From positions 62,001-126,000 of the forward strand of contig PDRW01000033.1 in the NCBI GenBank assembly GCA_002746935.1: a stretch of DNA of 64,000 nucleotides. Direction: 5' to 3'. Both the position numbers and the translations under genes were made by a program. Every line of letters begins with the position of its first letter. Position 1 is the first letter of the stretch. This stretch comes from Rhodobacterales bacterium (GTDB lineage Bacteria > Pseudomonadota > Alphaproteobacteria > Rhodobacterales > Rhodobacteraceae). Below are positions 1 to 64,000 of the stretch, piece after piece. The notes beneath the pieces were generated by a model. That model ran no database searches. It was not told the DNA's origin and worked only from the letters and a program-made list of their open reading frames with translations.

Positions 1-31
1 CAGCGGGAAAGCACCGGGGGCGCAGGGGGGT

Positions 32-772
32 TCAGAAATGCCAGCGCAGCCCCAGGGTGGCGTAGGTGGCGCCGGTGTCGGTGTAGTTGAACATCTCGAA
101 ACCTGCGGGGCCGTTCTCGCCCTTGCTCTTGATGCCCGACCGGTGGTGCATCCTGAACACCAGTTCCCGGTCCGGCCGGTCGGGCAGCGCAAAGGTCAGT
201 TCGGGCGAGAAGAAATGCAGGAGCCGCGACCCCTCGTCATTGCCGCTGACCTCGCGTTCGTAGTCGGAAATGCCGGTGGCGTAGCTGAGCCCGGTCGAGA
301 TCGCGAAGCTGGTCTTCACCACGTCGTTCCAGGGAAAGCGCTTCCAGCGCAGATAGAGCGCGGCCCAGGCTTCGGCTTCCGTCTGGGTGCCGAAGCGCTG
401 GCCCGCGCCCAGTTCGGCCTCGATGCCGAAAAGATCGCTGCCGTTCCAGTCGACATCGACCAGGTCGCGCGAAAAGGCGAAACCGGCGATCGCGGAGCCT
501 TTCCAGTCGAAATTCCACACCGGGGTGGGCAGGACGAGCCCCCAGTCGCCCTCGGTCGCGTCGGCGATGCCGAAGGCCATGCCGGGCGAGGTTGTCGTCT
601 GGCGTCCGGCGAAGACATGCGCCGCGCAGGTGCCCTCGCAGGGGGCGAACGGGTTGTGCCAGGTGGCGCCGAGCCCGCTGCCGCCCCCGCTGCCGGCATG
701 GGCGGGCAGGGCCGGCGCCATGGTGAGCGCCAGCAGGAGGCATGCCGGAAATCCGGGCAGAGGGTTTCGCAT
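32..772 (-). CDS. Outer-membrane beta-barrel protein with signal peptide
   Basis: A 246-residue protein that I read as an outer-membrane beta-barrel. The start chosen is the ATG preceded by AAGGA about 8 bases upstream; the frame stays open further upstream, but that stretch has no Shine-Dalgarno and would place residues before a clean signal peptide. Residues 1-26 form a signal peptide with a hydrophobic core and an AHA-type cleavage site. The mature part alternates polar and aromatic residues as barrel strands do, and the chain ends in LGLRWHF, a terminal Phe typical of Bam-assembled barrels. Near the C-terminus MHHRSGI loosely resembles the HxS region of PagL/acyloxyacyl-hydrolase-like barrels, but I cannot confirm an enzyme activity. 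It stands alone, divergent from the reductase gene. Confidence 0.7.
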   Translation of the reverse strand: MRNPLPGFPACLLLALTMAPALPAHAGSGGGSGLGATWHNPFAPCEGTCAAHVFAGRQTTTSPGMAFGIADATEGDWGLVLPTPVWNFDWKGSAIAGFAFSRDLVDVDWNGSDLFGIEAELGAGQRFGTQTEAEAWAALYLRWKRFPWNDVVKTSFAISTGLSYATGISDYEREVSGNDEGSRLLHFFSPELTFALPDRPDRELVFRMHHRSGIKSKGENGPAGFEMFNYTDTGATYATLGLRWHF

Positions 773-1011
773 GGGGCCCGATCCTTCTTGAGTTGCGTGC
801 CGCAACGGCGCTGCCTGCAATGCACAGCCGGGTTCCGGGCGCTTGCGGGCGCTTGCGGACGGGCGCGACGGTGGCAGCAACGGTGCCGCCGGTCAACGCC
901 GCGGCGGGCGGAGGCGTTGCGGTGGCAGCAATACGCCCAGACGGAACCCGCTTTCCCTGCGGCGCCCGGCCCCCTAACCTGTGGGCGCGATCTGAAAGGG
1001 AGGATTTCGCG

Positions 1012-2004
1012 ATGTTCAGGGCACTTGTACTGGAGCAGGACGAGGATGGCATGGCCCGGGCCTCGGTGCGGGAGATCGGCGAGGACCGGTTGCCGCAAGG
1101 CGAGGTGACCGTTGCGGTGGAGTATTCCACGCTCAACTACAAGGACGGGTTGTGCCTGTCGCCCGGAGGCGGCGGGCTGGTGCGGGCCTGGCCGCATGTG
1201 GGCGGGATTGATTTCGCGGGCACGGTCGAGAGTTCGCAGGATCCGCGCTACCGCCCCGGCGACAAGGTGGTGCTCACCGGCTGGCGGGTCGGCGAGGTGC
1301 ATTGGGGCGGCTATGCCCAGAAGGCGCGGGTGAAGGCCGACTGGCTGGTGCCGCTGCCCGACGGGCTGACGACGCGGCAGGCGATGGCTGTGGGCACGGC
1401 GGGGCTGACCGCGATGCTGGCGGTGATGGCACTGGAAGACCACGGGCTGGCGCCGGAGAACGGCGAGGTGCTGGTGACCGGCGCGGCGGGGGGTGTCGGC
1501 TCGGTGGCGGTGGCGCTGCTTGCGGGGCTGGGCTACGCGGTCGCGGGGGTGACCGGGCGGCCCGAACAGGCGGCGTATCTCAGCGGCCTCGGTGCGGCGC
1601 GGATCGTGGCGCGCGAGGAGCTGAACCAGACCGTGAAACGTCCGCTGGAGCGGGAGACCTGGGCCGGCTGCGTCGATGCCGTCGGCGGGGCGATGCTCGC
1701 CCGGGTGCTGGGGCAGATGAAATACGGCGCCTCGGTGGCCGCGGTCGGGCTTGCCGGCGGGGCGGATCTGCCGGCGAGCGTGATCCCCTTCCTGTTGCGC
1801 GGGGTGAAGCTTCTCGGGATCGACAGCGTGATGCAGCCCTATGATGCCCGCACCCGCGCCTGGGCGCGGCTGGCGCGCGATCTCGACATGGAAAAGCTCG
1901 AAGCGATGGTGACGCCCGCGGTACTGGCCGATCTGCCCGGGCTCGGGGCCGATATTCTGAAGGGTCAGGTGAAGGGCCGGGTGGTTGTGGATGTGAACCG
2001 CTGA
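1012..2004 (+). CDS. acuI: Acrylyl-CoA reductase AcuI/YhdH-type, zinc-independent MDR family
   Basis: A 330-residue medium-chain dehydrogenase/reductase of the YhdH/AcuI group, which reduces acrylyl-CoA to propionyl-CoA with NADPH. In Rhodobacteraceae the group serves DMSP/acrylate breakdown and acrylate detoxification. Visible hallmarks are the N-terminal NYKDGL substrate segment, GIDFAGTV near residue 65, the GDKVVLTGW segment, and the nucleotide-binding loop GAAGGVGSVA near residue 155. Zinc-binding cysteines are absent, as expected. The start is the ATG behind GGGAGGA; the open frame extends 270 bases upstream without a ribosome site. No acuR, dddL or acuK lies next to it, so a dedicated DMSP operon is not supported here. 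The exact substrate is inferred from the family. Confidence 0.82.
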   Translation: MFRALVLEQDEDGMARASVREIGEDRLPQGEVTVAVEYSTLNYKDGLCLSPGGGGLVRAWPHVGGIDFAGTVESSQDPRYRPGDKVVLTGWRVGEVHWGGYAQKARVKADWLVPLPDGLTTRQAMAVGTAGLTAMLAVMALEDHGLAPENGEVLVTGAAGGVGSVAVALLAGLGYAVAGVTGRPEQAAYLSGLGAARIVAREELNQTVKRPLERETWAGCVDAVGGAMLARVLGQMKYGASVAAVGLAGGADLPASVIPFLLRGVKLLGIDSVMQPYDARTRAWARLARDLDMEKLEAMVTPAVLADLPGLGADILKGQVKGRVVVDVNR

Positions 2005-2128
2005 CGGAAGCCTCCCGGAGGCGCCCCGGGGCGAAAGCTCCCGGGGCCAGCCCCCCCGGACAACCCAGGACAACCCCGGAGGCTCTGGCCCGTCCCGGCG
2101 CCGGCGCGGCTTCTGCCGCCGTGTCCTT

Positions 2129-2153
2129 GAGTAGTTTACCCAGGAAAAAGGGG
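2129..2153 (+). repeat. Dispersed 25-bp element, copy A
   Basis: This copy begins GAGTAGTTT and ends CCAGGAAAAAGGGG. It matches the consensus seen at 8492, 16558 and 49872 except for TAGTTT in place of TATTT. It lies 124 bases after the acuI stop, in the same direction as the gene. Confidence 0.7.
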
Positions 2154-2304
2154 CGGCGCGGGCCGGGGTGCCGGGGGCGGGCCGCCGGGCCGGGCGGGCT
2201 CCCGCAATTGTCCCGTGGCCTGCGGAATACACCGTCGGGGTGTTGCGCCCCGGCGGGCTTGTGCGGTATGGTGCGGGGGCGGAAACTGGGGGCAGACAAT
2301 CATC

Positions 2305-2323
2305 CCCGGGCGGCGTGCCCGGG
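2305..2323 (+). promoter_or_regulatory. Stem-loop directly before the trgA ribosome-binding site
   Basis: A perfect 7-bp stem (CCCGGGC/GCCCGGG) with a 5-base loop ends 8 bases before the GGAGGA of trgA. It could protect the 5' end, tune translation, or be the processed 5' end of the trg transcript. The role is inference. Confidence 0.4.
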
Positions 2324-2345
2324 TCCATTCCGGAGGACGATCGCC

Positions 2346-2789
2346 GTGCCCACCTTTGCCCGTCTTGCCGGTGCCGTGCTGCTTGCCGCGCTCGGTGCCT
2401 ATGTCGCGTTGCGCGTTGAGCCCTATCTGCCGGAATGGCAGAAGGGCCAGATGTTTATTCCGGTGGCGGCTCTGGTCGGGCTGGTGCTGGGGTGGGTTTT
2501 CACGGGCGGTCATCTCGACCGCGGCCATGGCAATCCGCTGGCGATCGGTTTCGGATCGGCGGTTCTGCTCGCGCTCTGGGTGGCGTTTCTGTTTGCCATG
2601 TCGGAGATGATCGACAAGTCGATGCGGGGGGCTTATCACGGCAGCCCGACCGACGCGGTGCAGGACGTGTTTGGCATCATGATCGAATTTGCACAGGACT
2701 ATCTGAAGCCTGACGTGCTGCTTGCGCTCGGGATCGGCGGCCCCGTGGTCGGGATGCTGACCTGGCTCGGCGGACGGTTCATCCGGTGA
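2346..2789 (+). CDS. trgA: TrgA family tellurite-resistance membrane protein
   Basis: A 147-residue integral membrane protein with about four transmembrane helices (near residues 5-23, 37-55, 68-86 and 122-142). It matches the TrgA family, described in Rhodobacter sphaeroides as a tellurite-resistance determinant together with trgB and cysK. The start is a GTG with GGAGGA 8 bases upstream; an open frame begins 225 bases earlier but lacks a ribosome site and reads through a repeat element. The gene overlaps trgB by GTGA, so the two are translationally coupled. The order trgA-trgB-cysK is itself strong support. The molecular function is not established; a membrane role in metalloid handling or redox is inferred. 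Confidence 0.82.
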   Translation: MPTFARLAGAVLLAALGAYVALRVEPYLPEWQKGQMFIPVAALVGLVLGWVFTGGHLDRGHGNPLAIGFGSAVLLALWVAFLFAMSEMIDKSMRGAYHGSPTDAVQDVFGIMIEFAQDYLKPDVLLALGIGGPVVGMLTWLGGRFIR

Positions 2790-4036
2790 GCTTTCGGGAG
2801 CCGCCAGCGGGGCAAGGCCAGGAGCAGAACGGGGAGGCGCTGTTTGTCTACGGTCCGCTGTGTCACGCGCCGCTGCGTGCGGCGGTGCTGGGCGTTGCGG
2901 CGGAGGCGGTGCCGGCGCGGGTCGACGGGTTTGTGAGCGGGGCGGTGCCTGGGCGTGAGGTGCCGGGGCTGGTGCCGGTTGACGGTGCGGGCGCCGGTGC
3001 AGTTGACGGGCTGATGCTGCGCGGGCTTGGGGCTGGTGCGGTCGAGCGGGCCATGTGGTTTGCGGAGGTGCTGGGCGCCGCGCCGGTTACGGTGCAGGCG
3101 GAGGCCGGGGGGCTGCGCCTCGAGGCCACGGCGTTTTCCTGTGCGGGCGTATCCGGTGGCGCGTGGGATCTGGCGCGGTTTGAACAGGCGCTGGGCGCGG
3201 CCTGGACCGAAGCGGCCCGCGAGGTGATGGCGGAATTCGGTAAAGTTTCTGCGGAGGCGATGGCGCGGCGCTGGCCGACGGCCTGCATGCGCGCGGCCAC
3301 GCGGCTGCGGGCGGCCGGGCGCGCGGAGGGTTCAGGGAAGACGGGCCCGGGGATCCGGGCGGATCTGACCGCGGCGCGCGACGTGGAAATCCTGAAACCC
3401 CGCACGCCCTACACCGAGTATTTCAGCCTTGAAGACCCGGATCTGCGGTTTCGCCGGTTCGATGGCAGCTGGAGCCGCCGGGTGCGGCGCGCGGGCTTCA
3501 TCGGCGGCGATGCGGCGACGGTGCTGCCCTATGATCCGCAGCTGGATGCGGTGCTGCTGGTGGAGCAGTTCCGGGTCGGGCCGCTGTTGCGCGGCGATCC
3601 GCGCCCGTGGTCGCTGGAGCCCATCGCCGGCCGGATCGACCCCGGCGAAAGCGCCGAGGACTGCGCCCGGCGCGAGGCGCTGGAGGAGGCGGGGTTGCGC
3701 CTCGGGGCGCTGCACCGGGTGGCGGACTATTACCCGTCGCCGGGGGCGGTGACGGAATATCTGTTTTCTTTCGTCGGCATCGCCGATCTTTCGGGACGCG
3801 GCGGCGAGATCGGCGGCGAGGACAGCGAGGAAGAAGACATCCGCACCCATGTGGTGGGGTTTGACCGGCTGATGGCGGCGATCGACAGCGCCGAGGCGGC
3901 GACGGGGCCGCTGATCCTCACCGCCTATTGGCTGGCGCTGCACCGGGAGCGGCTTTCGGGATGGGCCTGGCCTGAGCGGTGCAAGGCGCGGAAAACACAT
4001 CGCTTTCCGGGCGGGTGTGGGGCTGGTGTAGGGTAA
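2786..4036 (+). CDS. trgB: TrgB, N-terminal gamma-glutamylcyclotransferase-like plus Nudix hydrolase
   Basis: A 416-residue two-domain protein. Residues about 18-130 begin LFVYGPLC, the signature of gamma-glutamylcyclotransferase-like folds (usually YGTL/YGSL). Residues about 215-390 are a Nudix hydrolase of the ADP-ribose pyrophosphatase type, with a perfect Nudix box GX5EX7REUXEEXGU from Gly282 (GRIDPGE...REALEEAGL). The start is the GTG that overlaps the trgA stop. The family contributes to tellurite resistance in Rhodobacter; the hydrolysed nucleotide is not known from sequence, though ADP-ribose or a related sugar nucleotide is likely. The last 25 residues or so, rich in Arg, Lys and Gly, look like a non-conserved tail. 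Confidence 0.82.
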   Translation: MSFREPPAGQGQEQNGEALFVYGPLCHAPLRAAVLGVAAEAVPARVDGFVSGAVPGREVPGLVPVDGAGAGAVDGLMLRGLGAGAVERAMWFAEVLGAAPVTVQAEAGGLRLEATAFSCAGVSGGAWDLARFEQALGAAWTEAAREVMAEFGKVSAEAMARRWPTACMRAATRLRAAGRAEGSGKTGPGIRADLTAARDVEILKPRTPYTEYFSLEDPDLRFRRFDGSWSRRVRRAGFIGGDAATVLPYDPQLDAVLLVEQFRVGPLLRGDPRPWSLEPIAGRIDPGESAEDCARREALEEAGLRLGALHRVADYYPSPGAVTEYLFSFVGIADLSGRGGEIGGEDSEEEDIRTHVVGFDRLMAAIDSAEAATGPLILTAYWLALHRERLSGWAWPERCKARKTHRFPGGCGAGVG

Positions 4037-4119
4037 AGCCGCCGGGCGCTCAGGCCCCGCCTTGAGTTCCCCGCCCCCGGGACGTAAACAGCCCCGCAGG
4101 CGAGCGGAAGGAGAGGCCC

Positions 4120-5157
4120 ATGGACCGGCGCGACCATCTCGATCAGCTGATCGGCAACACCCCGCTGGTGCGGCTCAGGAGCGTCTCCGAGGCCACGGGC
4201 TGCGAGATCTACGGCAAGGCGGAGTTCATGAACCCGGGGCAAAGCGTGAAGGACCGCGCCGCGCTGTGGATCATCCGCGACGCCGTTTCCCGCGGCGCGC
4301 TGCGCCCGGGCGGCACCATCGTCGAGGGCACCGCGGGCAATACCGGCATCGGGCTGGCACTGCTCGGCAGCGCCATGGGGTTCCGCACGGTGATCGTGAT
4401 CCCCGAGACCCAGAGCCGCGAGAAGAAGGACATGATCCGCCTCGCCGGGGCCGAGCTCGTCGAAGTGCCCGCCGCGCCCTACCGCAACCCCAACAATTTC
4501 GCCCGCTATTCCGGGCGTCTGGCGCAGGCGCTGGCGAAGACGGAGGCAAATGGCGCGGTCTGGGCGAACCAGTTCGACAACGTGGCCAACCGGCAGGCGC
4601 ATATGGACAGCACCGGCCCCGAGATCTGGGACCAGACCGGCGGCCGGATTGATGGTTTCACCTGCGCCGTGGGCTCGGGCGGCACGCTGGCTGGCGTGGC
4701 GGCGGTGTTGCAGCCCCGGGGCGTGAAGATCGGCCTTGCCGACCCGATGGGGGCGGGGCTTTACAGCTATTATACGCGCGGCGAGGTGGCGCCGGAGGGC
4801 AGTTCGATCGCCGAGGGCATCGGGCAGGTGCGGATCACCGCCAATCTCGAAGGCTTCCGCCCCGACATGGCCTGGCAGATCCCCGACGCGGAGGCGCTGC
4901 CGCTGCTTTATGATGTGGCGATGCGGGAGGGGATGGTGCTCGGCGGCTCGTCGGCGATCAATATCGCCGGAGCGGTGCGGATGGCGCGGGAGATGGGGCC
5001 GGGGCATGTGATCGTGACCGTGCTGGCGGATTACGGCAACCGCTATGCGTCGAAGCTCTACAACCCGGGCTTCCTGAGAGAAAACAATCTGCCGGTGCCG
5101 CCCTGGCTCGACCGCGCGGCCCCGGTTCTGCCGGATGTGAGCGAGGTGGCGGCGTGA
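4120..5157 (+). CDS. cysK: Cysteine synthase A (O-acetylserine sulfhydrylase)
   Basis: A 345-residue PLP enzyme that makes cysteine from O-acetylserine and sulfide in the cytoplasm. The PLP lysine is Lys44 in QSVKDRAA, the substrate loop EGTAGNTGIG follows near residue 70, and the phosphate-binding glycine loop GSGGTLAG lies near residue 186. A good ribosome site (GGAAGGAGAGG) precedes the ATG. It is 83 bases after trgB in the known trgAB-cysK arrangement, where cysK also supports high-level tellurite resistance, probably through thiol supply. It is slightly longer than enterobacterial CysK (about 323) because of a C-terminal extension. Confidence 0.92.
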   Translation: MDRRDHLDQLIGNTPLVRLRSVSEATGCEIYGKAEFMNPGQSVKDRAALWIIRDAVSRGALRPGGTIVEGTAGNTGIGLALLGSAMGFRTVIVIPETQSREKKDMIRLAGAELVEVPAAPYRNPNNFARYSGRLAQALAKTEANGAVWANQFDNVANRQAHMDSTGPEIWDQTGGRIDGFTCAVGSGGTLAGVAAVLQPRGVKIGLADPMGAGLYSYYTRGEVAPEGSSIAEGIGQVRITANLEGFRPDMAWQIPDAEALPLLYDVAMREGMVLGGSSAINIAGAVRMAREMGPGHVIVTVLADYGNRYASKLYNPGFLRENNLPVPPWLDRAAPVLPDVSEVAA

Positions 5158-7730
5158 TGGGGAAGCTGTCCACGGGCTGGCGTCTGCTGCCGGCGATGAT
5201 GCTGGCGGCGGTGCTCTGGGCGTTGGGGGCCGGGGCCATGGCGCAGGGCGCCGCGGCGGAAACCGCTGCGGCGGAACCGGCTGCGATTGAAACCTCTGCG
5301 GCGGAACCCCCTGCGCCCACCTCCGGTCCGCTGCCACCGGAACTGGCGCAGGTCTGGAGTGACATCGAGTACCGCGAGTGGCAGGGGTTCGCAGACCGGG
5401 TCGAAACGGCGCTGGAAAGCGGGCGGGTGAGCGACAGTGTGCTGGGCGATCTGCGCCGCGAGCTGGTCGACTGGCGCGCGACCTTCGCCTCGGCGAAGGA
5501 GGCAAATTCGGTGCGCATCGGCGCGCTCGAAGCGCAGATCGCTGCACTTGGGGCGGCGCCTGCGGAGGGCGGCGGCGAACCGGAGGGCATGGCCGAAACG
5601 CGGGCCGGGCTGGTGGCCGAACTCGACAAGGTGCTGGCCCCCGTCACCCGTGCGACGCTCGCCCATGCGCGCGCCGAATTGCTGATCGGCACGCTCGATG
5701 CCTCGCTGCGCAACCGCACGGTGAGCGACGTGAGCGCCAGGGGGCCGAACCCGTTCAACTATGCCGCCTGGCTGCCCGCTTTCGAGAGCTTTCAGCGCAG
5801 CTTCAGCCTCGCCTGGGCGGCGGCGCTCGCGTCCTGGTCCATTCCCAGCGAGCGCCCGAGTCTTCTGGCGGCGCTGCCGGTGACGCTTCCGCTGGGGGCG
5901 ATCGGGCTGGTGCTGCTGGTGTTCGGCTGGCGCACGCTTCGCCGGGTCGGGGAGCGGCTGCGCGTCGGAAAATCGCCTGCCGTGCGCGGGGCCTGGGGGT
6001 TCGTGGTTTCGGGGCTACAGGTTCTGGTGCCTGGGTTCGGGGCGATTCTGCTGGGCGCCGCTGTCGACAATTCATTCGTTCTCGACACGCGCGGCGAACA
6101 GATCGTTTCGGCGTTCATCGGCATAGCCGTGGTGCAGTTCATGGCGCGCTGGCTTGGCAACCGGGTGTTCGGAATCCCGGGCTCATACTGGCGGGTGCTG
6201 AAGGTTTCGAACCGCGAAGTGCGGATGGGCTATGCCCTGGCGGCAACGCTGGGCGGGCTGGTCGGGTTGCAGATGCTGGTGGTGGATCTTGCCCGGATCG
6301 ACGCCTGGTCGGAAGCCACGCTTGCGGTGCTCGATTTTCCGCTGATCCTTGCCACTGCGGTGGTGCTCTGGCGCTTCGGGCGGCTGCTGGCGCTCTATCG
6401 CGGTGAAACGGTGGAGACCGGGGAAGACGACGACCGGTCGCAAAACTTCTATACCTCGACCGTGCGGGCGCTGGGCAATCTGGTGACGCTGGTTGCCATC
6501 GCGGCGCCGCTCGCGGCGGCGCTTGGCTATCGCAGCCTCGCGGTGTTTCTGCTGTTCCCGACGATCTACACCCTGGCCACAGTGGCCTTTCTGATGGTGC
6601 TGCACCATTTCATCACCGACCTGTTCGCCCTGATCGTGCGGCGCAGCCGCGACGAGGCGGCGCAATCGCTGGTGCCGGTGCTGTTCAGCGTGGCCGCGGC
6701 GCTGGCCGCAACGCCGCTGATCCTGCTGATCTGGGGCTTCCGCTGGTCGGACATTACCGAGATCTGGGTCCGTATCTGGTCGGGGATCCATATCGGCGAA
6801 AACCTGGTGATCACCCCGACGACGGTGCTGACCGCGGGGCTGGTGTTCGGCATCGGCTATGCGGTGACCCGGCTGCTCCAGGGGATGCTGGGCTCGACCA
6901 TCCTGCCCAAGACCGGCATGGACCCGGGCGGCCAGGTGGCGCTGACCTCCGGCGTCGGCTATGTCGGGCTGTTCGTGGCGGCGCTGGCGGCAGTGACCGC
7001 GGCGGGGATCGACCTGACCTCGCTCGCCTTCGTCGCAGGCGCCCTTTCGCTGGGCATCGGCTTCGGGCTGCAGAACATCGTGTCGAACTTCGTCTCCGGC
7101 ATCATCCTGCTGATCGAACGCCCGATCAGCAAGGGCGACCGGATCGAGGTGGGCACCACCATGGGCATCGTGCGCGACATTTCGGTGCGCTCCACAAGGA
7201 TCGAGACCTTCGACCGTTCCGACGTGATCGTGCCGAATTCGGACCTGATCTCCGGCGTGGTCACCAACTACACCCATGGCAATTCGCTCGGCCGGGTGAT
7301 CCTGCCGGTGGGGGTGGCCTATGGCACCGATACGAGGCTGGTGGAGCGGATCCTGCGCGAAGTGGCCGAGGCGCATCCGCTGGTGACGGTGAACCCGGCG
7401 CCGCTGATCGTGTTCAGCGCCTTCGGGGCGGATTCGCTGGATTTCGAGGTCCGGGTGATCCTGAGCGACGTGCGCTTCGGGCTTTCGGTGCGCAGCGAGC
7501 TCAACCACGAGATCGCCCGCCGTTTCACCGAGGAAGGGATCGAGATTCCCTTCGCCCAGCGCGACATCTGGCTGAGGAACCCCGAGGCGCTGAACGGCGG
7601 GACGGGGGGCGCGGCTCCCGGCGCGGAAGCGCCAACGGCTCCCGGCGCGGATGCGCCAATCGCACCCGGCGCGGAAGCGCCAATGGCTCCCGGCGCGGAT
7701 GCGCCAATGGCACCTGACGCGGCCACATGA
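5157..7730 (+). CDS. MscS-family mechanosensitive channel with DUF3772 periplasmic domain
   Basis: A large inner-membrane channel of about 857 residues. A signal peptide (residues 1-27) is followed by a periplasmic DUF3772-type region rich in acidic and coiled segments (to about 230). Some ten transmembrane helices come next, then the MscS pore and cytoplasmic vestibule: the conserved pore segment SLGIGFGLQNIVSNFVSG and ERPISKGDRIEV near residue 640. The ATG overlaps the cysK stop (TGATG); a GTG one codon earlier is also possible. The C-terminus is an unusual tail of four to five APGAEAP-type octapeptides encoded by 24-bp tandem repeats. It releases osmolytes under hypo-osmotic stress by family inference; why it is coupled to cysK is unclear. 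Confidence 0.85.
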   Translation: MGKLSTGWRLLPAMMLAAVLWALGAGAMAQGAAAETAAAEPAAIETSAAEPPAPTSGPLPPELAQVWSDIEYREWQGFADRVETALESGRVSDSVLGDLRRELVDWRATFASAKEANSVRIGALEAQIAALGAAPAEGGGEPEGMAETRAGLVAELDKVLAPVTRATLAHARAELLIGTLDASLRNRTVSDVSARGPNPFNYAAWLPAFESFQRSFSLAWAAALASWSIPSERPSLLAALPVTLPLGAIGLVLLVFGWRTLRRVGERLRVGKSPAVRGAWGFVVSGLQVLVPGFGAILLGAAVDNSFVLDTRGEQIVSAFIGIAVVQFMARWLGNRVFGIPGSYWRVLKVSNREVRMGYALAATLGGLVGLQMLVVDLARIDAWSEATLAVLDFPLILATAVVLWRFGRLLALYRGETVETGEDDDRSQNFYTSTVRALGNLVTLVAIAAPLAAALGYRSLAVFLLFPTIYTLATVAFLMVLHHFITDLFALIVRRSRDEAAQSLVPVLFSVAAALAATPLILLIWGFRWSDITEIWVRIWSGIHIGENLVITPTTVLTAGLVFGIGYAVTRLLQGMLGSTILPKTGMDPGGQVALTSGVGYVGLFVAALAAVTAAGIDLTSLAFVAGALSLGIGFGLQNIVSNFVSGIILLIERPISKGDRIEVGTTMGIVRDISVRSTRIETFDRSDVIVPNSDLISGVVTNYTHGNSLGRVILPVGVAYGTDTRLVERILREVAEAHPLVTVNPAPLIVFSAFGADSLDFEVRVILSDVRFGLSVRSELNHEIARRFTEEGIEIPFAQRDIWLRNPEALNGGTGGAAPGAEAPTAPGADAPIAPGAEAPMAPGADAPMAPDAAT
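7614..7709 (+). repeat. Four 24-bp in-frame tandem repeats in the mscS tail
   Basis: Four consecutive 24-bp units of the form GCWCCCGGCGCGGAWGCGCC plus four bases encode alternating APGAEAP and APGADAP octapeptides. A fifth degenerate unit runs to the stop codon. The unit is a multiple of three, so copy number can change without breaking the frame. Confidence 0.9.
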
Positions 7731-7755
7731 CCCCTGTTGCAACCGGAGAACCCCG

Positions 7756-8472
7756 ATGACCAGACCCCTGTTCCGCGACGATGCCTATGCCACCGAGGCC
7801 CCGGCCCGGGTGGTCTCGATCAACGACCGTGGCGGCGTGGTGCTTGAGGCTGCGCTGTTCTACCCGACCGGCGGCGGTCAGCCCGGCGACAGCGGCTGGC
7901 TGCGCTGGGAGGGCGGCGAGATGGCGGTGGCCACGACCGTGAAGGGCGAAGGCGAAGAGATCGTGCTGGTCCCCGCCGAAGGCGCGGTGCTGCCGCCGGT
8001 GGGGGCAGAGGGGAAGCAGGCGATCGACTGGGCGCGCCGTTACCGGCTGATGCGGATGCATACCGCGCTGCACCTGCTCTCGGTGGTGCTGCCGTTTCCG
8101 GTCACCGGAGGCGCCGTGGGCGAGGTGAAATCGCGCCTCGACTTTGCCATGGAACATCCGATCGAGGACAAGCCGGCGGTGGAGGCGGCGCTGAACGCGC
8201 TGGTCGCGCAGGATCTGCCGGTGACCTCCGAATGGATCAGTGATGCGGAGCTTGAGGCCAATCCCGGGCTGGTGAAGACGATGTCGGTGCAGCCACCCAG
8301 GGGCGCCGGGCGGGTGCGGCTGGTGCGGATCGGTGCGGAGGCGCCCGTCGATCTCCAGCCCTGCGGCGGCACCCATGTGGCGCGCACCGGCGAGATCGGG
8401 GCGTTGCGCATCGGCAAGGTCGAGAAGAAGGGCAGGCTGAACCGGCGGGTGCATCTTCATCTCGTGGAGTGA
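7756..8472 (+). CDS. Alanyl-tRNA editing protein, AlaX type
   Basis: A 238-residue free-standing editing domain related to the AlaRS editing domain, which hydrolyses mischarged Ser- or Gly-tRNA(Ala) in the cytoplasm. All four metal ligands are visible: His102 and His106 in HTALH, and Cys203 and His207 in CGGTH. An N-terminal beta-barrel-like segment with YPTGGGQPGD near residue 36 matches the AlaX-M/AlaRS signature. The ATG has GGAG 7 bases upstream and starts 25 bases after the mscS stop; the open frame runs back into mscS but lacks a start signal there. Its length lies between AlaX-S and AlaX-M proteins. Confidence 0.88.
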   Translation: MTRPLFRDDAYATEAPARVVSINDRGGVVLEAALFYPTGGGQPGDSGWLRWEGGEMAVATTVKGEGEEIVLVPAEGAVLPPVGAEGKQAIDWARRYRLMRMHTALHLLSVVLPFPVTGGAVGEVKSRLDFAMEHPIEDKPAVEAALNALVAQDLPVTSEWISDAELEANPGLVKTMSVQPPRGAGRVRLVRIGAEAPVDLQPCGGTHVARTGEIGALRIGKVEKKGRLNRRVHLHLVE

Positions 8473-8491
8473 GGCGAGGTTCAGGGTTTTT

Positions 8492-8516
8492 GAGTATTTC
8501 AACCAGGAAAAAGGGG
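8492..8516 (+). repeat. Dispersed 25-bp element, copy B
   Basis: GAGTATTTCAACC followed by AGGAAAAAGGGG begins 20 bases after the alaX stop. It has the same orientation and core as the other three copies. Confidence 0.75.
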
Positions 8517-8545
8517 GGTCTGGAAGACCCCCGGGGAAGGGTGTG

Positions 8546-9382
8546 ATGGCGGATCTGCCGGAAGACTGGCGCGCGGCGAACCGGGCGGCCTGGGACGAGC
8601 GGGTGGGTATTCACCTTCGCTCGGAGGACTACGATCTGGCCCCCCTGCGCGCGGGCCGGGGGGTGTTGCAACCGATCGAGGCGGCCGAGATGGGCGATGT
8701 CGCGGGGCTGAAGATCGCGCATCTGCAATGCCATTTCGGGCGCGATTCGCTGGTGCTGGCGCAGCAGGGCGCCGAGGTGGTGGGGCTGGATTTTTCCGCC
8801 GAGGCGATCCGTACGGCGCGGGCGCTTGCGCAGGAGCTGGGGCTCGCGGAGCGGGCGCGGTTCGTCGAGGCGGATCTCTACGACGCGCCGGACGCGCTGA
8901 GGGCGGAGGCGCCGTTCGACCGGGCGTTCGTCACCTGGGGCGCCATCGGCTGGCTGCCGGATCTTGCGGGCTGGGCCCGGGTGGTGGCGGGGCTGCTGAG
9001 GCCCGGGGGCCGTCTCTATCTCGCCGAGGGGCATCCGCTGGCGATGGTGTTTGACACCCGGGAGGGCGATGACGGCGAAGGGCGGCCGCTGTGGTCTTAT
9101 CCTTACATGGATTTCGCGATCTCGAAGGACGAGGCGCCGGTGGACTATACCGGCGATGGTCCGGCGCTCGAGGCCAGCCACGAATACTGGTGGGACCACC
9201 AGCTTGGCGACATTCTCACCGCGCTCGCGGGGGCAGGGCTCCGGCTCGACTGGCTGCATGAACATGACGCGGTGCCGTGGCGGCTGTTTTCGGTGCTTGA
9301 AGCGGCGCCGGGCGGGATGTTCCGCTGGCCCGGCAAGCGCTGGTTGCCGCTGTCGTTTTCGCTCTCGGCCACCAGGGGGTAG
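8546..9382 (+). CDS. Class I SAM-dependent methyltransferase
   Basis: A 278-residue methyltransferase. The SAM-binding motif I is the segment HLQCHFGRDSLVLA around residues 60-73, with the acidic residue of GLDFS at the end of strand 2, and LLRPGGRLYLAEGHP near residue 150 is motif III. The pattern resembles the Methyltransf_25/11 group and small-molecule enzymes of unknown substrate. I take the ATG after GGGGAAGG; a GTG one codon earlier is equally possible. It follows alaX by 73 bases, with a dispersed repeat element in between. The substrate cannot be named. Confidence 0.8.
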   Translation: MADLPEDWRAANRAAWDERVGIHLRSEDYDLAPLRAGRGVLQPIEAAEMGDVAGLKIAHLQCHFGRDSLVLAQQGAEVVGLDFSAEAIRTARALAQELGLAERARFVEADLYDAPDALRAEAPFDRAFVTWGAIGWLPDLAGWARVVAGLLRPGGRLYLAEGHPLAMVFDTREGDDGEGRPLWSYPYMDFAISKDEAPVDYTGDGPALEASHEYWWDHQLGDILTALAGAGLRLDWLHEHDAVPWRLFSVLEAAPGGMFRWPGKRWLPLSFSLSATRG

Positions 9383-9557
9383 ACGAGGGGAAGCCGCCCG
9401 GCGGTGTCGGCGAGGGGAGCCGCCCGGCGCGGGGCCGGTCCGGTGCCCGGGCGGCATGTGCTGGGCCGGAAGGTCGCGGATGCTCTCGGACAGTTCCGGA
9501 AGGTCGGGGCAGGCGGCAGGGCATTCCCGGGCCGCTGTTCTGTGCCTTTGCCCAGCC

Positions 9558-10706
9558 TCAGGCCCCGGCCCGGATCCAGCCGCCGCCCAACACCCGGCTC
9601 CCGCCGGTCTCATAGAAAACGCAGGCCTGCCCGGGGCTGACCCCTTCTTCCGGCGCCAGCAGCTCGACCTCGGCCCGGCTCTCCGACAGCGGCCGCACGA
9701 TCGCCTCGCGCGGTGGCCGGGTGGAGCGCAGCTTGACGCTGAGGGGCCATTCTGCCTGCGCGGTAAAGGGCGCGTCGCCCAGCCAGTTGATCTCGCGCAC
9801 CGGCACGATCCGGGTTGCCAGCATCTCTTTCGGACCGACCACCACCCGGCGGCGCGCCACATCCAGCCGCACCACATAGAGCGGCTCCGCAAGCCCGCCG
9901 ATCCCGAGCCCCCGGCGCTGGCCGATGGTGTAGTGGATCACCCCCGCATGGGCGCCGAGCACCCGCCCGTCGGCATGGACGATCTCGCCCGGCTCCGCCG
10001 CCCCGGGCCGCAGCTTCTCGATCACCCCGGCGTAATTGCCGTCGGGCACGAAACAGATGTCCTGACTGTCGGGCTTGTTCGCCACCTCGAGACCGAAACG
10101 CCGCGCCAGCGCCCGGGTTTCCTCCTTGGTCTTCAGATGCCCCAGCGGAAACCGCAAAAAGGCAAGCTGCTCGGGCGTGGTGGAAAACAGGAAATACGAC
10201 TGGTCGCGCGCGGGATCGGCGGCACGGTGCAACTCGGGGCCGCTCAGACCTTCGAAGCGCTGAATATAATGCCCGGTGGCCATGCAATCGGCGTCCAGAT
10301 CGCGGGCGGTCTGCAACAGATCGACGAATTTCACCCGTTCGTTGCAGCGGATGCAGGGCACCGGCGTGCTGCCGGCGAGGTAGCTGTCGGCAAATTCCTC
10401 GATCACCGCGTCGCGGAAGATGTTCTCGTAATCCAGCACATAATGCGGGAATCCCATGGCCTCGGCGACCCGCGCGGCGTCGTGAATGTCCACCCCCGCG
10501 CAGCAGGCGTTCTTCTTCGCCAGCGCCGCGCCGTGGTCGTAGAGCTGCAACGTGACGCCGATCACGTCATAGCCCTCCTGCCGGAGCAGGGCGGCGACGA
10601 CCGAACTGTCGACCCCACCCGACATCGCCACCACCACCCGGGTCTCGGCGGGCGGTTTGGCGAGGCCCAGCGAATTCAGGGCGGTTTCGGGATTGCGGGC
10701 GATCAT
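9558..10706 (-). CDS. mnmA: tRNA-specific 2-thiouridylase
   Basis: A 382-residue enzyme that thiolates U34 of tRNA Lys, Glu and Gln using sulfur relayed from IscS. The PP-loop SGGVDSSV is near residue 22. The two cysteines of the family are present: one in STPVPCIRC and one in SQDICFV. The downstream [13 protein letters not shown] segment marks the central domain. The start is the ATG with GGAGG upstream; 23 further open codons upstream lack a ribosome site. It is convergent with the methyltransferase gene and divergent from sciP, with 123 bases between them. Confidence 0.93.
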
Positions 10707-10829
10707 GGGGCCTCCGGTCCGGGACAAGCAAGGAAATATAGGAAAATTGCAGCTAACAACAAGGCCGGGTTTCACCTCTCCTTAAACGGTTTTGGCCAGA
10801 CTGGATGGGCAGAGACGATGAGGTGAGAG

Positions 10830-11108
10830 ATGTATCTGAAAAAGGTCGACGGCCCCCGGGCGGTGCGGCTCGAGGATGGCACGATCATGACCCGCGCCGA
10901 TTTGCCGCCTGCGAACACAAGGCGCTGGGTGGCGAGCCGCAAGGCCGCCGTGGTGCGCGGTGTGGAACACGGGCTCATGCCGCTTGCGGAAGCGCTCAGG
11001 ACCTATGCGCTTTCCGAAGAGGAGTTCATGGAGTGGAAAACTGCCGTGGACCGTCACGGAGAAGCCGCACTCAAGGCCACGCAGCTGCAAAGGTATAGAC
11101 AACCTTGA
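10830..11108 (+). CDS. sciP: SciP-type DUF1153 protein, inhibitor of CtrA
   Basis: A 92-residue helix-turn-helix protein of the DUF1153 family, called SciP in Caulobacter, where it binds CtrA and blocks activation of CtrA promoters. Hallmarks are MYLKKVDGPRAVRLEDG at the start, the RRWVASRKAAVVRGV helix, and a second HTH around LSEEEFMEWKTAV. A purine-rich GAGGTGAGAG lies just before the ATG. It sits 93 bases upstream of ctrA on the same strand, a placement common in Rhodobacterales that supports the functional link. Confidence 0.88.
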   Translation: MYLKKVDGPRAVRLEDGTIMTRADLPPANTRRWVASRKAAVVRGVEHGLMPLAEALRTYALSEEEFMEWKTAVDRHGEAALKATQLQRYRQP

Positions 11109-11135
11109 GATGTTTTCGCTAAAAGTTCTGCAACG

Positions 11136-11150
11136 GTAACGGGGCGTTAA
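11136..11150 (+). promoter_or_regulatory. CtrA-type binding site upstream of ctrA
   Basis: GTAA, seven bases, then TTAA, differing at one base from the consensus TTAA-N7-TTAA. It ends 51 bases before the ctrA ATG, which is suitable for autoregulation. The flanks GG and CC extend the dyad slightly. Confidence 0.55.
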
Positions 11151-11201
11151 CCTTTTCCGCTCATGGTGTTTACCAACAGAACGGAAGATGCGGAGGCAAA
11201 C

Positions 11202-14409
<3,208 letters not shown>

Positions 14410-14410
14410 C

Positions 14411-16501
14411 ATGGCGACCCGGCCGGAAATCCTGTTTCCGCTGTTCTCGGATCTGGAGACGCTGGGCGGCGTCGGCCCGAAGACGGCAAAGGCCCTTGCC
14501 GCGCTCGACATCGAGCTGCCGCGCGATCTGCTGTTTTCGCTGCCCTACGCGGTGGTCGACCGCCGGTTTCGCGCGTCGGTGCAGGAGGTGGTGCCGCCCG
14601 CGACGGTCACCGTCGAGGTGCTCATCGGCCAGCACCTGCCGCCGCGCGGCCGCAACGCGCCCTACAAGGTCGAGGTGAGCGACCAGCTTACCAGCTTCCA
14701 CCTCGTGTTCTTCCACGCCAATCCCGACTGGCTTCAGCGCCAGCTTCCCACCGGCGAGCGGCGGGTGGTCTCGGGCAAGGTGGAGCTGTTCGACGGCATC
14801 GCCCAGATGGTGCATCCCGATTACATCCTGCGCCCCGGACAGGCCGAGGCGATTGCCGAGTTCGAACCGGTCTACCATCTGGCCGCCGGGATCACGCAGA
14901 AGACCATGCTGCGGGCGGTCGGCGAGGTGTTGAGCCGGGTGCAGCCGCTGCCGGAATGGATCGACAAGAGCCTCGTGGCGCGCGAACACTGGCCGCTGTG
15001 GCATGAGGCGGTGCGGCGGGCGCATGCGCCCGAGGGCGAGGATGACATCGGCCCGCAGGCGGTGGCGCGGCGGCGGCTGGCCTATGACGAGTTTTTCGCG
15101 CATCAGCTCACCTTGGCGCTGGCGCGGGCGAAGATGCGGCGCGGCAAGGGGCGGGCGAGCCGGGGCGATGGCCACTTGCGCGCGCGGGTGCTGGCGGCGC
15201 TGCCCTACCGGCCGACCGCCGCTCAGGCCCGCGCCATGGAGGAGATCGCCGAAGACCTCGGCCGCGGGTTGCGGATGAACCGGCTGTTGCAGGGCGATGT
15301 GGGCACGGGCAAGACGCTGGTGGCCTTCATGTCGCTGCTGACCGCGGTGGAGGCGGGCGGGCAGGGGGTGATGATGGCCCCGACCGAGATCCTCGCCCGC
15401 CAGCATCTGGCCTCGCTCCAGCCGCTCGCCGCCAGTGCCAGGGTGGTGGTGGAGCTGCTCACCGGCCGCGACAAGGGCGCCGAGCGCAAGGCGAAGCTCG
15501 CGGCACTCGCAAGCGGCGACATCCATATTCTGGTCGGCACCCATGCGGTGTTTCAGGAGGATGTGGTGTTTCACGACCTCCGCCTTGCGATCGTCGACGA
15601 ACAGCACCGCTTCGGCGTCAACGAGCGGATGAAACTGGGCGCCAAGGGGCAGGTGACGGATGTGCTGGTGATGACCGCCACGCCGATCCCGCGGTCGCTG
15701 GCGCTGGCGCAATATGGCGACATGGACGTCTCGGTGCTCGACGAAAAACCCCCCGGTCGCAAGCCGGTGACCACCGCGCTGGTCTCGGCGGCGCGGATGG
15801 CGGAGGTTGTGGAGCGGCTGCGCGGGGCGGTGGCCGAGGGGCGGCAGGCCTATTGGGTCTGTCCGCTGGTGGACGAGAGCGAGGTGAGCGAGCTGACCGC
15901 CGCCACCGAACGCTTCAAGGCGCTGCGCGCGGCGCTCGGTGAAGGCGTGGTCGGGCTGGTGCATGGGCAGATGCCGGGGGCCGAGAAAGACGCCGCCATG
16001 ACGGCTTTTGTCCGCGGCGACACCCGCGTGCTGGTGGCGACCACGGCGATCGAGGTCGGGGTCGACGTGCCCAATGCCTCGATCATGGTGATCGAACGGG
16101 CGGAACATTTCGGGCTGGCGCAACTGCACCAGCTGCGCGGCCGGGTCGGGCGTGGCGAGGCGGCATCGACCTGTCTGCTGATGTATCAGCCGCCGCTCAC
16201 CGCGACGGCGGAACGGCGGCTGAGCGTGTTGCGCGAGACCGAGGACGGGTTTCGCATCGCCGAGGAAGACCTCGCGATGCGCGGTGCGGGCGACCTCATC
16301 GGCACCGCGCAATCGGGGCTGCCGAAATTCCGGGTCGGCGATCTGGAGGCACAGGCGGGGCTGATGGCGGTGGCGCAATCCGACGCCCGCAAGCTGTTGC
16401 GCGAGGATCCCGGCCTTGAAAGCCCCCGCGGCGAGGCTGCCCGGCTGCTGCTCTGGCTGATGCGTCAGGACGAGGCGATCCGGCTGATTTCGGTCGGCTG
16501 A
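14411..16501 (+). CDS. recG: ATP-dependent DNA helicase RecG
   Basis: A 696-residue branch-migrating helicase that regresses stalled forks and processes Holliday junctions. The N-terminal wedge/OB domain (about 1-270) contains GVGPKTAKAL. Superfamily 2 motor motifs follow: Walker A GDVGTGKT at residues 295-302, DEQHRFG as the DExH motif II, MTATPIPRS as motif III, and QLRGRVGRGE as motif VI. Length is normal for the family. The ATG lies one base after ligA. Pairing of ligA with recG fits a repair and replication operon. No internal frameshift is visible. Confidence 0.96.
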   Translation: MATRPEILFPLFSDLETLGGVGPKTAKALAALDIELPRDLLFSLPYAVVDRRFRASVQEVVPPATVTVEVLIGQHLPPRGRNAPYKVEVSDQLTSFHLVFFHANPDWLQRQLPTGERRVVSGKVELFDGIAQMVHPDYILRPGQAEAIAEFEPVYHLAAGITQKTMLRAVGEVLSRVQPLPEWIDKSLVAREHWPLWHEAVRRAHAPEGEDDIGPQAVARRRLAYDEFFAHQLTLALARAKMRRGKGRASRGDGHLRARVLAALPYRPTAAQARAMEEIAEDLGRGLRMNRLLQGDVGTGKTLVAFMSLLTAVEAGGQGVMMAPTEILARQHLASLQPLAASARVVVELLTGRDKGAERKAKLAALASGDIHILVGTHAVFQEDVVFHDLRLAIVDEQHRFGVNERMKLGAKGQVTDVLVMTATPIPRSLALAQYGDMDVSVLDEKPPGRKPVTTALVSAARMAEVVERLRGAVAEGRQAYWVCPLVDESEVSELTAATERFKALRAALGEGVVGLVHGQMPGAEKDAAMTAFVRGDTRVLVATTAIEVGVDVPNASIMVIERAEHFGLAQLHQLRGRVGRGEAASTCLLMYQPPLTATAERRLSVLRETEDGFRIAEEDLAMRGAGDLIGTAQSGLPKFRVGDLEAQAGLMAVAQSDARKLLREDPGLESPRGEAARLLLWLMRQDEAIRLISVG

Positions 16502-16557
16502 GGGGCTGGAAATCTGCGCCGGGCCGAAGGCCTTGGGTGTTGCGGCGCCGGGACGAT

Positions 16558-16582
16558 GAGTATTTTTGCCAAGAAAAAGGAG
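16558..16582 (+). repeat. Dispersed 25-bp element, copy C
   Basis: GAGTATTTTTGCC followed by AAGAAAAAGGAG lies 56 bases after the recG stop, in the same direction as recG. Confidence 0.75.
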
Positions 16583-16628
16583 CAGGGCTTTGCGCTGAGT
16601 GGCTGGCGGGCGGGGCGTCACCCGGGTG

Positions 16629-16790
16629 GTCGCGCAAGGTGGAAACCGGTTTGCGCTGTCCGCAAGCGGGGCGCCGCCCGGGAGGTCGCGCAAAAGTGGG
16701 CCTGGGTTTTGTGCTCTGCGACATGCAGGCGCATCCCTGCATGTCGCGCAAATCGGCCCGGGTTTCGTGCTTTTCGACATGCGGGCGTAA
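16629..16790 (+). repeat. Tandem array of about 56-bp palindromic repeats
   Basis: Three copies start with GTCGCGCAA at 16629, 16685 and 16743 (spacing 56 and 58), and a decayed copy precedes them. Copies share GCGCAAAAGTGGG, a CCGG-like centre, GGTTTTGTGC and CGACATGC. GCGCAAAA and TTTTGTGC can pair, so each unit can fold as a stem-loop. A solo relative occurs at 25958-26002 in the other orientation. Confidence 0.75.
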
Positions 16791-16842
16791 GCTGTAGCCG
16801 GACGCTCCCCGGGCGTGACGCCCGGGGGGGCTGGCCCGCAAC

Positions 16843-16877
16843 AAAAAGGCGCGCCCGGAACCGGACGCGCCTTTTTT
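16843..16877. terminator. Bidirectional intrinsic terminator between recG and ilvN
   Basis: An 11-bp dyad (GGCGCGCCCGG and CCGGACGCGCC, one mismatch) is flanked by five A and six T. It can end transcription from recG on the plus strand and from ilvBN on the minus strand. Confidence 0.85.
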
Positions 16878-16937
16878 CAGGGGCTTGCGCGGTTTTCAGG
16901 GGCGCGCGTGGCCACTGGCCCCGGCGGGCGGCGGCGG

Positions 16938-17498
16938 TCAGCCGGCGCCGCGGGCCAGCGCCGCAACCCCGGTGCGGGCCATCTCGACGAGGCCGAGGGG
17001 GCGCATGAGTTCGGCGAAGGCGTCGATCTTGCGGGTGGTGCCGGTGATTTCGAAGACGAAGCTTTCGAGCGTCGAATCCACCACCTTGGCGCGGTAGATG
17101 TCGGCCATGCGCAGCGCTTCGAGGCGCTTTTCGCCCGCCCCCTTCACCTTGAACAGCGCCAGTTCGCGCTCGACGCAGTCGCTCTCCACAGTGAGGTCGT
17201 GCATCTCGTGCACCGGCACGATGCGGCCGAGCTGGGCCTTGATCTGTTCGATCACCTGCGGCGTGCCGGTGGTGACGATGGTGATCCGCGACGTGTGGCC
17301 GGTATGGTCCACCTCGGCGACGGTCAGGCTGTCGATGTTGTAGCCGCGTCCCGAAAACAGCCCGATCACCCGGGCGAGCACGCCGGCTTCGTTGTCCACC
17401 AGCACCGCGAGCGTGTGGCGTTCGCTGGCTTCGGCATTGGGATCGCGAAGGTCGTAGGCCGACATGCGGGAGGATCCTTTCTGAATTTTCAGTGCCAT
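16938..17498 (-). CDS. ilvN: Acetolactate synthase small (regulatory) subunit
   Basis: A 186-residue regulatory subunit of acetohydroxyacid synthase. The N-terminal ACT domain (about 27-100) begins HTLAVLVDNEAGVLARVIGL and carries GYNIDSLTVA, the valine-binding region that gives feedback inhibition; a second ACT-like domain follows. Length is close to the typical 160-190. Start: ATG behind GGAGGAACGACA. It lies 12 bases after ilvB and is clearly cotranscribed, so it shares the upstream attenuator. Confidence 0.95.
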   Translation of the reverse strand: MALKIQKGSSRMSAYDLRDPNAEASERHTLAVLVDNEAGVLARVIGLFSGRGYNIDSLTVAEVDHTGHTSRITIVTTGTPQVIEQIKAQLGRIVPVHEMHDLTVESDCVERELALFKVKGAGEKRLEALRMADIYRAKVVDSTLESFVFEITGTTRKIDAFAELMRPLGLVEMARTGVAALARGAG

Positions 17499-17510
17499 TG
17501 TCGTTCCTCC

Positions 17511-19265
17511 TTACACCAGAACCTGACCGTCGCCCTGGATGGCGTCGGTGGCGGCGGCATCGCCCATGAGCATGTGGTTGTGCGGCTCGCCCGACGGGAT
17601 CATCGGGAAGCAGTTTTCGTGTTTCTCGACCAGCACTTCCAGCAGGAAGGGCCCGTCATGGGCGAGCATCTCCCCGATCGCTGCGTCGAGATCCGCCGGA
17701 TCGGACACCGTGCGGCCCTTGCAGCCGAAGGCTTCGGCGAGTTTCGGGAAGTCCGGCAGGCTTTCCATCCAGCTTTGCGAATAGCGCTCGCCGTGCAGCA
17801 GTTGCTGCCACTGGCGCACCATGCCGAGGCGCTCGTTGTTGAGGATGAACTGTTTCACCGGCAGGCGGAACTGCACCGCCGTGGCAAGCTCCTGAAGGTT
17901 CATCATGATCGAGGCATCGCCCGCGATATTGATGACCAGACTGTCGGGATGCGCCATCTGCACCCCGTTGGAGGCCGGCATGCCGTAGCCCATGGTGCCG
18001 AGGCCGCCGGAGGTCATCCAGCGGTTGGGCTCGTCGAAGCCGAGGAATTGCGCCGCCCACATCTGGTGCTGGCCGACATCGGTGGTGATGTAGCGGTCCT
18101 TGTCCCTGGTGAGGGCTTCGAGGCGCTGGAGCGCGTATTGCGGCTTGATCACCGTGTCGCTCTGCTCATAGGCGAGGCAATTGACCTGTTTCCACTTCTC
18201 GATCTGCTCCCACCATCTGGCGAGGGCGGGTTTGTCGGTCACCCGGCCGCGGGATTTCCAGATCCGCAGCAGGTCTTCGAGCACATGGCCGACATCGCCG
18301 GTGATCGGCAGGTCGACCTGGATGATCTTGTTGATCGAAGAGGCGTCGATGTCGATCTGGGCCTTGGTGGAGCCGGGCGAGAAGGCATCGGTGCGGCCGG
18401 TGATGCGGTCGTCGAAGCGGGCGCCGATGGCGATCATCAGATCGCAATCGTGCATCGCCATGTTGGCCTCGTAGAGGCCGTGCATGCCGAGCATCCCCAG
18501 CCAGTTCCTGCCCGAGGCCGGATAGGCGCCGAGACCCATCAGCGTCGAGGTGATCGGGAAGCCGGTGGCATCGACCAGTTCGCGCAGCAGCTGGCTGGCA
18601 CCGGGGCCGGAGTTGATCACCCCGCCGCCGGTATAGAACACCGGCCGTTCGGCAGTTTCGATCAGCGCCACCAGCTCGGTGATCCGGTCGGTGTCGCCCT
18701 TGACGGCGGGTTTGTAATGGCTGGTGCGGGCCTTGGCCGGCGGGGTGTAGCGGCCGGTGGCGAATTGCACGTCCTTGGGGATGTCGATCAGCGTCGGGCC
18801 GGGGCGGCCGGTGGTGGCGACGTGGAAGGCCTGATGGATGGTCTCGGCCAGCGCGTCGGTATCCTTCACCAGCCAGTTGTGCTTGGTGCAGGGGCGGGTG
18901 ATGCCCACGGTGTCGGCCTCCTGAAAGCCGTCGGTGCCGATCATGAAGGTGGGCACCTGACCGGTGAAGACCACCAGCGGGATCGAGTCGAGCAGCGCGT
19001 CGGTGAGGCCGGTGACCGCATTGGTCGCCGCCGGGCCGGAGGTGACCAGCACCACGCCGGGCTTGCCGGTGGAGCGGGCATAGCCCTCGGCAGCATGGAC
19101 CGCGCCCTGTTCGTGGCGCACCAGAACGTGGCGGATGTCGTTTTGCTGGAAGATCTCGTCGTAGATCGGGAGCACCGCGCCGCCGGGATATCCGAACACC
19201 GTGTCCACGCCCTGATCCTTCAGGGCCTGGACCAACATCTTCGCTCCGGTCATCTGACGTGTCAT
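17511..19265 (-). CDS. ilvB: Acetolactate synthase large (catalytic) subunit
   Basis: A 584-residue thiamine-diphosphate enzyme that condenses pyruvate with pyruvate or 2-ketobutyrate, the first common step of branched-chain amino acid synthesis. The catalytic glutamate is Glu60 in HAAEGYAR; the FAD-associated middle domain follows; the diphosphate/Mg motif begins GDASIMMNLQELATA near residue 440 and ends in NN as it should. The ATG is preceded by GGAGAA. Upstream on the same strand lie a promoter, a leader peptide containing Leu-Ile-Val-Ala, and an intrinsic terminator, which argue for control by attenuation. Confidence 0.95.
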   Translation of the reverse strand: MTRQMTGAKMLVQALKDQGVDTVFGYPGGAVLPIYDEIFQQNDIRHVLVRHEQGAVHAAEGYARSTGKPGVVLVTSGPAATNAVTGLTDALLDSIPLVVFTGQVPTFMIGTDGFQEADTVGITRPCTKHNWLVKDTDALAETIHQAFHVATTGRPGPTLIDIPKDVQFATGRYTPPAKARTSHYKPAVKGDTDRITELVALIETAERPVFYTGGGVINSGPGASQLLRELVDATGFPITSTLMGLGAYPASGRNWLGMLGMHGLYEANMAMHDCDLMIAIGARFDDRITGRTDAFSPGSTKAQIDIDASSINKIIQVDLPITGDVGHVLEDLLRIWKSRGRVTDKPALARWWEQIEKWKQVNCLAYEQSDTVIKPQYALQRLEALTRDKDRYITTDVGQHQMWAAQFLGFDEPNRWMTSGGLGTMGYGMPASNGVQMAHPDSLVINIAGDASIMMNLQELATAVQFRLPVKQFILNNERLGMVRQWQQLLHGERYSQSWMESLPDFPKLAEAFGCKGRTVSDPADLDAAIGEMLAHDGPFLLEVLVEKHENCFPMIPSGEPHNHMLMGDAAATDAIQGDGQVLV

Positions 19266-19291
19266 CTCTGTTCTCCGTTCACACGCGCGTC

Positions 19292-19319
19292 AAAAAAAAG
19301 GCCCCCGGGGTTCGGGGGC
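19292..19319 (-). terminator. Attenuator terminator in the ilvB leader
   Basis: Read on the minus strand: a perfect 7-bp stem GCCCCCG/CGGGGGC with loop AACCC, one C, then eight T. It lies 26 bases before the ilvB ATG, so it ends transcription before the gene unless an alternative structure forms. Confidence 0.88.
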
Positions 19320-19360
19320 GCATCGGGAAGTCTCAGGGTGCCGTCACCGCCCCATGCGCC
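19317..19360 (-). promoter_or_regulatory. Candidate antiterminator pairing in the ilvB leader
   Basis: On the minus strand GGCGCATGGGG (19360-19350, the Trp-Arg-Met-Gly codons of the leader peptide) can pair with CCCGATGCGCC (19327-19317) with one mismatch. The second partner overlaps the 5' arm of the terminator stem, so the two structures compete. GGGGCG at 19353-19348 can also pair with CGCCCC at 19320-19315. Confidence 0.6.
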
Positions 19361-19394
19361 AATGGTTCTCTGCTACGATGAGGCTGGTGGACAT
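19344..19394 (-). CDS. ilvBN leader peptide (16 residues)
   Basis: A short frame reads MSTSLIVAENHWRMGR and stops. AAGGAA lies 8 bases before the ATG. Residues 5-8 are Leu-Ile-Val-Ala in a row, the three end products of the ilv pathway plus alanine. The peptide ends 24 bases before the terminator hairpin, and its last codons form one side of the candidate antiterminator. This is the layout of ribosome-mediated attenuation: a ribosome stalled at LIVA leaves the WRMG codons free to pair and prevents termination; a ribosome reaching the stop covers them. Function is inferred from this arrangement. Confidence 0.8.
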   Translation of the reverse strand: MSTSLIVAENHWRMGR

Positions 19395-19420
19395 CGGGCG
19401 GTTCCTTCGAATTCGGCGCG

Positions 19421-19449
19421 AGCTTAGGAGCGCTGGCCGGGGGGGTCAA
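19421..19449 (-). promoter_or_regulatory. Sigma-70-type promoter of the ilvBN leader
   Basis: On the minus strand TTGACC, 17 bases, TAAGCT. The predicted start of transcription near 19414 gives a 20-base 5' end before the leader peptide. Confidence 0.6.
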
Positions 19450-20136
19450 CGGCAAAACGGGTTTTTGATATGTCGCGGGGCGGGGTTGGAGCGATTTTTT
19501 GTTGTGTGTGTCGCGGAAAGAACGCAATTTTCGGCATTTGGTTGGGCGGCAGGGGCAGGGGCCGCCTGCGGCGGGCTTTTCCGGGGGCTCATTTGCGGAT
19601 TGCAGGCGAAACGGGTGGCCGATGTCGCTGAATAGCCCGCCGCGGAAAGCAGACTGCCGGGATCGGGCCGGATGCCGGCAGCGATGCCGTCGGGGGTTTC
19701 GGGGCTGGCGTGAGCGCCATGCCCCGGATCAGTGTCGCGGGATGGCGGCGGTTGCGGCAGCATTTGCCGCCGGGCCGGGTCGTACAGGGCCGGTCGCAGC
19801 GGCCGCAGGGGGAAGCCCTGAGAGCAGATATTTCGTCTGGTGCCCGGCCAAAGGGTTGCCCGCCTCGCCGCCTTGCGCGCGGTGGCCCTCACCGGGAAGG
19901 AGGTGGCGGCCGATGAAAAACCAGCGCAGGCCGGGGCAGTTCCGGGCAACAGGATGCCGCCCGTGAAGCCTGAGGCCGGCAGAGCCTGGAAACGCTGCGA
20001 GACCGCCGCAAGACGTCTGAAAAGGCGGGACGACGTCAGGGGTTGGGAAGAGGGGGAAACGGAGCCTGCCTGCGCAAACCGGCGCCGGTCTGCGGCTTTC
20101 GGCAATGACAGGGCAGAACAGGCGGCGGGCCCATGG

Positions 20137-20178
20137 GGGCGGGTGTGATGCGCCCTCCCGGGCGCATCACACCCGCCC
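20137..20178. repeat. Perfect 19-bp inverted repeat with a 4-base loop
   Basis: GGGCGGGTGTGATGCGCCC (20137-20155), loop TCCC, then its exact complement (20160-20178). No T tract follows on either strand, so it is not a standard intrinsic terminator. It begins 6 bases from the 28-bp repeat array. Confidence 0.9.
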
Positions 20179-20184
20179 GCCGCC

Positions 20185-20324
20185 GGCGCACAAGGACGGA
20201 CGGTCCGCCGCCGGCGCACAAGGACGGACGGTCCGCCGCCGGCGCACAAGGACGGACGGTCCGCCGCCGGCGCACAAGGGCCGGCTGCCCGCCGCCGGTG
20301 CACAAGGACAAAGAATCCGCCGCA
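20185..20324. repeat. Five 28-bp tandem repeats
   Basis: Three identical units (starts 20185, 20213, 20241) and two degenerate units (20269, 20297) of 28 bp. Each begins GGCGCACAAGGACGGACGG and ends TCCGCCGCC, and contains the dyad CGGAC-G-GTCCG. There are no spacers, so this is not a CRISPR array. The array begins 33 bases after the ABC-F stop codon. Confidence 0.92.
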
Positions 20325-20357
20325 GGCGAAGGCGGAGGCCCCCGCCGGGCAAAAGCG

Positions 20358-22274
20358 TCAGGCCTGCCCGAGCGCTGCGTCGAGCTTCTCCTGCGCTTCG
20401 ATCCACAGGGTCTCGGCGCGGTCCAGGGCCTGCATCACCTCGGCATGTTTCATCTGCCATTTGGCGATGTCGTCGGCCCGGCCGCCCTCGTAGAGCGCCG
20501 GGTCGGCGAGTTTGGCGTCGAGCCGGGCGCGCATCTCTTCGAGCTTTTCCACCCGGGCTTCGCATTTGCGCAGTTCGCCGCGCAGCGCCAGCAGGGCGTC
20601 GCGGTCGGGGCGTTTGGGGGCGGGACGACTGGTCTCGGGGCTTTTGGGGGCGGGGCCGCCGGTATCGGGGCGAGCCTGTCCGGCCCCGGGACGGCGCCCA
20701 GGTGTCGCCGCCGCATCGGAGGCCAGCAGCAGCTTTGCGTAAGCCGCGAGGTCGTCTTCGAACGGCGCCACCCGTCCGCCCTTCACCAGCCACAGCCGGT
20801 CGGCCACCAGCGACAGCAGGTGCATGTCGTGGCTGACCAGCACCACCGCGCCGCAATAGGCGGTGAGCGCCTCGATCAGCGCTTCGCGGCTCTCGATGTC
20901 GAGATGGTTGGTCGGCTCGTCCAGCACCAGCAGATGCGGCGCGTCGAGCGTGGCGACCAGCAGGGTGAGCCGCGCCTTCTGGCCGCCGGAAAGCTTGCCG
21001 ATCAGTGTATCGGCCTGATCGGCGTTGAGCCCGAAGCCCGAGAGCCGCGCCCGCCATTTCGGCGGCCCCTCCAGCGGACGCAACCGGCGCAGCATTTCCA
21101 GCGGGGTCTCGTTGCCGCGCAGCACATCCATCTGATGCTGGGCGAAATAGCCGATCCGCAGTCGCGAGCTGCGTTGCAGCTTGCCCGACATCGCCTCCAA
21201 CTCGCCGACGATCAGCTTCGCCAGCGTCGACTTGCCCTCGCCGTTCTTGCCCAGAAGTGCAATCCGGTCGTCCTGGTCGATGCGCAGATCGAGCCGCGAC
21301 AACACCGGGGTGCCGCCGTAACCGCAGGCCGCGCCCTCGATATTGATGATCGGCGGCGACAGCTCCTCGGGTTCCGGGAAGGAAAACCGGCGCAGCGCCG
21401 CCTCCTGCGGCGTGGCGATGAATTTGATCCGCTCGATCATCTTCAGCCGCGCCTGGGCCTGACGGGCCTTGGATTCCTTGTAGCGGAAGCGGTCGACGAA
21501 ACTTTGCAGATGCGCGCGGCGGGCCTCGGCCTTGCGGTTTTCGGCTTCGGCCACCGCCAGCCGGGCGGCGCGGGTGGCGGCGAAAGTGTCGTAAGGCCCC
21601 GAATAATAGGTGAGCTTGCGGTCTTCGAGATGCAGGATGCCGGTGACCGCGCGGTTGAGCAGCGCCCGGTCGTGACTGACGATGATCACCGTATGCGGGT
21701 AGCGGGCGAGGTAGTTTTCGAGCCAGAGCGCGCCTTCGAGGTCGAGGTAGTTGGTGGGCTCGTCGAGCAGCAGGAGGTCGGGCCGGGAAAACAGCACCGC
21801 CGCCAGCGCCACCCGCATCCGCCAGCCGCCGGAGAAATCGGCGCAGGGGCGCGTCTGGTCAGTGTCATCGAAGCCGAGCCCCTTGAGGATCGCCGCGGCG
21901 CGGGCCTCGGCCGACCAGGCGTCGATATCGGCCAGCCGGGTCTGGATCTCGGCGATGCGCAGCCCGTCCTGCGCGGCCTCGGCCTCGGCCAGCAGCGCGG
22001 CGCGTTCGGTATCGGCGGCGAGCACGGTGTCGATCAGGCTGACATCGCTGGCCGGGGCCTCCTGCGCCACGCCGCCGATCCGTGCGCCACGGGGCAGGGA
22101 GATGTCGCCGGTCTCAAGCGTGAGCTCGCCGCGGATCAGCCTGAACAGCGTGGTCTTGCCGGTGCCGTTGCGCCCGACAAGGCCGACCTTGTGGCCCTCG
22201 GGGATCACCGCGGAGGCATGGTCGATGAGCGGGCGGCCCTCGATGGAAAAGGAGATGTCGTCGATGCGCAGCAT
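20358..22274 (-). CDS. ABC-F family ATP-binding protein (Uup/YheS-like)
   Basis: A 638-residue soluble protein with two ABC ATPase domains and no membrane segments. ABC-F proteins act on ribosomes as translation factors or antibiotic-protection factors. Domain 1 has Walker A GRNGTGKT and Walker B LLLLDEPTNYLD; domain 2 has GKNGEGKS, LSGGQKARL and LLVLDEPTNHLD. The interdomain P-site tRNA linker is the basic stretch around RFRYKESKARQAQARLKM (near 265-285). A C-terminal coiled coil rich in Ala, Arg and Glu follows a Pro-rich hinge, as in YheS/Uup. The start is the ATG at MLRIDDISFS; a much longer frame upstream crosses a repeat region. Subfamily is not certain. Confidence 0.9.
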   Translation of the reverse strand: MLRIDDISFSIEGRPLIDHASAVIPEGHKVGLVGRNGTGKTTLFRLIRGELTLETGDISLPRGARIGGVAQEAPASDVSLIDTVLAADTERAALLAEAEAAQDGLRIAEIQTRLADIDAWSAEARAAAILKGLGFDDTDQTRPCADFSGGWRMRVALAAVLFSRPDLLLLDEPTNYLDLEGALWLENYLARYPHTVIIVSHDRALLNRAVTGILHLEDRKLTYYSGPYDTFAATRAARLAVAEAENRKAEARRAHLQSFVDRFRYKESKARQAQARLKMIERIKFIATPQEAALRRFSFPEPEELSPPIINIEGAACGYGGTPVLSRLDLRIDQDDRIALLGKNGEGKSTLAKLIVGELEAMSGKLQRSSRLRIGYFAQHQMDVLRGNETPLEMLRRLRPLEGPPKWRARLSGFGLNADQADTLIGKLSGGQKARLTLLVATLDAPHLLVLDEPTNHLDIESREALIEALTAYCGAVVLVSHDMHLLSLVADRLWLVKGGRVAPFEDDLAAYAKLLLASDAAATPGRRPGAGQARPDTGGPAPKSPETSRPAPKRPDRDALLALRGELRKCEARVEKLEEMRARLDAKLADPALYEGGRADDIAKWQMKHAEVMQALDRAETLWIEAQEKLDAALGQA

Positions 22275-22434
22275 GAGGGCGGCTTGCCAGAGGGCCGGTG
22301 GGCTGTCAATCGGCGGGCCGGAGGGGAATGCCCCGGGGAGGGGCGCGGTCTGTTCGGGGGGCTTTGGGGCGCGGCACCTCACCGTTTCCGGGCAATTCCC
22401 GGGCAATCGCGGCGGAGGGGCGGGTTCGGGATAG

Positions 22435-22464
22435 TCCATTAGTCCGGAATTCCGGACTAATGGA
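22435..22464. repeat. Perfect 30-bp palindrome
   Basis: The left half is TCCATTAGTCCGGAA and the right half is its exact reverse complement, with no spacer. It is much richer in A and T than its surroundings and lies 161 bases upstream of the ABC-F start on that gene's strand. It may be an operator or a hairpin in the transcript. Confidence 0.92.
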
Positions 22465-22546
22465 AACGCCATAATTGGGAGGTAAAACAAAGGGTTGCAG
22501 GGGTGAAAATGCCGGTTTCCGCCGGGTGCCGGCTGCCGTTTCTGGC

Positions 22547-22588
22547 GTCGCCCGTCGCCCGTCGCCCGTCGCCCGCCGCCCGTCGCTG
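22547..22588. repeat. Heptanucleotide GTCGCCC tandem repeat
   Basis: Four perfect GTCGCCC units (22547-22574) are followed by GCCGCCC and a partial unit. It is intergenic, starts 54 bases past the cobQ stop counted along cobQ's strand, and is a candidate for length variation. Confidence 0.85.
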
Positions 22589-22641
22589 GCCGCCCCGTCG
22601 CCGCCCGTCTCTGGCCGGGGCGCTGGCCGTCGCCCTGGCGC

Positions 22642-24132
<1,491 letters not shown>

Positions 24133-24572
24133 GCCCGCCCCCGATGTTGCACTGGCGCCTTCATCGCCCGGACGGCGCCGGGGCGCAAGCCGGGGCTTGG
24201 CAAAGGGGCGGACGACCCCCGGGGGGCCGGATGTGATGCGGTCGGATGTGGGGCGGCAGTGCAGTGATGCGGGCGGATGATGCGGTCCGGTACAGGGCAG
24301 CCGGGACGTGCAGACGCGGGTTCCGTAGCCGGTGTCACGCCCGTCGCCGGGGCGGGCTCGGCCGGGCAAGCCTGTCAGCGCGGGCGTGTCAGTGCCCCGC
24401 CGCGTCATGCGGCATTTGCCGGGCTGCCGATTGTTGCCGATTGTCGCCGATCCGGAAAAGCCCGGCCCTGGAGATACCGGGGAGATGCCGGCACGAAAAC
24501 GCGCCCCGAAGGGCGCGTTCGCTCGCGTCCGTTTCCGTCCGCCGCTGCGGGCTTTCGGGCCGGGCTGTGCCG
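24133..24572. other. Gap between cobQ and the DUF6280 gene
   Basis: About 440 bases with no credible gene. I looked on the minus strand for the conserved blocks of a cobalamin riboswitch in front of cobQ and did not find them. The end near 24500 holds the terminator of the upstream gene. Confidence 0.6.
24494..24519 (-). terminator. UUCG-loop intrinsic terminator after the DUF6280 gene
   Basis: On the minus strand a perfect 9-bp stem AACGCGCCC/GGGCGCGTT closed by a TTCG tetraloop, followed by TTCG. It lies 53 bases past the stop codon. Confidence 0.75.
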
Positions 24573-24905
24573 TCAGGCCGCGGCTGCGGCAGCCGCCGCC
24601 GCTTCCGCCGCGTGGCGGCGTTCGCTCTCTTCGCGCGACAGGGCGACCGACGTGCGCACGCCCTTGCCGACGAATTCCATCAGCCCCGACACCACCCGCT
24701 CGTTCGGGTCGATCCCGGCGCAACTCAGCACTTCCCGCCCGTCGCGCGACCGCGCCCAGCGGGCGATCTGTTCCGGGCCGTTGCCGTATTTCTTGTCATC
24801 TGCAATCGCGTCATCCAGAGCCGCCAGCACGACGGCTGCAAAAAGCTTGCGCGCGCGATTGCCCTGTTCGTTGTTGAACGCGGTTCCGTCTACACTATCC
24901 AACAT
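24573..24905 (-). CDS. DUF6280 family protein, conserved in Rhodobacteraceae, function unknown
   Basis: A 110-residue soluble, mostly helical protein that I recognise as the DUF6280-type protein of Rhodobacteraceae. It contains [25 protein letters not shown], then [25 protein letters not shown] with a single Cys, then [22 protein letters not shown]. The tail is a run of nine alanines. No catalytic motif or membrane segment is visible. AAGGA lies 7 bases before the ATG. It is divergent from efp with 217 bases between, and has its own strong terminator, so it is a single-gene unit. The basic Arg/Lys content would allow nucleic-acid binding, but that is only a guess. Confidence 0.82.
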
Positions 24906-25051
24906 TCGGCGTCCTTTGTTCTTCTTGGTCTTGCGCTTCAGGGCTGAGCGCCACTATGGCCTTTCCAGACCGATTCGGTATCCCTCCAGGTGCATATCTA
25001 CCATGCATCAGACGCATAACACTTCCTTGTGTCCGACGATATATGGTTTGC

Positions 25052-25080
25052 TTGCCAGGGGTGCCGGGGCAAGATATAGG
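25052..25080 (+). promoter_or_regulatory. Candidate sigma-70 promoter of efp
   Basis: TTGCCA, 17 bases, TATAGG. The predicted transcript would start near 25087, about 36 bases before the efp ATG. Confidence 0.45.
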
Positions 25081-25122
25081 GAGCGTCAAACACCCGTCAA
25101 CCTTTTGCCAAAGTTTTGTCAC

Positions 25123-25686
25123 ATGCCTAAAATCAATGGAAACGAGATCAGACCCGGCAATGTGCTGGAGCATAACGGCGGCCTCTGGGCCGCGGTCAAG
25201 GTCGATCATGTGAAGCCGGGCAAGGGCGGCGCCTTCGCCCAGGTCGAGTTGCGCAACCTGCGCAACGGCTCCAAGCTCAACGAGCGCTTCCGCTCCGCCG
25301 ACAAGGTCGAACGCGTCCGCCTCGAGCAGAAGGACATGCAGTTCCTCTACGAATCCGACGGGATGCTGGTGTTCATGGACACCGAAACCTTCGAGCAGGT
25401 CGAGTTGCCCGCCGAGATCCTTGGCGACCGCCGTCCGTTTCTTCAGGATGGCATGACCATTGTTGTCGAGTTCTACGAGCATGAGGCGCTCAATGCGACC
25501 CTGCCGCAGAAGGTCACCTGCGTTGTCGCCGAGACCGAGCCGGTGGTCAAAGGCCAGACCGCGGCCAATTCCTTCAAGCCGGCGCTGCTGGACAATGGCG
25601 TGCGCGTGACGGTGCCGCCTTTCGTCGGCCCGGGCGAGGCGATTGTGGTCAACACCGAAACAATGGCCTATGCCGAACGCGCCTGA
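25123..25686 (+). CDS. efp: Translation elongation factor P
   Basis: A 187-residue three-domain tRNA-shaped factor that relieves ribosome stalling at polyproline. The functional lysine at the tip of domain I is Lys34 in VKPGKGGAF. Domains II and III are complete, ending in the conserved [19 protein letters not shown] segment. Only this ATG gives the conserved N-terminus [11 protein letters not shown]. No clear Shine-Dalgarno precedes it, so translation may depend on an A/U-rich or leaderless-like start region. No EpmA-type modification gene is present in the window. Confidence 0.95.
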
Positions 25687-25714
25687 CCGCGCCTGGGCTC
25701 TGCCCCGGATATAA

Positions 25715-25750
25715 CCCCGCGACACCTTGCGGCATCGCGGGGCCTTCGCT
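25715..25750 (+). terminator. Candidate terminator after efp
   Basis: An 8-bp stem CCCCGCGA/TCGCGGGG with a 12-base loop, followed by the pyrimidine-rich CCTTCGCT. Confidence 0.5.
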
Positions 25751-25957
25751 TTGACAGGGCAAGCGCGGTGCTTTCGGAGGGGGGGCCAAACCCGCGCTTC
25801 CCGGCCCATTGTATCCAGATACTGTCCATGGTCTCAGTTTCACCGCGAACAAGCCAGCAATAAGGCGCTCTGACGGCTATTTTGTGGCGCCAGGGCCGGA
25901 AATGGCCAGAGCACGTCGCGTTCACCTGGAGTCACGCCACCTGCGCTGTCGTTTGTT

Positions 25958-26002
25958 GTCGCATGTCGAAATGCGCAAAACCGGTACCCACTTTTGTGCG
26001 AC
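25958..26002 (-). repeat. Solo copy of the palindromic repeat family
   Basis: On the minus strand it opens GTCGCACAAAAGTGGG and closes CGACATGCGAC. The termini GTCGCA and TGCGAC are inverted, and inside them GCACAAAA can pair with TTTTGCGC. It matches the tandem array at 16629-16790. It lies just past the stop of the fructosamine-kinase-like gene. Confidence 0.75.
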
Positions 26003-26030
26003 ATACTCTGAACTCGGCGGCACTGCTGGT

Positions 26031-26831
26031 TCACACCCCGCTTTCGCGGAGAAACCGCTCGACCAGCCCCCGGTATCCCGCCCCGAACAGGGTGAGATGG
26101 ACCAGCGCCGGAAACAGTGTGTAGACCGCGCGGCGCTCCTGCCAGCCGGGGTCGGGCGCGCCATAGCCTTCGGCAAATCCCGCTCCCGGCTGCCCGAAAA
26201 GATGCAGCATGGCGAGATCCACCTCGCCGTGGCCCCGGTAGCAGGCGGGGTCGATCAGATGGATCGCCCCAGGTGTGGGCAACAGGTTGCCCGACCACAG
26301 ATCGCCATGCAGAAGCCCCGCCTTCGGCCGCGCGGGCAGGCGCTCGCCGAGCCGCGAGGCAAGCCGTTCCACCCGCCGGGCAAGCTCGGGCGCCAGACCG
26401 GGCACGAAGGGCAGGAGCCGCCGTTCGGCCCAGAAGCCCGGCCAGTCCGCCACCGGCGCGTTGGCGATGGTCACCGGGCCGAAGGCGTAATCCTCCTCCC
26501 AGCCATATGCGTCGCCGGCGTCCGCATGGAGCCCGGCCAGATCCGCGCCGAAGCGCGCCCAATGGGCGCGCCCTGGCCGCACCTCCTCCAGCGCTTCGAG
26601 AAACAGCACATCGCCCGAAATCCCCAGCACCCGCGGGGCAGGGGCCCCGGCCGCGGCGAGGGCCGCCAGCATCCGCGCTTCGCGCCCGACCAGCGGCCCG
26701 CGCTTCGCCACCACCACGCGGCCATCGGCAAGCCCCACCCGCAGCACCTCGGACAGATCGCCGCCGTGCAGCGCCGTGACATGCGCCGGTGCCACGGCGA
26801 AGACCTCCCGGCAGGCGGCGGAAAGCGTCAT
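26031..26831 (-). CDS. Fructosamine kinase family protein
   Basis: A 266-residue small-molecule kinase of the fructosamine/ketosamine-3-kinase group, related to aminoglycoside phosphotransferases. The catalytic loop is LLHGDLWSGN near residue 175, and the metal-binding Asp lies in HLIDPACYRGHGEVDLAM. The N-lobe carries the GGDLSEVLRV nucleotide loop and the VVAKRG lysine. Family members phosphorylate ketosamines for deglycation, although many bacterial ones have unknown substrates. The ATG starts one base after the ygfZ stop, so the two are cotranscribed. Confidence 0.85.
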   Translation of the reverse strand: MTLSAACREVFAVAPAHVTALHGGDLSEVLRVGLADGRVVVAKRGPLVGREARMLAALAAAGAPAPRVLGISGDVLFLEALEEVRPGRAHWARFGADLAGLHADAGDAYGWEEDYAFGPVTIANAPVADWPGFWAERRLLPFVPGLAPELARRVERLASRLGERLPARPKAGLLHGDLWSGNLLPTPGAIHLIDPACYRGHGEVDLAMLHLFGQPGAGFAEGYGAPDPGWQERRAVYTLFPALVHLTLFGAGYRGLVERFLRESGV

Positions 26832-26832
26832 C

Positions 26833-27597
26833 TCACCCCTCCCGGATCACCCGGGTGTGCCCGGCGTTCAGCGCCCCTTTGGCCCGGTCGAACCGCAGAT
26901 AGGCAATGGCGCGGCCCGACGCCACGGTGGTGAGCACGCCGACCTCGCGGCCGTCCTCGCCGGTCACCTTGTCGCCCGCGCGCGGCATGGGCCCTTCAAG
27001 GCCGACCCGCACATAGCCCTTGCGCAGCGTGGTCTTGTGCTTCATCCGCGCGGTGACTTCTTGGCCGACATAGCATCCCTTGCGGAAATCCACCCCGTGC
27101 AGCCGCTCGAAACCGGCCTCCAGGATGTAGGTGTCGGGCGTAAGCTCCGCCCCGTGTTGCGGGATCGCATGGGCCGTGCGCAGATCGTCCCAGTCGATCG
27201 CGGGCGGCTCGCCGGGCTCTTCCGAATAGCGCCGCCAGCCCAGAGACGGATGCCGCGGGTCTTCGAAAGCACCGTCCGGCATCGGCCGCGTGATCCCGCG
27301 AATCGCGTAAAGAGCGGTCTTTTCGATGTGCACATCGGCCCGCAGCCGGTACATGTTCAGCTTCTGCAAGAGCCCCATGCTCAAGTCGTCCGCCACGTCG
27401 AGCAGGATCGCGTCCCGCTCCGGGACCAGAAAGAAATCGGCCAGAAACTTGCCCTGCGGGGTCAGCAGCGCGGCGTAGCGGATGCTGTCGAGACCGCTGA
27501 CGTCATTGGTCACCAGCCGTTGCAGAAAGCTTTCGCGGTCCTTCCCGGTGATCCTGAAGATCACCCGCCCGGCATCTGTCTCGCCTGTCTCGCCCAT
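26833..27597 (-). CDS. ygfZ: YgfZ/GcvT-domain folate-binding protein (iron-sulfur and tRNA modification related)
   Basis: A 254-residue protein with the GcvT fold. The signature KGCYVGQEVTAR near residue 170 contains the cysteine conserved in YgfZ/IBA57 proteins, which use tetrahydrofolate to support maturation or repair of iron-sulfur enzymes such as MiaB. Residues 12-30 (FRITGKDRESFLQRLVTND) match the N-terminal family motif. GGAGAG precedes the ATG. It is the first gene of a two-gene unit with the fructosamine-kinase-like gene. It is shorter than E. coli YgfZ (326) but usual for alphaproteobacteria. Confidence 0.9.
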   Translation of the reverse strand: MGETGETDAGRVIFRITGKDRESFLQRLVTNDVSGLDSIRYAALLTPQGKFLADFFLVPERDAILLDVADDLSMGLLQKLNMYRLRADVHIEKTALYAIRGITRPMPDGAFEDPRHPSLGWRRYSEEPGEPPAIDWDDLRTAHAIPQHGAELTPDTYILEAGFERLHGVDFRKGCYVGQEVTARMKHKTTLRKGYVRVGLEGPMPRAGDKVTGEDGREVGVLTTVASGRAIAYLRFDRAKGALNAGHTRVIREG

Positions 27598-27881
27598 GGT
27601 TCTCTCCTGTGGTCTTGCGGATATATAACCTCATGCACCCGGGGAAAGAAGATGCGGCCCCCCTCCCGGTGGTGATCTTGACCTGTAGCTGTCACGCCGA
27701 AGCCGGACCCGGCCCCTGCCTTGCCACGCCCGGGGCGCGGGGCTCATAGCCGGTCTGACCCGCGAACGGGTGATCTCCGGTGGCGGCGCGAGGGCTTGAG
27801 GGATGCCACCCGTCGCAGCGCCGGGGCCGCGGGCGCGGTCCCGGGTCGAAGGCCCGCCCGGGCGTGGCGGCGCCGATCCCG

Positions 27882-28928
27882 CTATCGGCCGTCCGGCCGC
27901 ACCGGCCCGGTGGATTGGCCGAGGATCAGCTCTGCCTCCAGCAGGGTCTGGCGAGGCTCCCCTTCGCGCCCCCCTTCGCGGCCCTCAACGATCTCGATCA
28001 GCATTTCCGCCGCCAGCCGCCCGGCCTCGCGCACCGAAGAGCGGGTGGCGGTGAACACCGGCACTTCGGCGCGGTTTTGCAGATAGCTCAGATCGTCGTC
28101 ATGGGTGACGACCGAAATGTCGCGCCCGAGCCGGAACCCCGTCTCCTCGATCGCGCGCCGCACCCCGAAGGCGGCGATGATCGACGACACCAGAAAGGCG
28201 GTGGGCGGCGCGGGGCGGGCGAGGAAGCCGCGCGCCGCGGTGTAGCCGAGCCCTTCGGTCATCTCGTCGGAGGCGATCAGGCCCGGGTCGGCCGCGCGCC
28301 CGCGCGCCGCGAGCGCCGCTTCGAACCCCGCCTGCCGGCGGATGGCGAAATCCATGTCCGCGAGCCCGTTGACCAGCGCGATCCGCCGGTGCCCGAGGTC
28401 GAGCAGCAGATCGGTGGCGCGGCGGAAGGCACGGGTGTTGTTCATGTCCACCCAAGAATAGGGCTCGTCGCTGTCGGAGGCCCGGCCATGCACCACATAT
28501 GGTATGCCGATCCCGTTCAGCAGGTGAATCCGCGGATCCGCCTGCCGCGGCGCGTGCACGATCAGCCCGTCGACCGACCCCCTGGTGCACATGTCGCGAT
28601 AGGCCTGTTCCTGGGCGTGGTCGGGCACGATGGAGAGCAGCGTGTCATAGCCGCGCGCGGCGCAGATCTCGCCCGCCCCGGCGGTGAAATCGGTGAACAC
28701 CGGGTTCATCATCTCGTGGCGCGAGGCCAGCGGGATCACATGGCCGATCGCCATGGCGCGTCCGGTGGCGAGCGAGCGCGCCCGGGTGTTGGGCCGGTAG
28801 CCATGCGCCTCGGCCGCCTCGCGCACCCGCCGCCGGGTGGCCTCGGAAACCTCCGGGTAGCCGTTCAGCGCCCGGCTCACGGTGGTCTGGGAGAGGTTCA
28901 GCAGCGCTGAGAGGTCTTTGAGCTTCAT
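27882..28928 (-). CDS. aglR: LacI-family repressor of the alpha-glucoside operon
   Basis: A 348-residue LacI/GalR regulator. Residues 1-50 are the DNA-binding headpiece (MKLKDLSALLNLSQTTVSRALNGYPEVSEATRRRV) with the hinge helix around ATGRAMAIG; a periplasmic-binding-protein-like effector domain follows. The start is the ATG at MKLKD, the usual N-terminus of the family. It is transcribed away from aglEFGAK, as AglR is in Sinorhizobium. Two LacI-type operators lie in the intergenic region, one 15 bases from its own start, so it probably represses both itself and the agl operon until an alpha-glucoside binds. Confidence 0.88.
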   Translation of the reverse strand: MKLKDLSALLNLSQTTVSRALNGYPEVSEATRRRVREAAEAHGYRPNTRARSLATGRAMAIGHVIPLASRHEMMNPVFTDFTAGAGEICAARGYDTLLSIVPDHAQEQAYRDMCTRGSVDGLIVHAPRQADPRIHLLNGIGIPYVVHGRASDSDEPYSWVDMNNTRAFRRATDLLLDLGHRRIALVNGLADMDFAIRRQAGFEAALAARGRAADPGLIASDEMTEGLGYTAARGFLARPAPPTAFLVSSIIAAFGVRRAIEETGFRLGRDISVVTHDDDLSYLQNRAEVPVFTATRSSVREAGRLAAEMLIEIVEGREGGREGEPRQTLLEAELILGQSTGPVRPDGR

Positions 28929-28942
28929 GCGACCGGGGGCCT

Positions 28943-28955
28943 CAAACCGCTTTGG
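28943..28955. promoter_or_regulatory. Candidate AglR operator next to aglR
   Basis: CAAACCGCTTTGG, one base from the perfect dyad found at 29111. Its position 15 bases from the aglR start suggests autoregulation. Confidence 0.6.
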
Positions 28956-29072
28956 ATCGGCTTTCGAGCTTAGGGCAGGGGCGGCGTGTCTGTCAAAGGA
29001 AACCCCAGATCCCATATGTTGCGCCTTCCCTCGCCTGGGGGCGGGTTTTTGTGGCCAGACCGGGATGAAACA

Positions 29073-29101
29073 TTGACAGACGCGGGGCTGGCGGGTGATT
29101 T
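29073..29101 (+). promoter_or_regulatory. Candidate aglE promoter
   Basis: A perfect TTGACA is followed 17 bases later by TGATTT, a weak -10. The operator at 29111 would cover the transcription start, which fits repression. Confidence 0.4.
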
Positions 29102-29110
29102 TGCTCCCAT

Positions 29111-29124
29111 CCAAAGCGCTTTGG
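29111..29124. promoter_or_regulatory. AglR operator before aglE
   Basis: CCAAAGCGCTTTGG is a perfect 14-bp palindrome with the central CG step typical of LacI-family operators. It is 78 bases before aglE. Confidence 0.75.
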
Positions 29125-29202
29125 CGCGAGTCGAAAGGCCCGCCGGGCGCAAGGATTGTTTCAGGCGCCGCTTCTGGCGCGGATCTGGGAGGATACCGAG
29201 AA

Positions 29203-30555
29203 ATGAAACAGCTTCTGCTTTCGAGCGTTGCCGCGCTTGCGCTGACCGGCGCGGCGGGCGCGGCCGATCTCAAGTTCCCGGTGGGGGAAGGCGATTTCAG
29301 CTGGGACAGCTATACCGCCTGGGCCGAAGCCGCCCCGGACCTCAAGGGCCAGACCGTCACCATCACCGGCCCCTGGCTCCAGCCTGAAGACGATGTGTTC
29401 CGCTCGGTCATTGCCTATTTCACCGAAGCCACCGGCGCCGATGTGATCTACACCGGGTCCGACAGTTTCGAGCAGCAGATCGTGATCGACGCCGAAGCCG
29501 GGTCCGCGCCCAACATCGCGGTGTTCCCGCAGCCGGGCCTTGCCGCCGACCTCGCCGCGCGCGGGCTGCTCTACCCGCTGCCCGCCAGCATGGCCCCCTG
29601 GACCGCCGAAAACTACGGCGCCGGGCAATCCTGGGTCGATCTCGGCACCTTCCCCGATGCCGACGGCAACCCGCAGCATTACGGCTTCTATTACAACGTG
29701 AACGTGAAGTCGCTGGTCTGGTATGTGCCGGAAAACTTCGAGGATGCGGGCTATGAGGTGCCCGCCACGATGGAAGAGCTGAAGGCGCTGACCGAGCAGA
29801 TCGTGGCCGATGGCGAGGTGCCGTGGTGCATCGGGCTCGGCTCCGGCGCGGCCACCGGCTGGCCCGCCACCGACTGGGTCGAAGACCTGATGCTGCGCAC
29901 CCAGCCGCCGGAAGTCTATGACGACTGGACCACCAATGCGATGCCGTTCAACGATCCGCGGGTGGTTGCGGCGATCGAGGAATTCGGCTGGTTCGCGCGG
30001 GACGATGCCAAGGTCTCGGGCGGTGCCGGGGCGGTGGCCACCACCGATTTCCGCGACAGCCCGAAGGGGCTCTTTGCTTCGCCGCCGCAATGCTACATGC
30101 ACCGTCAGGCGAGCTTCGTGCCGGCCTTCTTCCCCGAGGACATCGAGTTCGGCGAGGACGTCGATTTCTTCTACTTCCCCGCCTATGCGGACAAGGATCT
30201 CGGCAATCCGGTGCTCGGCGCGGGCACGCTGATGACCATCACCGACCCGTCGGACGCCACCAACGCCTTCATGGAATTCCTCCAGCTGCCGCTGGCGCAT
30301 GAGGTCTTCGGGGCGCAATCGGGCTTCCTCACCCCGCTGAAATCGGTGAACCCGGCGACCTACATGACCGACGCGCTGCGGGGGCAGGCGGAGATTCTGG
30401 TGAATTCCACCACCTTCCGCTTCGATGGCTCCGACCTCATGCCCGGCGGTGTGGGGGCCGGCACCTTCTGGACCGGCATGGTCGACTATACCGGCGGCAA
30501 GGATGCGCAGGCCGTGGCCGACGAGATTCAGGCCAGCTGGGACGCGCTGAAATAG
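29203..30555 (+). CDS. aglE: Alpha-glucoside ABC transporter, periplasmic binding protein
   Basis: A 450-residue extracellular solute-binding protein. The signal peptide (residues 1-21) ends GAAGA before ADLKFP. The mature chain has the cluster-B sugar-binding fold with YNVNVKSLVWYVPENF and an aromatic-rich ligand site. The start is the ATG behind GGGAGGA; the open frame extends 108 bases upstream through the operator and promoter. It is the first gene of aglEFGAK, and the strong hairpin after it would keep its message more abundant than the permeases. Alpha-glucoside specificity (sucrose, maltose, trehalose types) is inferred from the operon. Confidence 0.9.
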   Translation: MKQLLLSSVAALALTGAAGAADLKFPVGEGDFSWDSYTAWAEAAPDLKGQTVTITGPWLQPEDDVFRSVIAYFTEATGADVIYTGSDSFEQQIVIDAEAGSAPNIAVFPQPGLAADLAARGLLYPLPASMAPWTAENYGAGQSWVDLGTFPDADGNPQHYGFYYNVNVKSLVWYVPENFEDAGYEVPATMEELKALTEQIVADGEVPWCIGLGSGAATGWPATDWVEDLMLRTQPPEVYDDWTTNAMPFNDPRVVAAIEEFGWFARDDAKVSGGAGAVATTDFRDSPKGLFASPPQCYMHRQASFVPAFFPEDIEFGEDVDFFYFPAYADKDLGNPVLGAGTLMTITDPSDATNAFMEFLQLPLAHEVFGAQSGFLTPLKSVNPATYMTDALRGQAEILVNSTTFRFDGSDLMPGGVGAGTFWTGMVDYTGGKDAQAVADEIQASWDALK

Positions 30556-30572
30556 GCGTTTGCGATGAGATT

Positions 30573-30598
30573 GCCGGGGGCCTTGCGGGGCCCCCGGC
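30573..30598 (+). promoter_or_regulatory. Intercistronic hairpin between aglE and aglF
   Basis: A perfect 10-bp stem GCCGGGGGCC/GGCCCCCGGC with a 6-base loop, without a T tract. It probably stabilises the binding-protein message or causes partial termination, as is common after binding-protein genes. Confidence 0.65.
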
Positions 30599-30673
30599 GC
30601 AGGTGACCGGGAAACCGGCAAGACGGGCCAGAGCGGGCCTGAAAGACGGGCGCACCGCCCGGGGGAGGGAAGG

Positions 30674-31909
30674 ATGAATCCCGCGCTGTTGGGTCTTGTG
30701 ACCATTGTGATCGGCGTCGGCGGCTGCCTCGCGTATTTCTACTTTTCGAACCTGTTTCTCGACAAGGTGCTGTTCCCCGCCAAAGGCCCCAATGCCGGGC
30801 GCAACATCAACCGCGCCAACCAGATCCGGCCCTGGCTGTTTCTGTTCCCGGCCTTCTTCGCGCTGCTGCTCTACCTCGGCTATCCGGTGTTCGAGACGCT
30901 GAGGCTTTCGCTCACCGACCGCAACCGGGGCGGCGCCTTCGTCGGGCTCGACAATTACCGCCAGATGTTCGCCGAGCCCAAATTCGGCGAGGCGATCCGC
31001 AACAACATGTTGTGGCTGATCGTGGTGCCCGCGGCCTCCACCGCCTTTGGCCTGCTGGTGGCGCAGCTCACCGACCGGATCTCCTGGGGCAATATCGCCA
31101 AATCGCTGATCTTCATGCCGATGGCGATCAGCTTCGTCGGCGCCAGCGTGATCTTCAAGCTGATCTACGACGCCCGCCCGGCCGATGTGGATCAGATCGG
31201 CGTGCTGAACGCGGTCTGGATGGGGTTTGACGGCGGCCCCGGCTCGGTGCTGGTGCTGAAGATCCTGCCGGCGGCGCTGTTCCTCGCTTTCGGGGCGCTG
31301 GCGGGCTGGATCGCCTTTGTGCTGCTGCGGCAGGTGTTTGCCGAAGAGCGCGCGCCGGCCTCCGTCGGGGTCAGGGCGGTGCGGCTCGTGCTCGGGGTGT
31401 TCATCGGTCTGCTGGGGCTGATCTCGCTGAAAAACGTCTATGACGTCTTCACCGTGGTGCTGCCCTATGGCGAGCCGCAAAGCTGGCTGACGATCCCGTT
31501 CTACAGCAATTTCTTCCTGATGGTGGTGCTGATCTGGATCCAGACCGGCTTTGCCATGGTGATCCTGTCGGCGGCGCTGCGGGGCATCCCCGAAGAAACG
31601 GTCGAAGCCGCGATCATCGACGGCGCCACGCCGCTTCAGGTGTTCTTCCAGATCAAGGTGCCGCAGATCATGCCCACCATCGTGGTGGTCTGGACCACGA
31701 TCACGCTGACCGTGCTCAAGGTGTTCGACATCGTCTTTGCCATGACCAACGGCCAGTGGGAGACGCAGGTTCTGGCCAACTACATGTATGACAAGCTGTT
31801 CCGGGCGCATGACTGGGGCGTGGGCTCGGCGGCGGCGATCGTCATCATGGCGCTGGTGACGCCGATCCTGGTGTGGAACGTCTATAACGCGCGCAGGGAA
31901 ATGCGCTGA
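30674..31909 (+). CDS. aglF: Alpha-glucoside ABC transporter permease AglF
   Basis: A 411-residue MalF-type permease. About seven membrane helices are visible, including an N-terminal one (residues 5-25) and a pair around 195-235 that makes it longer than usual sugar permeases (about 290-330). The EAA loop that contacts the ATPase is ETVEAAIIDGATPLQVFFQIKVPQI near residue 310. GGGAGGGAAGG precedes the ATG. It follows aglE by 118 bases and precedes aglG by 12. Its length and N-terminus match AglF of rhizobial agl systems. Confidence 0.9.
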   Translation: MNPALLGLVTIVIGVGGCLAYFYFSNLFLDKVLFPAKGPNAGRNINRANQIRPWLFLFPAFFALLLYLGYPVFETLRLSLTDRNRGGAFVGLDNYRQMFAEPKFGEAIRNNMLWLIVVPAASTAFGLLVAQLTDRISWGNIAKSLIFMPMAISFVGASVIFKLIYDARPADVDQIGVLNAVWMGFDGGPGSVLVLKILPAALFLAFGALAGWIAFVLLRQVFAEERAPASVGVRAVRLVLGVFIGLLGLISLKNVYDVFTVVLPYGEPQSWLTIPFYSNFFLMVVLIWIQTGFAMVILSAALRGIPEETVEAAIIDGATPLQVFFQIKVPQIMPTIVVVWTTITLTVLKVFDIVFAMTNGQWETQVLANYMYDKLFRAHDWGVGSAAAIVIMALVTPILVWNVYNARREMR

Positions 31910-31921
31910 GGGGAGGGGCAG

Positions 31922-33082
31922 ATGGACAGCATTGCCGGTACGAAGTCGAGCCTCACATGGGCGGTGCATATCACCGTGGCGGCGCTGGTGCTGCTGTGGC
32001 TGTTTCCGACCGTGGGGCTGTTTGTCTCGTCCTTCCGCACGGCGGACCAGATTGCCGCCTCGGGCTGGTGGAAGGCGCTGGGCACCGCGGAACAGACCAT
32101 CCAGCTGCGCACCGGCGGCCGGTCGGCGGCGGTGATGGAGGACGGGCTCCATGTGGTGGAGGGCAACCTTTTCACCGATGGCGGTGACGCCCCCGGCGAG
32201 GGGCTCGAACTGGTCGCCTATGGCACCTCCTCGCGCGCCGTGGGGGCCCATGCGCCCGGCGAAGCCTCGGTGCCCGGCGAGGGCGAGACCTTCGTGCTCA
32301 ACGCCGACGGCAGCTACCGTTTCACCTCCGTCGAAGAGATCGGCAAGCGCGGGCAAAGGGTGTTCGTCACCGCCAGGGTGCCGCCCGATTTCACCCTCGA
32401 CAATTACAGGACCGTGCTGCTGTCGGGCTCGGGTCAGGACAACATGGCGCGGGCTTTCTACAACACGCTCACGGTCACCATCCCGGCGACGATCATCCCC
32501 ATCGTGGTGGCGGCCTTTGCCGCTTATGCGCTGGCGTGGATGGATTTTCCGGGGCGTGGCCTGCTGATTGCGCTGGTGGTGGGGCTCTTGGTGGTGCCGC
32601 TGCAACTGGCGCTGATCCCGCTGTTGAAGCTCCACCTCGGCATCGGCATCGGCAAGGGCTATCTCGGGGTCTGGCTGGCCCATACGGGCTTCGGCCTGCC
32701 GCTGGCGATCTACCTCTTGCGCAATTACATGGTCGGCCTGCCGCGCGACATCATCGAGAATGCCAAGGTCGACGGGGCGACGGATTTTCAGATCTTCACG
32801 AAGATCATCCTGCCGCTGTCCTTCCCGGCGCTGGCGAGCTTTGCGATCTTCCAGTTCCTCTGGACGTGGAACGATCTTCTGGTCGCCAAGGTGTTCCTGA
32901 TCGATTCAACCGGCTCCACCACGGTGATGACCAACCAGATCGTCGAACTGCTCGGCACCCGGGGCGGCAATTGGGAAATCCTCGCCACCGCGGCCTTCGT
33001 CTCCATCGCGCTGCCGCTCGTCGTGTTCTTCTCGATGCAGCGCTATCTGGTGCGCGGGTTGCTGGCCGGGTCGGTGAAATAG
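31922..33082 (+). CDS. aglG: Alpha-glucoside ABC transporter permease AglG
   Basis: A 386-residue MalG-type permease. After the first helix (about 15-35) there is a roughly 120-residue extracytoplasmic insertion rich in Gly, Glu and Thr before the core of five helices begins near residue 175. The EAA loop is DIIENAKVDGATDFQIFTKIILPL near residue 285. The large periplasmic insertion is usual for AglG but absent from ordinary MalG proteins and may contact AglE. GGGGAGGGGC precedes the ATG. Confidence 0.9.
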   Translation: MDSIAGTKSSLTWAVHITVAALVLLWLFPTVGLFVSSFRTADQIAASGWWKALGTAEQTIQLRTGGRSAAVMEDGLHVVEGNLFTDGGDAPGEGLELVAYGTSSRAVGAHAPGEASVPGEGETFVLNADGSYRFTSVEEIGKRGQRVFVTARVPPDFTLDNYRTVLLSGSGQDNMARAFYNTLTVTIPATIIPIVVAAFAAYALAWMDFPGRGLLIALVVGLLVVPLQLALIPLLKLHLGIGIGKGYLGVWLAHTGFGLPLAIYLLRNYMVGLPRDIIENAKVDGATDFQIFTKIILPLSFPALASFAIFQFLWTWNDLLVAKVFLIDSTGSTTVMTNQIVELLGTRGGNWEILATAAFVSIALPLVVFFSMQRYLVRGLLAGSVK

Positions 33083-33094
33083 GGGGCGGTCCGG

Positions 33095-34741
33095 ATGACC
33101 CATCTCGCAAAAGACCCCGATTGGTGGCGGGGCGCGGTGATCTACCAGATCTATCCGCGTTCCTGTCAGGACAGCAACGGCGACGGGATCGGCGACCTTC
33201 CGGGGATCGTCCGGCGTCTGCCCTATATCGCCTCGCTCGGGGTCGACGCGATCTGGATCTCGCCGTTCTTTACCTCGCCGATGAAGGATTTCGGCTATGA
33301 CGTGGCGGATTATTGCGATGTCGACCCGATGTTCGGCACGCTGGCCGATTTCGATGCGGTGGTCGAAACCGCCCATGGGCTGGGGCTCAAGGTGATGATC
33401 GACCTCGTGCTGTCGCATACCTCCGACCAGCACCCGTGGTTCGTCGAAAGCCGTGCCTCGCGCGACAACCCGAAAGCCGACTGGTATGTCTGGGCCGACG
33501 CGAAGCCCGACGGCACCCCGCCCAACAACTGGCTCTCCATTTTCGGCGGCGCCGGCTGGCAATGGGACGGGCGGCGGATGCAGTATTACCAGCACAATTT
33601 CCTGCGCGAACAGCCCGACCTCAACTTCCACAATCCCGCGGTGCAGGCGGCCCTGCTCGGCGTGGCGCGGTTCTGGCTCGACCGCGGGGTCGATGGCTTC
33701 CGGCTCGACACGGTCAATTTCTATGCCTGCGACAGGGAGCTGCGCGACAACCCGGCGCTGCCCGAAGCGCGGCGCAATGCCACCATCGCTCCGGTGGTGA
33801 ACCCTTACAACTGGCAGGATCATCTCCACGACAAGAACCAGCCCGAAACGCTGGATTTTCTGAAGCAGATGCGGACGCTCATGAACGGGTACAATGCCGC
33901 GATGGTGGGTGAGCTGGGAGACGCCCAACACGGGCCGGAGCTCATTGGCGACTATACCGCCGGCGACGACCACGCGCATATGTGCTACGGCTTCGAGCTC
34001 TTGTCCGGGGAGCGGCCCGATGCGGCGCGCATCGCCCAGGTGCTGAAGACCTACGAAACCCACGCCCCGGACGGCTGGGTCGCCTGGGCCTTTTCCAACC
34101 ATGACGTGGTGCGCCACGCCACCCGCTGGGGCCTCGGCCCGGCGGCGCAGAGGGGCTTTGCCACGCTCATGATGTTCCTGCACGGCTCGGCCTGCCTCTA
34201 TCAGGGCGAGGAACTGGGGCTGCCGGAGGCCGGGCTTGCCTTCGACGATCTGCAAGACCCTTACGGCATCGAATTCTGGCCGGAATACAAGGGCCGTGAC
34301 GGCTGCCGCACGCCGATGGTCTGGGAGACCGCCCCCAACGGCGGTTTCACCAGCGCGGCGCGCGGCTGGCTGCCGGTGGCGGAGGCGCATCTGGGGCTTT
34401 CGGTGGCGGCGGCGGAGGCCGAACCGGCGTCGATCCTGCACCACTACCGCCGTGCGATCGCCTTCCGGCGGGCCAACGCCGCCCTGCAAAAGGGCGCGCT
34501 GGAGGGGCTGGACGCCGACGGTCCGGTGCTCGGCTTCATCCGCAGCCACGGCACACAAGACATCTTCTTCGCCCTCAACATGGGCGACGAGCCGGCAACG
34601 ATCACGGTGCCGGAGGGCGCGTGGCACATGGCCGGGGAAGAGTTGGGCAGCGCCCGTCCGGGGGCGGGCGGCGAGGTGAATCTGGACGGCTGGCAGCCGT
34701 GCATCATGCGGCGCGCAGGCGCGGAGGAAGAGAATGGCTGA
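33095..34741 (+). CDS. aglA: Alpha-glucosidase, glycoside hydrolase family 13
   Basis: A 548-residue cytoplasmic alpha-glucosidase (oligo-1,6-glucosidase/sucrase-type). The TIM-barrel motifs are all present: DLVLSHTSDQH (region I), GFRLDTVN with nucleophile Asp205 (region II), MVGELGD with acid/base Glu273 (region III) and FSNHDVVR with Asp337 (region IV). No signal peptide is seen, so imported disaccharides are cleaved inside the cell. The stop overlaps aglK by 8 bases. Position as the fourth gene of the operon is exactly that of rhizobial aglA. Confidence 0.93.
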   Translation: MTHLAKDPDWWRGAVIYQIYPRSCQDSNGDGIGDLPGIVRRLPYIASLGVDAIWISPFFTSPMKDFGYDVADYCDVDPMFGTLADFDAVVETAHGLGLKVMIDLVLSHTSDQHPWFVESRASRDNPKADWYVWADAKPDGTPPNNWLSIFGGAGWQWDGRRMQYYQHNFLREQPDLNFHNPAVQAALLGVARFWLDRGVDGFRLDTVNFYACDRELRDNPALPEARRNATIAPVVNPYNWQDHLHDKNQPETLDFLKQMRTLMNGYNAAMVGELGDAQHGPELIGDYTAGDDHAHMCYGFELLSGERPDAARIAQVLKTYETHAPDGWVAWAFSNHDVVRHATRWGLGPAAQRGFATLMMFLHGSACLYQGEELGLPEAGLAFDDLQDPYGIEFWPEYKGRDGCRTPMVWETAPNGGFTSAARGWLPVAEAHLGLSVAAAEAEPASILHHYRRAIAFRRANAALQKGALEGLDADGPVLGFIRSHGTQDIFFALNMGDEPATITVPEGAWHMAGEELGSARPGAGGEVNLDGWQPCIMRRAGAEEENG

Positions 34742-35822
34742 TCTGAAACTCACGAATGTCGGCAAGACCTATGGCGGCAAGGTCGAGGTGCTGAAGGGCA
34801 TCAACATGGACATCGCCACCGGCGAACTCATCGTCTTTGTTGGCCCCTCGGGCTGCGGCAAGTCCACGTTGCTCCGCATGATCGCCGGGCTTGAGAAGAT
34901 CACCGCCGGCACGCTGGAGATCGACGGGGTGGTGATGAACGACGTGCCGCCCAGCCAGCGCGGCATCGCCATGGTGTTTCAATCCTACGCGCTCTATCCG
35001 CACATGACGGTCTATGACAACATGGCCTTTGCGCTCAGGCTGGCGAAGAAGTCGAAACAGGAGGTCGACGCGGCGGTGCGGCGCGGCGCGAAGATGCTGC
35101 AACTCGAAGATTATCTCGACCGTCTGCCCAAGGCGCTGTCGGGCGGGCAGCGGCAACGGGTGGCGATCGGCCGGTCGATCGTGCGCAACCCCAAGGTCTA
35201 TCTGTTCGACGAACCGCTCTCCAACCTCGACGCCGCCCTGCGCGTCGCCACGCGGATCCAGATCGCCGAGCTGAAGGAGAGCATGCCCGACAGCACGATG
35301 ATCTATGTCACCCATGACCAGGTGGAAGCGATGACACTGGCCGACAGGATCGTGGTGCTGGCCGACAAGGGCATCGCCCAGATGGGCGCGCCGCTCGAGC
35401 TCTACGAACGCCCTGACAACGAGTTTGTCGCCCAGTTCATCGGCTCCCCGGCGATGAACCTGTTGCCCGGCGAGATCGTCGGAACCGGTGCGATGACCCG
35501 GGTGGATCTGCACGAGGGCCATGAGGCGCTGGCGGATGTGGCGACCCAGGCGGCCGAGAAGGGCTGGAAGGTCAATGTCGGGGTGCGGCCGGAAGATTTC
35601 CGGCTGGCCGCGGAAGGCGATCATGTGGTCTGCGAAGGGGTGGTCGATTATGTGGAGGCGCTGGGGGAAGTCACGCTGATCTATCTGCGCGCCGAGGGCA
35701 CGCCGCTGATCGCCAAGCTGCCCGGGATCCATGCCGACATGCGCGGCGAGACCGTGAAGCTCACCGCGCGGCCCGAAAAGGTGCAGCTGTTCCACAAGGG
35801 CCAGTCGCTGCGCACCCGCTGA
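34734..35822 (+). CDS. aglK: Alpha-glucoside ABC transporter ATPase (MalK/UgpC family)
   Basis: A 362-residue ATPase. Walker A is GPSGCGKST near residue 38, the signature is LSGGQRQRV near residue 136, and Walker B is [14 protein letters not shown]-terminal TOBE/regulatory domain (about 240-362) with [10 protein letters not shown] is present, as in MalK. The start codon lies inside the end of aglA, so translation is coupled. It is the last gene of the agl operon; no clear terminator follows. Confidence 0.93.
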
Positions 35823-35982
35823 GGCGGGTCCGGCAGGGGGCGGGCAGCGGGCGGGGCGGGGCAGGCTTTTCCGCCGGGCGCATAGCCGCCCTGCAAGCGA
35901 TGCGCCTCAAGACAAGGTCATTGTCATCGGTGCGGAAGAATGCAAGAAATCCTTGGAAGGGGCCCCTGAAACCGGAGACGGG

Positions 35983-36690
35983 ATGGCGGAGCGGATTTTT
36001 CACACCGAACAGATCACCAAGGTCTACCGTACCGGCGAGGTCGAGGTTCGGGCGCTGCGCGGGGTCGATGCCGAGCTTTTCGCCGGTGAATTTACCGTGC
36101 TGCTGGGCGCCTCCGGCTCCGGCAAGTCGACGCTGCTCAACATTCTCGGCGGGCTCGACCGGGCCACCGATGGCCGGGCCTGGTTCCGCGACAGGGAGCT
36201 GACCGCGATGCGCGAGCGCGACCTCACCCGCTACCGGCGCGACCATGTGGGCTTCGTGTTCCAGTTCTACAACCTCGTGCCCTCGCTCACCGCGCGCGAA
36301 AACGTCGCCCTCGTGACCGAAATCGCGCGCGATCCGATGACGCCGGGCGAGGCGCTCGACCGGGTGGGGCTTGCCCACCGGATGGAGCATTTTCCGGCGG
36401 AAATGTCGGGCGGCGAGCAGCAGCGGGTGGCGATTGCGCGCGCCATTGCCAAACGCCCCGAAGTGCTGCTCTGCGACGAGCCCACCGGCGCGCTCGATTC
36501 GAAGACCGGCGTGCAGGTGCTCGAAGCGCTGGACAAGATCAACGGCGAGCTTGGCACCTCTACCGTGATCATCACCCACAACGCCGGGATCCGCGAAATG
36601 GCCCACCGGGTGATCCATTTCGCCGATGGCAACATCGCCTCCGTCAGCGCAAACGAAACCCGGATCGCCCCGGGCGATATCGCGTGGTAG
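35983..36690 (+). CDS. ABC transporter ATP-binding protein, MacB/LolD type
   Basis: A 235-residue ATPase of the MacB/LolD/FtsE group. Walker A is GASGSGKST near residue 41, Q-loop [12 protein letters not shown], signature [14 protein letters not shown], Walker [13 protein letters not shown]. The start chosen is the ATG after GGAGACGGG; a TTG 30 bases earlier is possible. The stop overlaps or abuts the permease start. With the next two genes it makes a complete tripartite-type exporter of unknown substrate, resembling DevABC/MacAB sets. Confidence 0.9.
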
Positions 36691-36692
36691 AG

Positions 36693-39056
36693 ATGCGCGC
36701 GCTCGACAGGAAACTTCTGCGCGACATCCGCCGTCTCTGGGCACAGTCGCTCGCCATCGCCATGGTGCTGGCGTCGGGGGTCATGGTCACGGTGATGGCC
36801 GCCGGTGCCTCGCGGTCGCTGAGCGAAACCATCGACACCTATTACGAGCGCAACCGCTTTGCCGATGTCTGGTCTTCCGCCTCGCGCGCGCCGATGACGC
36901 TGGTGCCGCAGATTTCCGAGATCGAGGGGGTGTCCCGGGTCGAGGCGCGGATCAGCGAATACGCGATCCTTGACGTCGAAGGGCTCGACACGCCCGCCAT
37001 GGGACAGGTGATTTCCATCCCTCCCGGCGGCGCGCCACAGATGAACACGCTGATCATCCGCGAGGGCCGGCTGCCCGAGGCCGGGCGGATCGACGAGGTG
37101 GTGGTGGGCGAAGCCTTTGCGGCGGCGCATGGGTTTCACCCCGGCGACGGGTTCGAGCTCACCCTCAACGGCCAGAAGCGCAAGGTCACCATCACCGGCG
37201 TGGTGCTGAGCCCGGAATTCATCTACACGCTCTCGCCGGCATCCCTGGTGCCCGATGACAAGCGCTTCGGCATCCTGTGGATGGCCGAAGACGTGCTCGC
37301 CGCCGCGTTCGATCTTTCGGGCGCGTTCAATTCCGTGACCCTCGGCGTGACCCGCGGCACCGATGTCGAAGCGGTCAAGGACACGCTCGAAGACCTGCTC
37401 AAGCCCTATGGCGGCACCGGCGCCCATGGCCGCGACAAGCAGACCTCCAACGAGTTTCTCAACGGCGAGCTCGACCAGCTTGACGTCATGGTCAGGGTGC
37501 TGCCGCCGATCTTTCTGGTGATCACCGCCTTTCTGGTCAACATGGTTCTGGGCCGGCTCATCACCCTCGAACGCGAACAGATCGGGCTGTTGAAGGCGCT
37601 GGGCTATTCCACGGCGGAAATCGTCTGGCACTACCTCAAACTGGCCATCGGCATCGCTCTGATCGGGGTGGCCATCGGCTGGGTCACCGGTTACTGGGCC
37701 TCGATCGGCATGGCGGGGCTCTATGGCCGGTTCTTCAAGTTTCCCTATCTGGTGTTCGTGCAATACCCGGCGGTCTACGCCACATCGGCGGTGCTGGGGA
37801 TTGCGGCGGCAATGCTCGGGGCGGCGCTCGCGGTGCGCCGGGTGGCCGGGCTGAGCCCGGCGGTGGCCATGTCGCCACCCGCGCCGACGAATTTCCGCCG
37901 CGGCCTGTTCGACCGCGCGGTCGGGCTGCTGCGGCCGCGACAGCCGACAATGATGATCCTGCGCGCCATCGGCCGCTGGCCGCTCCGCGCGGCGATGACC
38001 ATGCTCGGCATCGCGATGTCGGTGGCGATGATGGTGTCGTCGCTGTTCATGCTCGACAGTTTCGACGAGCTGGTCGAGATCGCCTTTGTCCGGATCAACC
38101 GGCAGGACGCGGTTCTGACCTTTCCGTCCAGCCGCTCGGAATCCGTGCTTGAAAATGTCGCCAACCTGCCCGGGGTCATGGCCGCCGAAGGGGCCTTTTC
38201 CGCTCCGGCGCGGCTCTATTTCGGGCCGCGCAGCCGCGCCCTTGCGGTCGAAGGCCGGCGCGAGGGCAACCAGCTGGCGCGGGTGTATGACGGGGCCACG
38301 GGGCTCGAGATCGCGCCCGAAGACGGGATCGTGCTGGAGGCCCGCCTTGCCGACCATCTGGGCGCCCGGGTGGGCGATGTGATCGAGGTCGAGTTCTTGC
38401 AACACGGCGACGACCGTCACCGGGTCGTGGTGACCGGCACGGTGCGGACCTTTTTCGGCCTTGGCGCCTATATGGACCAGGACCGGCTGGCGGCGCTGCT
38501 GGGCCAGGCGCCGCAGGTGACGCTGGCCAACGTGATGCTCGACGAGGCCCGGGAAACAGAGCTTTACCGCGCGGTGAAGGATGCGCCGGGGCTTTCCGGC
38601 ATCACCCTGATGCGCGAGGTCCGCCAGAATTTCGACCAGACCGTCGCCGAAAGCTCGTCGATCTCGGTCGGCATTTTCACCGTGGTTGCCACGCTGATCG
38701 CCATTGGCGTGGTCTACAATTCGGCCCGCATCCTCTTGTCCGAACGTGGCCGCGAGCTTGCCAGCCTGCGGATCCTCGGCTTCGGGCGGGGCGAGGTGAG
38801 CTATATCCTGCTGGGCGAGTTGTTTCTGCTGACGGCCGCCGCGATCCCGCTGGGGCTGTGGATGGGCTATCTGATGGCGGCGGGCATGGTGCTGAGTTTC
38901 AACAGCGACCTGTATGAAATCCCGCTGATCATCACCGAACAAACCTATGTCCGCGCCGCGCTGACGGTGGCCGCCGCGTCGCTCGGCTCGGCGCTGATCG
39001 TGCGCCGCCGGATTGACCGGATGGACCTCGTCGCGGTCATGAAAACAAGGGAGTAA
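36693..39056 (+). CDS. ABC transporter permease, duplicated FtsX/MacB type
   Basis: A permease of about 787 residues. It has an N-terminal helix (about 20-40), a large extracytoplasmic MacB-PCD-like region, three helices around 265-390, a further helix near 440, a second extracytoplasmic region, and three C-terminal helices (about 660-780). This is the eight-to-ten-helix FtsX-like double layout. I take the ATG; a GTG three codons earlier would overlap the ATPase stop by 7 bases. It exports or mechanically releases envelope substrates with the adjacent ATPase and adaptor; the substrate is unknown. Confidence 0.87.
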   Translation: MRALDRKLLRDIRRLWAQSLAIAMVLASGVMVTVMAAGASRSLSETIDTYYERNRFADVWSSASRAPMTLVPQISEIEGVSRVEARISEYAILDVEGLDTPAMGQVISIPPGGAPQMNTLIIREGRLPEAGRIDEVVVGEAFAAAHGFHPGDGFELTLNGQKRKVTITGVVLSPEFIYTLSPASLVPDDKRFGILWMAEDVLAAAFDLSGAFNSVTLGVTRGTDVEAVKDTLEDLLKPYGGTGAHGRDKQTSNEFLNGELDQLDVMVRVLPPIFLVITAFLVNMVLGRLITLEREQIGLLKALGYSTAEIVWHYLKLAIGIALIGVAIGWVTGYWASIGMAGLYGRFFKFPYLVFVQYPAVYATSAVLGIAAAMLGAALAVRRVAGLSPAVAMSPPAPTNFRRGLFDRAVGLLRPRQPTMMILRAIGRWPLRAAMTMLGIAMSVAMMVSSLFMLDSFDELVEIAFVRINRQDAVLTFPSSRSESVLENVANLPGVMAAEGAFSAPARLYFGPRSRALAVEGRREGNQLARVYDGATGLEIAPEDGIVLEARLADHLGARVGDVIEVEFLQHGDDRHRVVVTGTVRTFFGLGAYMDQDRLAALLGQAPQVTLANVMLDEARETELYRAVKDAPGLSGITLMREVRQNFDQTVAESSSISVGIFTVVATLIAIGVVYNSARILLSERGRELASLRILGFGRGEVSYILLGELFLLTAAAIPLGLWMGYLMAAGMVLSFNSDLYEIPLIITEQTYVRAALTVAAASLGSALIVRRRIDRMDLVAVMKTRE

Positions 39057-39061
39057 CCCCC

Positions 39062-40276
39062 ATGCGGTTCCGCAATATCCTGTTGGGCGTGCTGATTCTG
39101 GCGGGGGCCGGAAGTGTGGCCTGGGAAATCTCGAAGCCCGAAACCGTGCCGGTCGACATGGCCGTGCTGACCCGGGGCAGCCTGGAAGTGACCGTCAATG
39201 CCGACGGCATGACCCGGATCAAGGATGTGTTCGACGTCTCCGCCCCGGTGAGCGGCCGGGTGCTGCGCTCGCCGGTGGTGATCGGCGACCATGTGGTCGA
39301 GGGCGAAACCGTGGTGGCGCGGATCGAACCCGGCGAGCCCGCATTTCTCGACGAGCGCGCCCGTGCCCAGGCCGAGGCGACGGTAGCCCAGGCCGAGGCC
39401 GCGCTGGGGCTGGCCGAGGCGGAGGTGCGCGCCGCCGAAGCCGACCTCAACAGCGCCCAGAAGAGTTTCGACCGGGTGCTGGCGCTGCATGACCGCGATG
39501 CCGCCTCCGATGCCCAGCTCGATCAGGCCGAAGTGGCGCTCGACGTGGCGGCGGCACATTTCGATTCGGCGATCGCGACCCAGAAGATGCGGGCGAGCGA
39601 AGTGCTGGCGGCGAAAGCGGTGCTGATCGAACCCGATGGCGATGATGCGGTGCGCGACACCGAAGACTGCTGCATCCGGCTCATGGCTCCGGTCTCGGGC
39701 CAGGTGCTGTCGGTCCAGAACGAAAGCGCCCGGCCTGTGGTGGCCGGGGCGCCGCTGCTGGCGATCGGCCCGAAGAAGGATCTTGAAATCACCGTCGAAC
39801 TGCTCTCCACCGATGCGGTGCGCATCGCCCCGGGCGCGCGGGCCTATGTCGAACGCTGGGGCGGTGACACGGCGCTGGAAGCGGTGGTGCGCGAGATCGA
39901 GCCCGCCGCCTTTACCAAGGTTTCGTCGCTCGGCATCGAGGAGCAACGGGTGAACGTGCTGCTCGATTTCACCTCGCCCGAGAGCGACCGGCCCGCGCTC
40001 GGCCACAATTACCGCGTCTATCTGCGGGTGGTGGAATGGTCCGGCGACGACGTGCTGCGGCTGCCGATTTCGGCCCTGTTCCGCGAAGACGGCGACTGGG
40101 CGGTGTTCGTGGTCCGCGAGGGCCGCGCCACGCTCACCCGGGTCGGGATCGGGCGGCGCAACGCCGAATATGCCGAGGTGACCAGCGGACTCGCGCCGGA
40201 CGACACCGTGATTACCCATCCGTCCGACCGGGTGGCCGAAGGGGTTCTGGTGGTCGACCGGAGCCTGCTGGAATAG
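39062..40276 (+). CDS. HlyD/RND-type periplasmic adaptor subunit
   Basis: A 404-residue membrane-fusion protein. A single membrane anchor (residues 5-22) is followed by a lipoyl-like half (VFDVSAPVSGRVLRSPVVIGDHVVEGE), a coiled-coil hairpin rich in Ala, Glu and Gln (about 95-180), the second lipoyl half (RLMAPVSGQVLSV) and beta-barrel domains. A Cys-Cys pair just before the second half is unusual. It lies 5 bases after the permease and completes the exporter; the outer-membrane channel is not encoded here. Confidence 0.88.
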   Translation: MRFRNILLGVLILAGAGSVAWEISKPETVPVDMAVLTRGSLEVTVNADGMTRIKDVFDVSAPVSGRVLRSPVVIGDHVVEGETVVARIEPGEPAFLDERARAQAEATVAQAEAALGLAEAEVRAAEADLNSAQKSFDRVLALHDRDAASDAQLDQAEVALDVAAAHFDSAIATQKMRASEVLAAKAVLIEPDGDDAVRDTEDCCIRLMAPVSGQVLSVQNESARPVVAGAPLLAIGPKKDLEITVELLSTDAVRIAPGARAYVERWGGDTALEAVVREIEPAAFTKVSSLGIEEQRVNVLLDFTSPESDRPALGHNYRVYLRVVEWSGDDVLRLPISALFREDGDWAVFVVREGRATLTRVGIGRRNAEYAEVTSGLAPDDTVITHPSDRVAEGVLVVDRSLLE

Positions 40277-40314
40277 GCCGGGCGGGGCCGGGGTCCGGCG
40301 GTTTCCCGCTGCCC

Positions 40315-40329
40315 TTAACGGCCCCGTAA
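40315..40329 (+). promoter_or_regulatory. CtrA-like site upstream of clpP
   Basis: TTAA, seven bases, GTAA: one mismatch to TTAA-N7-TTAA, like the site before ctrA. It is 126 bases before the clpP ATG. Confidence 0.4.
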
Positions 40330-40376
40330 CCCTGTTTTGCTATTCCGGTGGCAGGTATCAAATCCGCAGGCAGGCC

Positions 40377-40406
40377 CTTGAAGCCCCCGGTCGGCAACAT
40401 TAGGGT
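40377..40406 (+). promoter_or_regulatory. Candidate clpP promoter
   Basis: CTTGAAG with TAGGGT 17 bases after TTGAAG. The CTTGAA -35 also resembles heat-shock (RpoH) promoters, plausible for clpP. The -10 is poor. Confidence 0.3.
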
Positions 40407-40454
40407 CTGTACGACCCGGGCCGGCGACTGGCCCCAAAGACGAAAGCAGGCAAC

Positions 40455-41084
40455 ATGCACGATCCTCTCGAGATCTACAACAACACCCTGGTGCCGATGG
40501 TGGTCGAACAGACCAGCCGCGGTGAACGCGCCTATGACATCTTCTCGCGGCTCCTGAAAGAGCGGATCATTTTCGTCAACGGCCCGGTGCATGACGGCAT
40601 GTCGACGCTGATCTGCGCCCAGCTCCTGTTTCTCGAGGCCGAAAACCCGGCCAAGGAAGTCGCCATGTATATCAATTCGCCCGGCGGGGTGGTGACCTCC
40701 GGGCTGTCGATCTACGACACGATGCAATATATCCGCCCCAAGGTCTCCACCCTGGTGATCGGCCAGGCGGCGTCGATGGGTTCGGTCCTTTCGGTCGGTG
40801 GCGAAAAGGGCATGCGGTTTTCGCTGCCCAACAGCCGGATCATGGTGCACCAGCCCTCCGGCGGCTTCCAGGGCCAGGCGAGCGACATCATGATCCACGC
40901 CGCCGAGACCCAGAAGGTCAAGGAAAAGCTGATCGGGATCTATGTGAAACACACCGGCCGCTCCGCCAGGCAGATCGAGAAGGACATCGAACGCGACAAT
41001 TTCATGTCGCCCGAAGAGGCGAAGGACTGGGGCCATATCGACGAGATCCTCGAAAGCCGGCCGAAGCCGGACGATGAGGCATAA
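40455..41084 (+). CDS. clpP: ATP-dependent Clp protease proteolytic subunit
   Basis: A 209-residue serine protease subunit that forms the two-ring ClpP barrel. The catalytic Ser107 lies in GQAASMGS, His132 in VHQPSGG, and the Asp in the later helix region. The N-terminal residues [20 protein letters not shown] include a short propeptide. It is followed by clpX after 167 bases on the same strand. Together they form ClpXP, which in alphaproteobacteria degrades cell-cycle regulators and SsrA-tagged proteins. Confidence 0.96.
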
Positions 41085-41251
41085 CAAAGGCAAGGGCGCG
41101 GCGCTGCTGCCGCGCCCGGCAAATCGGCTTGTGCCGGTATTCCCCGTGCCCTAATCTGTGGTGCGTGCGGGGCAGATCCGGGCCTTTCGGGGCGCGCGCG
41201 CAAGAAACCGAAACGGGGTGGCCGAAGGCTGCACCCAGGGGATTTGACAAC

Positions 41252-42523
41252 ATGGCCAAGACCTCCTCCGGCGGCGAAAGCAAGAACACCCTCTATTGCT
41301 CGTTCTGCGGCAAGAGCCAGCACGAGGTGCGCAAGCTGATCGCCGGACCGACGGTGTTCATCTGCGATGAATGCGTCGAGCTCTGCATGGACATCATCCG
41401 CGAGGAAACCAAGGGCTCCGGCCTCAAGTCGACCGACGGGGTTCCGGTGCCGCAGGAAATCTGCGACGTGCTCGACGATTACGTCATCGGCCAGGCCCAG
41501 GCGAAGCGCGTGCTCTCGGTGGCGGTGCACAACCATTACAAGCGGCTTAACCACGCGGCTTCGGCGAATGACGAGATCGAGCTGTCGAAATCCAACATCC
41601 TGCTGATCGGCCCCACCGGCACCGGCAAGACCCTGCTCGCCCAGACCCTCGCCCGCATTCTCGATGTGCCCTTCACCATGGCCGACGCGACCACGCTGAC
41701 CGAGGCGGGTTACGTGGGCGAAGACGTGGAAAACATCATCCTGAAACTGCTTCAGGCCAGCGAATACAACGTCGAACGCGCCCAGCGCGGCATCGTCTAT
41801 ATTGACGAGGTCGACAAGATCACCCGCAAATCCGACAACCCCTCGATCACCCGCGACGTGTCGGGCGAGGGGGTGCAGCAGGCGCTGCTGAAGATCATGG
41901 AAGGCACGGTGGCCTCGGTGCCGCCGCAAGGCGGGCGCAAACATCCGCAGCAGGAATTCCTCCAGGTCGACACAACCAACATCCTGTTCATCTGCGGCGG
42001 CGCCTTCGCCGGGCTCGACAAGATCATCGCCCAGCGCGGCAAGGGCTCGGCGATCGGCTTCGGGGCGGATGTGAAAGACGACGAGGCGCGCGGCGTCGGC
42101 GAGCTGTTCCAGGATCTGGAGCCGGAAGACCTGCTGAAATTCGGCCTGATCCCCGAATTCGTCGGCCGTCTTCCGGTGATCGCGACCCTCACCGACCTTG
42201 ACGAGGCGGCGCTGGTGACCATCCTCACCGCGCCGAAGAACGCGCTGGTCAAGCAATACCAGCGTCTGTTCGAGATCGAGAGTGCCCAGCTCACCTTTAC
42301 CGAAGACGCGCTGAAGGCGATCGCCAAACGCGCCATCGAACGCAAGACCGGCGCCCGCGGTCTGCGCTCGATCATGGAAAACATCCTGCTCGACACCATG
42401 TTCGAACTGCCCTCGCTGGAAAATGTCGATGAGGTGGTGGTAAACGAAGAGGCGGTCAGCGGTGCGGCAAAGCCGCTGGTCATCTACGCCGAAGGTGTGG
42501 AAGAAGGCGCCAGCGCGGGCTGA
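41252..42523 (+). CDS. clpX: ATP-dependent Clp protease ATPase subunit ClpX
   Basis: A 423-residue AAA+ unfoldase. The N-terminal zinc domain has four cysteines (CSFC and CDECVELC within residues 16-43). Walker A is GPTGTGKT near residue 120, the pore loop GYVG lies in [11 protein letters not shown], Walker B is [10 protein letters not shown], and the ClpP-binding loop lies in KGSAIGFGA. The start is the ATG at MAKTSSGG; the frame is open further upstream but is not conserved there. It is 167 bases after clpP. Confidence 0.97.
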
Positions 42524-42531
42524 CTCTGCGC

Positions 42532-42909
42532 ATGGCCCGGCACATTTCCTCCGGCTCGCCCTTTGAAGCCGAAATCGGCTATTCCCGCGCCGTGGTGGCG
42601 GGCGGCTGGGTCTTCGTGGCGGGCACCACCGGCTACGATTATGCCACGATGGCAATGCCCGAATCCGTCGAAGACCAGTGCCGCAACGCCCTGAAAACCA
42701 TTGAAAAAACGCTGGGAGAGGCGGGGGCGGCACTGGATGATGTGGTGCGCGTGCGCTACATCCTGCCGGACGGGAACGACTTCGAAGCCTGCTGGCCGGT
42801 GCTGCGCGCGGCCTTCGCCCGGGCGCGACCGGCGGCCACGATGATCGTCGCGCGGTTGATGGCCCCGGAAATGAAGATCGAGATCGAGGTCACGGCGAAG
42901 CTGCCCTGA
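42532..42909 (+). CDS. RidA/YjgF-family protein
   Basis: A 125-residue RidA superfamily protein. The fold signature is seen in the N-terminal [15 protein letters not shown] segment and in [26 protein letters not shown]. The residue after [10 protein letters not shown], where RidA has a catalytic Arg in the R-PAR motif, is close to canonical. RidA deaminates reactive enamines/imines from PLP enzymes; this divergent member may act on another substrate. The ATG lies 8 bases after the clpX stop, so it is likely cotranscribed. Confidence 0.85.
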
Positions 42910-43069
42910 CAGATCTGGCCTGAACAAGCCGCCCCGACGAAGCCGGCCTGACGAAGCTGCCCTGATCCGGCAGAGGCGGAGGGCCGCCGCCAGTGCCGCT
43001 GCCGCCATTGAGTCTGGACCTCGCGACCCGGTTTTGCCATACGGGGAGAAACAGCCCGGGGAGGCTTTC

Positions 43070-43441
43070 ATGCGCTTCATTCTGTCGCTCATCACCTGGT
43101 ATCATGCCGAAACCCTCGGTACCCGGCTGATGACCCGCTTCCGTGGCCAGAAGGTGGGCGAAGACGATCAGGGCAACCGGTTCTACCGCAATGCCGCCGA
43201 CACCAGGCGCTGGGTGATCTACGCCGGCGAGCCGGTGGCCTCCAGGGTCTCGCCTGAATGGCACGGCTGGCTGCACCACACCTTCAAGGACACGCCCCGG
43301 GAGCGCCCGCTGCCGCACAAGCCCTGGGAAAAACCGCATCACGACAATCTCTCGGGCAGTGCCGCGGCCTATATGCCCGGCGGATCCCTGCGCCGGGCCG
43401 AACCGGCGGAGCGCTCCGACTACGAGGCCTGGGCGCCCTGA
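43070..43441 (+). CDS. NADH:ubiquinone oxidoreductase accessory subunit, NDUFA12 family
   Basis: A 123-residue protein of the NDUFA12/B17.2 family, an accessory subunit of complex I shared by mitochondria and alphaproteobacteria. Conserved features are [49 protein letters not shown] and the C-terminal [19 protein letters not shown]. The start at MRFILSL is set by GGGGAGG; an ATG 36 bases earlier has no such site. It is 160 bases after the RidA-like gene and 20 bases before DUF2155. Confidence 0.9.
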
Positions 43442-43461
43442 GCCGGCCGCGAGCAACGCCG

Positions 43462-44160
43462 ATGCGCAGCTTTCCCCTCACCGCCGCCGTTTTCGCAACC
43501 GGCCTCGCGCTGCCCGCCGCGGCGCAGATCGTTGTGGTGCCGCTGGACCCGGCGGAGGGCTATCAGGGCGCCTATGGCGGGTCGCTCGACGGCGGTTTCA
43601 CCAATGAGGACAGCGGGGGCGCGGGGCTCCTGCCCACCGAGCCGGTCGCGGGGTTCGAACCGCTCCCGTCCGACGGAGGAACCGGCTGGCAGCCGCAACT
43701 CGAACCGATCGACCCGGATACGGTCCAGCCCTGGGTGCCTCTGACCGAGGACGACCCGATGCTGCTCGAATTGCGTCCGCCGGGGTCGGCGGTGGGCCAG
43801 GACGTGACCACCGTGTCGGAACGTATCGTTGCCGCAGGCACCGGGGCTTTGCTCAAAGGGCTCGACAAGCTTGCGGGAACGGTCGTCGATCTCGACCTTG
43901 CTTCCGGCCAGTCGGCCCGGCTGGGCTGGCTCGAGGTGACCCTCGGCGAATGCCGCTACCCGGTCGACAACCCCTCCGGCGATGCCTACGCCTGGGTCGA
44001 AATCCAGGAAGACGGCGCCAACGCCCCCGCCTTCCGCGGCTGGATGATCGCCTCCTCGCCGGGCCTGAACGCCCTCGACCACCCGCATTTCGACGTCTGG
44101 GTGGTGGGTTGCAAGGGGGCCGCGACGGTTGCGGCGGAAGCGGAGGCGGCTGCCCAATAG
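43462..44160 (+). CDS. DUF2155 domain exported protein
   Basis: A 232-residue exported protein. The signal peptide (residues 1-22) ends LPAAAQ. A Gly/Pro/Asp-rich linker (about 23-110) follows, then the DUF2155 domain: TVVDLDLASGQSARLGWLEVTLGECRYPVDNPSGDAYAWVEIQE with WMIASSPGLNALDHPHFDVWVVGC at the end. The two cysteines (GEC and VGC) are typical and may form a disulfide. Function is unknown. The neighbourhood with the NDUFA12-like gene and accBC-aat is conserved in Rhodobacteraceae. Confidence 0.88.
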   Translation: MRSFPLTAAVFATGLALPAAAQIVVVPLDPAEGYQGAYGGSLDGGFTNEDSGGAGLLPTEPVAGFEPLPSDGGTGWQPQLEPIDPDTVQPWVPLTEDDPMLLELRPPGSAVGQDVTTVSERIVAAGTGALLKGLDKLAGTVVDLDLASGQSARLGWLEVTLGECRYPVDNPSGDAYAWVEIQEDGANAPAFRGWMIASSPGLNALDHPHFDVWVVGCKGAATVAAEAEAAAQ

Positions 44161-44424
44161 GGCCAGATCACCTTGACCGGCGACATGACGGGCAAGGGCG
44201 GAAAACATGCGGACATCACTGCGGCTTGGTCTCGTGCTGCAATTCGTGCCTGTCTTTTCTCTGTGGGCCCTTGATCAGCAGCGCGGTGCAGATTTCGATC
44301 CGGTGACGGTCACGCCCTGTCGGTCCGGCGCCTGCGCTGTAGCTGACGGGAGTGGCTGTGATCCCAAGATCCACGAAGCATCAGCGTAGAATCCAAGGCT
44401 TATAGAGAACGACGGGATCAGAAT

Positions 44425-44626
44425 ATCGAAGCCGGATACCGCCCCTGCGCAGGCTGCCACCCCCTGAACCCCATGGCGCTGGCCGACCCGGCGATTGCGG
44501 CGCTTCTGGCGGCGCTGGAGGTGCGGCCCGGCTATCGCTGGCGGGAGAGCGACATTCTGCGGATGGGGCTTGAGCTGTTTACCGTCCGGCGGAGCTTCAG
44601 GCGCCGGTTCGGCATGACATTTCTGC
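44425..44626 (+). pseudogene. Remnant of an Ada-type DNA-repair regulator
   Basis: Translation in one frame gives EAGYRPCAGCHPLNPMALADP, then RWRESDILRMGL and VRRSFRRRFGMTFL. These match, in order, the RPCxxCxP zinc segment and the AraC-type HTH of AdaA/Ada-like proteins of Rhodobacteraceae. An in-frame stop 63 bases upstream removes the N-terminus. The frame runs into octamer repeats and stops, so the rest of the HTH and the methyltransferase domain are missing. I judge it a decayed fragment. Confidence 0.65.
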
Positions 44627-44650
44627 TATTCCGGTATTCCGGTATTCCGG
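44627..44650 (+). repeat. Triple TATTCCGG tandem repeat
   Basis: Three perfect TATTCCGG octamers mark the exact point where the ada remnant loses homology. Confidence 0.85.
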
Positions 44651-44771
44651 AAAAATGGACATAGTTTTCCATTTTATAACAATGACTTGTCTGCCATTCG
44701 ACGCCGCGCGGCAACCGCCCGGGGACCATGCCGAAGCGTGCGGTGGTGCCCGGCCGGCTGCCGGTCGGCGA

Positions 44772-45428
44772 TCAGCCCTTGCCCCGAGCCGCGTGGCCGA
44801 GCAGCGCCACGACCTCCGCTTCCGGCGGCAGAGGGCGGGAGAGGATCCGGGCAACGCCTTGCGACAGGGCGGCGTCCAGCATCCGGTGGTAGTCCGCCCG
44901 CGACACCTCCCTCCCGCCGAGGCTCTGGAGGTGGGCGGTGGTGAACTGGGTGTCGAACAACACAAAACCGGTCTGCCGCAGATGCGCCACCAGCGTTGCC
45001 AGCGCCACCTTGGAGGCGTCGGTCGCGCGGGAGAACATGCTTTCGCCGAAAAACGCCCGCCCCAGCGCCACCCCATAGACCCCGCCGACCAGTGCGCCGC
45101 CTGCCCGGGCTTCGAGCGAATGGGCATAGCCCCGGCGGTGCAGGGCGACGTAGCCGTCAAAGATCGTGTCGTTGATCCAGGTCTCCTCCCGCGAGGCGCA
45201 GCCGCGCACGACGCCCTCGAAATCCGTATTGAGGGTCAGCCGGAAGGGCGCCCGCAGGATGGTCCGGCGCAGGCTCCGCGACAGGTGGAAGCCGTCGAGC
45301 GGGAGGATCCCCCGCTGCCGGGGATCGACCCAGAAAACGCGCGGATCGTCCCGGGCCTCGGCCATCGGGAACACGCCGGAGGCATAGGCCCTCAGCAACA
45401 GACCGGGCGTGAGACGCTCCGGCTGCAA
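44772..45428 (-). CDS. aat: Leucyl/phenylalanyl-tRNA-protein transferase
   Basis: A 218-residue N-end rule enzyme that adds Leu or Phe to proteins with N-terminal Arg or Lys, marking them for ClpAP. The family segments are LTPGLLLRAYASGVFPMAEA, FWVDPRQRGILPLDGFH, EETWINDTIFDGYVALHRRGYAHSLE, LVGGVYGVALGRAFFGESMFS and FVLFDTQF. The best start is a TTG 2 bases after the accC stop; no ATG fits before the conserved region. It is the last gene of the accB-accC-aat unit. Confidence 0.92.
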   Translation of the reverse strand: MQPERLTPGLLLRAYASGVFPMAEARDDPRVFWVDPRQRGILPLDGFHLSRSLRRTILRAPFRLTLNTDFEGVVRGCASREETWINDTIFDGYVALHRRGYAHSLEARAGGALVGGVYGVALGRAFFGESMFSRATDASKVALATLVAHLRQTGFVLFDTQFTTAHLQSLGGREVSRADYHRMLDAALSQGVARILSRPLPPEAEVVALLGHAARGKG

Positions 45429-45430
45429 CG

Positions 45431-46777
45431 TCAGCCCATGTGCTCGTCGAGCCAGCGTTCCAGCCAGTGGATGTTGTATTTGCCCGATTGCACGTCGGGT
45501 TCCTGCAACAACGCGTGGAACAGCGGAACGGTCGTGTCGATCCCGTCAACGATCAACTCGCCCAGCGCCCGTTGCAGCCGCGAAAGCGCCTCGGTGCGGT
45601 CGCGGCCGTGGACGATGAGCTTGCCGATCAGCGAATCGTAATAGGGCGGGATCGTGTAGCCGTCATAGAGCGCGCTGTCCATCCGCACCCCGAGACCGCC
45701 CGGCACATGGTACTGGCTGATCCTGCCGGGGCAGGGGGCGAAGGTCGGCAGACGTTCGGCATTGATCCGGATCTCGATCGCCGCGCCGTTGACCTCAAGT
45801 TCGTCCTGCGTGAACGAAAGCGGCAGCCCCTCGGCCACGCGGATCTGTTCGCGCACCAGATCGACGCCGAAAATCGCTTCCGTCACCGGGTGTTCCACCT
45901 GGAGCCGGGTGTTCATCTCGATGAAATAGAACTTCCCGTCCTCATAGAGAAACTCGACTGTACCGGCGCCGGAATAGCCCAGATCAGCAACCGCCTTTGC
46001 GCAGATCGACCCGATTTCCTCCCGTTCCGCCGCGCTGATACCGGGGCCGGGGGCCTCTTCGAACACCTTCTGATGGCGGCGCTGAAGCGAACAGTCGCGT
46101 TCGGCGAGATGCACCCCGTGGCCCTGACCGTCGCCGAAAACCTGCACCTCGATATGGCGCGGCTTCCGGAGATATTTCTCCATGTAGCATTCGTCATTGC
46201 CGAAGGCGGCCTTGGCTTCGGAGCGCGCGGTGCCCCAGGCGGTCTCGAGTTCGGCCTCGCTGGCGGCAACCTTCATGCCGCGGCCGCCGCCGCCGGCGGT
46301 GGCCTTGATGATCACCGGATAGCCCATCCCGGCGGCCAGTTTGCGCGCGGTGTCGAGGTCGGGCACGCCGCCCTCGGAGCCGGGCACCACCGGGATGCCG
46401 AGCTGTTTCGCGGTCTTCTTGGCGGTGATCTTGTCACCCATCAGGCGGATATGTTCCGCCGAGGGGCCGATGAAGCTGATCTCGTGATCTTCGACGATCT
46501 GGACGAAACTGGCGTTTTCGGAGAGGAACCCGTAGCCCGGGTGGATCGCCTGCGCGCCGGTGATTTCACAGGCCGCAATGATCGCCGGGACCGAAAGGTA
46601 ACTGTCCACCGCCGGGGGCGGGCCGATGCAGACCGCCTCATCGGCCATGCGCACATGCATCGCGTCGCTGTCGGCGGTGGAATGCACCGCGACGGTCTGG
46701 ATCCCCATTTCGCGGGCGGCCCGGATCACCCTCAGGGCGATCTCGCCGCGATTGGCGATCAGGATCTTGTCGAACAT
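45431..46777 (-). CDS. accC: Acetyl-CoA carboxylase, biotin carboxylase subunit
   Basis: A 448-residue ATP-grasp enzyme that carboxylates biotin on AccB in fatty-acid synthesis. It starts [20 protein letters not shown], has the glycine-rich ATP loop [12 protein letters not shown] near residue 160, [12 protein letters not shown] near 210, and the metal and bicarbonate site [16 protein letters not shown] near 285. GAGGG precedes the ATG. It lies 13 bases after accB and 2 before aat. Confidence 0.97.
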
Positions 46778-46790
46778 CCCTCGCCCCCGT

Positions 46791-47312
46791 TCATTCGATG
46801 ATCATCAGGGGAGCGCCAAACTCGACCGGTGCCGCATCCTCGACAAGGATGCGCTTCACCGTGCCGGATCTGGGCGCCGGGATCTGGTTCATGGTCTTCA
46901 TCGCCTCGATGATCAGCAGCGTGTCGCCCTCGGCGACCTGGTCGCCGATCTTCACGAAGGGGGGCGCGCCGGGTTCGGACTGGAGATAGACGGTGCCGAC
47001 CATCGGCGAGGTAACGGCCCCGGGATGCGCAACCGGGTCGCCTGCGGGCGCGGTGGTGGCCGGGGCCGGGGCTTGCGCGGCTGCGGCCGCAGCGGGGGTT
47101 GCGGCGGCAACGGGGGCAGCGGCGGCCACCACCTGGGGCGCGGTCGCGGTCTCGGTGACCCGGCGCACGCGGACGTCCAGCCGGTCGGCCTCGCCATATT
47201 CGCGTTTCACGGCCACCTCTGCGAGATCGTTCTCGCAGATGAGTTCGGCCAGGGCCCGGATGAAGGCCACGTCATTGTCGCGGGTCGTGTTGTCGCGTGT
47301 CGTTTTGGTCAT
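46791..47312 (-). CDS. accB: Acetyl-CoA carboxylase biotin carboxyl carrier protein
   Basis: A 173-residue carrier. The biotinyl lysine is Lys139 in EAMKTMN within the C-terminal biotinyl domain. An Ala/Pro-rich flexible linker spans about residues 57-95. The N-terminus repeats [10 protein letters not shown], a short in-frame duplication not expected in the family. It is the first gene of accB-accC-aat. Confidence 0.95.
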
Positions 47313-47533
47313 GCCTTCCTCGACGTCTGCCGCCCCGGAGGTGCCCCAGGGCGCGCGCTGCGGTTTTCCCGGTTATAGGCGCAGGCGCGGGGGTTTGAAA
47401 GCGCGACTTTCCGCCGGGGCAACGCTGCGGGGGCGGTGCGGGGAGGCGGCGGGGAGGCGGTGAAGCCCGGCCGGGGCCAGAACGGACTTGCGGCCGGGCC
47501 CGGCCCCGGGGTCAGAGTGCGGTCGCGGCCGAC

Positions 47534-48115
47534 TCAGAGGTCGGGTCGGGGGCCGGGCCCGGGACCGGGGCCAGGACGGGGGCCGTAAACGGCGTCTGAA
47601 CCGGGGATCGCAGCGGGGGCCGCGCCCGCCGGGGCTGTTGGCGCGCCCGGCGCCGTCGCGCCGCGGGTTTCCGCTTCGGGGCCGGTTGTCTCTGCGGCGC
47701 CGGACGGGGGCATCGGCCTGTCCATCTCTGCAACCGCGGCGCGGTCTCTGGTGGTGGCCTCTGCCTTCAGCGCTTCGGCCTCACGCGTGCGGGTGCGCGC
47801 GGCCTCGATCCGGGCCAGAACGTGGCGGATGCCGGATTCGACCTCGAGCAGGCTCATCTTGAAGGCGGGCGGCGGACCTGCCGGCAGGTTGCGCCGCTCC
47901 ATCTCGCGCCGGAGCGCGACAATGTCGCGCGCCTCCGCGGTGCGGGCGGCATTGTCGCCCTCGGCGCCGGTATGTCCGGTGGTGTTGCCGTTGCTGTCAC
48001 CGGCCTTGTGACCGGGTGTCACCTTTCTGACGTCCTGCATCTTGCGCAGCGGCGTCTCCGTCGCGAGGGCTGCAAGCGGCCCCAACGGGGCAGGCCATGC
48101 AAACTCCATTCCCAT
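47534..48115 (-). CDS. Hypothetical protein, Rhodobacteraceae type, function unknown
   Basis: A 193-residue protein I cannot assign. It opens MGMEFAWPAPLGPLAALA, then a Gly/Asn/Thr-rich hydrophilic stretch; the conserved-looking core is GPPPAFKMSLLEVESGIRHVLARIEAARTRTREAEAL (about 84-120), a probable amphipathic helix; the tail is low-complexity Ala/Pro ending in a Gly-Pro repeat. GGCGGAG precedes the ATG; a second ATG two codons later is also possible. No membrane segment or catalytic motif is evident. It lies 221 bases upstream of accB on the same strand. Confidence 0.55.
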   Translation of the reverse strand: MGMEFAWPAPLGPLAALATETPLRKMQDVRKVTPGHKAGDSNGNTTGHTGAEGDNAARTAEARDIVALRREMERRNLPAGPPPAFKMSLLEVESGIRHVLARIEAARTRTREAEALKAEATTRDRAAVAEMDRPMPPSGAAETTGPEAETRGATAPGAPTAPAGAAPAAIPGSDAVYGPRPGPGPGPGPRPDL

Positions 48116-48196
48116 GCTCCGCCTTCGGGGCCCCCACCCGGATCATGCCGATACTACCTCCGGATCCCCTGCGATTCCACGTTTTCCCGCCATTGG

Positions 48197-48212
48197 GGTT
48201 AACGGGTTAACC
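48197..48212. promoter_or_regulatory. Inverted repeat GGTTAAC-GG-GTTAACC
   Basis: A perfect 7-bp inverted repeat with a 2-base spacer lies between the tetR stop and the start of the hypothetical gene, 82 bases upstream of the latter. It is a possible operator. The TTAA half-sites are 4 apart, so it is not a CtrA box. Confidence 0.4.
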
Positions 48213-48214
48213 GG

Positions 48215-48838
48215 TCATCCCGTCCGGGGGCGCAACAACCCGCCGTACATCTTGCGCAAGAACTCCCGGGCGCTGTCGAAATGCGCGTTGCCCTCCGGCT
48301 TCAGCAAGGCGCGCACCTGGGTGTCGAAATCGGCATAATGCTGGGTCGTGGCCCAGATCGAGAACAACAGGTGATAGGGGTCGACAGGCGCCATCTTTCC
48401 CCGGTCGATCCAGCCCTGAATCAGCGCCGTCTTTTCGTCGACCAGCGCCTTCAGCGGCCCGGCGACGAATGCGCCGAAGCGCGGTGCGCCTTGCACCACT
48501 TCGCCCGCGAACAGCCGGCTTTCGCGCGGCATGTCGCGCGACATTTCAAGCTTGCGGTCAATGTAGCCGAGCAGCGCTTCGACCGGGTCGCCGTTGTCTT
48601 TCAGCGCCTGCAACGGTTCCAGCCAGATATCCATCAGCCCCGAGAGCAGCTCGCGGTGAATCGCCTCCTTCGAAGGGTAATAATAGAGCATGTTCGGCTT
48701 CGACAGCCCGGCGGCGCTGGCGATCTGGTCCAGCGTGGCGCCGCGGAACCCGTGCTGGGAGAACACCTCCAGCGCCGCATCGAGGATCGAGGCCCGGTTC
48801 CTTTGCTGAATTCGGGTTCTTGGCCGTCGTCCGCTCAT
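48215..48838 (-). CDS. TetR-family transcriptional regulator, RutR-like
   Basis: A 207-residue regulator. The HTH is within residues 14-60 (ILDAALEVFSQHGFRGATLDQIASAAGLSKPNMLYYYPSKEAI), and the C-terminal region with PVDPYHLLFSIWATTQHYADF matches the RutR/YcdC C-terminal domain. The start is set by AAGGAGG; a longer frame begins 54 bases earlier. The perfect palindrome ACCGACCGGTCGGT lies 54 bases upstream, between this gene and the divergent dehydrogenase, so it probably regulates both. Ligand unknown; RutR itself senses uracil, but the neighbour suggests another inducer here. Confidence 0.87.
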   Translation of the reverse strand: MSGRRPRTRIQQRNRASILDAALEVFSQHGFRGATLDQIASAAGLSKPNMLYYYPSKEAIHRELLSGLMDIWLEPLQALKDNGDPVEALLGYIDRKLEMSRDMPRESRLFAGEVVQGAPRFGAFVAGPLKALVDEKTALIQGWIDRGKMAPVDPYHLLFSIWATTQHYADFDTQVRALLKPEGNAHFDSAREFLRKMYGGLLRPRTG

Positions 48839-48891
48839 CCCTCGCCCTCCTTGCTGCCCTTTCAGCTTGCACTGGCGGGGACAAAAAATCA

Positions 48892-48905
48892 ACCGACCGG
48901 TCGGT
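48892..48905. promoter_or_regulatory. TetR-type operator between divergent genes
   Basis: ACCGACCGGTCGGT is a perfect 14-bp palindrome of the kind bound by many TetR-family repressors. It lies 54 bases from the regulator start and 96 bases from the dehydrogenase start. Confidence 0.75.
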
Positions 48906-49001
48906 ATTGTATTAACGGGCGTTTACGGAAAGGGCAGAGATTTCTGCGGCACCCGTCCCGGGGATGGGTTAGGCTCGCGCCAGATGGGAACGGAGGGACA
49001 G

Positions 49002-49805
49002 ATGAGCGAACTCAAGGGGCGCACGGCGCTGGTGACGGGATCCTTGCGCGGGATCGGCTTCGGGGTGGCGGAGGCGCTGGCGCGGGCGGGGGCGCGGATT
49101 GCGCTGCACGGGCTGGAGGAGGAAGCGGGCGTCGAAGAGGCCCGCGCGGCGATGGAGGAGGCGGGCAGTCCCGAAGTGCGGTTCTTCGGCGCCAACCTCT
49201 CCGAGCCCGCCCGGATCGAGGCGCTGATGGCGGATGTGGAGGCCTGGGGCGGGGCCGATATTCTGGTCAACAACGCCGGCATCCAGCACACCTCATCGCT
49301 CGCGGAGATGCCGCCCGCCACCTGGGACGCGGTGATCGCGGTCAACCTCTCGGCGGCGTTCCATACCATGCGCCTCGCGCTCCCGGCGATGGCGGCGCGG
49401 GGCTATGGCCGGGTGGTCAATATCGCCTCGGTGCACGGGCTGGTGGCCTCGGTGAACAAGGCGCCTTATGTGGCGGCGAAACACGGGCTGGTGGGGCTGT
49501 CGAAGGTGGCGGCGCTGGAATATGCCGCCCGGGGAGAGCGCGCGAAGGGCGGGGTCACGATCAATTGCATCGCGCCGGGCTGGACCGAGACGCAGTTGAT
49601 CGCGTCGCAGATCGACGATGCGGCACAGGCGGCGGGCGGCGACCGGGATGCGGGCATCGCGGCGCTTCTGGCGGCGAAACAGCCGAGCCAGCGGATGTCG
49701 ACCCCGGCGGAGATCGGCGCGCTGGCGCGCTGGCTCTGCGCCCCCATTGCTCATAATGTGACCGGTGCGACGATTCCGGTCGATGGGGGCTGGACGGCGC
49801 AATAG
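49002..49805 (+). CDS. bdhA: 3-Hydroxybutyrate dehydrogenase
   Basis: A 267-residue short-chain dehydrogenase/reductase. The NAD-binding motif is TGSLRGIG near residue 13, NNAG lies near 90, and the active site has the Ser of NIASVHG and Tyr-Lys in YVAAKHG near 155-159. NNAGIQH, NLSAAFHT, GLVASVNKAPYVAAKHG and the terminal TIPVDGGWTAQ are diagnostic of 3-hydroxybutyrate dehydrogenase, which oxidises the polyhydroxybutyrate monomer to acetoacetate. GGAGGG precedes the ATG. The adjacent TetR gene and operator suggest induction by a metabolite. Confidence 0.88.
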   Translation: MSELKGRTALVTGSLRGIGFGVAEALARAGARIALHGLEEEAGVEEARAAMEEAGSPEVRFFGANLSEPARIEALMADVEAWGGADILVNNAGIQHTSSLAEMPPATWDAVIAVNLSAAFHTMRLALPAMAARGYGRVVNIASVHGLVASVNKAPYVAAKHGLVGLSKVAALEYAARGERAKGGVTINCIAPGWTETQLIASQIDDAAQAAGGDRDAGIAALLAAKQPSQRMSTPAEIGALARWLCAPIAHNVTGATIPVDGGWTAQ

Positions 49806-49845
49806 CCCCGCTCCAGGGCGTGGCCGCGCAGAAGCGGGGCGGGCG

Positions 49846-49864
49846 CCGGGGGCGCTGCCCCCGG
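49846..49864 (+). terminator. Hairpin after bdhA, just before a dispersed element
   Basis: A perfect 8-bp stem CCGGGGGC/GCCCCCGG with a 3-base loop lies 40 bases after the bdhA stop and 7 bases before a GAGTATTT element. There is no classic T run, only the TATTT inside the element. Confidence 0.5.
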
Positions 49865-49871
49865 ACCCCCG

Positions 49872-49896
49872 GAGTATTTCACCCAAGAAAAAGGAA
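49872..49896 (+). repeat. Dispersed 25-bp element, copy D
   Basis: GAGTATTTCACCC followed by AAGAAAAAGGAA lies 67 bases after the bdhA stop in the same orientation as bdhA, directly after a strong hairpin. Confidence 0.75.
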
Positions 49897-50060
49897 GGGG
49901 CGGGCGGGGGGTGTGACGCAGGCTTTGCGCACCGATACCGGTGGCCCGTGTGCGGCGCGCTTGTCGGCGGCAGGGGGTTGTGTTTGGCGCGTCAGCGCAG
50001 AAACGGTTCTGCTCTTTCCAATGGTCTCCCATGAGGGGCGGGAAAGAGGAAAGGTTGGGC

Positions 50061-50150
50061 ATGAGCGCGAAGGACAGAGACCCGAAAGGCGGTGCGCGTA
50101 AGGCGCCGGCGCCGCGGCCCTGGCGGTTTGCCGACTGGGCAATGATCTGA
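50061..50150 (+). CDS. Possible small ORF (29 residues)
   Basis: ATG to stop encodes a basic, Pro- and Trp-containing peptide beginning MSAKDRDPKGG and ending RPWRFADWAMI. AGGAAAGG lies about 6 bases upstream, a good ribosome site. I know no family for it, and GC-rich DNA gives such frames by chance. Confidence 0.3.
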   Translation: MSAKDRDPKGGARKAPAPRPWRFADWAMI

Positions 50151-50244
50151 TTGCAAGGGCGATTGAGCGTAACAAGCTGGGGCGGGTTTTCTGCCTCCTG
50201 GTGAGCGGCGGGGATTATCCCCGGCCATCGGTTTCGCGGGGGGC

Positions 50245-50265
50245 AAATCCCTTCACAAGGGATTT
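50245..50265 (-). terminator. Candidate terminator after acsA
   Basis: A perfect 9-bp stem AAATCCCTT/AAGGGATTT with a 3-base loop lies 39 bases past the acsA stop. The T run is only three bases within the stem end. Confidence 0.5.
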
Positions 50266-50304
50266 TCCCCGCTCTGGCCGTTCTCGGGCGTTCTTGGGGG
50301 GCGT

Positions 50305-52248
<1,944 letters not shown>

Positions 52249-53285
52249 GGTTTCTCCAATCTCTGGGCTGGCAATGTGTTGAGGTCTTCGACGAGTGTAT
52301 CAAGATCCTTGCCTCATCGCTACTCGCTTGGCTTGAGGGGGTGTTCGAAACCGGCGCGGGCTCCGTTGCATCTGGCCCCGGGCGCCGCCTGGCCACGAAA
52401 ACGGCCTGGTTGGCGGCGAGGCCGGCGCAGAACGGCGAACCGGTTTTCGTCCCCGACAGCGGGACGGCCATCGACCTTTCGCGTCCGGCCCCGGCTGGCA
52501 GTCATCGGCGCCCGGAGCAACATGGGGCCGGTTTCGGCGCGGGCAACACGGGTTCCGTGTCGCGATACGGCGGCGGGCGAACCGGGGCGTCTGACGAAAT
52601 GGCTGAAACAAGGCGCATCACCCAACGCGTTGCAATCCCTGGTTTCAGGCAGCATCAGTTGGCAGCGTGAGGGGATTGAGGTTTTCGGCAAAGGTTCCAT
52701 AGGGCAGCGGAAGCGCGCGCCCTGCGTGACTGGCACACGGTCAAAAGGCAATTCGCCATCGGTTCGAAGAACGCTTCCCGATGCGACACGTGGCGCATCA
52801 GAGCAAACACCGCACAGTCTCGCGGGGACTTGCAGGGCAGTGCCTTTGCGGAAGCGATCCATGGCCGGTGCGAGACCGGGCCGTTTGCCGCCCGCGCCCG
52901 GCATCGGCGACCATGCTCTGCCACCGCGCCCGGCATCGGCGGTCATGCCCCATGGCGTGGCGTCGGCGCTGCGGAATACGGCACCCTCGAATGGGCGGGC
53001 GGTTTCGACGGTCACCGTCTGGCGGATCCCGTGGCAAACCACCCGTCGGCAGGAACCAGAGCCGAGTCTTGCGCAGTTCCGGTAATTCTGGCCATGGCCG
53101 CCTGGCATGTCCCCGGCCACTCGCGGCAAACCCGGCGCGGCTCACATCGGAGAAACTGGCCTGGTTCACATCGGAGAGACCGGCGCGGTTCACATCGGAG
53201 AAACTGGCGCGGTTCACATCGGCAAACCCGGCGCGGTTCACATCGGAGAGACCGGCGCGGTTCACGCTGGCGAAAACCGAAACCC
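52249..53285. other. One-kilobase gene-free gap between acsA and tRNA-Leu
   Basis: No coding region is convincing in either strand. It contains a duplicated CGCGCCCGGCATCGGCG segment near 52896 and 52929 and, at its right end, a 24-bp tandem repeat array. The acsA promoter must lie at the left end. It may be a decayed region. Confidence 0.55.
53143..53262. repeat. Five 24-bp tandem repeats downstream of tRNA-Leu
   Basis: Five units at 53143, 53167, 53191, 53215 and 53239, of the type CACATCGGAGAAACTGGCGC plus GGTT, alternating AGAAACTGG and AGAGACCGG variants; degenerate units flank both sides. They lie 24 bases past the 3' end of the tRNA gene on its transcribed strand. Confidence 0.9.
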
Positions 53286-53372
53286 TGGTACCCGAGGTCG
53301 GACTCGAACCGACAAGATGTTGCCATCGGGGGATTTTGAATCCCCTGCGTCTACCAATTCCGCCACTCGGGC
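53286..53372 (-). tRNA. tRNA-Leu (anticodon CAA)
   Basis: An 87-base gene with encoded CCA. The 5' acceptor GCCCGAG pairs with CTCGGGT; D arm with GGTAGACGC; anticodon stem GGGGA/TCCCC with loop TTCAAAA giving anticodon CAA; a long variable arm as in tRNA-Leu; and T arm with GGTTCGAGTCC. It reads TTG codons, including the TTG start context only as an internal codon. Confidence 0.97.
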
Positions 53373-53479
53373 CCGGCTCATCCTGTACTCAAGGGCGAAC
53401 ACGGCGTCAATCGAGAGATCGCGGCCCGGGGGCGTCGGGTCGTCTTGGCCAGCCCGGCAGACCCGGGCCCTGCCGGGGT

Positions 53480-54037
53480 TCAGAACAATTCCACCGCGTT
53501 GGTTTGCCGCTGTTCGGACAGGTGTCTTACCTTCACCTCCTGCTCGACGTATTTCAACCGTGCCCGTCCGCTGCCTGGCCAGAATTCAATTCGTCGGGCA
53601 CGATGCCCGCCCAGATCGCCGCCGAGGTGGGGAATGCCTTCATTGGCGAGGTAACCGATTACGAATTCACCGTTTCGCGCGCCTTCGTCGGACAATCTGC
53701 TGATCATCTTGGCTCCGCCGAAGATCTTGGCCCGCAGGTTCTTCCGATCCGCCCCAAGCCGCAGCAGGCCGTTGATGAGCAATTCCATGCCGTTGACTCC
53801 GTGACCGAAGACCTCCGCCGCATTCACGTTATCATCGGTAAACAAAACATGGTTCATTCCGCCGATGCAACGGTCGGGATCCCAGATACAGGCACTCACG
53901 CAGGAGCCGAGCAGGGTCACGATCACGGCATTGCCGCCGTCGATGGCATATTCTCCCTGGCCGATATAGGTGCGTTTGGGCTTTTCGGCAGGGCCGTCGG
54001 CCTTCGCGACCGTTGCGGGGAACGCTCCCGGGCTCAT
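53480..54037 (-). CDS. cheD: Chemoreceptor glutamine deamidase CheD
   Basis: A 185-residue deamidase that converts receptor glutamines to glutamates and can interact with CheC-type phosphatases. The catalytic Cys46 in LLGSCVSAC and His63 in GGMNH are present, followed by the Thr/Asp-rich FTDDNVNAAEVFGHGVNGMELL segment and AKIFGGAKMI. The start overlaps the cheB stop by ATGA. It is the last gene of the che operon; tRNA-Leu follows on the same strand. Confidence 0.93.
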   Translation of the reverse strand: MSPGAFPATVAKADGPAEKPKRTYIGQGEYAIDGGNAVIVTLLGSCVSACIWDPDRCIGGMNHVLFTDDNVNAAEVFGHGVNGMELLINGLLRLGADRKNLRAKIFGGAKMISRLSDEGARNGEFVIGYLANEGIPHLGGDLGGHRARRIEFWPGSGRARLKYVEQEVKVRHLSEQRQTNAVELF

Positions 54038-55059
54038 GCGGCGGCGAGCTCCAGCAGGCGGGGGCCGATCGCCGCGAGGGGAAGCTGTTCCTCTACCGCA
54101 CCGAGCGAATGGGCAACCCGGGGCATCCCGTAGACGACGCAGCTGTCGGCGTTCTGGCCGATGCAGCGGGCGCCGGCCTGGCGCAACCGCAGCATTTCCT
54201 CGGCACCGTCCCGGCCCATGCCGGTAAGGATCGCCGCAATGATCTGCTGTGCGTGGGGCAGGGCCGACCCGAACATCTCGTCGACCGAAGGCCGGTGGCC
54301 GGAGCGTTTGGGGGCCCCGGAAAGGCGCAAGGAATCACCCCCGGGCGAAAGCCGCATGTGATTGTCGCCCGGGGCGATGATGACATCTCCGGCACCGGGC
54401 CTGAGCCCGTCGGTCGCGACCCGGACATTCGGTTGCATGGTGGCGTTCAGGCGGGCTGCAAAGCTGCGCAGGAATTGCGCGGGCATATGCTGGGTGATGA
54501 GTGTCGGCGGGCAGTTGGCCGGGAAGTTCTGCAAAACGGTCTCCAGCGCCTCGACCCCGCCGGTCGATGAGCCGATCAGAATCCACCGCCCGTTCCATCG
54601 CCAGCCGGAACCGGTGGGGGGGAGTGCTGCCCTCGCGACATGCGCCCGGCCGCGGCCTACCCGGGCGTCGGCGGCGACGAGCAGCATCCGGGTGAGCTGT
54701 TCGAAGGTCGCGCGGGCATCACCGAAATGCGGTTTCTCGACACAATCGACCGCGCCGAGCGACAATGCGCGCACCGAGGCATCGCTTCCGGCCCCGGTGA
54801 GGGTCGAGAGCATGATGACCGGCATCGGGCGTGCGCGCATCAGCCGTTCGAGGAATTCGATGCCGGACATCCCGGGCATTTCCACATCGAGCGTCATCAC
54901 GTCCGGCTGCAGTGCTTTCACGGCATCGCGGGCCTCGATCGCGTTTCCGGCCTCGCCGACCACCTGGATACGCGGGTGGGTTTCGATACCCGCCCGGATC
55001 AGGCGGCGCATGGTCGGAGAATCGTCCACGACGAGCACCCGCAGGGGTTTGTCTTTCAT
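54034..55059 (-). CDS. cheB: Chemotaxis methylesterase/glutamine deamidase CheB
   Basis: A 341-residue response-regulator methylesterase. The receiver domain (about 6-125) has the acidic pair Asp12/Asp13, phosphorylated Asp58 in VMTLDVEMPG and Lys in VEKPHFG. The C-terminal esterase has the Ser of LIGSSTGGVEA, the His of ITQHMPAQF and the Asp of LTGMGRDG. I take the start at MKDKPLRV; an ATG 21 bases earlier lacks a better signal. It lies between the MCP and cheD. Confidence 0.95.
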   Translation of the reverse strand: MKDKPLRVLVVDDSPTMRRLIRAGIETHPRIQVVGEAGNAIEARDAVKALQPDVMTLDVEMPGMSGIEFLERLMRARPMPVIMLSTLTGAGSDASVRALSLGAVDCVEKPHFGDARATFEQLTRMLLVAADARVGRGRAHVARAALPPTGSGWRWNGRWILIGSSTGGVEALETVLQNFPANCPPTLITQHMPAQFLRSFAARLNATMQPNVRVATDGLRPGAGDVIIAPGDNHMRLSPGGDSLRLSGAPKRSGHRPSVDEMFGSALPHAQQIIAAILTGMGRDGAEEMLRLRQAGARCIGQNADSCVVYGMPRVAHSLGAVEEQLPLAAIGPRLLELAAA

Positions 55060-55117
55060 TGTTTCGGTTCCATTCGTCATCTGGTGTTGGTGCCGCCGCA
55101 GGCGCCCCATGGGCAGA

Positions 55118-57721
55118 TCAGAATTCGTCCCATCCGTCGTCCTGCGCGATCGCAGCGGCGGTGGCCTGTGCCGAAGCGGCCACTGCGCGGCCCGGGCGGC
55201 CGGCAACCCGGGCCGCGGCGGCCTTGCGCCGTGTCGGCGTGCCGGGGGCGAACAGGTTCCGGGGTGCCTCCTCGCGCTCGGTCCCGGTCGAGAAGCTGCC
55301 CATCGTACCGGTCAGTGCCTCGGCCTCGCGGGTGAGGGCATGGCTGGCCGCGGTGGTCTCTTCGAACATGGCGGCGTTTTGCTGGGTCACCTGGTCGAGC
55401 TGGTTGATCGCCGTGTTGATCTCTGCCAGCCCCGAGCTTTGCTCGCTGGAGGATTGAGCAATCTCGGAGACGTTCTGACTGATCTTCTGCACACTGTCGA
55501 CGATCCCCTCGAGCGCCCGTCCGGCCTGGTCAACGAGGTCGACCCCGCGCCGGACATGGTTGTCGGAGGCCGAGATCAGGCTGTTGATTTCGCGTGCGGC
55601 ATCGGAAGAGCGCTGCGCCAGCGCCCGGACCTCGGAAGCGACCACGGCAAAGCCGCGTCCCGCGTCGCCCGCTCTGGCCGCTTCGACGCCGGCATTGAGG
55701 GCGAGGAGATTGGTCTGGAAGGCGATGTCGTCGATGACCCCGGTGATCTTCGAGATCTGTTGCGAGGATCTTTCGATTTCGCCCATTGCGCCGACCGCTT
55801 CGCGCACCACCGCGCCAGAGGCTTCGGCGTCCTGCCGGGCGGTGGCGACGAGCGTGTTGGCGTGGGCGGCGCCATCGGCCGAAGACTTGACCGATGCGGT
55901 CAGTTGATCGAGCGCGGAAGCGGTCTGTTCGAGGGTGGCCGCCTGGCGCTCTGTCCGGCTCGACAGATTGTCGGCCGCGGTGGCGATCTCGCTGGCCTCG
56001 CCGCGGATCAGTTCGGCGTTTTCGACCACCCTTTTCATGGCCGCCTGGAGGGTTTCGGCCGCCTGGTTGAAGTCGAGTCTGAGCCGGTCGTAGTCGCCGG
56101 AAAACGCCGTTTCGATACGCGTGGTCAGATCGCCTTTTGCGAGGTTTCCCAGCGCGTTGCGCAGGGTTTCAACGACCGTTTCCTGGGCCGCCTGAAGCCT
56201 TGCCCGTCCGGCTTCGGCGCGCGCGAGCTGGTCCTGGTCGGCGGTCACGTCCTTGCCGATCAGAATCACCCGCAGGAGCGTGCCCTTGGTATCGGCGACC
56301 GGCGCAAAACCGCCCTCGATCAGCGCCCGGGTGCCATCGGTGCGGATCAGCCGGAAGCGCCCGAAGACGGCCGTGCCGCGATTGAGCTGGTCGAACACTG
56401 TGCCCTGACTGCTGCCTGCCGGGGGTTCGTCGAAGTCGAAAATCTGGCGGCTGGCCGCGCCGGGCAGCGTTTCGACGTCGGCACCCATGGCTTCGGCAAA
56501 CAGTTTGTTGCCGCAAAGCAGGCTGCCATCGAGCGAAAACTCGGCCTGAACCTGATTGACGGCGATGGAATTCAGGATCGCCCTGTTCATGAATTCCTCT
56601 GTCTGATCGGTCCATTCGATGACGAAGCCATCGAGCGCCCCCCGTTCGTTTTCGACGCGGCTGATGGTCAGGTGGAAGCGGGCCGCGGCAATGGCGATAT
56701 CGGCATGGTAGGGCAGATTGGCCGGGTCCGTCAGCAGGGCGCGGACCCTCTGCTTGAGCGGGCCGGCATGGAAGAAATCCATGTCCTGTCCGACAATCGC
56801 ATCCGGATCAAATCCGGCGGTGGTGGCGCGGAAACTCTCGACATGGGTATCGAGGATGTTGTGCAGAGACCGGTTCACCGAGGTAATCCGCATATCGGTG
56901 TCGGCCATCATGATCGCGGCTGACGAGGCTTCGAAGGCCGCGCTGCGGAACCGGTTGTCACGCGCCCGGTCGCGGCCCTCCCGCAGTTCGTCGCGCAGAT
57001 GCCCGATGGCACGGCCGATGTCGCCAAGCTCGTCGCCGCGGCCGGCCGCCGTCACCGCGACATCGAAGTCTTCGCGCGCCAGCCGGGTGACGGTTTCGGC
57101 CAGCCGCGAGATCGGCGCGACGATCCAGCGGTTTGCCGCCAGCATCATCGCGAACATGGTGGCGCTGACGAGGGCAAAGGCAATGCCAAGATTGAGGATT
57201 GCCGTGCGGTATTCCGCGGCAATCGCCTCCTTCACCGACCAGGCGCTGGCGATGGTGCCGGCGGGTTCGCCGGAGGGGGCCGCGACCGGCGTGGCCACCA
57301 GCAGGCCGTCGGCGGAGGACACGGAACTGCCCTGCGCGGCCGCCCGGGTTGCAAGGGCCCTGAGCTCCGCGTCATAGCCTGGCTCGTGGCCTTTGGAAAC
57401 GAGGATTTCCCCGCCGGCGTCGAGTGCGAGTAGCCGGAGCGTTTCGTGATTGTCGCTGCCCGAGACCTGTGCGAGCAGCGTCTGTATCCGGGCTGTGGAT
57501 TGCTCCTGAAACGCCTCCGCGACGCCGACTGCAATGAAGCTGTTGGTTTCGAGGGCCGCTTGCGCGACGTCTTCGCGGATCATCTGAACCGTGGTGCGGG
57601 TGTTGTTCCACGTCACCATTGCGGCGAGAAGCGTTCCGCCTGCCAGAAGGATTCCCGCGATTTTCACCAGCAGGGAGTTGAACCTGAAACCGCGATGGGC
57701 GGGTTTTGTGGTGTCGGACAT
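55118..57721 (-). CDS. Methyl-accepting chemotaxis protein with PAS-like domains and CheR/CheB tether
   Basis: An 867-residue receptor. TM1 (about 18-38) and TM2 (about 178-198) enclose a small periplasmic sensor; a HAMP domain (about 199-250) follows; PAS-like segments cover about 255-495 ([14 protein letters not shown] is one); a second HAMP-like piece precedes the signalling domain (about 590-810) with the hairpin tip segment [23 protein letters not shown]. The C-terminal DDGWDEF after a flexible tail is a WxxF pentapeptide that tethers CheR and CheB. It is encoded inside the che operon, so it is probably the main receptor of this pathway. The ligand is unknown. Confidence 0.93.
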
Positions 57722-57789
57722 TCGATTGGCCTCGTTTTGGCGGTTTCTTGTTCAGGCGTGGCCCGGAGCCGGCCGGCGGGCGACCGTGC

Positions 57790-58188
57790 TCAGAGCCAGG
57801 TTATGTCGTTGGCGCCCGGCCCGGGGTCCGGGGGCGGGGCATCGGAGAGGCCGAGGCGCTGGCGCAGGCTCTCGAGGCGGATGGAGGCGCCGACCCTGTC
57901 GCGGGCCAGCCGGGCCCCCGCGCTGCACGTTCCGGCCACGTCGAGGATCGCGGCAAGATCCTGGAGGGTTTGCTGGATCCGGTCGATGTCCTGCAACATG
58001 TGGATCTCGGCCCCGAGATCGGGATGGTCGAGCGTATCGAGTATGGCCGATATCGACCATTGCAGCTGACCGCATTGCCCGGCCAGCCGGGCCAGTTCCT
58101 CCGAGGATTGCGCGAGCAGGCAATCCAGCCCGATGCTCTCGTCCCGGCACGGATCCGGTGTTTGCGGCGTCAATCCCATCGCAGTCAT
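57790..58188 (-). CDS. Small chemotaxis-operon protein with a CheZ/CheT-like DxxxQ motif
   Basis: A 132-residue, largely helical, soluble protein without a standard Pfam-like signature that I can name. Within the helix MLQDIDRIQQTLQDLAAIL (residues 64-82) the spacing Asp69-x3-Gln73 reproduces the DxxxQ signature of CheY-P phosphatases of the CheZ/CheT kind, and the surrounding Leu/Ile spacing resembles CheT. GAGG precedes the ATG. It sits between cheY and the MCP, 10 bases from cheY, so it is part of the operon. I infer a phosphatase or adaptation role; the family assignment is a hypothesis. Confidence 0.7.
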   Translation of the reverse strand: MTAMGLTPQTPDPCRDESIGLDCLLAQSSEELARLAGQCGQLQWSISAILDTLDHPDLGAEIHMLQDIDRIQQTLQDLAAILDVAGTCSAGARLARDRVGASIRLESLRQRLGLSDAPPPDPGPGANDITWL

Positions 58189-58198
58189 TGTCTGTCCT

Positions 58199-58585
58199 CT
58201 AGAGACGCCCGGTGATCGCTTCGATCGCCGTGACGAGGTCTTTCGGCTGGAACGGCTTCGCGAGGAAGTTGTTCATGCCGAGTTTCTTTCCGGTCTCGAT
58301 GATCTGACGGTCGGCCTTGCCGGTGATCAGCAGAAAGCCCACCTGCCGGGTCTTCGGGTTCGACCGCAGGGCGTGAAGCAGCTGAAGGCCGTTCATCCCC
58401 GGCATGTTCATGTCGGAGATCACCAGATGCACCGGCCAGCTGCCGATCCGTTGCAGGGCGCTCGCGCCGTCGGCGGCGCTTTCGACCTGGCGGATGCCCA
58501 GCCCGTCGAGCGCCTGGGTGATCAGGCCGCGGCTGGTCGACATGTCGTCCACCACCATGATCCGCAATTGGTCTCGCAATGACAT
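58199..58585 (-). CDS. cheY: Single-domain response regulator CheY (second copy)
   Basis: A 128-residue receiver without an output domain. The acidic pair is Asp13/Asp14, the phospho-acceptor Asp58 lies in LVISDMNMPGMNG, Thr in LLITGKA and Lys in FLAKPFQP. It lies 4 bases after cheR and 10 before the DxxxQ protein. It may act on the flagellar motor or as a phosphate sink; which of the two CheYs does what cannot be told from sequence. Confidence 0.93.
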   Translation of the reverse strand: MSLRDQLRIMVVDDMSTSRGLITQALDGLGIRQVESAADGASALQRIGSWPVHLVISDMNMPGMNGLQLLHALRSNPKTRQVGFLLITGKADRQIIETGKKLGMNNFLAKPFQPKDLVTAIEAITGRL

Positions 58586-58589
58586 CCGG

Positions 58590-59537
58590 TCAGTTCCTCA
58601 TGCTTGCTTCGCCCGCCGCCGGCGGGAGGCCGCCTGCCGGCGTGCCGAGTTGGTAGGCGGTGATTCCACGGCCCTGGAAGCGGGGCTGAACCCCACCCGA
58701 AAGGCGCTCCGAATGGCCGATGAACAACCATCCGTCCGGGGTGAGCTGGTCTGTGAAGCGCTGCCAGAGCCTCTCCTGGGTCGCGGTGTCGAAATAGATG
58801 ACGACGTTGCGGCAGAAGATCGCGTCGAAGCGCCCGCGCATCGGCCAGGCGTCCAGCAGGTTCAGAACCCCGAAATGCACCGCGTCGCGCAGCGCCGGTC
58901 CGGCCTGCCAGGCGGGCTCGGCGCCCGGTTTCGCCCGGGTGAAGAAGCGGGCACGCATTGCGTCGGGCAGGCCGGAGAGCATGGTCTCCGGGTAGAGGCC
59001 CTTGCGGGCATGGGCGATGACCTTGGGGTCGATGTCCGTCGCCAGTACCCGGACGTCGCGCTCCATCGGCATGCCGGCCTCGATCATCGCCATGACGATC
59101 GAATAGGGCTCCTGCCCGTTGGCGCAACCGGCCGACCATATCCGCACCCGTTCACCGGCCCTGGCGCGTTCGGCGAGCGGCGGAAGCACGTCGCTGCGCA
59201 GCAGATCGAAATGGTGTCCCTCGCGGAAGAAATGCGACACGTTGGTGGTGAGTTCGGAGACCATCTTGCCGATTTCATCGCTGCCCTCCGGGCTGTCGAG
59301 ATAGCGGCAATAGGCCTCGAAGCTCGCGAGCCCCAGGGCCCGCAGGCGCCGGGCGAGCCGGGTGCGGACCATGGCGGATTTTCCGGTGCCGATGGCCAGG
59401 CCCGCCGTTCGGTGCGCGAGCGCGGCAATCCGGGCGAAATCGGCGGCCGTCAGGTCCGGACCGTTGAGCCCCGGAGCGGAGGGGGAGGGGATGCCGGGCG
59501 CGGTCTCCGGCGCGGCAAGGGGGGCGGAAAACGTCAT
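58590..59537 (-). CDS. cheR: Chemotaxis protein methyltransferase CheR
   Basis: A 315-residue SAM-dependent methyltransferase that methylates receptor glutamates. An N-terminal helical domain (about 30-100) is followed by the SAM domain with ELTTNVSHFFRE, IWSAGCANGQEPYS, VLATDIDPKVI and FDAIFCRNVVIYF. A Pro/Ala-rich extension of about 28 residues precedes the usual start region. The ATG has GGAGG upstream and overlaps the cheW stop by ATGA. Confidence 0.95.
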   Translation of the reverse strand: MTFSAPLAAPETAPGIPSPSAPGLNGPDLTAADFARIAALAHRTAGLAIGTGKSAMVRTRLARRLRALGLASFEAYCRYLDSPEGSDEIGKMVSELTTNVSHFFREGHHFDLLRSDVLPPLAERARAGERVRIWSAGCANGQEPYSIVMAMIEAGMPMERDVRVLATDIDPKVIAHARKGLYPETMLSGLPDAMRARFFTRAKPGAEPAWQAGPALRDAVHFGVLNLLDAWPMRGRFDAIFCRNVVIYFDTATQERLWQRFTDQLTPDGWLFIGHSERLSGGVQPRFQGRGITAYQLGTPAGGLPPAAGEASMRN

Positions 59538-60013
59538 GCGGCCTCCTCGCTCGGCAGCGGCAGCACGGCGTTGAGGTCGAGCACCCGGATCATCCGGTCG
59601 TCGACGATCGTCAGCGCCGAGATGAAGCTGTGGTCGCTGTCGGCCTTGAGGTCGGGCGGCGGTTGCATCTCTTCTTCCGTTACCGCCAGGATATCGGACA
59701 CCGCATCGACGATCAGCCCCACCGTGCGCTCGCCGTTGGCGACGACGATGATGACATTGCGTTCGCGGTCGGCCCCGGTGTCGATCTCGAGCCGGCAGGC
59801 GAGATCCATGATCGGGAGCACGGTGCCGCGCAGGTTGATCACGCCGCGCATGAAACGCGGGGCATGGGGGAGCGGGGTGGCGCGGGTGCCGCCGCGGATT
59901 TCCCGCACCGACATGATGTCGACACAATAATCCTGCCCGCCGACCAGGAAAGACAGCAGTTCGCGGATGTTTCCATCTCGCGCGGTATCGTTGGTCTTGG
60001 AGGAATTGGTCAT
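59534..60013 (-). CDS. cheW: Chemotaxis coupling protein CheW
   Basis: A 159-residue SH3-like coupling protein that links receptors to CheA. LLSFLVGGQDYCVDIMSVREIRG, FMRGVINLRGTVLPIMDL and VGLIVDAVSDIL are the family segments. It overlaps cheA and cheR by 4 bases on both sides, so translation is coupled through all three. Confidence 0.96.
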   Translation of the reverse strand: MTNSSKTNDTARDGNIRELLSFLVGGQDYCVDIMSVREIRGGTRATPLPHAPRFMRGVINLRGTVLPIMDLACRLEIDTGADRERNVIIVVANGERTVGLIVDAVSDILAVTEEEMQPPPDLKADSDHSFISALTIVDDRMIRVLDLNAVLPLPSEEAA

Positions 60014-62295
60014 GCCGGGAGCCCCTTGGTTTGCGCGGATTGAAGTGTCGCCTGCGGCGCGCGGGCGGGCCTGGTCTGGCCGCTGGCTCTGGCCATGAGG
60101 TCGACCGGGTCGAGGATCAGGGCGATATGGCCATCGCCCAGAATGGTGGCCGCTGCGATGCCGGGAATGCGGCCGTAACTGTCCTGAAGGCCCTTGATGA
60201 CGACCTGCCGCTGATCCTCGATCGAGTCGACGGCAATGGCGGCGCTCATCCCGTCTTCCTGACCGATCAGCAGCACGACGCCGCCGGTGTATCTCTGGAG
60301 CGGGTCGCGGTAGCCGAGTTCGGCACCGAGATCGACAAGCGGAACGAAGTGTTCGCGGATCTTGACCACGTGGGTGTGGGGGCCGAGGGCGCGGATGTCG
60401 CCATCGGTCAGCGCCAGCGTTTCGAGGATGGTGTTGAGCGGCACCACCAGGGTTTCGCCCGCGACGCGCACCACCATGCCGTCGAGCACCGCGAGGGTCA
60501 GCGGCAGCGAGATCGAGAAGGTGCTGCCGCGGCCGCGTTCCGAGGTGATGGTGATCCGCCCGCCCAGCGCCTGGATCGCGGAGCGGACCACATCCATGCC
60601 GACGCCGCGGCCCGACAGGTTCGATACTGTCCTGGCGGTCGAAAGGCCGGGGAGGAACAGGAGGTTGTCGATCTCCGAATCGGTGAGCTGCGTGTCCGGC
60701 GAGACCAGACCGTTATCGATGGCTTTTTTCAGCACTCTTTCGCGGTCGATCCCGGCGCCGTCGTCGGCGACTTCGATCACGATCCGCCCCGAGCGGTGCA
60801 TCGCGGTGAGCGAGACCTGGCCTTCGCGGGGTTTGCCGAGCGCCTCGCGCTCGTCGCCCGATTCGAGCCCGTGGTCGACCGCGTTGCGGATCATGTGGGT
60901 GAGCGGGTCGGCCAGGCGTTCGATGACGGTCTTGTCGACCTCGGTATGTTCGCCCTCGGTTCTGAGACGCACGTCCTTGCCGATGGCGGCCGAGGCTTCA
61001 CGGACGATCCGGCTCATCCTCTGGAACAGCGATTTGACCGGCTGGGCGCGGATCATCATCACGCTTTCCTGGATGTCGCGGGTGAGCTGGAGGAATTCCT
61101 CGAGCCCGGTGCGCACCGGCGAGTTCGGCGGAAGGCCCGCGGCCTCGACGCTTTGGGTGAGCATCGCCTGGTTGATGACGATCTCGCCAACAAGGTTCAC
61201 CAGCCGGTCGATCCGGTCGAGATCGACCCGGACGGTGGCGCGGGGCGTGGCCAGGGGCCCCCGGGGCGGAGCGGGTTTGGCCGCGGCTCTGGTCTCGGCG
61301 TTCGGTTGCGGGTCCGGGTCTGGTGTGGCTACGGGGGCAGGGGCCGGATCGGCCGCAGAGGCGGTCTCCGGCGCCGGTGCCGGGGGGGGCGGGGGCAGGT
61401 CCGAACCGTCGGTGAGGCTGGCGAGGTCCGGCAGGCCGCTCAAATCCAGATCGGCACCGGGAGCAGGCGCGGCGGGGGAGTCGATTTCCAGCAGACAGAG
61501 CCCCTCGACGAATTCGAACACCTCGCGAACGGCCGAGTCGGGTTCGCCACCTTGCAGGGTGAGCTCCCAGCCGATGTGGCTTTGTTCGGGATCCAGTGCG
61601 TCAAGACCGGGCAGGTCGTTGTCCTGGCAGGTAACCTCCAGCGGGCCAAGGTCTCGCAGTGCCCGGAACAGGAACAACGGCTCGCTGCCGTGGGCATAGA
61701 GCACCGCTTCGGGTTTGAAACGGATGCGGATTGCGGGTTCGGCCTGGGCTTCGGTCCGGGCTTCGGTCCGGGCTTCGGTCCCGGGCGGAGCGGTGTCGGC
61801 GCCAAAGGCCGCGGCGCTGAAATCCTCTGCGCCCAGGTCGAGATCGAGCGCCAGCGGCGTGGGCACGAAGCTTTCGGCGGCGGCGGCGTCTTCGGCGTCG
61901 TCCGGCTTTGCCCCCACCAGGCCTTCGAGTTCGGCGAGCACCGGGGCATAGAGCGCCTCGTCATGCTCGAGCCCGTCGCGGCTTTCGCGCACCAGATCGC
62001 CAAGGATGTCGGAGCCGTGGAAAAACAGCTTCAGCACCTCCGGGTCAGGCACCAGCCTGCCGCCGCGCACCTCGTCCATCGCGGTTTCGAACTTGTGGGC
62101 GAAGGCGACCAGGGTATCGAGGCCGAAGGCGCCGGCGCCGCCCTTGATCGAGTGGACCGCGCGGAACACCATGTTGACGGTCTCGGCGTCGGACAGGCCA
62201 TCGTCCATCGCCTGCAAGCCGTCTTGCAACGATTCGAGCAATTCTTCGCATTCGACGAAGAACGACGCGCGGATTTCAGCCATCGGATCGGACAT
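60010..62295 (-). CDS. cheA: Chemotaxis histidine kinase CheA
   Basis: A 761-residue kinase with all five domains. P1 (about 1-110) has the phosphorylated His48 in AVHSIKGGAGAFG; P2-like region about 190-275; Pro/Ala-rich linkers; P3 dimerisation (about 355-420); the P4 kinase with N box HMIRNAVDHGLE, G1 VADDGAGID and G2 GRGVGMDVV; and the C-terminal CheW-like P5. The linker includes a short DNA repeat giving EARTEARTEAQ. It is cotranscribed with the preceding cheY and the following cheW, which it overlaps by 4 bases. Confidence 0.97.
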   Translation of the reverse strand: MSDPMAEIRASFFVECEELLESLQDGLQAMDDGLSDAETVNMVFRAVHSIKGGAGAFGLDTLVAFAHKFETAMDEVRGGRLVPDPEVLKLFFHGSDILGDLVRESRDGLEHDEALYAPVLAELEGLVGAKPDDAEDAAAAESFVPTPLALDLDLGAEDFSAAAFGADTAPPGTEARTEARTEAQAEPAIRIRFKPEAVLYAHGSEPLFLFRALRDLGPLEVTCQDNDLPGLDALDPEQSHIGWELTLQGGEPDSAVREVFEFVEGLCLLEIDSPAAPAPGADLDLSGLPDLASLTDGSDLPPPPPAPAPETASAADPAPAPVATPDPDPQPNAETRAAAKPAPPRGPLATPRATVRVDLDRIDRLVNLVGEIVINQAMLTQSVEAAGLPPNSPVRTGLEEFLQLTRDIQESVMMIRAQPVKSLFQRMSRIVREASAAIGKDVRLRTEGEHTEVDKTVIERLADPLTHMIRNAVDHGLESGDEREALGKPREGQVSLTAMHRSGRIVIEVADDGAGIDRERVLKKAIDNGLVSPDTQLTDSEIDNLLFLPGLSTARTVSNLSGRGVGMDVVRSAIQALGGRITITSERGRGSTFSISLPLTLAVLDGMVVRVAGETLVVPLNTILETLALTDGDIRALGPHTHVVKIREHFVPLVDLGAELGYRDPLQRYTGGVVLLIGQEDGMSAAIAVDSIEDQRQVVIKGLQDSYGRIPGIAAATILGDGHIALILDPVDLMARASGQTRPARAPQATLQSAQTKGLPA

Positions 62296-62297
62296 GT

Positions 62298-62675
62298 CTA
62301 CCCCGCAACCATTCTGAGGGCCCTGACCAGCTTTTCGGGATCGAAGGGCTTGACGATCCAGCCGGTGGCACCCGCGGCGCGGGCCCGTTCCTTCATTTCC
62401 GCCGCACTCTCGGTGGTGAGCACCAGGATCGGGATCGCGCGGAAGGCGCCCTGCCGGCGCACCGCGTCGATGAAACCGAAGCCGTCGAGACGCGGCATGT
62501 TGATGTCGGTGATGATCGCATCGGGCGGCGCGATCGCATCGAGCACTTCGAGGCCGTGGACACCGTCTTCCGCGAGGTGGGTGCCGAAACCGGCGCCGGT
62601 GAGTGTCAGCCGGATCATGTCGCGCATGGTGCGGCTGTCGTCCACCGCCAGGATTTGCAGGCTCCCGGCACTCAT
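62298..62675 (-). CDS. cheY: Single-domain response regulator CheY (first copy)
   Basis: A 125-residue receiver. The acidic pair is Asp12/Asp13, phospho-acceptor Asp57 lies in IITDINMPRLDG, Thr in VLTTES and Lys in WIVKPFDPEKL. The start chosen overlaps the STAS gene stop by ATGA and follows GGAGG; an ATG 15 bases earlier is in the overlapping gene. It stands before cheA, as in many alphaproteobacterial che operons. Confidence 0.93.
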   Translation of the reverse strand: MSAGSLQILAVDDSRTMRDMIRLTLTGAGFGTHLAEDGVHGLEVLDAIAPPDAIITDINMPRLDGFGFIDAVRRQGAFRAIPILVLTTESAAEMKERARAAGATGWIVKPFDPEKLVRALRMVAG

Positions 62676-62956
62676 GGGGCGGCCTCCCATCTGGTGACGC
62701 TCGCGGGATCGAAGCCGAGCAGGGCGAGCTGGTCGGCGAGGTCGGTCGAGGCGTTTTCGAAGGACAAGGCGTGGCCGTCCTCTGCCCAGCTCCGCGCGGC
62801 GGAGCGGATCAGTTGCAACGCCAGCGCGCCGAGATGTTCGACCCTGGCGGCATCGAGCGTCAGATCGGTGCCGCGGCGGGCGATGAGCTCGCCCTGCAAC
62901 GCGGCGAGGGCCGGCAGATCAAGCCGGGGGGGAAGGTCCAGGGTGGGGGTGCTCAT
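62672..62956 (-). CDS. STAS-domain protein, first gene of the che operon
   Basis: A 94-residue single STAS domain, the fold of anti-sigma-factor antagonists. The pattern DLTLDAARVEHLGALALQLIRSAARSW is recognisable. The Ser that is phosphorylated in SpoIIAA-type proteins (DSSG) is replaced by Leu-Gly-Ala here, so phosphoregulation of the classic kind is unlikely. STAS genes often head alphaproteobacterial che operons; their function is unclear. The start follows within 60 bases of the operon's first plausible promoter region. Confidence 0.8.
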   Translation of the reverse strand: MSTPTLDLPPRLDLPALAALQGELIARRGTDLTLDAARVEHLGALALQLIRSAARSWAEDGHALSFENASTDLADQLALLGFDPASVTRWEAAP

Positions 62957-63095
62957 GCGGCCCCCCGCCGGTTGTCACGCAGAATCTGTATCACGCCGGT
63001 CCCTCTCGTTTGTTCTCGACAGAAGGTCTACGGACGGGGCGTTAAGATATGGTTTCGGAAATGCGGTTTTCCCGCCCCTCCGCAGGGCGGGCGGC

Positions 63096-63122
63096 AAAAC
63101 CGGCCGGCGCGGGGCCGGCCGG
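63096..63122 (-). terminator. Intrinsic terminator after the PLP-dependent decarboxylase
   Basis: On the minus strand a perfect 9-bp stem CCGGCCGGC/GCCGGCCGG with a 5-base loop is followed by TTTTG. It lies 26 bases past the stop. A second GC hairpin (63071-63091) follows. Confidence 0.7.
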
Positions 63123-63148
63123 GTCAGGCAGCGCTTCGGGGCGGGGCG

Positions 63149-64000
63149 TCAGAGGTCGCCGATCTGGCGGGTCACGTCGCGCAGCTGGCTGCCGGTGGCG
63201 AGAATCTCCTTCGGCAGCGGGTGGCTGATGAACATCAGCGGGCTTGCGGTCATGCCATAGGCACCCGAGCCATGCACGGCGATCACATCTCCGGCGGCGA
63301 TTTCGGGCAGCATCACATTGACGCCGATCCTGTCGAGCGGGGTGCAGAGCGGCCCCGACAGGTTGACCTTGCCGGCCGGTTCCCCGCCGCCGAGCTTGTG
63401 CATCCGGTAGTTGCGGTGAATCACCATGCCGAAATTGCCGGAGGCCGGCAGGTGATGGTTCATGCCGCCATCGCAGAGCCCATAGGTCGCGCCGCGCGAG
63501 TGTTTCACCGTGGTGACGCGGGTGAGGTAGTAGCCCGCCTCGCCGACGAGGTAGCGGCCAAGCTCCAGCACCAGATCTGTCGTGGCAAATCGCGCCTCGG
63601 CCCGCAGCGCGTCGAGATCGGGGGCGATGTCGCTGGCGATTTCGCCGAGGTCGAGCGGCTGGTCGTTTTCGAAATACGGGATGCCAAGGCCGGATCCGAA
63701 CACCAGGCGCTCGGGCGTCACCTCATGTTTCACGCAAACATCGCGGAATATCCTTATGAAATTGCGCCAGTTTTCGCAAATCGCCTGCGGCTTCAGACAC
63801 TGGGTGCCGGAATAGATGTGAAGCCCCGCAAGCTCCAGGTTTTCGAGGGCGAGAATCTGCGGCATCGCCTCGTGGATCTGTTCGTAGTCGATGCCGAACG
63901 GGCTCGGACGGCCCGCCATATGGTCGCCAAACCCCTTCGGCACCACATCCGGGCCGATGCGCACCATGATGCGCTGGCGGCGGTCGTGCGCGCGGGCGAT
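63149..64000 (-). CDS. PLP-dependent decarboxylase (Orn/DAP/Arg decarboxylase 2 family), partial
   Basis: The C-terminal 283 residues of a group IV PLP decarboxylase; the N-terminus with the PLP lysine lies beyond the window edge, and the frame stays open to base 64000. Visible family parts are GLHIYSGTQ, the glycine loop FGSGLGIPYF, LVLELGRYLVGEAGYYLTRV (the EPGR-like segment), YGLCDGGMNHHLP with the active-site Cys of the CDGG type, and VHGSGAYGMT near the end. The combination resembles diaminopimelate/ornithine-type decarboxylases used in siderophore or exopolysaccharide clusters, but the substrate cannot be set. A strong terminator follows. Confidence 0.85.
   Translation of the reverse strand: MARAHDRRQRIMVRIGPDVVPKGFGDHMAGRPSPFGIDYEQIHEAMPQILALENLELAGLHIYSGTQCLKPQAICENWRNFIRIFRDVCVKHEVTPERLVFGSGLGIPYFENDQPLDLGEIASDIAPDLDALRAEARFATTDLVLELGRYLVGEAGYYLTRVTTVKHSRGATYGLCDGGMNHHLPASGNFGMVIHRNYRMHKLGGGEPAGKVNLSGPLCTPLDRIGVNVMLPEIAAGDVIAVHGSGAYGMTASPLMFISHPLPKEILATGSQLRDVTRQIGDL

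Follow-up and report, generated by a model that had tools for sequence, protein, structure and literature searches.

A probable ribosome-mediated transcription attenuator in front of ilvBN (ilvIH): a partly worn copy of an element found across its family

Results

Anatomy of the ilvB leader

The DNA analysed here is a 64,000-nt stretch (hereafter, the window) from a Rhodobacterales bacterium whose assembly comprises 2.8 Mb and is 83.9% complete. Its minus strand bears the genes for the two subunits of acetolactate synthase, ilvB (ilvI), with its ATG at 19265-19263, and ilvN (ilvH), preceded by a leader region whose features are collected in Table 1. The initial annotation had proposed here a promoter, a Shine-Dalgarno sequence, a 16-codon frame, a 7-bp GC terminator and eight T in front of ilvB, and every one of these parts was found on the minus strand in the order given. 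The promoter-to-gene interval thus contains a short ORF with clustered codons for the amino acids of the operon, the cluster in the window consisting only of Leu-Ile-Val, and an intrinsic terminator separates this ORF from the first structural gene.

Table 1. Features of the ilvBN leader region and the downstream genes in the window.
Feature	Positions	Strand	Details	Basis
-35 box	19444..19449	minus	TTGACC	Read from the sequence; TTGAC start common to family leaders
-10 box	19421..19426	minus	TAAGCT, 17-nt spacer from the -35 box	Sequence and family promoter-like site
Shine-Dalgarno-like sequence	19402..19407	minus	AAGGAA	Sequence
Leader ORF	19344..19394	minus	MSTSLIVAENHWRMGR, 16 codons; ATG 19394-19392, stop TGA 19346-19344	Sequence and relatives
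Control codons	19374..19382	minus	Leu CTC, Ile ATC, Val GTA	Sequence
Putative antiterminator helix P1, 5' strand	19351..19360	minus	GGCGCAUGGG (Trp-Arg-Met-Gly codons)	Family comparison, model
Helix P1, 3' strand	19317..19327	minus	CCC(G)AUGCGCC, one bulged G	Family comparison, folding, model
Position of P2 (stop-codon hairpin)	19341..19350	minus	Only CG-GUGA-CG in the window	Relatives, often CCG-GUAA-CGG
Intrinsic terminator	19301..19319	minus	GCCCCCG/AACCC/CGGGGGC, 7 G-C pairs	Terminator scan
T8 tract	19292..19299	minus	One C after the terminator stem	Sequence and terminator scan
ilvB/ilvI, acetolactate synthase large subunit	17511..19265	minus		NCBIfam NF006581, 1096.8 bits (cut-off 974)
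ilvN/ilvH, acetolactate synthase small subunit	16938..17498	minus		NCBIfam TIGR00119, 171.7 bits (cut-off 56.9)

The promoter scan called no promoter at the window leader. Among the 66 leaders of the family described below, the window included, TTGAC opens the best promoter-like site in 63, compared with 3% of shuffles. In helix P1, the GGCGCAU of the Trp-Arg-Met codons (19360-19354) pairs with AUGCGCC (19323-19317) over 7 bp, and GGG:CCC extends the helix past the bulged G at 19324. The suggested pairing of the Trp-Arg-Met-Gly codons with a stretch overlapping the 5' arm of the terminator was thereby confirmed, the bases in common being three (19319-19317). The domain from 24 nt before the stop codon up to where the terminator arm begins folds better than 100 of 100 dinucleotide shuffles (z -3.31); taken as a whole, the 150-nt leader does not fold unusually compared to shuffles (z -0.40).

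Conservation of the leader among relatives

For comparison, we assembled 110 ilvB upstream regions, comprising the window, 80 loci from GTDB genomes and 29 loci from relatives of the window genome. The records with the IlvB most like that of the window are titled Rhodobacteraceae or genera placed there. In 91 of the 110 regions, a script detected a leader ORF with a terminator behind it; 66 of these regions (window included) are from the family and 25 from elsewhere, by title mostly Rhizobiales. On record title and IlvB identity, family members were drawn from the window, L004-L041 and L072, and on stated kinship (genus or family) from L084-L112; from the titles, we take this family to be Rhodobacteraceae. 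The script found no terminator in 18 of the 110 regions (L012, L043, L048, L062, L066, L069-L071, L074-L082 and L090), one of which, L043, has only 95 nt of upstream DNA, and L032 was dropped by the three-codon rule, though its leader MDCFVDDVGKKRMGR is visible. L029 and L107 represent the same leader, so that the alignment (A1) has 65 rows. The leader call in L083 is doubtful (z +0.74), and in L026 the "P1" of the script is the inner hairpin, P1 by eye being GCGCAC:GTGCGC.

A typical family leader reads M-x-x-L-V-V-I-V-x-x-x-RMGR, and a typical Rhizobiales leader ends in VVGxRMGRMV or VVGxRMGKAV. The initial annotation had made its reading depend on conservation of the small frame and its pairing, and both the block of branched-chain codons and the pairing proved to be conserved in the ilvB upstream regions of relatives. 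Since the script picks the best helix available, finding a helix is not evidence in itself; a shuffle test for each leader was added because diverged leaders were misaligned by MAFFT. In 30 of the 66 family leaders and 17 of the 25 others, no more than 1 of 100 shuffles folded as well as the leader domain, and the z of this domain fell below -2 in 45 and 21 leaders, respectively.

Control codons

The window leader has three control codons, Leu-Ile-Val, followed by Ala-Glu-Asn-His. The four leaders from the same genus (MNRIRIVVVDDWRMGR, MKSILIVVVDERRMGW, MTCILIVVVDERRMGR and MTGILIVVVDERRMGR) show IVVV or LIVVV before the helix, and their control blocks read RIVVVDDWRMGR, LIVVVDERRMGW and, twice, LIVVVDERRMGR. 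On the basis of these four readings, Ala lies outside the control block, which had been put down as Leu-Ile-Val-Ala and has to be shortened to three codons, and the window copy has fewer control codons than these relatives.

The codon choice in the control blocks of the 66 family leaders differs from that in the ilvB genes of the same loci: GTA makes up 51% of 171 Val control codons (4% in ilvB), ATT 58% of 78 Ile codons (14%), and CTA and CTT 28% and 42% of 88 Leu codons (1% and 12%). As put in PMC1183508, the codon bias of E. coli attenuation leaders is explained by selective tRNA charging, and rarity alone is an oversimplification. P1 begins 10-11 nt after the last control codon in 47 of the 66 family leaders, as compared to 16 nt in the window.

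Helix P1 and the last codons of the leader

The RMG motif is present in 57 of the 66 family leaders, on which the following codon figures rest. The residue before it varies (Trp, Thr, Lys, Ala, Leu, Arg, Met or Gly), as does the N-terminus of the leader peptide; its codon is nonetheless NNG in 57 of 57 leaders, and the Arg of the motif is CGC in 57 of 57, both being raw counts without a codon-usage baseline. This G and the CGCATGG after it are part of the 5' strand of P1, the 3' strand of which, CCCATGCGC, adjoins the terminator. In one family leader, L110, the helix comes only after the stop codon, and a role for the peptide is thereby excluded in that case. Judging from the aligned sequences, the C-terminal codons of the leader follow RNA pairing from the last two bases of the Trp codon through Gly. 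The view that pairing fixes the whole C-terminal HWRMGR therefore holds from the second base of Trp through Gly, but the His is outside the helix.

In the 65 aligned leaders, 92.5% of the cells of P1, the inner hairpin and the terminator can pair, compared with 88.6% in shuffles, none of 500 of which was as high, and with 32-51% when partners were slid by 1-3 columns. Changes on both sides of a pair occurred in 11 of 18 pairs (3.1 in shuffles, 5-8 after sliding), and the 29 cells concerned, uncorrected for relatedness, fall to the terminator (18), the inner hairpin (6) and P1 (5). The covariation to be looked for in both stems was thus found mostly in the terminator, but it is thin in P1 (5 of 455 cells within the family), because this helix hardly varies, and so conservation lends the family P1 more support than covariation does. 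Leaders far from the family keep the helix with other letters, as in L042 (GCGCACCG:CGGTGCGC) and L063, where it is the best choice of the script. P1 and the terminator overlap by 1-5 nt in 62 of the 66 family leaders; in all 25 non-family leaders there is no overlap, and a gap of 4-10 nt separates the two.

A stop-codon hairpin inside the putative antiterminator

A hairpin (P2) located inside the antiterminator and scoring at least 9 holds the stop codon in its loop in 86 of the 91 leaders; at other codon offsets, the count varied from 4 to 44 of 91. The mean score for all 91 leaders is 11.8, compared with 6.8 when the 3' flank was shuffled, a control that is not clean, as 43% still reach at least 9 after shuffling of the 15 nt following the stop. 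The hairpin persists with changed pairs: CCG-GTAA-CGG, GCGG-GTAA-CCGT (L031), GGTCT-GTAA-AGACT (L104) and GACG-GTGA-CGTC (L086), as well as GGATGG-TGTAA-CCATCC and GGCGG-TGTAA-CCGCC in Rhizobiales and GGCGGTC-TGAG-GACCGCC in L063. In 58 of the 66 family leaders, the last codon base and the stop read GUAA or GUGA, loops which we take to be GNRA-type. The five exceptions lacking the hairpin are L017, L084, L103, L110 and the window, which scored 0, as it has no hairpin of at least 3 bp with the stop in the loop and retains a 2-bp remnant. The attenuator had initially been called complete; all of its parts are indeed present, but with a bulged P1 and a stop-codon hairpin reduced to 2 bp.

Spread of the element

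A covariance model, R1, was built on the 65 aligned family leaders, the window being one row. It scores the window site, as a training row, at 60.7 bits (E 1.3e-17), the next best site in the window reaching 11.2 bits, and this site is the only R1 match in its own genome. With respect to the order P1, P2, terminator, the window has P1 and the terminator, with P2 below 3 bp. Of 150 family genomes, all representing different genera, 133 have an R1 match at E <= 0.001; at least 23 of the 133 gave training leaders, and without those the count is 110 of 127. For the 30 best matches and the match in the window, 31 loci in all, IlvB starts just downstream. The best match in one genome (G010) precedes another gene, and three of the eight fetched matches lying away from ilvB precede an MFS transporter gene. 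Weak R1 matches may be due to chance or lie elsewhere. The exact form of P1, a sequence identical to its reverse complement, was found in 9 of 385 genomes sampled across the class, namely once each in the four other family genomes drawn (4 of 4) and in five others, one of which (G142) looks like a Rhizobiales leader; the pattern was not found in the window's own genome.

That the ORF came to lie between a promoter and a terminator by mere chance is hardly credible in view of these data. Terminator-like sites are frequent in GC-rich DNA (4 found in 1.7 kb vs. 1.3 expected), but the ORF, promoter, helix and position are conserved in most of the family genomes sampled, which already contradicts such a reading.

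Predicted effect of the ribosome position

We folded RNAs that ended before the 3' arm of the terminator, masking the bases under a ribosome placed on the first control codon, on the last control codon or on the stop, and counted the paired bases of the terminator 5' arm. A ribosome footprint of 12 nt was assumed in the folding. This cut-transcript test served as the main one, since it separates the E. coli controls: in trpL, leuL, thrL and ivbL, the paired arm bases amount to 5.0, 6.0, 10.0 and 6.8 at the first control codon, to 5.0, 6.0, 7.0 and 5.2 at the last, and to 0.1, 0.1, 0.5 and 1.9 at the stop. The window leader has 3.1 of its 7 arm bases paired at the first and at the last control codon vs. 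0.8 at the stop. The idea that a stalled ribosome favours P1 is therefore right as to the predicted direction, but the extent stays below the 5-10 bases of the E. coli attenuators.

The mean values for the family (n = 66) are 4.1, 1.5 and 2.3 at the first control codon, the last control codon and the stop, respectively, the first exceeding the stop in 58 of 66 leaders and by at least 1 nt in 45. The value at the last control codon is below that at the stop, and the assumed 12-nt footprint there already touches P1. When everything up to P1 was masked, the family mean was 2.6 vs. 2.2-2.3 at the stop, being higher in only 40-42 of 66 leaders; bases upstream of P1 contribute 1.8 to the arm pairing and P1 2.1. 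The masked figures indicate that part of the first-codon effect stems from upstream bases pairing with the arm. GGA in the codons before P1 and UCC in the arm occur together in 27 of the 91 leaders (Fisher p 5e-4; 0.02 in the family; relatedness uncorrected), which is suggestive only of an additional competition through GGA:UCC pairing between these codons and the arm.

The ribosome was also masked in equilibrium folds of full-length leaders, initially for 11 leaders and then for all 91 and the four E. coli controls. In the order first control codon, last control codon, stop, the basal two terminator pairs have a mean probability of 0.67, 0.93 and 1.00 in the family (n = 66), 0.68, 0.71 and 1.00 in the window, and 0.98, 0.99 and 0.96 in the 25 others. 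With the ribosome at the first control codon, 8 of the 66 family leaders have a stem probability below 0.5 and 16 have basal pairs below this value, none doing so at the stop; in the 25 non-family leaders, no terminator probability falls below 0.5. A terminator retained in these folds says little, because the E. coli controls are unchanged by the ribosome position. Taken together, these models make competition for the terminator arm plausible in the window and in the family, though weaker than in E. coli as a consequence of the small overlap between P1 and the terminator.

One may ask whether the attenuator, while real in the family, is worn out in the window, such that the terminator fires or leaks at a constant level and branched-chain amino acids no longer adjust the expression of ilvB. 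The window copy shows signs of decay: a short control block where its congeners have IVVV or LIVVV, six bases inserted before P1 relative to the family model, a bulged G in P1, and P2 below 3 bp. In the same genus, L084 also lacks P2, and P1 is interrupted in L084 and L085. The window nevertheless scores well with the family model (as a training row), keeps its start codon, terminator and P1, and its arm pairing still depends on the position of the ribosome (3.1 vs. 0.8 nt), so that we regard complete loss of regulation as quite unlikely and prefer a partly worn attenuator that would still function.

In the 25 non-family leaders, the mean arm pairing is 2.4, 1.9 and 3.4 at the three positions; the stalled ribosome yields more than the stop in 5 of 25, and the order is reversed by at least 1 nt in 15 of 25. 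The switch in Rhizobiales leaders would thus remain unexplained by competition for the terminator arm in these models. This absence of added arm pairing, along with the presence of the helix and the stop-codon hairpin in all 25 leaders where P1 and the terminator do not touch, would fit a mechanism in which P1 and the hairpin act on RNA polymerase or on the speed of folding rather than by taking terminator bases, a compact domain under a stalled ribosome making the polymerase pass the terminator. For the family, such a mechanism is at odds with the overlap of 1-5 nt kept in 62 of 66 leaders and with the weaker basal terminator pairs at the first control codon in the full-length folds, as predicted if the overlap matters; besides, the weak GGA:UCC pairing may add to the competition. 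We therefore consider it unlikely, and take attenuation by competition for the terminator arm as the working mechanism.

Discussion

In this work, we propose that the leader of the window is a ribosome-mediated transcription attenuator of ilvBN (ilvIH), a partly worn member of an element found throughout the family; we assign this reading a probability of roughly 80%. Several lines of previous work suggest that the element belongs to a known kind. An alphaproteobacterial ilvB leader peptide is mentioned as already described in PMC1273637, which cites Vitreschak et al. 2004, and a cis-regulatory element of S. meliloti ilvIH is listed with the same reference in PMC2573895; as far as these citing sources tell, this leader peptide is like that of the window in gene, bacterial class and position before ilvB. 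For Caulobacter crescentus, the ilvBN leader is described as an attenuation system with tandem Ile and Val codons and a Rho-independent terminator (Tarleton et al. 1994; PMC4117421), and it resembles the window by this description, the likeness being drawn without a sequence comparison. The E. coli leaders ivbL (of ilvBN), leuL, thrL and trpL combine a leader ORF having control codons, alternative pairing and a terminator, as does the window leader with its predicted alternative pairing, but with 5-10 arm bases paired under a stalled ribosome, as opposed to about 3 in the window and to 4.1 (first codon) or 1.5 (last codon) in the family.

A further precedent comes from Rfam. Among 15 loci scanned, six (L044, L047, L051, L060, L065 and L067) have an ilvB leader that is hit by the entry RF02502 (Atu_C8, "Rhizobiales sRNA"); the consensus of this entry, just like the ilvB leaders, comprises P1, a hairpin with the stop codon in the loop, and the terminator, but P1 and the terminator are separated, unlike the window with its 3-nt overlap. 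No match was found at the window site at the gathering threshold (50 bits), nor up to E 10 within 19150-19600, and the four family loci scanned (L004, L014, L026 and L030) did not reach RF02502. Sixteen of the 25 non-family leaders look leaderless, as the end of their -10 box is only 7-9 nt away from the start codon.

The filing of the Rhizobiales form as a small RNA might mean that the terminated leader acts mainly in trans, or serves as the source of a functional peptide, for which there is a precedent in the S. meliloti trp leader, reported in PMC10117765 to yield both a trans-acting sRNA and a functional peptide. Such a main role is very improbable here, as the element directly precedes ilvB, and the residue before RMG and the N-terminus vary where the wobble base is fixed.

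According to the attenuation model, the leader would be transcribed by RNA polymerase at the same time as its 16-codon ORF is translated by a ribosome. Given ample branched-chain aminoacyl-tRNA, the ribosome would proceed to the stop and cover the Trp-Arg-Met-Gly codons, opening P1 and the stop-codon hairpin alike; with P1 blocked, transcription would terminate. With scarce aminoacyl-tRNA, it would wait on Leu-Ile-Val, allowing P1 to form and to take the basal bases of the terminator 5' arm, and transcription would continue into ilvB. We infer that the leader ORF is translated, that termination occurs in vivo, and that it responds to Leu, Ile and Val. To judge by the nucleotide sequence, transcription probably enters ilvB only if a shortage of these amino acids slows the ribosome. 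Against an attenuator stand the few overlapping bases, the low arm pairing at the last control codon and the non-family leaders devoid of overlap, and, for the window copy, the few control codons, their distance of 16 nt from P1, the bulged P1 and the absence of P2.

The stop-codon hairpin has perhaps gone unreported so far, as has the small overlap; in the literature searched, Vitreschak et al. 2004 and Tarleton et al. 1994 lying outside it, we found no description of the hairpin. It is conceivable, although we doubt it, that alphaproteobacterial ilvB leaders represent a distinct architecture, i.e., a junction-type antiterminator in which the stop codon in the loop of the inner hairpin senses the arrival of the ribosome, and the terminator is overridden by a non-classical route with little or no sharing of bases.

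The attenuator model offers a reason why the last codons of the leader are fixed: the RNA helix needs them. Furthermore, an RNA that Rfam lists among the sRNAs of Rhizobiales is now tied to an ilvB attenuator, and R1 annotates the element in most of the family genomes sampled, while Rfam finds nothing at the window site. It can now be tested whether a helix that barely touches the terminator would switch it off, and what a worn copy, such as that in the window, may still do.

Variation of the ilvB leader

Separate copies of the ilvB leader element directly precede each of the two full-length IlvB genes of one family genome, G030. Neither leader nor terminator was found upstream of ilvB in Paracoccus limosus (L012), where a promoter-like site is present; the attenuator seems to have been lost there. 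A tandem array in the window separates the ilvB promoter from the end of a neighboring minus-strand ORF.

Among the 25 ilvB leaders outside the family (mostly Rhizobiales by title), the −10 box ends only 7–9 nt 5′ of the leader start codon in 16 (within the range L042–L073), so that these leader mRNAs look leaderless. The median distance from the −10 box to the leader start codon in the family is 28 nt. At six loci (L044, L047, L051, L060, L065 and L067), the ilvB leader coincides with Atu_C8 (RF02502), which is typed in Rfam as a Rhizobiales sRNA and is probably the terminated attenuator RNA.

Features of the window, of genome G030 and of the transporter leaders (leaders read by eye or script)
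Feature	Position	Strand	Description
Tandem array	20177-20309		GC-rich 28-bp repeat, copy number 4.8
ORF	20358-22967	minus	Product resembles an ABC ATPase on visual inspection
G030 element copy 1	C24:54125-54209		
G030 element copy 2	C49:87743-87825		
Leader L157			MTTRFDIVGRQRMEP
Leader L159			MSFLNVVVSVRCVVR
Leader L160			Val-rich
Leader L167			MITVVVVVMRERRVDR

Leader attenuators at transporter genes

The same kind of leader attenuator was also observed before genes for Bcr/CflA-type MFS transporters, at L157 (genome G010), L159 (G471), L160/L165 (G007) and L167 (G014). All three transporter proteins tested scored above the TIGR00710 cut-off. In 61 family genomes, 3 of the 18 relatives of the L159 transporter (L165–L167) carried such an attenuator. 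Its presence before the gene hints that the transporter handles branched-chain amino acids or responds to ribosome stalling.
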